45,908 nucleotides of DNA, taken from assembly GCA_031256715.1 (NCBI GenBank), contig JAIRQA010000017.1, positions 1 to 45,908 on the forward strand, given 5' to 3'. Both the position numbers and the translations under genes were made by a program. The DNA is from Coriobacteriales bacterium. Its GTDB lineage: Bacteria; Actinomycetota; Coriobacteriia; Coriobacteriales; UBA8131. Below, piece by piece: positions 1 through 45,908 of the stretch. Within the stretch, counting starts at the first letter, position 1, and each line of letters begins with the position of its first letter. The notes below the pieces were generated by a model that worked only from the letters and a program-made list of their open reading frames with translations, ran no database searches and was not told the origin of the DNA.

Positions 1-116
1 AAGCTTTCTTCAGATTCCACCTCGCGATGGACACCCTTGCTCTTGGCTATGCACTTGGCGCTACCACCTGTGCTAGGGACTTTCACCCATTAGAAACGTG
101 TGCATACTCGGCACAC
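1..116 (-). mobile_element. Group II intron, 5' end (partial, runs off the window)
   Basis: Read on the minus strand, the sequence begins GTGTGCC at 116. It then shows blocks typical of domain I of bacterial group II introns: GGGTGAAAGTCCC, GCAAGGGTGTCC and GTGGAATCTGAAG. This order and wording match the start of group IIC-type introns such as the one from Oceanobacillus, as I recall it. Only the first 116 nt are in the window, so the reverse transcriptase ORF and domains V/VI are not visible. Just upstream of the splice site (117-145 on the plus strand) lies a strong hairpin followed by GTTTTCA. Group IIC introns typically insert downstream of terminator-like hairpins, so the context fits. 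Subclass assignment is inference. Confidence 0.72.
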
Positions 117-123
117 TGAAAAC

Positions 124-145
124 GGGACGCTGTGGACAGCGTCCC
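124..145. repeat. 22 bp palindromic repeat, copy 1
   Basis: This near-perfect inverted repeat (GGGACGCTG...CAGCGTCCC) forms a 9 bp stem with a 4 nt loop. The same sequence recurs three times at 24797-24947. On the minus strand it lies 7 nt before the group II intron start and looks like the hairpin part of the intron insertion site. Confidence 0.85.
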
Positions 146-201
146 GTACGGGGGCGTGAACAGAAGCTATGAAAAGGTTAGAGGCGCGGGTTTAGACTTA
201 T

Positions 202-318
202 GTAGGGGCGACCTGTGGTCGCCCGCCGCATGGCAGAGCTGTGGTCGCCCGCTTCGCAACGAAGTTGCTTTGATGTAAGTCATCCACAAGACAACGGGCG
301 AACAAAGTTCGCCCCTAC
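202..318. repeat. Inverted pair of GTAGGGGCGA palindromic repeats (MITE/REP-like)
   Basis: The left end, GTAGGGGCGACC...GGTCGCCC (202-224), and the right end, GGGCGAAC...GTTCGCCCCTAC (296-318), are inverted relative to each other, and each can also fold into its own hairpin. A third half-copy (CTGTGGTCGCCCGC) lies at 239-252 and a fourth (GGGCGAACA) near 345. I recognise the GTAGGGGCGA...TCGCCC pattern as a common bacterial interspersed palindrome. No ORF of note lies inside. The rest of 1-392 holds no gene apart from the intron fragment. Confidence 0.7.
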
Positions 319-392
319 AAAAGCTGCCATATCCAAGTAAGTCGGGCGAACAAAAAAAGCAAAACGGAAATAGCTATTTACGATAACAAGGT

Positions 393-1352
393 TTAACGAG
401 TAGCAGGAACACGATTAAGATCTGCAGGTGTGACATCTGGGTTATGATAGCGACTATGAACAATACTATGTGTGCGTATCGCCTTATTGGGGCACCAGTG
501 AACACAGGCCATACAAGCTTCACAGCGTTTTGAACGCATAGGAGCAGGCAATACTTCATTGACACTGACATAGTGATCCGACTTGGCACCAGCCAAAGCG
601 ACGCCCCCACTGGCATCAGCCTCATCAACAATTCCACTTAAACCAACCTCATCAACAGTCCCACTTAAACCAGCCTCATCAACAATTCCGCTTACACCAC
701 ACTCATCAAGCGGCTCAATCCGAGTAGGTCGTGGCAGATGAATGTTTTGCGCCGGACAAACCTGGGCGCAAATTCCGCAGCGCGTGCAACGCTTGCCAAC
801 ATGAAAACTGATGGTCTGACGTCTAGCATCAGTAAAACGACTAACTAGACGTCCAAGTAAGCGCCACGAGGGATGACAAAACTCTTCCTGAGAATTAGCA
901 ATGTCTTCGGCAACGACCGTCATCTGCTCCTGCATTTGACGCAAGCGCCTGCGCACGGTAGCAACAGAGGGATCTATAATTCCAACACTGCCCATCATGC
1001 GAACACTGGTAGCGTAATTAAGCTCGGCACCTTTGGCGCTAAGTAAGTCGTCTATAACTTGAAATTCTGTACAACCAAAAAGCGTATATGTACTAACCGC
1101 AAAATAGTAGCAATTAGGCCGCACCGGCATACCACTAATAAATCCCTTAACCATCTCTGGAAGCCCAGCGCGATGTACGGGGAAAACAAAACCAACCTTA
1201 TTTGCAATCCTTGCAGAATAATAGGGGTCATCCAAAACCAAAGAGCCCGGAATAGAAATAGGTTCACCACACTTTAAAAGACCAGATAAGCTGCGCGCAA
1301 CAGCTAAACTGTTGCCAGTCGCAGAAAAATAATAGATTGCGAATCTCTCCAT
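393..1352 (-). CDS. EFR1 family flavodoxin/ferredoxin-type electron-transfer protein
   Basis: A 319 aa protein. The N-terminus (about residues 5-160) is a flavodoxin-like domain with the FMN-phosphate loop FSATGNS. The C-terminal part carries two 4Fe-4S motifs: CTRCGICAQVCP at about 188-200 and CEACMACVHWCP near 275. This flavodoxin-plus-two-cluster layout is typical of EFR1 (EFR1 family ferrodoxin) proteins, which are soluble redox proteins of anaerobes with mostly unknown partners. An insert of repeated VDEAGLSG-type 9-mers separates the two clusters, where most family members have a short linker. The gene stands alone, divergent from moeA. The start ATG has only a weak upstream purine tract (TAGGGTA). 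The family call is confident, the partner is unknown. Confidence 0.85.
   Translation of the reverse strand: MERFAIYYFSATGNSLAVARSLSGLLKCGEPISIPGSLVLDDPYYSARIANKVGFVFPVHRAGLPEMVKGFISGMPVRPNCYYFAVSTYTLFGCTEFQVIDDLLSAKGAELNYATSVRMMGSVGIIDPSVATVRRRLRQMQEQMTVVAEDIANSQEEFCHPSWRLLGRLVSRFTDARRQTISFHVGKRCTRCGICAQVCPAQNIHLPRPTRIEPLDECGVSGIVDEAGLSGTVDEVGLSGIVDEADASGGVALAGAKSDHYVSVNEVLPAPMRSKRCEACMACVHWCPNKAIRTHSIVHSRYHNPDVTPADLNRVPATR
620..710. repeat. 27 bp in-frame tandem repeat inside the EFR1 gene
   Basis: Three copies start at 620, 647 and 674, followed by a partial fourth. Each encodes a 9-residue unit (VDEAGLSGI and variants). The period is a multiple of three, so the frame is kept. The array sits exactly in the linker between the two iron-sulfur motifs. 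Confidence 0.9.
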
Positions 1353-1851
1353 TACCCTACTTGTCTGTCTCTCATCTGTACAGAAGCCTAAAATGATTAT
1401 GTTGAGAAGTCCAACATACTTTTGGATACGATACCATCTTCTGCTGGCAACATTTAACTATAATTCACATCCTATTCGCAAGTTAAACAATTTTAGTGGC
1501 TGGACGGCCTTTAGTACCGTTTTTAGCACAGCCTTTAGCTCAACCTTTAACACAGCCTTTAGCAATCCAGACGTGCCCAGCTTACGTTAAAGCCTTTCTC
1601 AACACCTGCCTTTCTCAACACCTGTCTTTCTCAACATCTTTCATTCACTACACCTGCCTTTCTCAACACCTGCCTTTCTTAACATCTGTAATTCTTAACA
1701 CCTGTTCTCTTTTGCAGCAGCCTTACTTGCACGTCGCGGCAAACTTATTATACGGTCAGGCAAAGGATGAGTGCCTACCATTGCCAAAGCATGCCCAAAT
1801 AGTAGATAATTCTAAAATCAGAATATCCATAAAAAAAGAAAGCGGTCGTTT
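1353..1851. repeat. Gene-free gap with two tandem-repeat blocks
   Basis: This divergent gap between the EFR1 gene and moeA has no convincing ORF. Block one (about 1508-1566) repeats AGCCTTTAGCNCA-like units of 12-13 bp. Block two (1595-1706) has about seven units of TTTCTCAACACCTGCC with a 16 bp period. One unit (about 1639-1658) is 4 bp longer. A small dyad, TATGTTG...CAACATA, lies at 1398-1418. No riboswitch fold, including a Moco motif, was recognised. Confidence 0.75.
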
Positions 1852-3132
1852 ATGCACAGTCCGTATAGCGAAGAGAAGATGATCAGCGTCGAGGACGCAC
1901 TTGCTAGCATACTAGCATTAGTTAAGCTTTTGCCAACAGAGTCTGTTCCTCTTAACCAAAGCATAGGCCGTGTGCTAGCCGCAGACGTTGTCGCAGACAT
2001 AGACATTGCACCATTTTCAAGCTCATGTATGGATGGATTTGCCATATGTCAAAACCAAATTGCTCAAGCTACATCTGATTTCCCAATCAAATTAAATATT
2101 GTTGGCGTACTTGCTGCCGGAAGCGTTTACGATGGCACACTTCAACCTGGCGAGGCGCTACGCATCATGACAGGTGCTCCCATGCCAAACGGTGCCGACA
2201 CAGTTGTTAAGATTGAGGACACCTTAGTAGAAGGCATAAGCGAAACTAACGCTATTGGCACCCAGGTCTGTTTTTCGTTTGCGCCAAAGGTGGGTGCTAA
2301 TGTGCGTGAGCCAGGCGAAGAAGCCAAATGCGGGCAAACAATGTTAAGAAAAGGCGAGCTAATAAATCCAGCCGGTGTTGGTTTGTTGGCTGGATGTGGG
2401 GCTACAGAAGTTAAGGTATATCGTCAGCCGCGCGTTGCTGTTTTCTCTACAGGATCAGAACTTGTCGAGCCTAGCCAGCGTCCAGGTCCCGGTCAGATTC
2501 GCAACACCAACAGTTACGCTTTAGCGGCATATGCACAAGATGCTGGTGCAATCGTTACGCAGATGCCTTTAGTTGCCGACACTGCCGAGGCTTTTAGCAC
2601 TGCTCTTTTAAATGCGGTAGAAAACCACGACCTAATTATCCTTAGCGGAGGTGCGGCAGAGGGAGACTTCGACTTCACCACAAAAACAGTGCGCGATTTA
2701 GGCGAGCTCATATTTAATAAAGTTTGCATGCGCCCTGGCAAGGCACAGACATTAGGTGTTGTGCGCGGTGTGCCAATCTTTGGTTTGCCTGGTAACCCCG
2801 CAGCGGCTGCAATTGGCTTTGAGGTATTGCTTCGCCCCGCGCTTCGCAAAATGCAAGGACATAGTAATTTGCAAAGGCCTATAACTCGTGCCAGTCTAAG
2901 CGCAGATACTCGCAAAGACGCAAAGCGACGTTCATATATGCGCGCAAATCTTAGCAAAGATGCTAATGGCAATTTTATTGTCACTGCAGCTACAAATCAG
3001 TCATCGGCACTTTATCGCACATTGTACGAGAGCAATTGTCTTTTAGTGATACCTGAAGGCGACGAGCTTGCGCCGGCTGGCAAAATTTATGATTGCCTGA
3101 GGATAGATTTAACAGAAGGTTCTTTAATCTAG
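1852..3132 (+). CDS. moeA: Molybdopterin molybdenumtransferase MoeA
   Basis: A 426 aa cytosolic enzyme that inserts molybdate into adenylylated molybdopterin, the last step of Moco synthesis. Family signatures are in order: SSCMDGFAI near residue 60, TGAPMPNGADTVV near 105, a STGSEL motif near 200, GGAAEGDFDF near 265 (usual form SGGVSVGDYD), MRPGKAQTLGV, and GLPGNPAAAAIGFE near 315. A MoeA domain-IV tail follows. The length is normal for MoeA. The ORF begins at ATG 1852; an internal ATG at 1879 (MISVEDAL) is an alternative that fits the usual MoeA N-terminus better. Neither has a strong SD. It is the first gene of the moeA-moaA-moaC-mogA run, with only 16 bp to moaA. Confidence 0.95.
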   Translation: MHSPYSEEKMISVEDALASILALVKLLPTESVPLNQSIGRVLAADVVADIDIAPFSSSCMDGFAICQNQIAQATSDFPIKLNIVGVLAAGSVYDGTLQPGEALRIMTGAPMPNGADTVVKIEDTLVEGISETNAIGTQVCFSFAPKVGANVREPGEEAKCGQTMLRKGELINPAGVGLLAGCGATEVKVYRQPRVAVFSTGSELVEPSQRPGPGQIRNTNSYALAAYAQDAGAIVTQMPLVADTAEAFSTALLNAVENHDLIILSGGAAEGDFDFTTKTVRDLGELIFNKVCMRPGKAQTLGVVRGVPIFGLPGNPAAAAIGFEVLLRPALRKMQGHSNLQRPITRASLSADTRKDAKRRSYMRANLSKDANGNFIVTAATNQSSALYRTLYESNCLLVIPEGDELAPAGKIYDCLRIDLTEGSLI

Positions 3133-3148
3133 AAAGGCGCATTAGCAT

Positions 3149-4156
3149 ATGGCTTACGATCAACATGGACGCAAAATAGACTACCTGCGCATTTCGGTTA
3201 CAGACCGCTGTAACTTGCGCTGTTTATATTGCATGCCCGAAGAAGGTGTGGCATGGAAATCTCATGATGACATGCTTAGCTTTGAAGAGATTACTCGCAT
3301 AGTTCGCGTCGCTGCAACAGAGGGTTTTTCGCGCATTAGACTTACAGGTGGAGAGCCCTTGGTGCGCTTAGGCATCATAGACCTTATTCGCGAAATTGCT
3401 TGCACACCAGGAATTGAATCGGTAGCGATGACCACCAATGGCATCCTGCTTCCCAAAATGGCAATGGAGCTAAGGTCTGCTGGGCTTTCTAGAGTTAACA
3501 TATCTTTAGATACGCTTGACCCTAAGCAGTTTGCGCATATAACCAGATGGGGCAATATAAATGATGTCTTTGCCGGTATAGATGCCGCGCTTAAGATGGG
3601 CTTTAACCCCGTAAAGGTAAACGCGGTTGTTGTGCGCAGTTTAAACCAGGACTTATTATCTTTTGCCAAGCTGTCACTAGATCGCCCTTTGCATGTGCGT
3701 TTTATAGAGTACATGCCTGTAGGCGCACCCGAAGGCGAAGCAGGCTTAGGTTGGAGTGCCGCAGACACCATACCAAACGAAGAATTAATTATGTTGATAA
3801 ACGAACAGGCTGTAAGCGCTGGCCTAGGCGAGCTTAAACCTGTTGATAGTACAAAAAGCGTAACCGGTTGGGGTCCTGCACGTTACTACCAATTTGATAA
3901 TGCCGCGGGCTCTATAGGTTTCATTAGCGCGCTCTCGCGGCATTTTTGTAGTGAATGCAACAGACTTCGCCTAACTGCCGAGGGCAAACTAAGGCCATGC
4001 TTGTTTAACGATGATGAGTATGATTTAAAAAAAGCACTGCGAACAGGCGGCGACGAAGCAGCAAGGGATTGTTTACGTGAGGCACTGGGCTCTAAGCCTG
4101 ACGAGCATCATGGGCAAATTGGTACCGAGCGCTTAATGTCACAAATTGGCGGATAA
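3149..4156 (+). CDS. moaA: GTP 3',8-cyclase MoaA (radical SAM)
   Basis: A 335 aa radical-SAM enzyme that, with MoaC, converts GTP to cyclic pyranopterin monophosphate. The N-terminal SAM cluster motif is CNLRCLYC (CxxxCxxC, residues about 21-28), followed by the glycine-rich LTGGEPLVR. The second, substrate-binding 4Fe-4S site is CSECNRLRLT...PCLF near residues 268-285. The protein ends in GG, a conserved activating tail of MoaA. Start ATG 3149 has GAAAGG about 10 nt upstream. The short spacing from moeA suggests co-transcription. Confidence 0.96.
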   Translation: MAYDQHGRKIDYLRISVTDRCNLRCLYCMPEEGVAWKSHDDMLSFEEITRIVRVAATEGFSRIRLTGGEPLVRLGIIDLIREIACTPGIESVAMTTNGILLPKMAMELRSAGLSRVNISLDTLDPKQFAHITRWGNINDVFAGIDAALKMGFNPVKVNAVVVRSLNQDLLSFAKLSLDRPLHVRFIEYMPVGAPEGEAGLGWSAADTIPNEELIMLINEQAVSAGLGELKPVDSTKSVTGWGPARYYQFDNAAGSIGFISALSRHFCSECNRLRLTAEGKLRPCLFNDDEYDLKKALRTGGDEAARDCLREALGSKPDEHHGQIGTERLMSQIGG

Positions 4157-4256
4157 GCGTACATTTGTTTGACTTCACATACTCGCGTATAGTGCAACTA
4201 CAATAATATGCTAGCATAATAATATATCAATATTAATTTCAGAATCGAGGCAAGAA

Positions 4257-4760
4257 GTGAGCGCAGAACAAAAACAGCTAACACACATCGACGAGCAAGG
4301 CAATGCACGCATGGTAGATGTAGGCGCAAAAGATGATACAGTGCGTTTGGCCAAAGCAGAGGGCTTTATAGCCATGGCACCTGATACTTTGGCGATGATA
4401 GTTCAGGGAACAGCGCCTAAAGGAGATGTTATTGCCGCAGCACGTATAGCGGGAATAATGGCATCAAAGCACACATCTGATCTTATCCCGCTTTGTCATC
4501 CTCTAAATATCACCAAAAGCGCTTTGGACATTACCGCCATACATGCCGGCGAGCGCGAAGATGGTAAAGTAGGCATACACGTACTGGCGACACTTGGTGT
4601 TAATGGCAAAACCGGTATCGAGATGGAAGCTCTTACCGCAGCCAGTGTAGCATGCCTTACTATTTACGATATGTGTAAGGCGGTAGACCGCGGCATGGAA
4701 ATTGGCGAGGTGCGCTTACTGCATAAGTCAGGTGGAAAATCCGGCACCTGGGAACGCTAG
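4257..4760 (+). CDS. moaC: Cyclic pyranopterin monophosphate synthase MoaC
   Basis: A 167 aa protein that completes formation of cyclic pyranopterin monophosphate from the MoaA product. Family motifs are present: the active-site LIPLCHPL near residue 78, and the long conserved stretch starting [13 protein letters not shown] and ending MCKAVDR. The start is GTG at 4257, supported by GAGG six bases upstream; no ATG fits. The length matches the family. It lies 100 bp after moaA across an AT-rich gap. Confidence 0.95.
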
Positions 4761-4821
4761 CGTACTTGCGAATAATTAACGCCTAAATACCGTATCTAGT
4801 CTGAACCTGAATGGAGATAAA

Positions 4822-5295
4822 ATGGCTGACTTAAAGTTTTCGATCATCACCTGCTCAACGACACGAAACCTAGAAGAAGACACTGCCGGACTGGCACTAG
4901 AAGAGCTAATAGGCAACAGTGGTTGGTCGCTTCTAAGGCGTGTCGTTGTGCCTGACGTTCGCGAAGAGATTGCAGACGCGATAGTCGCAGCAGCAGATAG
5001 CGGTGCAGACATTGTGCTTACTTGCGGCGGCAGTGGACTTTCGTTACAAGATGTTACCCCAGAGGCAACTGCCGATGTTTGCGATCGCAATGTGCCGGGC
5101 ATTGCCGAAGCCATGCGGGCAACTTCGCTAAAAATTACCGGACGGGCCATGTTGTCACGTGCTGTTTGTATGCAACGTGGCACTACTCTAGTTGTAAATC
5201 TGCCTGGATCTAAAAAAGCAGCTACAGAATGCTTTGCCGCTATCTATGAACAGTTTGAGCATGCAATACAAATGGTTGCCGGAGGTGGTCACTAA
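4822..5295 (+). CDS. mogA: Molybdopterin adenylyltransferase (MogA/MoaB family)
   Basis: A 157 aa MoCF-biosynthesis domain protein that adenylylates molybdopterin before metal insertion by MoeA. Visible motifs are LTCGGSGLSLQDVTPEAT near residue 72 (family form GGTG...RDVTPEA), PGIAEAMRATS, and NLPGSKKAATEC near the end. ATG 4822 is preceded by GGAG at good spacing. It is the last gene of the moe/moa run. I cannot separate MogA from MoaB by motif alone; the complete MoeA nearby makes the adenylylation role likely. Confidence 0.88.
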   Translation: MADLKFSIITCSTTRNLEEDTAGLALEELIGNSGWSLLRRVVVPDVREEIADAIVAAADSGADIVLTCGGSGLSLQDVTPEATADVCDRNVPGIAEAMRATSLKITGRAMLSRAVCMQRGTTLVVNLPGSKKAATECFAAIYEQFEHAIQMVAGGGH

Positions 5296-5375
5296 GAAGC
5301 TTAGGTTGCTACATCTTTAATCTCGCTATATGGGAATATGAATTCCCCATCAGAGGTGGACACTAAGAAACTTAT
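5281..5375. repeat. Short direct repeat after mogA
   Basis: GGAGGTGGTCACTAAGAAGC at the end of mogA (5282 on) is echoed by AGAGGTGGACACTAAGAAAC at 5353-5372. The second copy lies in the convergent gap before the histidine kinase stop. A weak hairpin (ATGGGAAT...ATTCCCCAT, 5331-5351) lies between them but lacks a U tract. Confidence 0.55.
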
Positions 5376-5401
5376 CTAGTTTCATCTAGTTGTTTAAATC
5401 G

Positions 5402-7270
5402 CTAAGTTCTAAGATACAAGGAAGTTTTAAAGATTTCGTTTTCGGTCTCATATTTCATTGAGCCATTATATTTTACGACTTCGGCACGCACGCTTTCCAT
5501 GCCAATGCCGCGTGTTTTCATACCACGTTTGCGCGAATAAAACTCGCCACCGCGCACTTTTAAATGGCCATCAAAGCTATTATCCATTACCAAGGTAAAG
5601 CGTTTGGCACTGGTGTTGGCGTTAAGCTTTATAAAGCGCTTGTGCGCCTCTACATTTGCACACGCTTCTATGGCGTTTTCCATCAGGTTGCCAATAATAA
5701 CGCAAAGATCGGTATCGTTTATACGCCCTACCTGTCTAGGTACTACCAGCTTTAAATCACACTGAATACCTTTATCTTCGGCTATTGTTAAATAATGCAC
5801 CACTAAAGCGTTAACGGCAAAATTATCGCAAAGCAGTCGGCTGGCAATAGAGGGAATGTTGCCATACAAGTCGTCTATATAACCTCTTGCTTCTTCGCAT
5901 TCGCCCTCGTCAATCATGCCCTTAATGGCGCTTAGTTGGTGCCGCATATCATGGCGAAGCTTGCGAATTTCTTCTGTGGTGCTAGCTAGCGTCTCGTATA
6001 AGGTCCTCTGCATTTCTAAGTTGCGATTCATAGATAATAGTTCAAACTGAAGCTTGATGCTTTTCTCGGCATTATCAAAAGCAACAATAGTTTGCTGCCA
6101 GGCGATTGCGGCAAGCCCACAAACCATAAATAAAACGCCTAACTGTAATAAGAATCCCGATATAACAATGGTGTGCACAGCAACATTTACGACCTCTAAA
6201 ACTGCAAAAAAAGCCATGGCTATAACCGAGATTATAAAAAGTCGCGTAACCGGGTTTCTATAAAGAAAAAACTCGATAAGAACATTAATCAAAAGCAGTA
6301 CACCAATAGCACCTTCCATAAAAATAACATAGTGATAAGTCTCGAAGAAACTGGCAAAGCCGCTAAGATGAGAAATAATAGCAGCAACAAAAATTGAGCT
6401 AGCCACAATTGTCATTATTAACATTGGTGTTCTACGCACAGGCTGAAGCATGCTCATTGCAAGACGAACAAACGGAATCACCAAAGAAAAGATACCTATA
6501 TGAGTTAAAGTGTAAAGCAGGGCTGGCTCGGGGATTAGGTAAAGAACAATGTCGTTTGAGCAAAGCGTCCAGATGGCGCAACAAAGGCATGCCATGCCTA
6601 GCCAAACAAAGGTTTCAGCAAAAGTGACATGTCGTACCGAGGTTAGACCAACGATGATAAAGGCAAGCGCCGCGGTAAGCATCAAAAGCGAAAGTATCAG
6701 CGGCATGATGCTTTGCTCTAGAAGTAATGAAAAAAGCAATGTTCTATCGCCCTGATACAATTTTGGGAGTTCAATTTTATCCTCGACATCAGAGACCTTG
6801 TATACCATTTTAAGCTCAAATGAACCTTTTTCCGGCAAAGTGACAACAGAAACACTATCTGGTGGAACCTTCTGAAAGTCGGGGAAAGTTCCCACCTCAC
6901 CTACAGAAACATACAGCTGATCATCAACATAAATAGAACATGATGTATGCACTGTTTTTATGAGTAAGTTATTAAGCAGTCTTCCCTCTAGATTAGTTCT
7001 AAGCGTTAGAACATCTCCTTTTTGCAAGGCATTAACCTGCTGCGGCAAGAAAACAGTGAATTCTTCTCCCCCATTAATATCGGCGCTTAATTCGTATATA
7101 GGTTGGATATCACTATAGTAATATATTATGTTATATTTGGCCGAAAGCACCTGACCAACAAGAAAAGCAATTAATGTGGCAATTAGCAATCCAACAGCCA
7201 CAGAAGCAATACGCAAAATAACGTTGCGCAACGATGAATCCTTATTCACTGCGAGCGGAGTTAAAGACAT
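5402..7270 (-). CDS. Sensor histidine kinase, GHKL/AgrC-type, multi-pass membrane
   Basis: A 622 aa membrane kinase. One TM helix (about residues 17-40) is followed by an extracytoplasmic domain of about 150 residues, about seven TM helices (190-400), and a short coiled region. The kinase core follows. The phospho-acceptor box is IRKLRHDMRHQ near residue 437, the N box is IIGNLMENAIEAC near 545, and the G box is RGIGMESVRAEV near 593. This pattern is typical of AgrC/GHKL kinases that work with LytTR regulators, and the extracellular-plus-7TM layout resembles 7TMR-DISM receptors. The gene overlaps the regulator gene upstream by 29 bp, so translation is probably coupled. The signal is unknown. 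Confidence 0.88.
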   Translation of the reverse strand: MSLTPLAVNKDSSLRNVILRIASVAVGLLIATLIAFLVGQVLSAKYNIIYYYSDIQPIYELSADINGGEEFTVFLPQQVNALQKGDVLTLRTNLEGRLLNNLLIKTVHTSCSIYVDDQLYVSVGEVGTFPDFQKVPPDSVSVVTLPEKGSFELKMVYKVSDVEDKIELPKLYQGDRTLLFSLLLEQSIMPLILSLLMLTAALAFIIVGLTSVRHVTFAETFVWLGMACLCCAIWTLCSNDIVLYLIPEPALLYTLTHIGIFSLVIPFVRLAMSMLQPVRRTPMLIMTIVASSIFVAAIISHLSGFASFFETYHYVIFMEGAIGVLLLINVLIEFFLYRNPVTRLFIISVIAMAFFAVLEVVNVAVHTIVISGFLLQLGVLFMVCGLAAIAWQQTIVAFDNAEKSIKLQFELLSMNRNLEMQRTLYETLASTTEEIRKLRHDMRHQLSAIKGMIDEGECEEARGYIDDLYGNIPSIASRLLCDNFAVNALVVHYLTIAEDKGIQCDLKLVVPRQVGRINDTDLCVIIGNLMENAIEACANVEAHKRFIKLNANTSAKRFTLVMDNSFDGHLKVRGGEFYSRKRGMKTRGIGMESVRAEVVKYNGSMKYETENEIFKTSLYLRT

Positions 7271-7976
7271 AGTCGTCGTAGGCTCGCTTGACTTTACGGA
7301 AATCCTTCACCCGGATGTAGGCGCGCTTGCCATTATCCATGATGAAGTCCTCCTCGACATCCTCTACGTGATCGAGGTTAACAATAAACGAACGGTGCGA
7401 ACGCAAAAAGCGTGGCGCGGGAAGTAGTTTTTCTAAAGCATCAATGGTTGTTAGAGTAGCATATTCGCTATTATCCTGTAAGCAAACTACGCTGCGACGA
7501 TTGCGAGACTCGATAAATTCGATGCTGGTAAGCGGGATAGTAACCGGATTGCCATCGGCGATAATGCTTAATGTGGCACCTTGAGCGCGATCGCGTTTAA
7601 GCGCAGCCAGCTCTAAAGCATCATAAACGTCCTCTGAATGGATTGGCTTAATCATATATTTATAAGCATTAAGTCGATAGCTCTCGCGTGTAAAATCATC
7701 AGAAGTGGTTGTAAAGACGATGACAACATATGTATCTATAGCGCGAATGGTCTCGGCAACTTGTACGCCACTAATTTCTCCCATATAAACATCTAAAAAG
7801 ACAATATCATAAGCATCCTTAGTAAAGACCTTTAAGAATGCCTCGCCATTGGCAAAAGCATCAATTTGCACACTAACTCCAGAAGCCTCAATGTAGTCTT
7901 TAAGAATACGAAGCTCACGCTCTACATCCTCGCAAATTGCGATACGTAGCGGTTTGCCACTCTCTACAGGATCCAT
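7242..7976 (-). CDS. LytTR family response regulator
   Basis: A 244 aa cytosolic DNA-binding regulator. The receiver domain (about 9-125) has the acidic pocket CED, the phospho-acceptor in FLDVYMGE near residue 60, the switch Thr in FTTTSDD, and the K of MIKPI. The LytTR domain (about 140-240) shows FIESRNRRSVV and FLRSHRSFIVNLDHV, both characteristic. ATG 7976 has a strong SD (AAGGAGGAAGG). Its end overlaps the kinase start by 29 bp. Targets are unknown. The upstream gap holds an 11 bp direct repeat. Confidence 0.93.
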   Translation of the reverse strand: MDPVESGKPLRIAICEDVERELRILKDYIEASGVSVQIDAFANGEAFLKVFTKDAYDIVFLDVYMGEISGVQVAETIRAIDTYVVIVFTTTSDDFTRESYRLNAYKYMIKPIHSEDVYDALELAALKRDRAQGATLSIIADGNPVTIPLTSIEFIESRNRRSVVCLQDNSEYATLTTIDALEKLLPAPRFLRSHRSFIVNLDHVEDVEEDFIMDNGKRAYIRVKDFRKVKRAYDDYVFNSARSE

Positions 7977-8007
7977 CCTTCCTCCTTATCATCCAAGTCG
8001 TTGGTTA

Positions 8008-8031
8008 TGATAATTTAACTTGATAATTTAA
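8008..8031. promoter_or_regulatory. 11 bp direct repeat before the LytTR regulator gene
   Basis: TGATAATTTAA occurs twice, at 8008-8018 and 8021-8031, in the 51 bp gap between the peptidase stop and the regulator start. LytTR proteins bind direct repeats, but usually with about 21 bp between repeat starts; here it is 13. An autoregulatory site is possible, not shown. Confidence 0.25.
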
Positions 8032-9194
8032 TGCCCTAAATCATATGTCGCAAGCGCTAGGCAATAACGCGCCAAATCGTTAAGATCGCTTACTGCCAGT
8101 TCTTCGTCTGTAGTATGTATCTTGCTCATCCCAGTGCCAAGGCTTAATGCGCAAGCACCATTTGCTGCATAGATATTAGTGTCAGCACCGCCACCGCTGA
8201 CCTCGACAAAAGTCTTAAGGCCAATTAATTTTGCCTTGCTTAAACAATATTCTAACACAGGGTGGTCATTTGGCATAAAGAAACCTTTATAATTTTCTTC
8301 CCACTTAACAATTGTTTCGGCGGCAAAATCTTTGCCGGAAGCTATTATACTATCATGCAGTTGCTGCTTAACCATCTCTGCGCGAGCCTCTTCGTGAGAA
8401 CGACACTCGCCTGTTAATACACATTCTTCGGCAACAATGTTGTTTGCCATTCCCCCGCTTATAGTGCCAACGTTAGCTGTAGTTTGGTTATCTAAACGAC
8501 CAAGACGCATTCTAGCTATGGCTGATGAAGCGCATTCAATAGCAGAAATTCCCTGTTCTGGAGCAATACCGGCATGGGCAGCCTTGCCAATTATTTTGGC
8601 AAAGAACGAAAGTTGATATGGCGCGCCATTAACTATAGTTCCCGGTTTGCCGCCGGCGTCTAACACAAAACAAGGCTGTCCTTTCATCCTCATGACAGTT
8701 TGAGCATCAAGTGCCTTCGCGCCATTTAGACCAATCTCTTCCTGCACACTAAAAATTAATGTAATCTGTGGGTGTTTAATGTTTGGATTGTCTGCTAATA
8801 CATATGCCAGTTCTAAAAGTGCTGCTATGCCCGCCTTGTCGTCGCCACCTAAAATGGTATCACCAACCGATCTAATGATGCCATCTTTAACAACTGGCTT
8901 AATGCCCTCTGCCGGCACAACGGTATCCATATGCGCAGAAAAGAATAGTTCTTTAAAGCCGCCAAAAGCTTCAACAGAAAATCCAAAAGCAGCATCACTA
9001 GCGGGAAGAGTGGCAATGAGGTTTCCTGTATCTGATCCCGTAATAACCGCGCTGTCATCTATAGATACCTGCCATCTTTGTTCTTGCAGTACCTGTTGGC
9101 AATAAGATGCAACAGCAGCTTCATAACACGACGGCGAAGCTATACGTACAAGCTCACAAAATGTTTGCAGCAATCGTTGTTCGTTTATTAACAT
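8028..9194 (-). CDS. M20-family tripeptidase-like metallopeptidase (PepT-like)
   Basis: About 388 aa. Cytosolic zinc aminopeptidase-type fold of the M20/PepT branch. Metal-ligand motifs are FFSAHMDTV near residue 90, LGGDDKAGIAAL near 120 (with the bridging Asp), SVQEEIGLNGA near 155 (catalytic Glu pair) and LDAGG. The dimerisation domain contains KAAHAGIAPEQGISAIE. The C-terminal ligand is the His of KIHTTDEEL. The ORF track starts at GTG 9209, but that GTG lies within GTGAGGAAAAGAACA, the purine-rich stretch before ATG 9194, so I prefer ATG. It lies just downstream of pyrG and may be co-transcribed. Likely role: dipeptide/tripeptide turnover; exact specificity is uncertain. Confidence 0.85.
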   Translation of the reverse strand: MLINEQRLLQTFCELVRIASPSCYEAAVASYCQQVLQEQRWQVSIDDSAVITGSDTGNLIATLPASDAAFGFSVEAFGGFKELFFSAHMDTVVPAEGIKPVVKDGIIRSVGDTILGGDDKAGIAALLELAYVLADNPNIKHPQITLIFSVQEEIGLNGAKALDAQTVMRMKGQPCFVLDAGGKPGTIVNGAPYQLSFFAKIIGKAAHAGIAPEQGISAIECASSAIARMRLGRLDNQTTANVGTISGGMANNIVAEECVLTGECRSHEEARAEMVKQQLHDSIIASGKDFAAETIVKWEENYKGFFMPNDHPVLEYCLSKAKLIGLKTFVEVSGGGADTNIYAANGACALSLGTGMSKIHTTDEELAVSDLNDLARYCLALATYDLGH

Positions 9195-9236
9195 TGTTCT
9201 TTTCCTCACTTACCTTCCACCCTAAGGCGCTGCCAA

Positions 9237-10871
9237 TTAAAGCTGTTGCCTGTGCCTTGCATCGGCAAAAGCAATAGCTGCATGCACGAAATCGCGAAAC
9301 AAAGGATGCGCCCTTGTGGGGCGACTCTTAAATTCAGGATGAGCTTGTGTGGCAACAAACCATGGGTGATTTGCCAGCTCAACCATCTCTACCAAGCGTT
9401 CATCCGGAGAAACGCCGCTAATAATAAGTCCGGCACTAGATAGCTTTTCGCGATAAACATTATTAACCTCATAGCGATGACGGTGGCGCTCATAAATAAG
9501 CGCGTCGCCATAAGCTACCATAGCTAAGGTTTTATCGCGCAACTTACATGGATAAGCACCCAAACGCATAGTTCCACCTTTATTGGCAATATCTTCTTGC
9601 TCAGGCATTAAGTCTATTACAGGAAACTGTGTTTCTAAGCCTAGTTCTTCATTAAACTCTGAGCTTGAGGCACCAGGCATACCTGCAACATTACGAGCGA
9701 ATTCGCAGACAGCGGCATGCAGCCCCAAGCAAATACCTAAAAAGGGAACGTTGCGTTCGCGAGCATGTCTAACGGCAGCAATCTTGCCCTCAAACGCACG
9801 AACGCCAAAACCGCCAGGCACAAGGATGCCATCCATGGGGGCTAGGTTCTTCTCGACACCATCTTTATTTAAAGTTTCACCATCTATTAAATGCACATTT
9901 ACCTTGCGCCCATGATGCACGCCTGCATGACCTAGCGCCTCTATGATACTTAGATAAGCGTCTGGAAGCGAGACATACTTGCCAACAACGGCTATCTCTA
10001 TTGGTCTGCCCAGCTTCTGCATTTTTGTAACAAAGGTTTGCCAATCTTTTAGCTCAATCTTGTTGGCAGGTAAGCCCAGCTCCTTTAAAACCTTGGTATC
10101 GAAGTCTTGCTCGTGCAAGGCAAGTGGAACCTCGTAGATACTGCTAGCATCAACGCATGCTAGCACATTATCTACAGAAACGTCACAAAAAAGAGCAATT
10201 TTTTCGCGAACTTTTTGCGTTACTTCATGGTCAGATCTACAAACAATAAAATCCGGCTGCACACCAATAGAGCGAAGTTCTTTTACGCTATGCTGAGTAG
10301 GCTTTGTCTTTACTTCATGTGCAGCGGCGATATAAGGCACCAAAGTAACGTGGATAAAAACGACATCTCCCGCTGGCTTACCCTTTTTAAATTGGCGTGC
10401 AGCCTCTATGAAAGGTAAGCTCTCGATATCACCTATTGTGCCACCGATTTCTGTAATCACGATATCGGCGTTGCTCTGATCGGCGATGCGAGTCATTCGA
10501 TCTTTTATGGCATTAGTCATATGCGGGATAACTTGCACGGTGCCGCCCAAAAAGTCGCCGCGACGTTCGCGCATGACCAGACTTTGATAGATGGCGCCGG
10601 CAGTGAAGTTAGACTCGCGACTAAGATTTTCATCTATAAAACGTTCGTAATGACCTAAGTCTAAATCTCCCTCGTGACCGTCATCGGTAACAAAGACCTC
10701 ACCATGCTGAAAAGGACTCATGGTTCCAGGATCGACATTTAAATATGGGTCTGCTTTTTGCATGGTAACGCGATAGCCCCGTGCCTTAAGTAAATGACCC
10801 AAAGAAGAGGCTGTTATACCTTTGCCCAACGAGGAAACAACGCCACCGGTTACAAAAATGTGCTTGGCCAT
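9237..10871 (-). CDS. pyrG: CTP synthase
   Basis: About 544 aa. It makes CTP from UTP, ATP and glutamine. The N-terminal synthase domain starts KHIFVTGGVVSSLGKG with the P-loop and contains MSPFQHGEVFV and EIGGTIGDIES. The C-terminal glutamine amidotransferase domain has VPGGFGVRAFEGK, the nucleophile Cys in FLGICLG, and the catalytic His/Glu of QAHPEFKSRPT. All key residues are present and the length is normal. The ORF track begins at ATG 10886, but ATG 10871 (MAKHIFV) is the conserved start and is served by GGAG inside the longer version. The upstream gap (10872-11138) holds no gene. Confidence 0.97.
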   Translation of the reverse strand: MAKHIFVTGGVVSSLGKGITASSLGHLLKARGYRVTMQKADPYLNVDPGTMSPFQHGEVFVTDDGHEGDLDLGHYERFIDENLSRESNFTAGAIYQSLVMRERRGDFLGGTVQVIPHMTNAIKDRMTRIADQSNADIVITEIGGTIGDIESLPFIEAARQFKKGKPAGDVVFIHVTLVPYIAAAHEVKTKPTQHSVKELRSIGVQPDFIVCRSDHEVTQKVREKIALFCDVSVDNVLACVDASSIYEVPLALHEQDFDTKVLKELGLPANKIELKDWQTFVTKMQKLGRPIEIAVVGKYVSLPDAYLSIIEALGHAGVHHGRKVNVHLIDGETLNKDGVEKNLAPMDGILVPGGFGVRAFEGKIAAVRHARERNVPFLGICLGLHAAVCEFARNVAGMPGASSSEFNEELGLETQFPVIDLMPEQEDIANKGGTMRLGAYPCKLRDKTLAMVAYGDALIYERHRHRYEVNNVYREKLSSAGLIISGVSPDERLVEMVELANHPWFVATQAHPEFKSRPTRAHPLFRDFVHAAIAFADARHRQQL

Positions 10872-11138
10872 GCTATACTGCTCCATTCGTGCTTAGACAA
10901 TTATTGCTTTACAAGTTAAAAACCATTCGTTTTGTATATGCCTTGCATATGTCTTACCATTGGCTGCAAAGCTGCGACACCTGACGGTTAACGGCCATTC
11001 GCCTTGCATTCGTCTTGTATATGCCACTTTTTGTTTTTTCGTCGCATTTTAAAATGAATAGTATTCACCTTATAAAACAGCAATCATCATGTTTCTGTGC
11101 GGATTCTTGATTATTACATCATAGCGCATTTGGGCAAC

Positions 11139-12011
11139 TTAGCGCTTGCGCCAAAGGTTATCTAACCAACTTAAGGGGCGACAAGCATCTATAATACGCG
11201 AAAAAGAAAAACGCTCAGACAAGATATTTAAAGCAAGCAAAAGCAAAACGAGGATAGCCAAAGCCCACATAGGTAAAGATGTTGCAAAGATAAAACCTAA
11301 AAACGCTCCCATAGAGTTTGCTCCGCAGTCGCCAAGCATGCCTTTCTCGCCCAAGTCATAACGCCAAACCGCCAACAAAGGTCCTATGCCGGTTAAGGCA
11401 ATAGCAGCTACGTCTTCCGGCTTCATCTGAACCACAGCGCTTAATGACAACGACAATATTGCCAATAACAAAATTACAACATAAGCCTTTCCAGCACGCC
11501 CAGGGCGTAGGTCAAAAAGATTCATAAAGTTTGCCATCAGCGCAATTGCGCAGGTTACAAGTAGCACCCGCGGCAACGCATAGATGCCGTCCCAATAGAG
11601 GGACACAGCGGTAAAGAAACTTAAAAAGCCAATGCCCAGCATTTTTAAGCCACCGGTAGTAATAGTTAGATGAAGCATTGCTCGCAGGTGACCGCGAAAT
11701 CCCTTAGCATTACTATCCCCCACCCAATCATCTAATAGTCCAAAAATAACTGTCCCAGCTATCAGTGGGAAAATAGGAATAATGTATGTCACCCACAAAG
11801 GTTGTTCGATGCCAGCCATGACAAAAAGGTGAGCACCAATCCAAAACGAAAGCAACCACACAAACCAGACGATGCCCAAACCATTATAAACCAGTCTCCC
11901 GCGATAATTTGCCTGTCGCGGCGCGCTATCTTCTAGGGAGCGCGTTAAAAGTACCATTACCAAAATTGGGATGGCCATAGAAAAGATTAAAGCAAAAATA
12001 ATACTGTTCAT
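11139..12011 (-). CDS. MraY/WecA-like glycosyltransferase family 4 membrane protein
   Basis: A 290 aa polytopic membrane protein with about nine TM helices. It resembles polyprenyl-phosphate N-acetylhexosamine-1-phosphate transferases. The DD motif FGLLDDWVGD near residue 93, NFMNLFDLRPGRAGK near 162 and MLGDCGANSMGAFLG near 230 line up with conserved loops of the superfamily. It is shorter than MraY (about 320-360), and it lies next to pyrG rather than in a mur cluster, so it is unlikely to be the essential MraY. Role in cell-wall or surface glycan assembly is inferred. No Shine-Dalgarno sequence is visible before ATG 12011. Confidence 0.75.
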   Translation of the reverse strand: MNSIIFALIFSMAIPILVMVLLTRSLEDSAPRQANYRGRLVYNGLGIVWFVWLLSFWIGAHLFVMAGIEQPLWVTYIIPIFPLIAGTVIFGLLDDWVGDSNAKGFRGHLRAMLHLTITTGGLKMLGIGFLSFFTAVSLYWDGIYALPRVLLVTCAIALMANFMNLFDLRPGRAGKAYVVILLLAILSLSLSAVVQMKPEDVAAIALTGIGPLLAVWRYDLGEKGMLGDCGANSMGAFLGFIFATSLPMWALAILVLLLLALNILSERFSFSRIIDACRPLSWLDNLWRKR

Positions 12012-12106
12012 GTTAATAGTCTAGCGTAATTTGAATTATTTGTGTATTCAGATTTAGCTGGCTGTTTAAAATAAGGCTAGACGCGGGCATGGGGACGCGC
12101 ATTGGG

Positions 12107-12178
12107 ACGCAGACATGGGGACGGTTCATCTGTCCGCGTCCGCGGACGCGGACAGATGAACCGTCCCCATGTCTGCGT
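12107..12178. repeat. Perfect 72 bp palindrome
   Basis: Two 36 bp arms are exact reverse complements with no loop, centred between 12142 and 12143. Each arm contains ATGGGGACGGTTCATCTGTC, which I recognise as a widespread bacterial interspersed palindrome often linked to REP-type elements. Extra GGGGACGC-like half words lie just to the left (12090-12106). It lies between the stop of the secreted-protein gene and the MraY-like start. As RNA it could act as a terminator on either strand, but no U tract follows. Confidence 0.95.
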
Positions 12179-12202
12179 GTTGTCCACCTTTTAAGCAGTA
12201 AA

Positions 12203-14287
12203 TCACGACGTGAACAAAGCAACTAAGCGGTCAAAGAAAGACTGCTCCGGTTGCGTCTCTTGTTTGTCGTCTACAACCGGCGCTGGCAATTCAATCGCAG
12301 GCGTAATAAAAACAAATTGCACCAGCGAGACATTTTCGTTTTTAGATGAGACAAATGAGGCTGGTTTGAATTCAGAAAAATCATATTCGCTAGACAACTT
12401 GTTTATCTCATCTCGTAGTTTTTGCGGAACAGTGACGGCATTTACAACAATCTGCTTAGACCCTGTAGCTAATTGCCCGGATCCCTCTACAAGTGCGTTG
12501 CTGCCGGTAAAAAGTTCACCTATGCCTGCATCAAACTCTTTATAACCTGTTGCAATTGTGTCAACTCCGCCAATATAGGCGCCAAGAGAACCATGAAATT
12601 GCGAGTACCCTTGCGAAATACCACCAATGGCCGAAGCTAACTGAGTAAGTTGCGCTTGGCTATTTTCTAAACTAGCAATACCAGAATTGTCATCAAGCTG
12701 ATTGCCTATACTGCTAAGTGAGTCAGCTATTTGGTTAATACCAACTTCTACCTGACTTAAGGCAAAAACTGTTTGCTCTAAACCAACTTTAATGCCGTCA
12801 TCACCTTTCACGCCATACCAAATAGTTTTAAGATAAGCCGCAGACTGATAAGCTGCTATCAGCTGACTAACTGTATATTGTTCAGAAAAACTTAGTCCAG
12901 ATTTTGCCAAAGCTGCACTTAGCTGCATTATTGCAGATGAGTCTAAGTCAGGTATGCTATTAATATAGCTATCTAGCATACTAGCTTGCTGGCTAATACT
13001 TTCCCGAATTTGTCCCATAGAGCTTGTTGTTTCGTTTAAAGCCGCTGCCAGCTGAGTTAACACTTCAGGCAATTGTTTAATCTGTTCAAGTCCGGAAGAA
13101 TTTGCAGTTTTAGCAGAGGTTACAATCTGATTATCAGACCCTAGTGTAGTATTAAGCTGAGTTGCAATCTGAATAAGCGATGCGTCAACCTCACTGCTAG
13201 CTTGCATCAGCTGATCTGAGCTACCGCTTAATCCATTTAGCCCATTTTTTATATTTGATGAGCCATCTACCAGCTTAGCTGCTCCTAAGGCAAGCTGCGA
13301 CATACTGTTATTCATTTTAAAGATGCCATCGTTTAAAGTATTTATAGCCTCTACAAGTTTATCCATATCACTAGTCATTGCCGATGCATCTGGCAGATCT
13401 AACACCAAAGACATTGGCACTGCCGCAATCTGAATTCTATCCATATGAAAAGTACTAACGTCTGCCTCCAGCTTTAAAGTGCCATCTTTTCCTGGAAGGA
13501 TCATAAATGCCACAACGCTGTTTTCGCCCTGACTAGAAATTGCGGCCTCCTTGGCAACAAGTTGTTTGATGTTAGCGTTTGGCAAAGTCACATCTACCGT
13601 GAGCAGATAATTGTCATAAAAACGCATATCTGCAAACATGCCCTGTCTGATATTAATACCTAGCGACAAATGTCCGGTAGCACCAGCAAGTTGTTCTGCT
13701 GTGACAGACTTGCCATCAAGTTCGTAGTTTATCTTAATATCCCACGGAAGACTTGCAGAAGCTAGTTCGCCACTATAATAAAAGTCTCCAGGTTCAGAAT
13801 AAAAACGTACTTGGTCTTCGTTGCACTCTATCGCAGTTGTTGTACTCAGGTTTTCTACAGTGCTATATGAGCCGTGGTCGGCAACGACGCCGCCCTTCTC
13901 AACTTCAAAATGATTAACAACAGTGCCAGACTGAATCGAACCATCGTGATCGGCTGTCACATAAACAACTTCTTGCTTCTTAGAAATTAACGCCGCACCG
14001 GCAATGTTAGAAAGCGCACTTGCAGACGAACTGTTTGATCCGGCATTGCCAAAAGCGCCAGTAGCGCCAGAGGCGCCAGTAGTAGAGCCGGCACCATCTT
14101 GGGCTTGTGACGAGTCAGTGTTTGCCAGCACGGTTTGGGCATTAAAAGTTGAAAGTGTTAGTAAGCATACAGCTACAATCAAACTTATAACTATACTGCC
14201 TGTCCTAAGTTTGTTTGGTTTTTGAGCGCTCCTCTTGCTTGCAAAGTGAGTTTGCTCTGCCTCCTTTAAATGCATCGTCATATACAT
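12203..14287 (-). CDS. Secreted heptad-repeat protein, YhgE/Pip-like, partner of the MMPL exporter
   Basis: 694 aa. A signal/anchor helix (about 28-55, IVISLIVAVCLLTLS) is followed by a Ser/Gly/Ala-rich stretch, a beta-rich region (90-290) and a long helical region (about 300-630). The helical part repeats phrases such as KLVDGSSNIKNGLNGLSG and LATGSKQI, which resemble the X-G-X heptads of YhgE/Pip proteins. Unlike full YhgE proteins I see no C-terminal TM cluster; the end is PEQSFFDRLVALFTS. It overlaps the MMPL gene by 10 bp, and ATG 14287 has AAAGGAG at 7 nt, so the two are translationally coupled. A periplasm-like or extracytoplasmic helper of the exporter is the likely job; the substrate is unknown. 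Confidence 0.7.
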   Translation of the reverse strand: MYMTMHLKEAEQTHFASKRSAQKPNKLRTGSIVISLIVAVCLLTLSTFNAQTVLANTDSSQAQDGAGSTTGASGATGAFGNAGSNSSSASALSNIAGAALISKKQEVVYVTADHDGSIQSGTVVNHFEVEKGGVVADHGSYSTVENLSTTTAIECNEDQVRFYSEPGDFYYSGELASASLPWDIKINYELDGKSVTAEQLAGATGHLSLGINIRQGMFADMRFYDNYLLTVDVTLPNANIKQLVAKEAAISSQGENSVVAFMILPGKDGTLKLEADVSTFHMDRIQIAAVPMSLVLDLPDASAMTSDMDKLVEAINTLNDGIFKMNNSMSQLALGAAKLVDGSSNIKNGLNGLSGSSDQLMQASSEVDASLIQIATQLNTTLGSDNQIVTSAKTANSSGLEQIKQLPEVLTQLAAALNETTSSMGQIRESISQQASMLDSYINSIPDLDSSAIMQLSAALAKSGLSFSEQYTVSQLIAAYQSAAYLKTIWYGVKGDDGIKVGLEQTVFALSQVEVGINQIADSLSSIGNQLDDNSGIASLENSQAQLTQLASAIGGISQGYSQFHGSLGAYIGGVDTIATGYKEFDAGIGELFTGSNALVEGSGQLATGSKQIVVNAVTVPQKLRDEINKLSSEYDFSEFKPASFVSSKNENVSLVQFVFITPAIELPAPVVDDKQETQPEQSFFDRLVALFTS

Positions 14288-16557
14288 TTGCTTACTCCTT
14301 TCAGATCATATTCATCAAACTTTGGCGCTACATGAGGTTCAGATACTACATGAGGTTCAGGTACTACATGATGTTCAGGCGCACCCTTAGCTTGACTGCT
14401 TATAAAACCAGGGCGCCAAGTTGTCTTGGCAATTGCCTTATCAAAAACAACCAAGGCACCCGGCAAAAAGCAAACCACCAACAATAGCGAAATAATTGCA
14501 CCACGACCAAGCAGCATACCAATATCGGCAACGGCATGTGTGCTAGATGTCGCATAAACAGCAAACCCGGCAACAGAAAGAGTTGCGGCTGAAACCAGTA
14601 TCGACTTAAATGACATTCCTAAAGCCTCGTGAATTGCCTGCTTTGGTTGCTTTTCTTTACGCAGACGCAAATATGTAGACGTTAACAAGATGGCATAATC
14701 TACTGTCGCCCCCAGCTGCACAGTACAAATTACCAAATAGCCAATAAAGTTTATCTGAGAACCCACAAAATATGGGATCGAAAGGTTAATCCAAATTGCG
14801 CACTCTATGGTTAGAACAAGTATCAAAGGTAAAAACAGAGAACGAAAAGTTAGCATTAAAACGATGAAGATAGCAAGTACAGCTATTAAATTAACTACGA
14901 CATTATCTGTCTTTACAAAGTCATGAATGTCACTAAGGCTGGCAACAGAGCCTGCAATATAGGTCTTAATATCATCCACTGCCAAACTTACTGTTTGTTC
15001 TGCATTAACACCTTGCGAGCCTATTGCAGATTGAATCTGGTCATTATAAAATTCTTCTGCTAATGCATGAATCTGCTTAACAGTGTTAAATGCAACATCG
15101 CCCTCGCCACCAGCATCAGTCGCAATTATAATGCGAGCATAGTCTGGTCCATAAAACTGTTTTAAGATAGAGTCGGGTACAGCTTCTATGGGGATAGTAG
15201 CAGACACTGATTTAGTGTATGCGGTAACAGTTGTTACATGTGGCAAGTTCTCTATGGCAGCTGTTAGAGCAACTTCGCGAGCAATGTCACCACGTGGCAC
15301 AAGTAAAACCATAATATCGGACTGTCCAAAAATTGCGTTTATGCGCGCATTCTCTCTAAAAACACGACTGGTTCCGGTAGCGACATCGCTCTCGTAAAGA
15401 AAATTTGTGCGCTGTTGCCCTAAAAATGCCGGAGCTGCAACCAAGGCAACAATCACCAACGAAGGAATAGCGACATGCCTTAAAAAACGATTAATGTTGG
15501 CAAATGAGGGCAACAAAGGTCTGTGATGCGTGCGATCTATTAATCGACAGGCACACAAAGCAAGTGCAGGCAGAAATGTTAACGAGCATACAAAACTAAT
15601 AGCAATTCCTTTAGCAAGGTTAAGTCCAAGATCAGGTCCAATTAAAAATGCCATAAAAAGTAAGGCCAGAAAACCAAATAGAGTTGTAGATGCACTGGCT
15701 GTAACTGTAGAAAACGACTCTTTAATAGCACGCTGCATTGCTACTTCTACCGAAGGCGCGCTAACCCTTTGCCTATCAAAACTATGTAACAAAAAAATTG
15801 AGTAGTCTAGCGAAACCGCTAATTGCAAAATGGGACTGATACTATTGGTAATAAAGGACACGCTACCAAAAATCAAATTTGTGCCCATATTAATAACAAT
15901 AGAAACACCAATGGCAGCAAAAAAAAGTAAGGGTTCCAGCCACGCTCTAGTAGAAAGCGTAATAAGAATAATAATGGCGGGAATTAAAAAGAGAAATGCC
16001 CCAAGAACCTCAGAAAATGCCCCAAACTGAATGCTAGACATCTTTGGGCCATCGCCGCTAACAGCCCCACTTGTGCCAACAAGATCCTGAAGTTTTACAG
16101 TGATTTCTTTCTCTCGCCCTTTTTCGAAGCTGAACTCAAATAGTGCCGAATTGTTTTTATAATAGCTTTCTACTATGCTAGTATCAGATGATGCTAGCGG
16201 AACACGAACGTCAATAATATCATCAAGCCAAAGAATGTCGCTGACTCCATCGATCTGCATAATCTTTTGTTTGTATTCTAAAGCCTCGGTGATTCCCACA
16301 TCTGTGACCATAACACGAGCGTTTGGAACAGCCTGATCAAATTGTTCAGACAAAATCTCCAACGCAATTGTAGACTGCGCTTCTGCCGGCAGATAATCCG
16401 TTACTTTATAATTAACATAAACAAGCGGAATTAATGGGGCACATACCAAGGCGGCAATCACAAAAAACGCGATGATGGCTTTTCTGTGCCTCACTATTCC
16501 TTTAGCAATCGCTTCCAACTCCCTCTTCTCTCCCTGTTGCACTATCATAAGCTGCAT
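14278..16557 (-). CDS. MMPL/RND family exporter
   Basis: A 759 aa polytopic transporter. Two halves each hold one TM helix, a large outer loop and about five TM helices (first cluster about 190-360, second about 535-710), the standard RND/MMPL plan. The RND-type signatures VSLDYSIFLLHSFDRQR near residue 250 and LGATVDYAILLTSTYLR near 620 carry the Asp-Tyr of the proton pathway. Expected export is of lipids or hydrophobic molecules by proton motive force. The C-terminal tail has a proline/histidine repeat (EPHVV) from an 18 bp DNA array. The start is uncertain: ATG 16557 has no clear SD; a downstream TTG preceded by GGGAGAGAAGAGG is possible. Confidence 0.9.
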   Translation of the reverse strand: MQLMIVQQGEKRELEAIAKGIVRHRKAIIAFFVIAALVCAPLIPLVYVNYKVTDYLPAEAQSTIALEILSEQFDQAVPNARVMVTDVGITEALEYKQKIMQIDGVSDILWLDDIIDVRVPLASSDTSIVESYYKNNSALFEFSFEKGREKEITVKLQDLVGTSGAVSGDGPKMSSIQFGAFSEVLGAFLFLIPAIIILITLSTRAWLEPLLFFAAIGVSIVINMGTNLIFGSVSFITNSISPILQLAVSLDYSIFLLHSFDRQRVSAPSVEVAMQRAIKESFSTVTASASTTLFGFLALLFMAFLIGPDLGLNLAKGIAISFVCSLTFLPALALCACRLIDRTHHRPLLPSFANINRFLRHVAIPSLVIVALVAAPAFLGQQRTNFLYESDVATGTSRVFRENARINAIFGQSDIMVLLVPRGDIAREVALTAAIENLPHVTTVTAYTKSVSATIPIEAVPDSILKQFYGPDYARIIIATDAGGEGDVAFNTVKQIHALAEEFYNDQIQSAIGSQGVNAEQTVSLAVDDIKTYIAGSVASLSDIHDFVKTDNVVVNLIAVLAIFIVLMLTFRSLFLPLILVLTIECAIWINLSIPYFVGSQINFIGYLVICTVQLGATVDYAILLTSTYLRLRKEKQPKQAIHEALGMSFKSILVSAATLSVAGFAVYATSSTHAVADIGMLLGRGAIISLLLVVCFLPGALVVFDKAIAKTTWRPGFISSQAKGAPEHHVVPEPHVVSEPHVAPKFDEYDLKGVSKCI
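14331..14382. repeat. 18 bp in-frame tandem repeat in the MMPL C-terminal tail
   Basis: CATGAGGTTCAGATACTA at 14331 and a near-identical copy at 14349, then a diverged third unit from 14367. It encodes the EPHVVS-like six-residue repeat at the cytoplasmic end of the transporter. Confidence 0.85.
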
Positions 16558-17041
16558 GCAAACATCAAGATCATAATGAACTTATTATTTGCAGTCTAAC
16601 ATAGCCTATACAGTATGACAGTAACTTTGTGCCCACATGTTTTGAACCTACATGTTAAATTTGGCAACTCCCTGACAAAATTATATTTTACCTACATTGC
16701 ACAACATTGCAAGCGACAATCATAAGCTACTCCATAGCTAAAATAAATATTTGTCTAACTTTTTATTAGAAAAATACGAGCATTAATGTAGTTACTTAGT
16801 AAAACTATTACAATTCTTATAAAAATGGCAATTTGTGTTTATGTTGAGAAAAACACACACTTATGCTCAATGGGCATGCATGTGGGGTAGGCTGTTAAAG
16901 CATTAGCTAACGTCAGTAGCTGGTATCGCTAGAGTCAAAGTAGCCGCTACTGCTTTATGGCGCATATATTCACTTGTGGCGATTTCCTCGCGCTTGAACT
17001 GGTCGTCATAGCAACCACTTATGCTTTAGAGCACTTGTATA
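16558..17041. other. Gene-free AT-rich gap
   Basis: No ORF with coding character is visible. The strand is AT-rich, and there is a weak dyad around AGTAGC...GCTACT (about 16915-16950). I see no strong terminator or recognisable RNA. It should hold the promoter for the exporter operon and the 3' end of the carboxypeptidase transcript. Confidence 0.5.
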
Positions 17042-18655
17042 TTAATTTGCAGCAGGAACAGGCAAGCTTTCTTTTAGCAAAACCTCGCTTTGAGCATGGT
17101 CATTAGAGCCGCCAAATATACCACTCCAAAACCGCGTCCAACCTATTCCAATCCCCTCAAAAAAATCTGGCGCACTAACCAACCTGTCACTTACCAAAGA
17201 AGCTGTAGCTAAAGCTTCGCCACCTTGTGTCCACACTACGCTACCTATAACCTGACCAGAAACAACTTCCCCTGAAGGTTCATTAATGGTAATCTCTTGC
17301 CTAATATCTCCATGTAAATCTAGTAACTGCACCATTACCGGCTCTGCAACATAGGCTTCTACGCGTTTGTCTAACCAACTTAACAAAGCGACGTCGGCTA
17401 CCTTTTGCGCAGGATTAAGTAACTCTATAGTACGCCAATGCCTAAAGCCCCACTCTAAGAGCAAAGCTGAGTCTATAAAGCGTTGCATCTCTTCTTCCTC
17501 ACCAAAAACTATAGAATATAGCTCTATATCACCATAGATTGCCGCACCCACAAAACAATAGCCTGACTCTTCTGTGTAACCGGTTTTTACACCTAACACC
17601 GTGCCGGTTTCTAATACCTGCCAAAGCTTATCGGTGCTATAAAGCTCAAGCTTAGTATCGCCAACAATAATCTCTTTGTATTCGGTAGCAACAACTTCTC
17701 TAAATACCGGAATACGCATAGCATATTGGGTAAGCTTAAGATAATCTTTTGCCGTTGTGTAGTGGTTTTCTACAGAAAGACCTGAAGCATCTGCGTAATG
17801 AGTTGATGTCATGCCCAGCTCGGCTGCCTTGGCGTTCATCAATTGTGTAAACTTTGCCTCTGTCCCGCTAATATTTTCAGCGATAACTATTGCAGCGTCA
17901 TTGCCGGATGGAATCATTAAACAATCCAAAACATCTCTAAAAGGCAACACCATCTCTGCCTGTAAGCCGGCCTCGGAGCCATCGGCATTTGCGGCGCCTA
18001 CTGTTACTGTCATTGGCGTTTGCAAGCCATTAGCGCGCTGGCCCAGTGCTTCCAAAGCAACAACGGCAGTCATGATTTTGGTTGTAGATGCCATAGGTAC
18101 AGGCATATCGGCACTACGTTCGTAAAGCACCCGCCCATTGCTTGTTCCTAAAGCCGCTTCACGAGCACTGATTGTTGGGATATCGTCTGTTATGTTGCTA
18201 TAAGCAGATAATGGCTTGCTATCAATTAGCTCCTGAGCAGATGTAGCTGCAACAACTGGATTCTGAGCAGAATTTTCGTCTGAAGGCGCATTCACATCTT
18301 CTTCGGGCTGTTGATTTTCAGACAACCCGCTAGCTTCCCCAACAAGTTGCTGATAAGACAGTGGTTGCTCTTGAGCTTGTGTATGGGGTTGCGCTGGATA
18401 CTGCGCTTGAGCTTGAGCTTGTAGCTGGGGTTGCGCTTGTAGCTGGAGTTGCGCTTGAGGCGAAGCTTGAGGTTGCGTTTGCGCTAAAGGCTGCGTTTGA
18501 ATTTGTGTATGCGATTGCGAGGTTCTCTCCTCACCAAAGGCCGCAATTACCGGTGCCAGGAGCACTCCGCCTATTAGCGCTAATGCTAAAAGCACAAGGA
18601 TAATCACACGTACAACAAATATCCAACGCGGTTCTTTTTTGTGTTTTGCTACCAC
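17042..18655 (-). CDS. D-alanyl-D-alanine carboxypeptidase (S11, DacF/PBP5 type)
   Basis: 537 aa. An N-terminal TM/signal helix (about 10-35) is followed by a low-complexity Gln/Ala/Pro linker of about 50 residues (QAQPQLQAQAQ-like) and the S11 peptidase domain. The three penicillin-binding motifs are present: STTK near residue 190 (nucleophile Ser), SGN near 250 and KTG near 355. A PBP5-C-like beta domain ends the protein; no C-terminal anchor is clear. It trims the terminal D-Ala of peptidoglycan stem peptides outside the membrane. The start is GTG 18655 with GGGAAGAG upstream. The Gln-rich linker is encoded by degenerate DNA repeats. Confidence 0.92.
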   Translation of the reverse strand: MVAKHKKEPRWIFVVRVIILVLLALALIGGVLLAPVIAAFGEERTSQSHTQIQTQPLAQTQPQASPQAQLQLQAQPQLQAQAQAQYPAQPHTQAQEQPLSYQQLVGEASGLSENQQPEEDVNAPSDENSAQNPVVAATSAQELIDSKPLSAYSNITDDIPTISAREAALGTSNGRVLYERSADMPVPMASTTKIMTAVVALEALGQRANGLQTPMTVTVGAANADGSEAGLQAEMVLPFRDVLDCLMIPSGNDAAIVIAENISGTEAKFTQLMNAKAAELGMTSTHYADASGLSVENHYTTAKDYLKLTQYAMRIPVFREVVATEYKEIIVGDTKLELYSTDKLWQVLETGTVLGVKTGYTEESGYCFVGAAIYGDIELYSIVFGEEEEMQRFIDSALLLEWGFRHWRTIELLNPAQKVADVALLSWLDKRVEAYVAEPVMVQLLDLHGDIRQEITINEPSGEVVSGQVIGSVVWTQGGEALATASLVSDRLVSAPDFFEGIGIGWTRFWSGIFGGSNDHAQSEVLLKESLPVPAAN

Positions 18656-18748
18656 ACTCTTCCCATCTTTCTTGTTCTTATAAAAGCATCATTTTGCGTT
18701 CACAAAAGATTATTTGCTTTTAAATTTGCTTTTAAATTTGCTTTAACA

Positions 18749-18967
18749 GGTGCGTTCCTAGGGATGTGCCGCTTAATTGCAGATGACCTAAAGATTCAGC
18801 GTTGCGTACTTAAGCTACGTGAGCGAAATCTGAAGGTCGTTTGCTTTAATCGGTGCATTCCTAGGGATGTGCCGCTTAATTGCAGATGACCTAAAGATTC
18901 AGCGTTGCGTACTTAGGCTACGTGAGCGAAATCTGAAGGTCATATGCTTTAATCGGCACATTCCTAG
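18749..18967. repeat. 103 bp tandem repeat, two full copies plus a stub
   Basis: Copy one is 18749-18851 and copy two is 18852-18954, nearly identical. A third start (GGCACATTCCTAG) runs into the stop codon of the ACT-protein gene at 18964. Each unit contains GACCTAAAGATTCAGCG and AGCGAAATCTGAAGGTC as an imperfect inverted pair, so it can fold. Just before it, TTGCTTTTAAATT repeats about three times (18717-18745). Apart from this array, 18656-18963 is gene-free. Confidence 0.9.
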
Positions 18968-19389
18968 TATTCGTACAGGTCTTGGGGAGACAAAAGCTTT
19001 AAGCCAAATTCGGCAGCAACCGCATTTAGTCTCTCGGGATCATCTACACGCACTATATCTATTGCATAACCTTTATTGGTGCTAAAACAATAGGCGTACT
19101 CTAGATTAATGCCGGCAGCATTAAATGTCTCAAGCAAAGAAGCTAATCCTCCCGCCTCGTCAACAATAGACAAGGCATGTACCTTAGTAAGCCTTGCGCG
19201 AAAGCCCGCTTCTTGCAGTGCGTTTATAGCGTCATTTGGCTTATTGGTAATGATGCGTACCACGCCATAGTCTGTTGTCTCGGCAATGACCAAGGTATGC
19301 ATCGAGACTCCCGCATCAGCAAGCACGCGGCAGGCGTCAGCCAAACGGCCCTTGCTATTCTCCAAAAATAGAGTTACTTGATCTATCAT
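18964..19389 (-). CDS. Two-ACT-domain protein
   Basis: About 141 aa. Two ACT domains (about 3-68 and 72-138), small-molecule-binding modules often tied to amino-acid or aryl-acid metabolism. The first starts QVTLFLENSKGRLADACRVL and the second KVHALSIVDEAGGLASLLE. The ORF track opens 46 codons earlier, but ATG 19389 has TTGGAGAC at proper spacing, and the earlier codons read through a MITE-like element. Small ACT proteins of this kind are commonly found beside phenylacetate-CoA ligase genes; here one lies just upstream on the same strand, so they likely work together. Ligand unknown. Confidence 0.85.
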   Translation of the reverse strand: MIDQVTLFLENSKGRLADACRVLADAGVSMHTLVIAETTDYGVVRIITNKPNDAINALQEAGFRARLTKVHALSIVDEAGGLASLLETFNAAGINLEYAYCFSTNKGYAIDIVRVDDPERLNAVAAEFGLKLLSPQDLYEY

Positions 19390-19464
19390 AATTGTCTCCA
19401 ATCCGTCGCTTTGCAGCGGCACAAAAAAGCCATTAAATCTGCATGAGTTATAGCTCAAACTTAC

Positions 19465-19604
19465 GTTACTATTCACGCCCTCCTGCGTCATCCTGAGATT
19501 GCCTTGGCGGCAATACTTAAGGATCACATCAGTCTGACAAGCTAGATCCTGAGCTCTCGCTTCGCTCGCCTCTAGATGACCTGGGGCAGGGCGTGAATAG
19601 TAAC
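19465..19604. mobile_element. 140 bp MITE-like element with 17 bp perfect terminal inverted repeats
   Basis: GTTACTATTCACGCCCT at 19465-19481 is the exact reverse complement of 19588-19604. Inside are TCATCCTGAG...GGATC and GATCCTGAG...GATGAC blocks, resembling the common CGTCATCCTGAG...AAGGATC bacterial repeat. There is no transposase ORF. It lies between the paaK-like stop and the ACT-gene start, within their shared transcript. Confidence 0.8.
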
Positions 19605-19633
19605 AAAATTACTGCTAACCAATATCTACTTTC

Positions 19634-20977
19634 CTAGCGTAAGTCTATAACGCGTTTAGCTTTACCTTCGCTGCGCTCGATGCTCTTAGGCTCAACAACC
19701 TTAACATCAACGCTAACTTGCAAATTACTTTTTAGCTCGGCAGTAATACGATGCTGCAAGGATTCAATCTTTTTAATCTCGTCAAAGTCGAAGTCTGCAA
19801 CTGTCTCTACATTTAAAGTTACCTTATCTAAAGTATGCTCGCGTGATAGTATAATCTGATAATAGCTTGTTACCTCTGGGAATGCCGCTATCACCTGCTG
19901 GAACTGCGAAGGAAAAACGTTCACGCCACGAATAATAAGCATATCATCTGTGCGTCCGGTTATACGATCCATACGCCTTAGCGTGCGGCCACAGTCACAA
20001 GCTCCAGGTATAATGCGCGAAATATCACGAGTGCGATAACGCAACAATGGCGAACACTGCTTAGATAAAGTGGTAAAGACAACTTCACCCCATTCGCCAT
20101 CTGGCAAAGGCAAAAGTGTCTTAGGATCTACTATCTCTATAATAAAGTGGTCTTCGGCTACATGCAGACCATTCTGATAGCGGCATTCACAAGAAACACC
20201 TGGTCCCATAACCTCAGAAAGTCCATAAATATCTACAACCGTTACACCCAACTTGCGCTCAATCTCTTTACGCATTCCCTCAGAACAAGGCTCGGCACCC
20301 AAAATGGCGCCCGAAATTGGAAAGTCTTTTGCTGGGTCAAACCCAAGCTCTATAGCTGTATCGGCAATTAAAAGAGCATAGGATGGGGTGCAAGCTAAAA
20401 TATCAACACCAAAATCGCGCATCATTTGCACTTGTCTACGAGTATTACCACTGCTCATAGGTAAAATGGTAGCACCAATGCGAATGCCACCCTCGTGCGC
20501 GCCTAAACCACCTGTGAAAAGCCCATAGCCATAAGCAACCTGTAATATACTTTCTGAGCCGCCACCTACCTGCGCAATAGCACGAGCAAAGCAATCGCCC
20601 CAGTTATCTATATCTTGTTGAGTATAACCAACGACTGTGGCATTACCAGTTGTGCCACTAGAAGCGTGCAGCCGTTGCACATTGTCATGCACATTAATGG
20701 CAAATAGGTCAAATGGATAGGCGTCGCGCATATCTTGCTTAGTAGTAAATGGCAGCTTGCATAAATCGTCTAGCGACTTAATATCTTTAGGAGATATCCC
20801 GGCTGCGTCAAGTGCATTTTTATAAAAGTTGATGTTGCTATAACAGTTTGCTACCGTCTCTTGCAGGCGCTTTAGTTGTAAATCCGCTAAATCGCCGGCA
20901 GAAATCATCTCGATTTCCGGCTGAAAATAACGTTCTTTGGTGCCAATCATTCCTACTCTTTTTTTCTCTTCACTCAC
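19634..20977 (-). CDS. paaK: Phenylacetate--CoA ligase
   Basis: A 447 aa adenylate-forming enzyme that joins CoA to phenylacetate or another aryl acid using ATP. The AMP-binding loop is HASSGTTGNATVVGYT near residue 97. YGLSEVMGPG near 250 and the hinge/ATP region YRTRDISRII near 320 follow, then GRTDDMLIIRGVNVFPSQ. The C-terminal AMP-binding domain ends with SEGKAKRVID carrying the late catalytic Lys. Length fits PaaK. The start is GTG 20977 with AAGGAGGG at about 10 nt. No other phenylacetate-degradation genes are here; in anaerobes such ligases often serve aryl-acid products of amino-acid fermentation. Confidence 0.93.
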   Translation of the reverse strand: MSEEKKRVGMIGTKERYFQPEIEMISAGDLADLQLKRLQETVANCYSNINFYKNALDAAGISPKDIKSLDDLCKLPFTTKQDMRDAYPFDLFAINVHDNVQRLHASSGTTGNATVVGYTQQDIDNWGDCFARAIAQVGGGSESILQVAYGYGLFTGGLGAHEGGIRIGATILPMSSGNTRRQVQMMRDFGVDILACTPSYALLIADTAIELGFDPAKDFPISGAILGAEPCSEGMRKEIERKLGVTVVDIYGLSEVMGPGVSCECRYQNGLHVAEDHFIIEIVDPKTLLPLPDGEWGEVVFTTLSKQCSPLLRYRTRDISRIIPGACDCGRTLRRMDRITGRTDDMLIIRGVNVFPSQFQQVIAAFPEVTSYYQIILSREHTLDKVTLNVETVADFDFDEIKKIESLQHRITAELKSNLQVSVDVKVVEPKSIERSEGKAKRVIDLR

Positions 20978-21126
20978 TTAGGTAACACCCTCCTTTACAA
21001 TCGTCTCATATTATGTCTTTCTTTTTTTGTGGAGAATAACTCCTGCCGTCTTCTAGAAATCCCGACCGATTTCAAATCGCCCAAAAACTCCTTAGCCAAA
21101 ATTATAAGTTAAATAAGTTTATACCA

Positions 21127-24100
21127 TCATGATGTTGACTGCGCCACGACACTTGGCTCGCTAGTTGACGGCGCAGTGTTAACTGGTTGTTGCGTCTGCT
21201 GCTCAGCTGTGTTTGCCTCTGCAGCAGGAGGATCTACACCTGTAGAAGTGTTATCGCTTTCACTTGTTGTCGCTTGTGTTGTTGTTTCTGCAGCATTAGA
21301 CTCTTTTTCTTCCTCAACCTTTTTGGGTCCCTTCTCGACAATTTTATTTGTAGGAGCATACTTAGAAGAAAACGTGTCTTTGCGTACAATATTTCCATCA
21401 GCATCATAAACCGTACGAGTCACGGTTATCGATTTTCCATCTATTCCATCTACCTTAACATACTCCTCACCTGGCTCAAGGTCAGGATTGTCACGCTCTA
21501 TAACCTCGAATTCCTTGCCTTTAACCCACTCACTGGCTTCTGTATAAACAATGTAGCCAGGACTTACGCCCCAAAGTGTAGCTGTTACACTGGTGTTAGT
21601 ATAGCTCATTGTTATCAGCATCCAGTTGCTGGTGTCGTTGCGAAACTTAAGATCGGCATAAGGCCATGCTATTGCAGAATCGCGGCCGTCTGGATATGAA
21701 GAGAGATATAATGAATGATTGATGCGTTCTTCTATAGGCATACCTGCCTCATAGGCACTATTAAAAACAGTAGACGCCACCTGACAAACGCCGCCGCCAA
21801 TCTCGTCTTGATATTCATCATTAATGATCGCCAAATCAGCCTTAAAGCCACGCTCGGCCGTGCATTCGCCCACCCTTTCATTAAAAGACCAAATGCCATC
21901 GGGCTCAATTAAAGAACCATTAATGTAGTCGGCTGCAAGATGAACGTTAATAATGCGATTTTCTTTAGACGTCCAATAATAAGTTGTGAATTCGGCAATT
22001 TTATCGGTTAATTTATATGACTTAGCCTGAGCAGTTGTTAGATTAGGCTGAATACTTCCCATGGGAAGACTTGCGGGACTGCTTGCGTTAGCAAAAACTA
22101 TTTGTGCAAGCTCATCGGCCAATAAAGTATAGTCAATCCCAATGCCATCTTCACTTTCCTGTATTTTAAGTACACCTTCGTCCTCGACAAACTTCGCGTC
22201 TACTGCAGGTACTCCAGGCTGAATATCACCTATGACTGTATCAATAGAGTCTTCTATACTGCTAGCATTAAAGTGTGTTATTAAGCTAGCTTTATCACTA
22301 TATTCGACACTAGCACTTACCCAAGAACGTAAAGTTTCGGTGGGAATGTCGTAGTTCTTCTCGTCATAATTAATACTTACAGGCTTATCTGTTAGCTCTT
22401 GCGTTAGCTCGGCTACCTTTTTAGCATCGCTCATGCTAATTTCTTGTGGTTTTGCCGCCATTGGCGCAACTAGTTCGCGCGTGGTGCTAGTAAAGGCCTC
22501 TGTGAGCATACGCATGAACTCCTGATGATTTACCTCGTATCCGTCGCTGCCAGATACCGCCACAAAAACGTCCTGTGCTTGCTCGTAAGCTATATTGGAA
22601 TTAACCATCTTTGTGCCAACGGCTTCTGTAACCATGCCTTCTAGGTCTGAGAGTCGCGATTTAGAAAAATCAAACTCGGCGGTAAGCTTAACACCAAATA
22701 AATTGCTTGCAAGACGACCTAAGATGAAATCAGAACCGCGTCCAACCTCATAGGCGCGCTCTGCCATAGCATTTGCGTTAAAACTTAAACCAATGCTACT
22801 AGAGTCAACGCGCCACGAACCTGAAGCTTGCGATGGCGCATCGTTTTCGTAAGACTGCACACTGTGACCAAAGTCGAATGTTAGCTCGTTTGTGCCAGTT
22901 TGTTTTGCTTGTTCATTAGCGTAAATAATCACAGGTTCGCTACTGGCATAGGTTGCCAAAGTCTCTGTAAGTTTTTCGGCAGCTTGCTCGCGAGTCATGC
23001 CGCTAAGGTCTACGCCAGAGACACTAACACCTTTGTGAATCACATCCCAGTTTTGTACTGCATCTACACACAGCCAAATAGCACCTAAGACTACAATAAT
23101 TGCAAGCAATATACCCGATAAGAGTAACTTTTTAGGTAGTCGCTTAAAAACGGTGTCGCTTATACCATTACTCTCGCCAATAACATTAACGCTATTGGCG
23201 CCCGCCATGCCCGCAATGGTACTGCGGCCGCTAATAGCATTTGCGCTCCCGGTGCGGCTGGTAAGTATTGTGCCTATGCCACCCTTACGTGTGCCCGATG
23301 CCTCTCTGTTGTTTCTTGGTGCTCTATTTGTTCTGGCTGCCCTATCTGCTCTTGCTGTTTTAGCTGCCCTACTAATTTTGCCTATTGGGCTAGTACTAGG
23401 GCTGCTATAGGTATTGGCTGTAGGAAGCTGAGTATCACGAACAAATCTTGACGAGCGCATAGCGATCTCTGATCGTCGTGCAGAAGCTCTACTGCTTTGT
23501 GACGACGCCGCGCGAAAGTTGCTGTTTATACCTAACTCTGAGCCGCCATTGTCGTTCGCGTCATTGCCGGTTTCTATATGGCCAAGATAGCTATCTGCAC
23601 TATTACGACTGGTGCGGCTATCATAACTAGCGCGTCTAGTACGTCTACTAGTTGTACCTGACATGGCAAATGTGCCAAAATTGGTTGATGATCCTGACAA
23701 AGTTGACCTATACGACCTGCCAGACATCATAGTGTCACCCATTCCGACTGCAGGCTTGCCTCTGTCGCTGCCAGACTCTTGCATACCAGCATCATTAGAG
23801 ATAGATAGCGCTCGCCAAACATAAATGCCGCCAGAAGTAAGAGAAAGGATGGCGCCAAGATACAAAAGCAAAAGTCCAAGACCAAGCTCTGTAGTGTCTG
23901 AGATACTAATTATTGGCCAATTAAGAATCTGAAGACAAAACCCTACCATGACTACAGCAGTAGTTAGTTTTCCCAAAAAAATAACCTCGAACTGCCTATC
24001 ATGCCGAGCGCGTAGATAAGCAACAACTGCTAGCATAATAGCATCTCTAGAAACAAGAATTAAAAGTAGCCATAGTGGCACTCTGCCAACGATAAAGACA

Positions 24101-24357
24101 GCTATAACGCCAGCAATTATTAAAATGCGATCAACCAAAGGGTCAAACTGCTGCCCAAGTTTAGATACAGACCCAGTAGCTCTAGCTAATTTGCCATCTA
24201 GAAAATCTGTAGACGCGGCAATAGCAAAGACAAAAAAGGCCGCAATAGAGTTATCCCAAAATACCAGCAGCACAAAGAAAAGCGGCACCAGCAGCAACCG
24301 CAGCAGCGTGACAAGATTGGGGATTGTAAGGATTCTATCTGTTGGCTCGAAAGTCAT
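21127..24357 (-). CDS. Fusion: CDP-alcohol phosphatidyltransferase (PgsA-type) + VanW/YoaR envelope protein
   Basis: About 1076 aa in one open frame. Residues 5-190 are a PgsA-like transferase with the full catalytic signature TDFLDGKLARATGS...GQQFDPLVDR (D-x2-DG-x2-AR-x8-G-x3-D-x3-D). A Ser/Arg-rich, probably disordered linker (about 200-390) follows. A TM helix (LLLSGILLAIIVVLGAIWL, about 400-420) leads to two YoaR/PG-binding-4-like domains and a VanW domain (about 770-900; NVHLAADYINGSLIEPDGIWSFNE, DEIGGGVCQVAST). A G5-like domain (DGKSITVTRTVYD...NKIVEKGP) and a Thr/Gln tail end it. ATG 24357 is the natural PgsA start; the ORF track's TTG 24519 is unlikely. No SD is seen, but TATAAT lies 9 nt upstream, so a leaderless mRNA is possible. 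Confidence 0.88.
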   Translation of the reverse strand: MTFEPTDRILTIPNLVTLLRLLLVPLFFVLLVFWDNSIAAFFVFAIAASTDFLDGKLARATGSVSKLGQQFDPLVDRILIIAGVIAVFIVGRVPLWLLLILVSRDAIMLAVVAYLRARHDRQFEVIFLGKLTTAVVMVGFCLQILNWPIISISDTTELGLGLLLLYLGAILSLTSGGIYVWRALSISNDAGMQESGSDRGKPAVGMGDTMMSGRSYRSTLSGSSTNFGTFAMSGTTSRRTRRASYDSRTSRNSADSYLGHIETGNDANDNGGSELGINSNFRAASSQSSRASARRSEIAMRSSRFVRDTQLPTANTYSSPSTSPIGKISRAAKTARADRAARTNRAPRNNREASGTRKGGIGTILTSRTGSANAISGRSTIAGMAGANSVNVIGESNGISDTVFKRLPKKLLLSGILLAIIVVLGAIWLCVDAVQNWDVIHKGVSVSGVDLSGMTREQAAEKLTETLATYASSEPVIIYANEQAKQTGTNELTFDFGHSVQSYENDAPSQASGSWRVDSSSIGLSFNANAMAERAYEVGRGSDFILGRLASNLFGVKLTAEFDFSKSRLSDLEGMVTEAVGTKMVNSNIAYEQAQDVFVAVSGSDGYEVNHQEFMRMLTEAFTSTTRELVAPMAAKPQEISMSDAKKVAELTQELTDKPVSINYDEKNYDIPTETLRSWVSASVEYSDKASLITHFNASSIEDSIDTVIGDIQPGVPAVDAKFVEDEGVLKIQESEDGIGIDYTLLADELAQIVFANASSPASLPMGSIQPNLTTAQAKSYKLTDKIAEFTTYYWTSKENRIINVHLAADYINGSLIEPDGIWSFNERVGECTAERGFKADLAIINDEYQDEIGGGVCQVASTVFNSAYEAGMPIEERINHSLYLSSYPDGRDSAIAWPYADLKFRNDTSNWMLITMSYTNTSVTATLWGVSPGYIVYTEASEWVKGKEFEVIERDNPDLEPGEEYVKVDGIDGKSITVTRTVYDADGNIVRKDTFSSKYAPTNKIVEKGPKKVEEEKESNAAETTTQATTSESDNTSTGVDPPAAEANTAEQQTQQPVNTAPSTSEPSVVAQSTS

Positions 24358-25071
24358 AGATACATAATTATAGCGTAAATGGCGTATATAGAAATGGCTG
24401 GTTAAGTCAACGCTGCGAATCTTTGTTAACGGTTTGGTTAAGAGATTGTTTGTCGCCACCGGAAGCCCAGAATTAAATCTGGACAACCGATGGCTATATC
24501 CCCCACCTAGGGATATCAAAAAAATACCAGCGCCATGCCTTGCTATTACCTAAATAAAGCAATTATTTGGTCATCTTAGAAGCAAGTTTAGCAGTAAGCT
24601 TAAAGCGAACTTGCAAGCAAATGCACCGGTAAGCTAAACCAACCAATAATCATTTTAGCACTTAATTAGTTAATGTCTAGTGCCAAAATTCACAACTTGC
24701 ACACTTCATAACTCGTACACATACCGCTTTTGCACCGCTATAGCGCACGCAAATGTGCAAGCCCCCCGCCCACTTCGCGTACCACCCACCACATAAGGGA
24801 CGCTGTGAACAGCGTCCCGTACAACAATTTGTAGTTAGTGCTGATGGTTTTTTCCGTCTGGCGGGACGCTGTGGACAGCGTTCCGTACGTCAATTCGCTT
24901 AATACCTGAACTGTTTCCTTCGTAGGGGACGCTGTCCACAGCGTCCCGCATACCAATTTGCATAAGCCTGAACTATTTTCTCTTTGCATCCCCTTTAAAA
25001 ATGGGGCTACTTACACAAAGCATACAGCCTTCAGCTGCAGCCTGCAAAAGCATACAACCTACAGCCTGCAG
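24358..25071. other. Gene-free gap with tandem repeats
   Basis: 24358-24796 holds no convincing gene. 24797-24975 holds the three-copy palindrome array listed separately. 25020-25075 has a degenerate duplication of CATACANCCT/GCCTGCAGCT units. The 83-codon ORF at 24738-24989 is a by-product of the repeat. Confidence 0.6.
24797..24975. repeat. About 64 bp tandem repeat containing the 22 bp palindrome (copies 2-4)
   Basis: The palindrome GGGACGCTG...CAGCGTCCC recurs at 24797-24818, 24863-24884 (one mismatch, GCGTTCC) and 24926-24947. The intervening 40-odd bases are related to each other (CAATTTG..., ACCTGAACTGTTTCCTT), so this is a tandem array and not a CRISPR. The central 4 bases vary (TGAA, TGGA, TCCA). 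A fourth genomic copy lies at 124-145 beside the group II intron. Confidence 0.88.
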
Positions 25072-25500
25072 CTACAGAGCCTCGGCAGCTTTTTTTGCCT
25101 TTGCGGCAGCCGCCACCTCGGCGCGTTTCTTTGCCTCTGCCTCGCGCAACTCCTTCTGCTCGTCTGAAAGCACAAAGCTTTGCTGCGTCTTTTGTCTTGC
25201 CGCCGGCGCATACTCAGACTTCATGCTTAAGCAGTTTTTGGGGCAATTGCGCACACAGATGTAGCATTGCACGCAGCAATAAGGATTAATGCTCCAGGTA
25301 GTTGTACTTTTATTAACACTAATGGCAGCTGCAGGACATTTCTTCTCGCAAATAGAACAGAATATGCAGCTATCTATGTTATTTTCTATATGACCTTTGG
25401 TCATCTGAAAGTATTGTGGCTTCTCTATTGGATACAATTTAGTAGCTGGCTTTTTAAAAAGATTGCGCAAAGACATCTTGCCTAGCATAAATGATGGCAT
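25072..25500 (-). CDS. echF: Ech hydrogenase subunit EchF, 2x[4Fe-4S] ferredoxin
   Basis: A 142 aa polyferredoxin subunit, related to NuoI/HycF, that passes electrons from ferredoxin to the small subunit. Two motifs, CIFCSICEKKCP (about 42-53) and CCVQCYICVRNCP (about 74-86), bind the two clusters. The C-terminus is an Ala/Lys/Glu-rich helix. ATG 25500 has AAGGAGG upstream. It is the last gene of the echA-F operon, 13 bp after echE. Confidence 0.9.
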   Translation of the reverse strand: MPSFMLGKMSLRNLFKKPATKLYPIEKPQYFQMTKGHIENNIDSCIFCSICEKKCPAAAISVNKSTTTWSINPYCCVQCYICVRNCPKNCLSMKSEYAPAARQKTQQSFVLSDEQKELREAEAKKRAEVAAAAKAKKAAEAL

Positions 25501-25513
25501 ATCTTAGTCCTCC

Positions 25514-26602
25514 TTAGCGTTCCGTACAACTAATACAGGGGTCTATGGTTAGCACGTTAAGTGGCACGTCCTGAAGGTCACAGCCTTGTAGTGTTGTTGT
25601 CATGCCGCCAATATTTTGTGACGTTGGTGTGCGTATACGAAAACGATCCAGGAATTTGGTACCATTGCCTTTGGCGTAATAAAAACATTCACCGCGCGGT
25701 TGTTCCAGTCTAGATACTGCAAATGAACCAGCGGCAGGACTACCTTTTGGTGCAACGTTCACAGGAGTATCAGGGATTTTCTCTACCAATTCCTTAACGA
25801 TATCCATAGATTGCAAAACTTCCAGTGCCCTAACCTCAGAGCGACCATACCCGTCGCCAGCCTCACTAACAACAGGCTCAAAGGCAGCTAGCGCACCATA
25901 TGCCCCATAGCCATAGTTGCGAATATCTTCTGTAATGCCAGATGCGCGCGCAAAAGGTCCAACAACACATAACTCTGTTGCCTGTTGTTTAGATAGATAG
26001 CCAACATCGCAAAGTCGCGACTTTACAGAGCGATCGCCCAAAAAGACCTTTAGTAACTCATTATACTCAGACTTCATACCATCCAACACCAAAATAATGC
26101 CGCGAAGATCCTCGTCACTAATATCTTGATAAACGCCGCCAACGCAACAAGCAGACAAAATGACGCGACCGCCAGTGGTCTTCTCAAAAATATCTAAAAT
26201 GCGCTCGCGCAAACGCCAACACTGCATAAAGAGATTTTCGAAGCCAAAGGCATCGGCCAAAAGTCCCAGCCAAAGCAGATGCGAGTGAACACGCGAAAGC
26301 TCGTGCCAAATAACACGTAGGAATTCAGCGCGGCGCGGCACCTCGATGCCCATTAAGGCTTCTACTGTTTGCGAGTAGCCAAGCGAATGCCCAAAGCTAC
26401 AGATGCCACAGATGCGCTCGGTTATGCTCACGTACACCTGAAAGTCGCGTTTCTCTACCAGCTTCTCTAAACCACGATGCACGAAACCAATCTGCGGAAT
26501 AGCCTCAACGACTTTCTCGTCCTCGACAACAAGATCAAGATGCACTGGCTCAGGCAACACAGGATGCTGCGGTCCAAAGGGGATAACAGTTCTTTTACCC
26601 AT
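25514..26602 (-). CDS. echE: Ech [NiFe]-hydrogenase large subunit EchE
   Basis: A 362 aa catalytic subunit of a group 4 membrane hydrogenase. Both nickel-ligand motifs are intact: RICGICSFGHS near residue 63 and the C-terminal DPCISCTER. That excludes a NuoD-type protein, which lacks the Cys ligands. The protein stops directly after CTER, with no C-terminal extension. Extension-free large subunits are known for Ech and CooH types and avoid the usual maturation protease. The start ATG overlaps the echD stop (TAATG) and has GGGGAGG upstream. Confidence 0.95.
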   Translation of the reverse strand: MGKRTVIPFGPQHPVLPEPVHLDLVVEDEKVVEAIPQIGFVHRGLEKLVEKRDFQVYVSITERICGICSFGHSLGYSQTVEALMGIEVPRRAEFLRVIWHELSRVHSHLLWLGLLADAFGFENLFMQCWRLRERILDIFEKTTGGRVILSACCVGGVYQDISDEDLRGIILVLDGMKSEYNELLKVFLGDRSVKSRLCDVGYLSKQQATELCVVGPFARASGITEDIRNYGYGAYGALAAFEPVVSEAGDGYGRSEVRALEVLQSMDIVKELVEKIPDTPVNVAPKGSPAAGSFAVSRLEQPRGECFYYAKGNGTKFLDRFRIRTPTSQNIGGMTTTLQGCDLQDVPLNVLTIDPCISCTER

Positions 26603-27453
26603 TATTCAACCTCCCCTGCCTCAAGTTCCTCAGGAGTGGCAACATCGCCTGACCCTAAGTCACAAATTGCAAATTCTGTTTTAACTGGCTCTACAAACTG
26701 CTGCAATGTCTTCGTAGTCGTTGAAAAGGACACACTGCCAACCGCTAAGACTGCTGGCGCTTTAAGCGCTTCTGAATCTTTACTTGTTACATCTGATTTA
26801 AATTCTTTTGGTGTTAACTCTGAACTTAACGAAGCATCAGCAGAATTTACAGCTAGCATATTGTCATACTCGCTTACTAGCTTAGTAACATCGTTGCTTG
26901 CCGGGTTCATAGGCGAAGGCACGCTGACGTCATAAAAATGACCTCCAAAATCTATGGCCATGCCCTTAATTGGCACACCAAAAAGATCATGTGTCTCGTT
27001 CTCGAAAACAAAAGCATTAAAATAAAGGTCGCTGACAGCAGGAACTTCTTCGCCATTGTTAACCACCAAACGCAAATTCTCTAGCTTATCGCGATTGCCA
27101 AACGAATAGAGTAGTTCGACGCCACCATCTACAGTAGAACCACAAAGATTCACAAATCGCCAGCCACGTTGATGATAAGCCTCTGCGCGACCACGTAATT
27201 GTGTAAGCTTAATATCAGTAAAAGATTGTGGAGCTATATTTTTTGGTTCAGCTATCTCTTGAGGCTCGCTTGCAGTTTGCAAATCGCTTGTTGCCTGCAC
27301 ATCACTTGCAACTTGCACATTGCTTGTTGCCTGCACATCACTTGCAACTTGCACATCGCTTGTTGCCTGCACATCACTTGCAACTTGCACGTCACTTACA
27401 GTCTCGTCTAATGAGTGAGCCACATTGCCTGTTAAACTTAAAGTATCAGTCAT
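26602..27453 (-). CDS. echD: Ech hydrogenase subunit EchD (NuoC-like), with added N- and C-terminal extensions
   Basis: 283 aa, longer than the usual EchD (about 120-150 aa). The 30-kDa NuoC-like core occupies about 75-195: RGRAEAYHQRGWRFVNLCG, and ETHDLFGVPIKGM with the conserved HD-FG. The N-terminus has a 12-residue repeat (DVQVASDVQATS) encoded by a 36 bp array. The C-terminus adds about 90 residues rich in Ser/Glu with no known domain. ATG 27453 has AGGAG and overlaps the echC stop by 8 bp. The core couples the ferredoxin-type subunits to the large subunit; the extensions are unexplained. Confidence 0.85.
   Translation of the reverse strand: MTDTLSLTGNVAHSLDETVSDVQVASDVQATSDVQVASDVQATSNVQVASDVQATSDLQTASEPQEIAEPKNIAPQSFTDIKLTQLRGRAEAYHQRGWRFVNLCGSTVDGGVELLYSFGNRDKLENLRLVVNNGEEVPAVSDLYFNAFVFENETHDLFGVPIKGMAIDFGGHFYDVSVPSPMNPASNDVTKLVSEYDNMLAVNSADASLSSELTPKEFKSDVTSKDSEALKAPAVLAVGSVSFSTTTKTLQQFVEPVKTEFAICDLGSGDVATPEELEAGEVE
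27286..27393. repeat. 36 bp in-frame tandem repeat in the echD 5' end
   Basis: Three copies begin at 27286, 27322 and 27358. Each encodes 12 residues of the DVQ-rich N-terminal extension. The copies differ by only a few bases, so the expansion looks recent. Confidence 0.9.
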
Positions 27454-28039
27454 TGTTTGCTCCTTCCTGCCGATCAGTTACACTAGCCAAAGCTTTAGAC
27501 GCTTCACGTGCTTTTGTAAAAGCGGCGTCGCGCACACTTACGCCATCTACAATCTTATTTGCAGAGCTAAGTCCACTGGCTAAAACAGGCTTCTCTGCCA
27601 GCTTGCCACCAGTTGCCGCAAAAGCAGCGCGTTTCTCTTCTAATACACCAAGGCCGGCAACAACAGCATCTATAATAGCTTGAGGACGCACCGCACAACC
27701 TGGCGCATAGATATCTACCGGAATTGCGACATCAACGCCACCAAGATTGTTGTAGCAGTCTCTGAACACTCCGCCAGAACAAGCACAGATGCCGCAAGCT
27801 ATAACAACCTTAGGTTCTAGCATTTGCGAGTAAATCTGTTGCAGAACGCCAATGTTGCGTTCATTAACCGACCCCGTCACCAAAAAAATATCAGCATGCT
27901 TAGGGTTGCCGGTATTAATTATGCCAAAGCGCTCAACATCGTAAAGCGGTGTTAGACAAGCCAAAACTTCAATGTCGCAGCCATTACAGCTAGAGGCATC
28001 GTAGTGTATAAGCCAGGGTGATTTTATCGTCGATGACAT
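27446..28039 (-). CDS. echC: Ech hydrogenase small subunit EchC (NuoB-like)
   Basis: 197 aa. Binds the proximal [4Fe-4S] cluster that feeds the NiFe site. Cys ligands are visible in SSCNGCDIEVLAC near residue 17, ACGICACSGGVFRDC near 88 and YAPGCAVRPQAI near 120. A C-terminal tail of about 60 residues beyond the core is longer than typical. ATG 28039 has TTAGGAGG at good spacing. Sits between echB and echD, in canonical order. Confidence 0.93.
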   Translation of the reverse strand: MSSTIKSPWLIHYDASSCNGCDIEVLACLTPLYDVERFGIINTGNPKHADIFLVTGSVNERNIGVLQQIYSQMLEPKVVIACGICACSGGVFRDCYNNLGGVDVAIPVDIYAPGCAVRPQAIIDAVVAGLGVLEEKRAAFAATGGKLAEKPVLASGLSSANKIVDGVSVRDAAFTKAREASKALASVTDRQEGANND

Positions 28040-28048
28040 TTGTGCCTC

Positions 28049-28930
28049 CTAACCCAGATATCCAAGTACAATTAAATATATTATATTTAGCAAGCAGCAA
28101 ATAATGGTCACCGTCCAAGACCAAAAAAGCATTGCCTGCCACTTTACGCGCGCAAAAGTATTGTCTATGAAGACCTCTAGAAAATAAATTAATAACACAG
28201 CAATAATAACAACAGGTATCGCTAACATGGTATTCCAAATAAAGAATAGCGCCACCCAGCCCATAAAAAGGATGCTTTCGTACCAATGGGTTATCTCTAC
28301 CAAAGCTAAAGTGCGTCCACTCATTTCGGTGGTGATACCTTTAACTAGTTCTTGATGCGCATGATGAGAATAACTTAAGTCAAAAGGCGATTTGCGCAGC
28401 TTTATAGTAAGAATGAAAAGAAAAGCGGCAAAGACCAAAGGTAGCGTTGCTACCAAGGGCAGATCGCGGTTAAAAACTTCGCTAACATTAAAAGTGTTGG
28501 TTGCCATGAAAAATGTGACACAAAGCAAAATGGTCATAGGTTCATAGCTAGCTATCTGAATAATCTCGCGCTGAGCGCCGGCATCGGCATAAGGCGATCG
28601 GGCAGAATATGCAGCGATAATGAAGAACAGCGACGACAGTGTTAGCACAAAAAGTACCAAAAGAAAGTTGCCACCGGCAAAGAAAAAGACACCGGATAAA
28701 ATCGCAAACGCCAATGACAAGACAATATAAAATTCCTGATAACCATTAACCGAACGATTCTCTTTAGCAAGCAGCTTGCGCACATCATAATATGGCTGCA
28801 AAAGCACAGGTCCAACACGTCCTTGTAAGCGTGCGCTAACAATGCGATCGACACCAGCTAACAAACACCCCAATACCGGAGCAAATATAACAAAGCCAAC
28901 TAAGGCAACGGCAAAAGAAATAATGGTCAT
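28049..28930 (-). CDS. echB: Ech hydrogenase membrane subunit EchB (NuoH-like)
   Basis: 293 aa, about eight TM helices. The NuoH/HycD family anchors the hydrophilic arm and forms part of the ion path. Conserved elements include ARLQGRVGPVLLQPYYDVRKL near residue 33, SPYADAGAQREIIQ near 115 and KLRKSPFDLSYSHHAHQELV near 180. The ORF track opens 39 codons earlier, but ATG 28930 has TTTGGAGG at 6 nt and forms an ATGA overlap with the echA stop. The longer version is an overlap artefact. Confidence 0.94.
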   Translation of the reverse strand: MTIISFAVALVGFVIFAPVLGCLLAGVDRIVSARLQGRVGPVLLQPYYDVRKLLAKENRSVNGYQEFYIVLSLAFAILSGVFFFAGGNFLLVLFVLTLSSLFFIIAAYSARSPYADAGAQREIIQIASYEPMTILLCVTFFMATNTFNVSEVFNRDLPLVATLPLVFAAFLFILTIKLRKSPFDLSYSHHAHQELVKGITTEMSGRTLALVEITHWYESILFMGWVALFFIWNTMLAIPVVIIAVLLIYFLEVFIDNTFARVKWQAMLFWSWTVTIICCLLNIIYLIVLGYLG

Positions 28931-31005
28931 AGCACACCTCCAAATCCAACATAAATCGCAATTGCACCTAGAACCATTACCGCAATTACTAAGACATTCG
29001 CAAACGATGTCATGACCTTCTCGCCAAAAAGAGACTCCATATACCAATTGCGTTGCGTGCTAACACTGGTAGTACTTAAAGCGTTTATAAAGCTTCGCTT
29101 AGAAGAGTCTATGCCTACGCCACCAAGATAAATGCTTGACGTTGGCTCTTTTGGACGACGCAAGAATTTAATAGCAAATACAATAATCAAAGCAAGGGCG
29201 ATAGTTGCCATTATCAAAAGGTCGTTAAAGCCTATGGCTGCACGTAAATTACTATTTTCGCCAACAATAGCTCCAGGCAACGAATATGTACTTATAGTAA
29301 TCTCTGCCCAGCTTGAAACGTCACCTGAAAACCCGCTGGCAACAGCGCTAAGATAAGGCACAACTACTCCCTCAGATACCCAAGGTAAGCCAATTGCCAA
29401 CCCAACAGCTAGCAAAGACATCAGCCCCAGCGCAAACCATTCGCTTTTATGAATATGGTGTTCGGTATTGCTGCCGCCCTGAGCCACCGCCAACACCTTG
29501 CCCAGCCACTTTGCCCAAAACACGAAAGTCAGCGCCGAGCCAAAAGCCAATAAAAATAGCAATGGGATATTGCCCGTATCTACCATGGTAACAATAGTTG
29601 CCCATTTAGAAATCAACATGCCAAAGGGAGCGATGAACATGCAAAACATTCCCAATGCCATTAACAAAGCTAAGCGTGGCAAGCGCGTAAATATGGCATC
29701 CATGTCTTCGATATCACGACTGGCAATATGATGTTCGGCAGTTCCAACACAACAAAAGAGCAAGGACTTTGCAGCCGCATGAAAGATTAAAAGAAAAATG
29801 GCTGCCCAGACTGCCTCAGGTGTACCAACACCGGCGCAAGCCACAATTAGCCCTAAGTTAGCCACAGTAGAATAGGCCAACACACGCTTGGCATTGCTTT
29901 GCGAAATTGCCAACGCAGAACAGAAAAAGAACGTTAGGCCACCAACAAGGATTACCACAAGACCATTAAGGTTAAAGGCAAAAACCGGAGCGAGCTTAAT
30001 AAGAATAAAGACTCCCGCCTTTACCTTTGTCGAGCTATGTAACAATGCACTAGTTGGTGTAGGCGCAACCATAGCTCCCAAAAGCCAAGACTGAAAAGGC
30101 ATCTGCGCTGCCTTGGTAAAGCCAGCCAGGCTTAAAAGCAAAACCGGCAGCCCCACAAGCCCTATGCCGCCATTTAATGAACCAAAGGCGATAAGGCGAT
30201 CTAGTTCTAATATCTTAATATCATGCGAGCTTAATAGCATAAGCGCCATCACGAAGCCAAGGCCACCAATAAGGTTCATGACTATTTGTCTAAAGGAGTT
30301 ATCTATTGCCTCGCGCGTTCGTGTGTAGCCAATTAACGCAAACGAGCAAACAGTAGTAACTTCCCAGCCACAGAGCAACCAAGTTAAGTTGTTAGAGAAA
30401 ACTATCATATACATGGCAGACAAAAAGACAAACATGAGCGCAAAGAAAATATGGCGTCTGTCTTTTGCATGATGCTCTAAAGCTTGGTAGCCTGAATCTA
30501 GCCTGGCATGGTGATGAGTTGCAGCATGCTGCTCTAGATGATGCTGAAAGTCTCGCATATAGCCCACTGCATAAATGCAAATCCCTGAGCCTATGATACC
30601 TATGACTAAAGCCATAATCACCGAGAGTTGATCGATATAAAGGTCGTTTTTAACCTCAACATCATGTGCTGCGCCAAATTCTAAAATAAGCACAAACACA
30701 AGCTGCAAGGCAGCAAGAAAGACAGCTAGCGGCTTTGAGTTACGAGCGCCTTTAACAAGTACATAAAGACAGCAAATACAACTTACAGCCACAGTGGCAT
30801 AACTAATTATCTCGCTATAAGGAGCAGGGATCTTTACGTATATTCCTGGCGAGAATAGATACAAGACTGCCAAAGCCAAAGAACCCAACATAGTTAAGGA
30901 ACCAGCACCTATAACAAGCGGGGCACGAACACGATCGTTTCTTACCACTAAAAGCAGCAATGCTGCCAACAGGGGTAGAGTAATTAGAAATCCAACAATA
31001 ACCAC
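28927..31005 (-). CDS. echA: Ech hydrogenase proton-translocating subunit EchA (NuoL/MrpA-like)
   Basis: 692 aa, about 16 TM helices. An antiporter-like subunit thought to move protons or Na+ during H2 formation. Conserved features include the Glu of WLLCGWEVTTVCSFALIGYT near residue 215, a Lys-containing helix (LAGFTKAAQMPFQSWL near 295) and LLHSSTKVKAGVFILIK near 320 with family-type His/Lys. A His-rich loop (EQHAATHHHARLD) near residue 160 is notable. The start is GTG 31005 with AGAGGAGG upstream. It is the first gene of the operon. Confidence 0.94.
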   Translation of the reverse strand: MVIVGFLITLPLLAALLLLVVRNDRVRAPLVIGAGSLTMLGSLALAVLYLFSPGIYVKIPAPYSEIISYATVAVSCICCLYVLVKGARNSKPLAVFLAALQLVFVLILEFGAAHDVEVKNDLYIDQLSVIMALVIGIIGSGICIYAVGYMRDFQHHLEQHAATHHHARLDSGYQALEHHAKDRRHIFFALMFVFLSAMYMIVFSNNLTWLLCGWEVTTVCSFALIGYTRTREAIDNSFRQIVMNLIGGLGFVMALMLLSSHDIKILELDRLIAFGSLNGGIGLVGLPVLLLSLAGFTKAAQMPFQSWLLGAMVAPTPTSALLHSSTKVKAGVFILIKLAPVFAFNLNGLVVILVGGLTFFFCSALAISQSNAKRVLAYSTVANLGLIVACAGVGTPEAVWAAIFLLIFHAAAKSLLFCCVGTAEHHIASRDIEDMDAIFTRLPRLALLMALGMFCMFIAPFGMLISKWATIVTMVDTGNIPLLFLLAFGSALTFVFWAKWLGKVLAVAQGGSNTEHHIHKSEWFALGLMSLLAVGLAIGLPWVSEGVVVPYLSAVASGFSGDVSSWAEITISTYSLPGAIVGENSNLRAAIGFNDLLIMATIALALIIVFAIKFLRRPKEPTSSIYLGGVGIDSSKRSFINALSTTSVSTQRNWYMESLFGEKVMTSFANVLVIAVMVLGAIAIYVGFGGVL

Positions 31006-31040
31006 TACGCAACCTCCTCTGTCTGTCTCATTTACAGGGC

Positions 31041-31074
31041 ACGCATCATAATAAATGCGTAATTAGGCCGGCAA
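31041..31074 (-). promoter_or_regulatory. Candidate ech promoter with flanking dyad
   Basis: On the minus strand, TTGCCG (31074-31069) and TATGAT (31050-31045) are 18 bp apart. The -10 region lies inside the inverted repeat ACGCAT-N8-ATGCGT (31041-31060), which could be an operator. It is about 40 bp before the echA start. Motif-based only. Confidence 0.35.
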
Positions 31075-31633
31075 TACAAAAATGCAAGCATATTGCTTTG
31101 TTTTTATGCCTACTAAGCATTTGGCTTTGATTTTAAGCCTACTAAGCAAAAACTTGATTTAGAGCTTCTCTGAAAGATATGACGATAGCAAATTGTACAA
31201 AGACTCACTTACGCAAATCTTAAGTTAGGGAAGCACATTCAGAGTGTAACATATTAGCTATTGTCAACTAAAACTGTTAGCCTTGTTTTTTTGCGATGTT
31301 TCCATAGCGTGCGCCGTTTGGCACGCGAGCGGCAAATCAAAGCAAACTGCCTGCCACTGACTGGAAAATATATGCCGTTGACATTGGCGAAAACTTCAGA
31401 ATATCGTTTTAGTCGGCGGCTCGAGCGCATCCTCCCTGCACCAATTCCAGTTGAGATTGGCGAAAACTTCAGAATATCGTTTTAGTTTTACTTCACAGTC
31501 ACCGCTGCCACGTTCTGGCAACTAGCCGCTACTCACTATTCGCTACCCACCAGCAACTAGCCGCTACCCACAAACTACTAACCACTACTCACTAACAACA
31601 AATCACTAACAACTACCCACTAACCACTAGCCA
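31075..31633. repeat. Gene-free gap with several direct repeats
   Basis: This gap contains no good ORF. A near-duplicate of TGCTTTGTTTTTATGCCTAC and TGGCTTTGATTTTAAGCCTAC lies at about 31097-31146. A 31 bp exact repeat (starting ATTGGCGAAAACTTCAGAAT) occurs at 31383-31413 and 31456-31486. From about 31520 to the uvrA stop there is a low-complexity run of ACTAACNACTACCCAC-like units. Confidence 0.7.
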
Positions 31634-34465
31634 CTACCCAAGTACCCGCTTTAAGAAGCTGCCGGTATAGCTCTCTGCACATTTAGCAATCTGCTCTGGT
31701 GTGCCAGTGGCAATCACCCTGCCGCCGGCATCGCCTCCTTCTGGGCCTAGGTCTATAATGCGGTCGGCGCATTTAATCACATCTAGATTGTGTTCTATCA
31801 CCAGCACAGTATTGCCGCGTTCTACAAGCTCATTTAGCACCTCTAATAGCTGGCGCACATCATCAAAGTGTAAGCCGGTTGTAGGTTCGTCAAGAATATA
31901 AAAAGTCTTGCCAGTCTGTTTACGCTGCAATTCGGACGCAAGTTTTACCCGCTGCGCTTCGCCTCCACTTAAGGTGGTAGCTGGTTGTCCCAACTTAATA
32001 TAGCCTAAACCGACATCGTATAATGTGTTTAATTTGCGGGCTAATTGAGGTATATTCTCAAAAAATAGTCGCGCCTCGGCAACACTCATATTAAGGATAT
32101 CACTGACATTTTTACCACGATATGTCACCTGCAGTGTCTCGCGGTTATAGCGAGTGCCGCCGCATACCTCGCAAGGTACATAGACATCAGGAAGAAAGTG
32201 CATCTCTATCTTAATTTGGCCATCACCTTTGCAAGCCTCACAGCGCCCTCCGGAAACATTAAAAGAAAAACGACCAGGACTATAACCGCGTGCCCGCGAT
32301 TCTGGCAATGACGAGAAGATCTGGCGAATGTCATCCCATAGACCTACGTAAGTAGCAGGATTAGAGCGAGGTGTGCGCCCAATGGGAGATTGATCGATAT
32401 CTATAACCTTATCTATATGTTCGATACCTACGAGCTTTTTATGAAAACCAACGCGTTTGTGTGAGTGATGAATGCGATTGGTAAGCGCAGGGGCTAGCGT
32501 ATCAGTAACCAAAGACGATTTGCCTGACCCAGAGACACCTGTAACCACTGTAAGTGTTCCCATCTCAATCTCGACATCAATCTCTTTTAGATTGTTTTCT
32601 ATGGCACCACTTAGCTTTAGTTTGCCGGCTTTTGGTTGCCGACGTTTAGGTGGCACAGCGATGCATTTGCGTCCACTAAGATAATCAGCAGTAAGTGATT
32701 CTTGCGCATTCTGTACATCTAAGGGTGAGCCTTGAGCAATGATATAGCCGCCCTTCTCACCAGCTCCAGGACCAATATCTATAACATGGTCTGCCGCTTT
32801 GATAGTCTCCTCATCGTGTTCGACCACAATCACTGTATTGCCAATGTCGCGCAAGCGCTCTAAGGTAGCAATCAGGCGTTCATTGTCGCGCTGGTGCAAG
32901 CCAATTGAAGGCTCGTCTAAAATGTAAAGTACACCCATCAGGCCAGCACCAATTTGGGTTGCCAAGCGAATGCGCTGTGCCTCGCCGCCACTTAAAGTTG
33001 CTGTTGCGCGTTCTAATGTTAGGTAGTCAAGACCTACGTCCACCAAAAAGCGTAGGCGTTCTAAGATTTCTTTAACCACACGCCCACCTATAACTTGTTC
33101 TCGCTCGCTTAAGCGCGAAGATAGGCTCTGAAAAAACGTTAAACTCTGCTTGGCAGAAAGTTGTGTAATCTGAAAGATATTCTTATCTCCCACAGTTACC
33201 GCTAAAATCTCTGGCTTTAAGCGTGCCCCACCGCAGGCTTTACAAGGTTTTATAGCAAGGTATTCTTCCATCTTGCGCTTGGTAATCTCGCTTTGAGTCT
33301 CGCGATAGCGTTGCATGGTTACCTCTAAAAGACCTTCCCAACGTATATACCAATGCGTGTCACGCCCATCCCTTGTAACATAATCTACTCGTATTCGCGC
33401 ATCTCCTGTGCCTTCCATAAACGCCTGTCTTACTTTGGGACTATACTCTTCCCAAGGCGTCTGTGTGTTTACACCTAGATGTTTTGCCACCGCGACAAAG
33501 ACTTGTGGATAGTAATTTGAACTATTATTAATAACAACATAAGCGCCATCGTCTAATGATTTGGTAGGGTCAGGAATAATTAACGAAGGATCTACCTCAT
33601 CCTTAAAGCCCAAACCTAAGCACTCCGGGCAAGCACCATAAGGGGCATTAAATGAAAAATCTCGTGGCTCAAGTTCATCTAATGAATGACCATGTTCGGG
33701 GCAAGCTAAAGCAAGCGAGAAGGCTAATTCTTCGTCTGGGTCTAGGGCTTGCACTAAAACATTGCCGTCTGCAAGCTTTGTTGCCATCTCTACGGCTTCA
33801 GCAATCCGCGATATGGCATCATCTTTAATTACTAAACGATCCACAACAACGTCTATATTGTGCTTAAACTTTTTGTCTAAAACAATTTTGTCCGCCTCAT
33901 CTGCAAGGCTATGAAGCACACCATCTACGCGAACACGAGCAAAACCCTCCGTGCGCAATTCTGCTAGCAAGCTAGCATACTCGCCTTTTCTTCCACTAAC
34001 CACCGGTGCTAAAATAAGCGCTTTTCGCCCCTGCGCTTGCTCTAATATATGGTCTACAACCTGATCTGTTGTCTGATGCACAATCTCGCGCCCACACTCG
34101 GGGCAGTGTGGAATGCCAATGCGCGCAAAAAGCAGGCGCAGATAATCATAGATTTCGGTTACAGTTCCAACTGTCGATCGTGGGTTTTTTGATGTCGTCT
34201 TCTGATCGATAGAAACAGCCGGAGACAAACCATCTATAGAGTCTAAATCCGGCTTGTCCATCTGCCCTAAAAACTGACGAGCATAAGCGCTCAGGCTTTC
34301 TACATAGCGACGCTGCCCCTCGGCGTAAATGGTATCAAAGGCCAAACTGGACTTACCGGATCCGGAAAGTCCAGTTATCACCACGAGCTTGTCACGAGGT
34401 ATTTCTACTGTAAGATTCTTTAGATTGTGTTCACGCGCTCCCACAATTCGAATGCTGTTATTCAA
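31634..34465 (-). CDS. uvrA: Excinuclease ABC subunit A
   Basis: A 943 aa DNA-damage-recognition ATPase of nucleotide excision repair. Two ABC modules: Walker [15 protein letters not shown] near residue 33 and [14 protein letters not shown] near 640. Two LSGGEAQR signatures are seen near 485 and 825. Zinc motifs include CPECGREI near 122, CPECLGLGF near 285 and [16 protein letters not shown]...[10 protein letters not shown] near 740. Length is standard. The start is TTG 34465, supported by AGGAG 8 nt upstream; no in-frame ATG precedes it. uvrB and uvrC are not in the window. Confidence 0.97.
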
Positions 34466-34520
34466 TACAATTGCTCCTGTTTCCTACGACAAAAATCAGA
34501 TTCAATCGTATCACAATTTA

Positions 34521-34631
34521 TGTTAAGAAGTGCCTTGGGGCTAAAACTTTATTCTTGTGTTGAGAAGTGCCTTGGGGCTACAACTTTATTCTTATGTTGA
34601 GAAGTGCCTTGGGGCTACAACTTTATTCCAG
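34521..34631. repeat. 37 bp tandem repeat, three copies
   Basis: Units start at 34521, 34558 and 34595 (TGTTGAGAAGTGCCTTGGGG...). Only one or two bases differ between copies. A decayed fourth unit runs to the P-type ATPase stop at 34663. The array lies between the ATPase and uvrA. Confidence 0.92.
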
Positions 34632-34662
34632 CGCCAAGCTAAAGCTGCAACGCTCCTTCAGA

Positions 34663-37335
34663 CTACAACTTTGTTCTTAACAACATCATAGAGTGCAGCA
34701 ACACTAATAGCAATACGCCAACATCGGCAACTATCGCCATCCACATGCCGGCAAGACCTACAATAGCCAAAGCCATAACCGCAATCTTAAACGTTAGTGC
34801 AAAAGCAATATTTATGCGAATCGTACGCATCACTTTACGCGATAACACAAAAAAGCGCGGTAAGGCTTCTAAGCTATTTGCCAATAAAGCGACATCGGCC
34901 ACTTCTAACGCAGTGTCAGAACCGGCAGCGCCCATGGCAATGCCTATGTCTGCCGCCGCCAAAGCAGGAGCATCGTTTATGCCATCGCCTACCATGGCAA
35001 CTGTTCCATAACGCTTTCTTAATTGCTCAATTTGAATTTGTTTGTCTTGCGGCAAAAGCTCGCCATAGCACTCATTTATCTGTGCTAATGCGGCAATTGC
35101 GTTTGCGGTTGCCAAGTTATCGCCAGAGAGCATAACAGACGCGCCATAGCCAGATAACTTGCCAAGCTTACTTACAACGCCTGCCGCATCATCGCGCAAA
35201 ATATCACGAACAACAATCAGACCAATGATTATGTTATTGCGCATCACAGTTAAAACAGTTCCGGCATTTTTCTCTGCAGCGCTAGCATCTTTTGTGGCTT
35301 GTGTGATATTTGGCAAATCGCCACTTAAAGATTTTAGCGAGCCCACAAATACTTCACTACCATCTACAACGCCGCTAATGCCTTTTCCGGCTTGCTCGGT
35401 GATATCTGTGGCAGGCAAAATAGAGTTAAAACCTTGTTTTTCCCATGCCTGAACAACCGCACGCGCCAATGGATGCGTAGAGTCGCGCTCCAGCGCATAG
35501 GCAACACTTAGGACATCTAGATCATCGCTCGTAAAAACCTTATTCGCTTGGGTACTGTTACAACCACAATTGCACTTCTCGACATTATTATTATTGTTAT
35601 CGCAAGTTGCGGTATTAGGTAAGGCATTTGTTGTTATGTTATTTCGCGCAACGGCAGAATTTTTGACGTCATTGCTATAAGAGTGAATTGCCACAACTTC
35701 AGGTTTACCGTGAGTTAGCGTGCCGGTCTTGTCAAAAGCGACGGCCTTTATGCTGGCGCCTAACTCTAAAAACGCTCCGCCCTTAACCAAGATTCCACAA
35801 CGTGCCGCACGAGCTAATCCACAAACCACGCTTACGGGGGTAGCAATAACAAGAGCGCATGGGCAACCGATAACTAAAAGCGACAATGCGCGATAAACCC
35901 AAACATCAAAGCCTCCTAAAGCTAGAGATGCTCCAAATGTAGCTGCGATAATGTCTAAAAGCGGAGGCATTATCGCAACTACTGCTGCCAGAAGTACTAC
36001 TATAGGAGTATAATAGCGCGCGAACTTATTAATAAAGCGCTCTGCTGGACTACGTTTAGACTGCGACTCGGCAACCAAGGCAACTATACGCGCAAGTGTA
36101 GAATTTTGAACGGTTGCTGTGACCTCGTATTCAAGCTTGCCGTCTACAGAAAGCGTACCCGAGAAAAGCTGCGAGCCTATGCTCTTTTGAACCGGAATTG
36201 ACTCTCCGGTTATGGATGATTCATCTACACTGGCTTGGCCGCTTGTGACAATACCATCTAAGGGTATGCGCGAGCCTGGACGAACGACAACAATTGCTCC
36301 AACTGAAACATCTTCGGGAGAAACCTCTATAAGTGTTGCACCATTGGCGTTTGAGTTGTTGGGGGTGTTGCCGCTACTGGCTGCGCTGGTGCTGTTGGGG
36401 GTGTTGCCGCTGTTAGATACCATTAAGACTTTCTGGGGGCTAAGTTCCATAAGTTTTTTAATGGAGTCGCGATTTCTGCCAATTGCAAAACCCTCTATCC
36501 ACTCTCCCAAACTAAAAAGAAAGACAACGATAGCTGCCTCAGAGAAATCACCAAGAATGCAAGCGCCAATAACCGCAATAACCATTAATATATTTATGTC
36601 TATGCGACGCCCTTTTATGGCACTTATAACCTCCGGAGCAATAAGCCAAAGACCTACCGCGGCTCCAAAAAGCGACAAGGCAGACGATACAAAATCAACC
36701 GTATTGGCGCCTTGTGAGGCAGAAGCTAAAGTATTTGCAGAAACGCCAGCTGCCGCAGACAATAGTTGCTCGCTAAGGCTTGCGCCAAAACCGGTAAGGT
36801 GCATAACAAGGCCTAGCAAGGAAAAGATTCCGCAAAAAATTAGCTTTATTGCGTTACCATTAAGCTTGTTGCCCGAAGTTTCATCGTGAGCATGTGAGCT
36901 AGAGTTAGCTTGAGTTTTACTGCCAGATGGTTCTAAGACAGGCTTAGCATGCAAAGATGCGCAAGCCGCACAACAAGCGTGATCGCCCTCGTCTACCTCA
37001 TCTGCCTTTGCTTCTTGTTTGTGAACAAGCAAGTGATCAGAGCCATGGTTAAATGTGTGGTCGTGGGTGTGGTCATGAGTGTGGTCATGGTTAATGGTGA
37101 GGTCTTGGGTGTGATTGTGGTTGATGGTGTGAGCATGCGCCTGGTCATGCTCAGGAAGGCAGGCGCTGTCATGCGCCTGGTCATGCTCAGGAAGGCAAGC
37201 GCTGTCGTGCGCGTGAGCATCTTCAGGAAGGCAAGCGCTGTCGTGCGCGTGATCATGGGTGTGATTGTGGCTATGAGGTTTTTCGTCTTTGCGTTCGTGA
37301 CCGCAACAACAACTATCTAAGCAAGCTTCACTCAT
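34663..37335 (-). CDS. P1B-type heavy-metal (Zn/Cd/Pb) exporting ATPase with His-rich N-terminus
   Basis: 890 aa. ATP-driven efflux pump of the inner membrane. Core motifs are the phosphatase loop TGESIPVQK near residue 370, the CPC metal site in VIGCPCALVIATPVS near 490, phosphorylation site FDKTGTLTHGKP near 535, and hinge MVGDGINDAPALAAADIGIAMG near 815. About seven or eight TM helices. The N-terminus lacks a clear ferredoxin-like HMA domain. Instead it has Cys clusters (CLDSCCCGHE; CCAACASLH) and a long His/Asp-rich tract with ACLPEHDQAHDS repeats. A second Cys-rich insert (EKCNCGCN) lies in the nucleotide-binding region near 590. ATG 37335 has AGAGGAG and lies 6 bp after the repressor stop. 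CadA/ZntA-type function is supported by that repressor. Confidence 0.92.
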   Translation of the reverse strand: MSEACLDSCCCGHERKDEKPHSHNHTHDHAHDSACLPEDAHAHDSACLPEHDQAHDSACLPEHDQAHAHTINHNHTQDLTINHDHTHDHTHDHTFNHGSDHLLVHKQEAKADEVDEGDHACCAACASLHAKPVLEPSGSKTQANSSSHAHDETSGNKLNGNAIKLIFCGIFSLLGLVMHLTGFGASLSEQLLSAAAGVSANTLASASQGANTVDFVSSALSLFGAAVGLWLIAPEVISAIKGRRIDINILMVIAVIGACILGDFSEAAIVVFLFSLGEWIEGFAIGRNRDSIKKLMELSPQKVLMVSNSGNTPNSTSAASSGNTPNNSNANGATLIEVSPEDVSVGAIVVVRPGSRIPLDGIVTSGQASVDESSITGESIPVQKSIGSQLFSGTLSVDGKLEYEVTATVQNSTLARIVALVAESQSKRSPAERFINKFARYYTPIVVLLAAVVAIMPPLLDIIAATFGASLALGGFDVWVYRALSLLVIGCPCALVIATPVSVVCGLARAARCGILVKGGAFLELGASIKAVAFDKTGTLTHGKPEVVAIHSYSNDVKNSAVARNNITTNALPNTATCDNNNNNVEKCNCGCNSTQANKVFTSDDLDVLSVAYALERDSTHPLARAVVQAWEKQGFNSILPATDITEQAGKGISGVVDGSEVFVGSLKSLSGDLPNITQATKDASAAEKNAGTVLTVMRNNIIIGLIVVRDILRDDAAGVVSKLGKLSGYGASVMLSGDNLATANAIAALAQINECYGELLPQDKQIQIEQLRKRYGTVAMVGDGINDAPALAAADIGIAMGAAGSDTALEVADVALLANSLEALPRFFVLSRKVMRTIRINIAFALTFKIAVMALAIVGLAGMWMAIVADVGVLLLVLLHSMMLLRTKL
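37141..37248. repeat. 36 bp in-frame tandem repeat in the metal-ATPase N-terminus
   Basis: Three units begin at 37141, 37177 and 37213. Each encodes a 12-residue ACLPEHDQAHDS-like block with one Cys and two or more His. Copy-number change would alter the number of potential metal-binding residues. Confidence 0.9.
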
Positions 37336-37341
37336 AATGCT

Positions 37342-37725
37342 CTACTCCTCTACTTCGCTAGCGTGTTCTATACCTATAACAATTAAATGGCGCACATGGT
37401 CATCGGCTAAGCGATAGACAGCGCGTTGTCCGTCACGCCTTGCCCGCACCAATCCGCGATCGCGCAAAAGTCGCAATTGATGACTAACTGCAGATTGCGA
37501 TACTTCGCAAACTTCTTGCAATTCGCAAACGCAAAGCTCGCCAGCCATTAATGACGAAAGTATCTTTAAACGCGTAGAGTCTGATAATGCCGAGAAGATC
37601 TCTGTAACCTTATAGATGATCTCATCAGATGGCAATGTGCACTCGGCTGCGTCTATTGCGCAAAGGTTAGTTTCCTGAGTTGCGCAACATTCAAGATGCG
37701 TACTTGATTCTGTTTTAATATCCAT
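37342..37725 (-). CDS. ArsR/SmtB-family metal-sensing repressor
   Basis: About 127 aa winged-helix repressor. The alpha3 motif ELCVCEL is the CadC-type thiolate site, with extra N-terminal cysteines (ECCATQETNLC). The C-terminal helix DDHVRHLIVIGIEHASE reproduces the spacing of the SmtB/CzrA alpha5 zinc site (D-x-H-x10-H-x2-E). Both site types are therefore present, as in CadC. The recognition helix is VSQSAVSHQLRLLRDRGLV. The ORF track starts at ATG 37737, but ATG 37725 is preceded by GGAG at 6 nt and is preferred. It is the first gene of a two-gene operon with the metal ATPase. Confidence 0.93.
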   Translation of the reverse strand: MDIKTESSTHLECCATQETNLCAIDAAECTLPSDEIIYKVTEIFSALSDSTRLKILSSLMAGELCVCELQEVCEVSQSAVSHQLRLLRDRGLVRARRDGQRAVYRLADDHVRHLIVIGIEHASEVEE

Positions 37726-37793
37726 TTCTTGCTCCATTCGTCACACTTATTTCTATTTCTTTCGCGAGCCTATTCTTATTTGTGCAAGGCTGA

Positions 37794-37871
37794 CGGCGTT
37801 CTTCTCAACAATTATTTGAGCATATAGGCTGGTGGTGTTCTTCTCAACATTATATGAGCATATGTTCATAT
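37794..37871. repeat. Imperfect about 40 bp direct repeat upstream of the repressor gene
   Basis: GTTCTTCTCAACA...TTTGAGCATATA (about 37798-37827) is repeated as GTTCTTCTCAACA...TATGAGCATATG (37838-37863). The repeat carries a half-site of the operator, so a second weak repressor site downstream of the promoter is possible. Confidence 0.6.
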
Positions 37872-37898
37872 AATACATACTGTCGCAAGGATTGTCAA
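37852..37898 (-). promoter_or_regulatory. Repressor/ATPase operon promoter with SmtB-type operator
   Basis: On the minus strand, -35 TTGACA (37898-37893) and -10 TATTAT (37875-37870) are separated by exactly 17 bp. Overlapping the -10 is the imperfect 20 bp palindrome ATATGAGCATATGTTCATAT (37852-37871), closely matching the TGAAC...GTTCA class of SmtB/CzrA operators. The layout implies that metal-free repressor blocks RNA polymerase. Confidence 0.8.
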
Positions 37899-37916
37899 GA
37901 GGTCTCTAAAAGAAAA

Positions 37917-37925
37917 TGGTATAAT
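37917..37925 (+). promoter_or_regulatory. Extended -10 promoter candidate for the SPFH operon
   Basis: TGGTATAAT is a full extended -10 element on the plus strand. It lies about 137 bp before the SPFH start and diverges from the metal-repressor promoter. No good -35 is seen at 16-18 bp, which extended -10 promoters can tolerate. Confidence 0.5.
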
Positions 37926-38061
37926 GGCATCAGTTGTCTTTCTTGCCGGCAGTATCTGCGTATCTGCAAAAGTCTTTGTTGGCAAGCTCAAGTTTTATAT
38001 ACGGAGATCTATAAGCGATAATCGCAATAGGGACTTAAGTCCATAACTGAAAGGAAGAAGC

Positions 38062-39450
38062 ATGGCAATCGGTTTTATTGAGGCTTTTAAAGGGGCAGTT
38101 GGCGGCACACTTGGCGACCAGTGGCGCGATTTTTACACTGTTCCAACTGACTTTCCTGGCACCGTAGGTCTTGTTCCGGCTGTACCTTCGTCGCAAAACG
38201 CCGGACGCGGAGCCAACTTAAAGGGCAGCGACAACATCATCACCAATGGCTCGAAACTAATTGTTCCGGAAGGCTATGGCCTTGTAACGATTGAAAATGG
38301 AGCTATAACAGGCTTTGTTTCGCAGGCGGGCGGCTACGAATTTAGGTCTGATGATGTAAACGCGAAGACCTTTATTGGTGGCGATGGCATGTTTGACTCC
38401 CTGCTTAAGCAGGCAATAGAACGTGCCAGCTTTGGTGGTAGGCCTGGTTCAGAGCATTTAGCGTTTTATGTAAACTTAAAAGAGATTCCCGGAAACAAAT
38501 TTGGTACAAGAACCGAAATTTATTGGTTTGACTCTTTTCTAAATACCCAAGTTGGCGCCTTAACTCATGGCTCATACAGCTTGCGCATAGTAGACCCTCT
38601 ATTGTTTATAAAAAACTTCGTTCCTGCTAGCTTTATCTCTGCAGGTGCAGAAATATTTGACTTTGCAGACACAAATAATAGCGCAACCGATCAGTTGTTT
38701 AATGAAGTCATTGCTTGCCTTTCTTCGGCTATGTCTAAGTTTACCAACGACCCAGACAAAGAAAATAGCATTCGCAACATTCAGCAGGGAAGCGCCCTTT
38801 TTGCAACTTCACTTTCTGCCGCGGTAGAAGAAAATTACCAATGGCGTAGCGCACGAGGACTAGAGATTGTTTCTGCTGCTTTGCTAAATATTACCTATGA
38901 TGAAGACACCAAGGCACTACTTACAGAGGTTAAGCGAGCCGATGCCTTAATGGGTGCGCGGGGCAATTCATTCTTGCAGCAATCTGTTGCGCGTGGCATT
39001 CAGGCAGCTGGCTCGAACCCATCTGGAGGCGGCGCAATGGGCATGGCATTTATGGGTATGGGGCTTAACGCCGCTGGTGGCATGGCTCAGGGGCTACAAC
39101 AACCTGTAGCTGCCGCGGCTGCGCCTACAGCAGACGCCTCGGCGTATCTCTTTGATCCTATGACTGGTCAGCCAATTAACGCAGCTGCCACGACGGGCGT
39201 TGGCGTAGCTAACGCAACAGCTGCAGGCGTTGGTGCAGCTAACGCAACAGCTGCGGGCGTTTCGCCTCAAGCGACGAGCACTGCGACAACGGCAGCGCAG
39301 GCTCAAGCTCCTTTGTCAACAGGCATTGCAGACACCACTCCAACTGAAGATCCTTATGAAAAGCTCACCAAACTTAAAGGATTATTAGATAACGGCGTTA
39401 TCACACAAGCAGATTTTGATGCCTCAAAGGCAAAGTTGCTTGGAATATAA
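38062..39450 (+). CDS. SPFH-domain (YdjI/virion-core-like) protein with C-terminal SHOCT
   Basis: 462 aa. The N-terminal two-thirds (about 1-320) is the SPFH/band-7-like domain of the YdjI family, starting GFIEAFKGAVGGTLGDQWRDFY. A Gly/Ala/Met-rich linker with a 10-residue repeat (GVGVANATAA) follows, then a SHOCT motif at the end (KLTKLKGLLDNGVITQADFDASKAKLL). No TM helix is seen, so membrane attachment is probably peripheral. ATG 38062 has GAAAGGAAG upstream. In B. subtilis YdjI acts with membrane proteins YdjG/YdjH and PspA; the next two genes look like YdjG/YdjH counterparts, but no pspA is here. Confidence 0.85.
   Translation: MAIGFIEAFKGAVGGTLGDQWRDFYTVPTDFPGTVGLVPAVPSSQNAGRGANLKGSDNIITNGSKLIVPEGYGLVTIENGAITGFVSQAGGYEFRSDDVNAKTFIGGDGMFDSLLKQAIERASFGGRPGSEHLAFYVNLKEIPGNKFGTRTEIYWFDSFLNTQVGALTHGSYSLRIVDPLLFIKNFVPASFISAGAEIFDFADTNNSATDQLFNEVIACLSSAMSKFTNDPDKENSIRNIQQGSALFATSLSAAVEENYQWRSARGLEIVSAALLNITYDEDTKALLTEVKRADALMGARGNSFLQQSVARGIQAAGSNPSGGGAMGMAFMGMGLNAAGGMAQGLQQPVAAAAAPTADASAYLFDPMTGQPINAAATTGVGVANATAAGVGAANATAAGVSPQATSTATTAAQAQAPLSTGIADTTPTEDPYEKLTKLKGLLDNGVITQADFDASKAKLLGI
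39196..39255. repeat. 30 bp in-frame tandem repeat in the SPFH gene linker
   Basis: Two near-identical 30 bp units (39196-39225 and 39226-39255) encode GVGVANATAA-type blocks between the SPFH and SHOCT parts. The frame is preserved. Confidence 0.85.
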
Positions 39451-39497
39451 GTTTTATTCAATAGTAAGATATCATACTAGTAAGGTAGCATGCTATT

Positions 39498-40886
39498 ATG
39501 TATTGTGAAAAATGCGGCAACCAACTTTTAGATAATGCTCGCTTTTGTGACGTCTGTGGTCAATCTGTAGGAGCAATGGCTTCAAGTACGTTTGATGGGC
39601 AAGCGCCAGCAGAGCAAACGCCAGCAAGCGCTGTTGACGGGTACCAGGTAACAACTACGCAGCAAGCGCTTGGGCAAATGACTGCTGATGCAAGCGCTCG
39701 CCCATTGGGCACGAATACAAACCCTGAAGTTATAACTCAGGAAGGTAGCGGCAAGCAAGGTGTAAACCGCTGCCCAAGCTGCAGCTCTTCTGATGTTAGC
39801 TTAAACATTAAGACCGGCATGTTGCGTTGTGAGTTTTGCCGCACAGAATGGTCAGAGGCAACCGATGACCTAGATTTTGACATCGGTTCGCTTCAGGGAG
39901 TGATTATTGGCAGTGGCGCAGCAGATATCGATGCCAACTTTGATGACGTCATCACCTTAAAATGCTCTGGTTGCGGCGCGGAAGTTGTTATAGACACCAG
40001 TGACGCACAACAAGCTCGCTGCCATTGGTGCCGCAACATGCTAAGCATCAATCAGCAAATTCCCAATGGCGCAGTCCCAGATGCAATTTTGCCTTTTAAG
40101 CTAACTAAACAACAGGCCGAAGAATACATTGCTAAATTCGTTAACAAGCGTCGCTTCTTTGCGCATCCAAAGTTTACTGCCGAGTTTAACCCAAGTAATG
40201 TCATGGGGGTTTATTTGCCATATATGGTTATAGACATAAACGCACATGCCAGCTTCAGTGGACAAGGTGAACATCTTGTTCGTCGTTATACTGTAAGAAA
40301 TAATGACAAGCAGACGACCTACTATGACGCCGACCTCTACAATATCGGGCGTGACTTTGACCTGCATATAGATGATTTAACTATAGAGGCATCCTCAGAT
40401 AAACTAAACCAAACAACAAGTGCCAACAGCAACAATGTCATTAACGCGATTCTTCCCTATCCATTAAAAGAAACATTGCGCTTTAACGCGAACTACCTTA
40501 AAGGCTTTAGTTCAGAAAAACGCGATGTAAATCGTGAGCATGTTAGCAAGCTTACCGAGGCACAAGCACGTGACATTGCCAGATATCAGGCTAAAAACAT
40601 GACAGGGTTTTACGACCGTGGGGTGCGCTGGGATAGCACCAACGTAGATATGAAAGGGCAACTATGGAAGACCGTTTATCTTCCGGTCTGGCTTTATTCA
40701 TATATGCAGGTAAAGAGTGATGGTAAAAAATTTCTGCACTACGTTGCAACAAATGCTGTTACCGGCGAGACCATGGGTTCGGTACCAATTCACATGCCAA
40801 AGCTTTTGGGAGTTTCGGCAATTGTAGAAATTGTTGGGTGTGCCATAGGTATACTTTTGGCCTTTATCCTCTTACTTGTAAACTAG
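39498..40886 (+). CDS. Triple zinc-ribbon membrane protein (TFIIB-type ribbon, YdjG-like)
   Basis: 462 aa. Three zinc ribbons are seen: CEKCGNQLLDNARFCDVCG (residues 3-21), CPSCSSSDVSLNI...CEFC near 92-118 (TFIIB-type) and CSGCGAEVVIDTS...CHWC near 156-178. A large soluble domain of unknown fold (200-430) follows, then a single C-terminal TM helix (VEIVGCAIGILLAFILLLV). So most of the protein should face the cytosol. It lies 47 bp after the SPFH gene on the same strand and fits the YdjG role of recruiting a YdjI-type protein to the membrane. The SD is weak and distant. Confidence 0.8.
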   Translation: MYCEKCGNQLLDNARFCDVCGQSVGAMASSTFDGQAPAEQTPASAVDGYQVTTTQQALGQMTADASARPLGTNTNPEVITQEGSGKQGVNRCPSCSSSDVSLNIKTGMLRCEFCRTEWSEATDDLDFDIGSLQGVIIGSGAADIDANFDDVITLKCSGCGAEVVIDTSDAQQARCHWCRNMLSINQQIPNGAVPDAILPFKLTKQQAEEYIAKFVNKRRFFAHPKFTAEFNPSNVMGVYLPYMVIDINAHASFSGQGEHLVRRYTVRNNDKQTTYYDADLYNIGRDFDLHIDDLTIEASSDKLNQTTSANSNNVINAILPYPLKETLRFNANYLKGFSSEKRDVNREHVSKLTEAQARDIARYQAKNMTGFYDRGVRWDSTNVDMKGQLWKTVYLPVWLYSYMQVKSDGKKFLHYVATNAVTGETMGSVPIHMPKLLGVSAIVEIVGCAIGILLAFILLLVN

Positions 40887-40930
40887 GACTCGTAAACTAT
40901 GACTCGTGAGCTAAGACTCGTAAGCTAAGA
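40887..40930. repeat. Short tandem repeat between zinc-ribbon and small membrane genes
   Basis: GACTCGTAAACTAT, GACTCGTGAGCTAA and GACTCGTAAGCTAA follow each other with periods of about 14-15 bp, starting right after the zinc-ribbon stop codon. Confidence 0.7.
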
Positions 40931-40955
40931 ACAGAGATGGAGCTAGTGTATTAAT

Positions 40956-41294
40956 ATGCAATCATTAATTTATGCGAACATAATAGCTGTTGCAATTGAT
41001 AGCAGTAACGACTATAGCGCTTATCTGCCGCTACTTTTATGCCTTTCGGGGTTTATTTATTTTGCCATCATTTATTTTCGCTATCGCAATTCGGACAAGA
41101 GGCATATGCATGAAAAGGAAACGCAAACCAAGGTAGAGAATGCCACTGCCTATGACAACTTTGTTCAACATCGTAAGCGCCTGCGCAACTCCAGCATGGC
41201 CGGCGCCAACGGCGGCTTAATAGAAGGTGCTCAAAACGTAGGTAACCCCATGCTAGACGCTGGTAAAGTGCTAAAGGATTTAACTAAGCTGTAA
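40956..41294 (+). CDS. Small membrane protein of the SPFH/zinc-ribbon operon
   Basis: 112 aa. A single TM helix (YLPLLLCLSGFIYFAIIYFRY, about 22-43) is followed by a basic cytoplasmic tail of about 70 residues, with a Gly/Asn segment near the end. It has no family motif I recognise. Position after the zinc-ribbon gene suggests the YdjH place in a YdjI-YdjG-YdjH-like set, but it is much shorter than B. subtilis YdjH. The 69 bp before it contain three GACTCGTNAGCTAA-like repeats. ATG 40956 has only a distant GGAG. Confidence 0.6.
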   Translation: MQSLIYANIIAVAIDSSNDYSAYLPLLLCLSGFIYFAIIYFRYRNSDKRHMHEKETQTKVENATAYDNFVQHRKRLRNSSMAGANGGLIEGAQNVGNPMLDAGKVLKDLTKL

Positions 41295-41406
41295 GGTTTC
41301 TCACTTTGCCCGTTCGTTTGTCCGTAGGTCTACCAGTTCGTTTGCCCGTTTGTGCCTTTACTTGGTGCATTTTAAAGAATCATTAGACATCATGTATATA
41401 TATTTA

Positions 41407-41415
41407 TGGTATGAT
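41407..41415 (+). promoter_or_regulatory. Extended -10 promoter candidate for rpmB
   Basis: TGGTATGAT is an extended -10 element about 130 bp before the rpmB start, in an AT-rich stretch. It matches the form seen before the SPFH operon (TGGTATAAT). No firm -35. Confidence 0.4.
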
Positions 41416-41543
41416 TTCTTTTTTGTGTTTTCTGCATAAGTTTGCTGATTACGAAGTATTCGCTATATTCGCTACAAGCTTAACGGCAAACACCTTTATA
41501 ACCATATTTAATGTATAAAATGTTAGCAAGAAGGAGTATAGAA

Positions 41544-41732
41544 ATGTCAAAGGTATGTTCTGTGTGTGGCAAACATCCGGTTGCCGGACGTAATGTTAGC
41601 CATTCGCACCGCGTCACCAACCGTGTTTACAAGCCTAACGTACAAAAGGTCACAGTTGTTCAGGATGGCTATTCTCACAAGGCAAATGTCTGCACCAAGT
41701 GCCTAAAGGCCGGCAAGGTAGCCCGTTCGTAG
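41544..41732 (+). CDS. rpmB: Large ribosomal subunit protein bL28
   Basis: 62 aa. Typical bL28: SKVCSVCGKHPVAGRNVSHSH at the start and NVCTKCLKAGKV near the end. Two CxxC pairs indicate the zinc-binding (C+) form. The ORF track opens 11 codons early; ATG 41544 has AAGGAG at 7 nt and gives the conserved start. It is an ordinary single gene with its own promoter candidate and terminator candidate. Confidence 0.96.
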   Translation: MSKVCSVCGKHPVAGRNVSHSHRVTNRVYKPNVQKVTVVQDGYSHKANVCTKCLKAGKVARS

Positions 41733-41757
41733 CTGCATGGCTAAGCTTGCAGCATTT
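41732..41757 (+). terminator. Candidate rpmB terminator
   Basis: GCTGCA (41732-41737) pairs with TGCAGC (41748-41753), followed by ATTTT. The stem is short (6 bp) and the U tract short, so it is moderately convincing. Confidence 0.45.
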
Positions 41758-41766
41758 TAGTTCTGT

Positions 41767-41817
41767 ATGATTATTAATGATTGTTAATGATTGTTAATGA
41801 TTATTTATGATTATTGC
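41767..41817. repeat. ATGATTGTTA-type short tandem repeat at the thiN 3' end
   Basis: ATTATTAATGATTGTTAATG-like units of 10-11 bp repeat four to five times. They cross the thiN stop codon at 41794, so the last residues of ThiN (IAIIINNH) are repeat-encoded. Confidence 0.7.
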
Positions 41818-42543
41818 AATGGCGCCGCTCTCCACCTGGATGGCGGCACTTTTGTCTTCAACGACATTTGAGATTCCTCTAGGATCTAACACTTCTAATT
41901 TGGCACCTTGCAAGTTCCAGCGCAAGCCACATTCACTAATCACCGTACTTGCCATTATTGGTAATGTTGAGAAGATCTGTCCTGCCGCAAGATACTTGCC
42001 AACGTTTACTTCGCGGCCCTGTGCGACAACAATAATAATTTCTGAATCTGACAAAAGCAATAACCCCGATGGCGCAAAACTATTTGCCATCTTTGCTGCT
42101 GCGCCAAGGCATGCCAGTTCATGATCGATGCGTCCACCACGCCAATTTAGCACAACTGTGCTTTTAAAGCCTTGTTCATGTGCGCAACGCAAGGCAAGCT
42201 CTAAATCGGTCTCGTCCTTCTCAACATTATAAGCGATTATATTCACATGCTCGTGTGCTAGCTTATTATAAATTTCTTTGGGCAAAGAATCCATATCGCC
42301 AACAAGATAATCTAAAGCAATACCAGCATCTATAGCCACTGCTGCACCATAATCAGCCGCAATTACCGCGTCGCAGCATGATGCAACGCGCAAAAGTGAG
42401 GTTGCGTTGGCAATAGGACTGCCAGAGATTATCAGAGCCAGCGGGCGTATGCACTGGCTAAGTAAACTTTCTAGAACATCACGCTTAATGCTATTTGCTT
42501 TAACCGGCGCCACCTGAATGTCATATACTTTAAGCGGCAGCAC
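41794..42543 (-). CDS. thiN: Thiamine pyrophosphokinase
   Basis: 249 aa. Makes thiamine diphosphate from thiamine and ATP. Catalytic-domain motifs: AADYGAAVAIDAG near residue 68, LVGDMDSLP near 87, DETDLELALRCA near 112 and WRGGRIDHELACLGA near 135. The beta-sandwich thiamine-binding domain follows. It has a short N-terminal extension of about 35 residues before the fold. The start is GTG 42543, one base after the flavin-reductase stop, so the pair is translationally coupled. Confidence 0.9.
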   Translation of the reverse strand: MLPLKVYDIQVAPVKANSIKRDVLESLLSQCIRPLALIISGSPIANATSLLRVASCCDAVIAADYGAAVAIDAGIALDYLVGDMDSLPKEIYNKLAHEHVNIIAYNVEKDETDLELALRCAHEQGFKSTVVLNWRGGRIDHELACLGAAAKMANSFAPSGLLLLSDSEIIIVVAQGREVNVGKYLAAGQIFSTLPIMASTVISECGLRWNLQGAKLEVLDPRGISNVVEDKSAAIQVESGAIAIIINNH

Positions 42544-42544
42544 C

Positions 42545-43120
42545 TTAAGAAGCTAACCATTTTTTGCCAATACTATACGCACTGCCAACAACCTCACCAG
42601 GTGCGCGATAAGACCTAGACATAGAATCAAACGTGAGTAATCTAGCGTTTTCCCAAGATGGTTTACCGTTGCTTTCTACAAGATCAGAATCAATCTTTAC
42701 ATTTAGCACTTCGCCAACAAAAAGCGTGTGTGTTCCCAGCTCTACCTCATGAACAACTTGGCACTCTATATTGTAGGGAAACTCTTCAATATAAGGTGCA
42801 TCTACAAACTCACCTTTTACGGGTGTTAGCCCAGTTACGGCAAATTTATCTATATCGCGTCCACTTGCTATACCAAAAAAATCTGTCTGCGTAACATGTT
42901 TTACAGATGGCAAGTTTACAGTAAAGGCTTTTGTGCGACGTAGCGCTTCATAGCTATGACGCGATGGGCGCACCGCTATAGAAACCGCAGGCGGCTCTGA
43001 AGCAGCAATTCCACCCCAGGCAAGGGTAATCGCATTTGCTCTTCCATTGGCATCATAGGTACAAACCACCATTGCCGGATTAGGAAATAATAGACTATTT
43101 GCTTTTAGACTTTTTTTCAT
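42545..43120 (-). CDS. Flavin reductase-like (flavoredoxin family) protein
   Basis: 191 aa FMN-binding split-barrel protein. Conserved stretches: NPAMVVCTYDANGRANAITLAW (about 13-34), PPAVSIAVRPSRHSYEALRRTKAFTVNLPS (43-72) and HTLFVGEVLNVKID near 130. Flavoredoxins transfer electrons between flavin and other carriers in anaerobes. The track start is 6 codons earlier; ATG 43120 with TTGGGAGAAG is preferred. It forms a two-gene unit with thiN. Confidence 0.87.
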   Translation of the reverse strand: MKKSLKANSLLFPNPAMVVCTYDANGRANAITLAWGGIAASEPPAVSIAVRPSRHSYEALRRTKAFTVNLPSVKHVTQTDFFGIASGRDIDKFAVTGLTPVKGEFVDAPYIEEFPYNIECQVVHEVELGTHTLFVGEVLNVKIDSDLVESNGKPSWENARLLTFDSMSRSYRAPGEVVGSAYSIGKKWLAS

Positions 43121-43203
43121 TAGCTTCTCCCAACACAATTGCGTTATTAATTCTTGTTAATTCTTGCGGCTATCGTTGTTGTCATTCATTAGAATTATAT
43201 ATC

Positions 43204-43209
43204 ATTATA
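43204..43209 (-). promoter_or_regulatory. -10 candidate for the flavin reductase-thiN operon
   Basis: Minus-strand TATAAT lies about 85 bp before the start, in a very AT-rich stretch; a second TATAAT lies about 10 bp downstream. The -35 (GTGCAA, 17 bp up) is weak. Confidence 0.3.
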
Positions 43210-43235
43210 ATTAAAGCGTTACTGTTTGCACCTTG

Positions 43236-43337
43236 CAGTTTATCTGGACGCGCTACGCATTTTTCTGGACGCGCTACGCAGTTTATCTAGACGCGCTACG
43301 CATTTTTCTGGACGCGCCACGCAGTTTATCTGGACGC
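43236..43337. repeat. 43 bp tandem repeat of alternating 22 and 21 bp half-units
   Basis: CAGTTTATCTGGACGCGCTA... (22 bp) alternates with CATTTTTCTGGACGCGCTA... (21 bp): 43236, 43258, 43279, 43301 and a partial at 43322. It lies in the divergent gap between the flavin-reductase and kinase genes (43121-43454), which otherwise holds no gene. Confidence 0.92.
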
Positions 43338-43454
43338 ACTTCATAGGGGCAACATATGCTCGCAATAAAAGATAAAGCTTTTGCCCAAAACGTGCAAATG
43401 TAAAGTCTGAACAGTAACTTAAAGATCGTAGGTAAGTATCATGATAGGTAGCAG

Positions 43455-45662
43455 ATGAAACAAACACCTGCAGGGCAACCACTAATTGCCAACCGCTTCC
43501 GCCTTCTAGAGCGACGTGGCACAGGTGGCTTTGCCAGTGTAGACATAGCTTGGGACATGAAGCTGCGCCGCCGCGTTGCTATTAAGCGCATCCCACTTGA
43601 AGTCAGCGAGCATGACCTTGTTGGCATCAGCGAAGCAAGAACGGCGGCGCTATTACAAGAGCCGCACATTGTTGCAGTGCATGATTTTTTAAGCACGGGT
43701 ACTGAAGCCCTAATCATCATGGAAAACGTTGATGGACCAAACCTCGCCGAATTAATGTCTACCTGTGCCAAACTCTTAGATCTGGATACTATCGCCGCTA
43801 TTCTCTCTGCTGTGGCACATGCCTTAGAATACGCGCACGAAAACCAAGTACTGCATCTAGACATTAAACCCGCCAATATTCTCATCGACCACTCAGGCAA
43901 TGTTAAGGTCACAGACTTCGGTCTGGCAGAACTTTCGCACGCTATAAACACAAATACCAACTTTAGCGAGTCACAAACACGCGAAGCACGATTTAATGTT
44001 GCACAAGGTGGCACCATAGGCTACATGCCACCAGAACAAATTGAAGGCACAAATGTAGACGAACGCAGCGACCTGTGGGCGTTTGCCGCACTTGCTTATC
44101 ACCTCATCTGTGGCACTAACCCCTTTTTTGCTCTTTCCCCCGAAGCGTCATTAGAGCAAATTTGTAATTCTCCTGTAATTCTGCCAACGAGTATTCGCGA
44201 TGACATAGAATACGGCATAGATGAAGCCTTAATGCAAGCACTTAATGCCGAGCCTTACGAGCGACAAGCAAGCGTAAAAGCATTCTGGAAACAACTGGCT
44301 CCCCTACTAGGCAAAACAGCAACGGGACAAAAAAATCTACGTCGCTTAGTATCAAACCGCGATTTAGGCGCGCTTGCATCAAATAACTTTAATGACACAT
44401 GCGCACAAGACGATATTACAAAAAGACCAATACACGAAAACAATGACGCTGCTAAAACAGATTATTTTTATGTCGAGAATAACTACGACAACTTTGCCAA
44501 TAATAAAAGCAGACATGGTCGCTTTAACGAATATGGTGATGAAGAAGATGACGCTAAAGCAGACGAGACAACAGAGGCTGAGGCTTACGAACGTAAAGAC
44601 AAGCGCACTCGCAATAAAAAGAGCAGAGCGCGGCGAACAGAGCCCCTGTGGCATAGCCTGCCAAGTCCTGTTCGTTTCTTGTTTGCTCGTGTTCCGGCGG
44701 GCGTTGGCGCAGCTTCTTTTGCCTGGCTTATCACAAGCTTTTTTGTTCTGTCAGAAGCATCTATTGGGTCTGCCGCTGTAACCACAAGCGTCATAAATAC
44801 TGCAGGTAGCAGTTTAGAGTCAGTCCTGATAATTAGAATTATAAGTGCTAGCATGCTAGCATTATTAGCTTTATTCACGCCAACATATGCTATAGCAACT
44901 CTAATTGCAGCTTTTTGTGCTGCTATCTTTATTGTTGGCAACCCCATATTAGCCATTGCGGCACTCATTGTTTTTGGCAGCTGGTGGTTTTTTTGTGGCA
45001 GGCGATGGTCTATAGACGCTATACTAATTATGCTTGTGCCTTTATTCTGTGCACTTGGACTGCAATTTTTGGTTTTACTGCTGGCTGTTGCTTTCTTAAG
45101 TGTATGGCGCGCGCTTTCCTTAAGCGCCATAGCCATGTTGTTTTCTGCCATGCTTGTTGTTATAACTGCAAGTCCTGATGGCTTTGGCTTAAATTCTTTG
45201 CTGCACTCTTCACTATCATTTGGCAACTTATCTGAACTGGGAGTTCTTACTGTTCAGGATGGGATTACACATCTCTTCGAGCCAATGCTTGCTCCTTTTG
45301 CGTCTGCCTTTGGCAATACCTGGTTTTGGTTATTATTTATACTATCAATCTGTGCAAGCACTTCTGGCGCACTTTTAGCGAAACGCAACAAGCGCTCTGC
45401 AGCAATTGGTGGCTGTCTACTTGCGACAACAATAATGCTTGTTGCCATACTTTTAAGCGCGGCGCTTAATACAGACATCTACATTGGAAACGTAAACATC
45501 ATAAGCGATGGCAAGGAGCTTTTAGACATTATTTTAATTCTTATGTTTAGACAGGTAGCGAGCATAATTGCACTTGCAATCTCTTGTGTATTAAGCGTCT
45601 CAATTATACTTGCTGGTATTCCAAGCAAGTATCAACAAAAGAACAAGATGCAAAAGCACTAG
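43455..45662 (+). CDS. Membrane Ser/Thr protein kinase with large multi-pass C-terminal domain
   Basis: 735 aa. The Hanks-type kinase domain (about 13-280) has Gly loop RRGTGGFASV, the Lys of RRVAIKRIP (K44), catalytic loop VLHLDIKPANILI (HLD instead of HRD; the catalytic Asp, Lys and Asn are kept), VTDFGLAE, and GTIGYMPPEQIEG with SDLWAFAAL. A charged, Asn/Asp/Arg-rich linker (about 290-400) follows. About nine or ten TM helices then fill 405-730, ending just before a short basic tail. No PASTA repeats are seen, so it is not a PknB/PrkC type; the membrane part matches nothing I can name. Start ATG 43455 has a weak SD. No phosphatase gene is adjacent. Confidence 0.88.
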   Translation: MKQTPAGQPLIANRFRLLERRGTGGFASVDIAWDMKLRRRVAIKRIPLEVSEHDLVGISEARTAALLQEPHIVAVHDFLSTGTEALIIMENVDGPNLAELMSTCAKLLDLDTIAAILSAVAHALEYAHENQVLHLDIKPANILIDHSGNVKVTDFGLAELSHAINTNTNFSESQTREARFNVAQGGTIGYMPPEQIEGTNVDERSDLWAFAALAYHLICGTNPFFALSPEASLEQICNSPVILPTSIRDDIEYGIDEALMQALNAEPYERQASVKAFWKQLAPLLGKTATGQKNLRRLVSNRDLGALASNNFNDTCAQDDITKRPIHENNDAAKTDYFYVENNYDNFANNKSRHGRFNEYGDEEDDAKADETTEAEAYERKDKRTRNKKSRARRTEPLWHSLPSPVRFLFARVPAGVGAASFAWLITSFFVLSEASIGSAAVTTSVINTAGSSLESVLIIRIISASMLALLALFTPTYAIATLIAAFCAAIFIVGNPILAIAALIVFGSWWFFCGRRWSIDAILIMLVPLFCALGLQFLVLLLAVAFLSVWRALSLSAIAMLFSAMLVVITASPDGFGLNSLLHSSLSFGNLSELGVLTVQDGITHLFEPMLAPFASAFGNTWFWLLFILSICASTSGALLAKRNKRSAAIGGCLLATTIMLVAILLSAALNTDIYIGNVNIISDGKELLDIILILMFRQVASIIALAISCVLSVSIILAGIPSKYQQKNKMQKH

Positions 45663-45696
45663 TAATGCACAGACTGCATTGTGTTAATGGTGTACG

Positions 45697-45884
45697 GCGA
45701 TAGCGAGCGGCTAAGGCGAACGGCGATAGAGAAGTGCGATAGCGAGCGGCTAAGACGAACGCCGATAGAGAAGTGCGATAGCGAGCGGCTAAGGCGAACG
45801 GCGATAGAGAAGTGCGATAGCGAGCAGCTAAGGCGAACGGCGATAGAGAAGTGCGATAGCGAGCAGCTAAGGCGAACGGCGATA
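45697..45884. repeat. 39 bp tandem repeat, almost five copies
   Basis: Units start at 45697, 45736, 45775, 45814 and 45853 (GCGATAGCGAGCGGCTAAGG...). Copies differ at a few sites only. Since 39 is a multiple of three, long ORFs appear on the minus strand, but they have repeated 13-residue units and no RBS, so they look non-coding. The array lies downstream of the kinase gene and reaches close to the window end. Confidence 0.93.
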
Positions 45885-45908
45885 ACACCGGTTAACCGCA
45901 ACTTGACC

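Follow-up and report, generated by a model that had tools for sequence, protein, structure and literature searches.

VanW proteins were identified in 2024 in Clostridioides difficile as a second family of L,D-transpeptidases, and the C. difficile enzymes combine a transmembrane anchor, PG4 domains and a Cys-His-small residue triad (PMC12729407, PMC11986978). Transpeptidase activity is missing from some VanW proteins (PMC12729407). ClsA, the CDP-alcohol-type cardiolipin synthase of the Streptomyces coelicolor type, is credited in PMC8027125 to Sandoval-Calderon et al. 2009. In Rhodobacter sphaeroides, cardiolipin has been tied to cell shape and to the synthesis of peptidoglycan precursors (PMC6381277). 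The DNA analysed here, referred to as the window, is a 45,908-nucleotide contig of a draft Coriobacteriales MAG (78% complete), and it encodes a CDP-alcohol phosphatidyltransferase domain and a VanW module in a single protein. Both component families are known; the architecture, suspected to be undescribed when only the letters had been read, appears new, since no description of it turned up in the open-access papers searched.

The window protein resembles LdtCd4 and LdtCd5 of C. difficile in its membrane anchor, its PG4 domain and a VanW domain whose Cys and His are conserved, but differs from them by an extra G5 domain, a low-complexity tail and an N-terminal lipid synthase. With actinobacterial ClsA it shares the CDP-alcohol motif, six helices and the best NCBIfam match, and it falls on the same side of the tree as the ClsA-type copies of Cellulomonadaceae and Arenivirga. 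Unlike actinobacterial ClsA, it stays under the NF053678 cut-off and carries a fused external module.

The fused cls-vanW gene occupies positions 21127..24357 of the minus strand, on which the -10-like box, the domains and the neighbouring genes located below also lie, and encodes 1,076 residues. The sequence-only reading had placed a complete CDP-alcohol transferase and a complete VanW/G5 region in one open frame, and this was confirmed by Pfam matches and by the same frame in ten other genomes. Both modules lie in one unbroken frame, which is open over 21127-24519, from a TTG at 24519. The ATG at 24357, also taken as the start in that reading, is the likely start of the gene, because the residues upstream are not common to the family and a TATAAT, a -10-like box by consensus match only (24367..24372), stands just upstream, 9 nt before the ATG. 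Boxes resembling TATAAT were also seen near the starts of the fused copies of G005, G018 and G023, and the fused gene likely has a leaderless mRNA start.

According to Pfam, the domain order is CDP-OH_P_transf (residues 10-168, 2e-31), PG_binding_4 (PF12229; residues 515-622, 6.7e-9; 22492..22815), VanW (PF04294; residues 800-929, 1.1e-41, full profile, 141.8 bits; 21571..21960) and G5 (residues 949-1012, 4.4e-8; 21322..21513). The lipid domain as a whole, ClsA-like with six predicted helices, comprises residues 1-194 (23776..24357), and its catalytic motif, DxxDGxxARx8Gx3Dx3D, is present in full at residues 51-76 (24207-24130). A single predicted transmembrane signal anchor (residues 409-435; 23053..23133) is flanked by KRLPKK on its cytosolic side.

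An AlphaFold2 model of the fused protein, built with 37 related sequences, contained six helices at residues 12-194, disorder at 196-407 and one helix at 409-435. The outer part was well predicted to about residue 1016. The mean pLDDT was 77.5, with most domain blocks >90. The modelled lipid domain resembled solved CDP-alcohol enzymes (best match, S. aureus PgsA) and the C-terminal end matched G5 domains of solved structures; the VanW domain had no match among solved structures. A CDP-alcohol fold should have its end on the cytosolic side. Because of this, and because the linker is basic and KRLPKK lies on the inner side of the anchor, the wall module is predicted to lie outside. With this topology, one chain can hold both an enzyme that faces the cytosol and a module that is exported, without conflict.

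In the wall module, the catalytic candidates Cys858 of the GGGVCQ motif (21786-21784) and His881 (21717-21715) were invariant in seven aligned fused copies. GGGxC was present in nearly all relatives, the exceptions being truncated copies or products of simple pattern matching elsewhere. The protein shows the features of the VanW L,D-transpeptidase family, namely a VanW domain with Cys and His, PG4 and a transmembrane anchor, and the probable role of the module is that of a Cys/His L,D-transpeptidase working on peptidoglycan. Its score against NF033128, the VanW glycopeptide-resistance accessory protein, was below the cut-off (64.6 vs 365 bits), and no resistance role is implied. Two VanW proteins were found in the genome, and only the fused copy keeps the Cys; two YkuD transpeptidases are encoded as well, and VanW is thus not the sole candidate. 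The second VanW protein (L004:1189-2223, on G000:C115) reads GGGVAQ, with Ala for the catalytic Cys, and is probably a non-catalytic paralogue.

A search for the same architecture in related genomes returned ten besides that of the window, so that the unbroken fusion is now seen in 11 genomes (G000, G002, G005, G010, G018, G020, G022, G023, G065, Gx481_bin10 and Jx357_bin18). At least six uncultured Coriobacteriales genera carry it, the nine genus-coded fused copies representing six genera. Within the set of 41 genomes, both genes were present in 30, as one frame in 8 and as two frames in 22; three fused copies (Gx481_bin10, Jx357_bin18 and G065) lie beyond this set. No further stop-free frame of cls and vanW appeared among the matches listed for a class sample of 100 genomes. 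In G138, the 892-aa frame that contains cls proved to be extended upstream and to lack VanW. The named close relatives of the window genome are Coriobacteriales/Coriobacteriia MAGs, presumably from termite or cockroach guts to judge by their isolate codes.

The state of G013 was scored as unknown, since its two pieces both run off contig ends. On this basis the concatenated tree of both domains required 2 changes, or 1 without G004. A clade of the fused copies and G013 that excludes G004 was strongly rejected on the tree; G004 is therefore a nested split, and one fusion followed by one split in G004 is the simplest history. The fusion is genuine and inherited; it puts known parts together in a new way and does not amount to a new kind of system. 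Two explanations had been named in advance as speaking against a fusion, a sequencing error and separate adjacent genes in relatives. The first did not survive the finding of the same frame in 11 genomes. The second describes what most relatives have, and since the two genes are adjacent there, the fusion is, as far as gene arrangement tells, a derived state in which two members of an old operon have merged.

The linker, earlier described as basic and rich in Ser/Arg, spans residues 196-407 (23137..23772), is predicted to be disordered (pLDDT below 50) and has a net charge of about +15. Among the fused copies, linkers range from 88 to 224 aa and show little sequence conservation, and their net charge is always positive (+11 to +28). 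In a comparison of G005 with Gx481, dN/dS was 0.43 for the linker and 0.19 and 0.14 for the flanking domains, and the sole gap in the linker was a whole-codon gap of four residues; this shows that translation passes through the linker in the frame given here.

In other Coriobacteriia, cls and vanW are separate genes with the same gene order and with domains orthologous to those of the fused gene. They differ from it in having two frames with a stop between them, the basic region being on the VanW N-terminus. In the two-gene genomes, cls stops soon past its last helix, vanW starts at or near the cls stop, and at the VanW N-terminus the anchor is usually preceded by a stretch rich in Ser, Arg and Lys. 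By this comparison, the linker of the fused protein reads as the cytosolic N-terminus of stand-alone VanW plus the junction. The spacing was the same in six genomes (L178-L183) of family f2, which we take to be Eggerthellaceae-like: the cls stop is always TAG, and the vanW ATG follows 3 nt later in the same frame. One substitution at this TAG would yield the fusion, and we infer the same route for the group of the window. Read-through of the TAG in the Eggerthellaceae-like genomes was rejected in favour of stop-start coupling, which is simpler given the ATG 3 nt on and a stretch resembling a ribosome site, seen in most of these genomes though weak in G051.

Taken as a whole, the gene probably encodes a membrane-spanning cardiolipin synthase/L,D-transpeptidase, merged from old operon neighbours and encoded near a D,D-carboxypeptidase. 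The N-terminal six-helix module would condense CDP-diacylglycerol and phosphatidylglycerol into cardiolipin on the cytosolic face, and a disordered, positively charged tether would lead to the single signal anchor, which would place PG4-VanW-G5 outside. There, VanW would serve as the presumed cross-linking enzyme, and the full-length protein would stay intact in the cell. The merger would have taken place in a subgroup of uncultured Coriobacteriales, between neighbours whose stop and start were a few bases apart, probably by stop-codon loss or a small frame change. As first proposed, a lipid enzyme facing the cytosol and a wall module that is exported are joined in a genuine and conserved fusion, which would couple lipid synthesis to the envelope. 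Gene fusions often point to functional partnership. More tentatively, and with more doubt than confidence on our part, cardiolipin synthesis inside and L,D-cross-linking outside may be physically coupled in the one protein, so that cross-linking would occur where cardiolipin is made (e.g., at poles or division sites) and the basic linker would hold the protein to anionic lipid.

A neutral merger accounts for the data almost as well as coupling under selection does, and we place its probability a little short of even. Under this explanation, which keeps the same domain identities, the stop between abutting genes was lost and the modules remain independent, perhaps through linker cleavage or internal initiation, so that the linkage has no function. 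Such a course is in keeping with the origin of the pair as an old operon with abutting ends, with the renewed split in G004, where neither gene was lost, and with the variable length and poor sequence conservation of the linker. It sits less well with the retention of a single frame across at least six genera and with linkers that are net positive without exception. Nor was an internal start for a separate VanW conserved across the fused copies, and candidates in the window were near background; possible internal ribosome sites near the linker were present in the fused genes of G018, G022 and G023, from which VanW might also be produced on its own. Promoter matches inside the fused gene were no better than in shuffled sequence.

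The reading as a cardiolipin synthase/L,D-transpeptidase further depends on the product of the lipid domain, which the sequence-only reading had called PgsA-type. Membership of the CDP-alcohol phosphatidyltransferase superfamily is clear (PF01066, 109.9 vs 22 bits). The domain scored 115.6 bits against ClsA (NF053678, cut-off 240 bits) and 94.9 bits against PgsA (TIGR00560, cut-off 109.1 bits), so that ClsA outscores PgsA with both cut-offs missed, and the domain was left outside the ClsA equivalog class for this reason. Actinobacterial ClsA-type references likewise scored under the NF053678 cut-off (172-181 bits). In the tree, whose references were named by profile score only, the lipid domain grouped with the actinobacterial ClsA-type proteins and PgsA was split off at 100/99, which argues against the PgsA-type identity; the PgsA proteins of the rimO locus grouped with Bacillota PgsA.

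The suggestion that this might be the only PgsA of the cell also had to be abandoned. The second pgsA that was looked for is present in the same genome, at the rimO-pgsA-cinA locus (G000:C92), and is a canonical PgsA scoring 144 vs 109.1 bits. The two proteins share the CDP-alcohol superfamily. In contrast to the window lipid domain, the PgsA of the rimO locus belongs to the other clade, exceeds its cut-off and forms a fusion of its own with CinA: at L001:1468-2799 it shares one frame with a nicotinamide-nucleotide amidase domain of the CinA/PncC type. In many relatives, too, pgsA lies in a frame of similar length.

The distribution of the alternative enzyme supports a history in which one type of cardiolipin synthase took the place of the other. 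Of 41 relatives, 3 (G030, G035 and G040) have a phospholipase-D-type cardiolipin synthase; it was found in none of 25 genomes of the window's family and in 4 of 151 genomes of the order (the same three and G146). Across these 151 genomes, a ClsA-like gene was absent only in G030, G035, G040 and G140; G039 was counted as having one, present though cut by a contig end. The phospholipase-D type thus occurred in 3 of the 4 genomes lacking ClsA vs 1 of the 147 others (chance probability about 3e-5, calculated by hand as a simple count that ignores relatedness). G146 has both types, and G140 has neither over threshold. The lipid domain is most likely a cardiolipin synthase. That it makes a different product, for instance as a second phosphatidylglycerophosphate synthase or as the source of a lineage-specific phospholipid, and is fused to the VanW module in that capacity, appears improbable to us: the two missed curated cut-offs and the structural match to S. 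aureus PgsA would allow it, but the ClsA-type clade, the near-complementary distribution relative to the phospholipase-D-type synthase and the separate canonical PgsA speak against it.

An assembly or frameshift error, or a missed stop, is exceedingly improbable as the cause of the join and is ruled out for the group, since against the draft, incomplete state of the MAG stand the 11 genomes with the same open frame, including differently named isolates, the purifying selection on the linker in the close pair G005 and Gx481, and the clade-wise distribution of the fused copies on the tree.

The surroundings of the cls-vanW fusion are themselves conserved. The order hydrogenase cluster - cls - vanW - paaK-like - ACT - S11 D-Ala-D-Ala carboxypeptidase recurs across many Coriobacteriia, a class common in animal guts. 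In the window, a hydrogenase/complex I-like cluster lies upstream (25072..31005, with the genes at 27446-31005 assigned by synteny only). Downstream follow a phenylacetate-CoA-ligase-like (paaK-like) gene (19634..20977), a gene with a pair of ACT domains (18964..19461) and the S11 D-Ala-D-Ala carboxypeptidase (17042..18655). Some Coriobacteriia lack vanW or paaK-ACT from this order; in Slackia, cls and the carboxypeptidase remain but vanW is absent. Since the tetrapeptide donors for L,D-transpeptidases come from D,D-carboxypeptidase (PMC11986978), the cluster is functionally coherent. Together, the fusion and the widespread predicted operon suggest that cardiolipin synthase, VanW transpeptidase and D,D-carboxypeptidase form one envelope module in Coriobacteriia, and they open to test a connection between cardiolipin in the membrane and 3-3 cross-linking.

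Two further observations concern these genes and their surroundings. In MAG RUG12554 (L119:5806-7734), a ClsA-like frame runs on into an S11 D-Ala-D-Ala carboxypeptidase; the last helix of its lipid domain looks cut, so a frameshift or an assembly join, and not a true fusion, may account for the long frame. The window also contains four near-perfect palindromes, GGACGCTGTNNACAGCGTCC, at 24798-24946 and 125-144, against a chance expectation of 0.01. Three of the four stand in tandem with a spacing of about 65 nt, in the stretch that separates the fused gene from the hydrogenase cluster.
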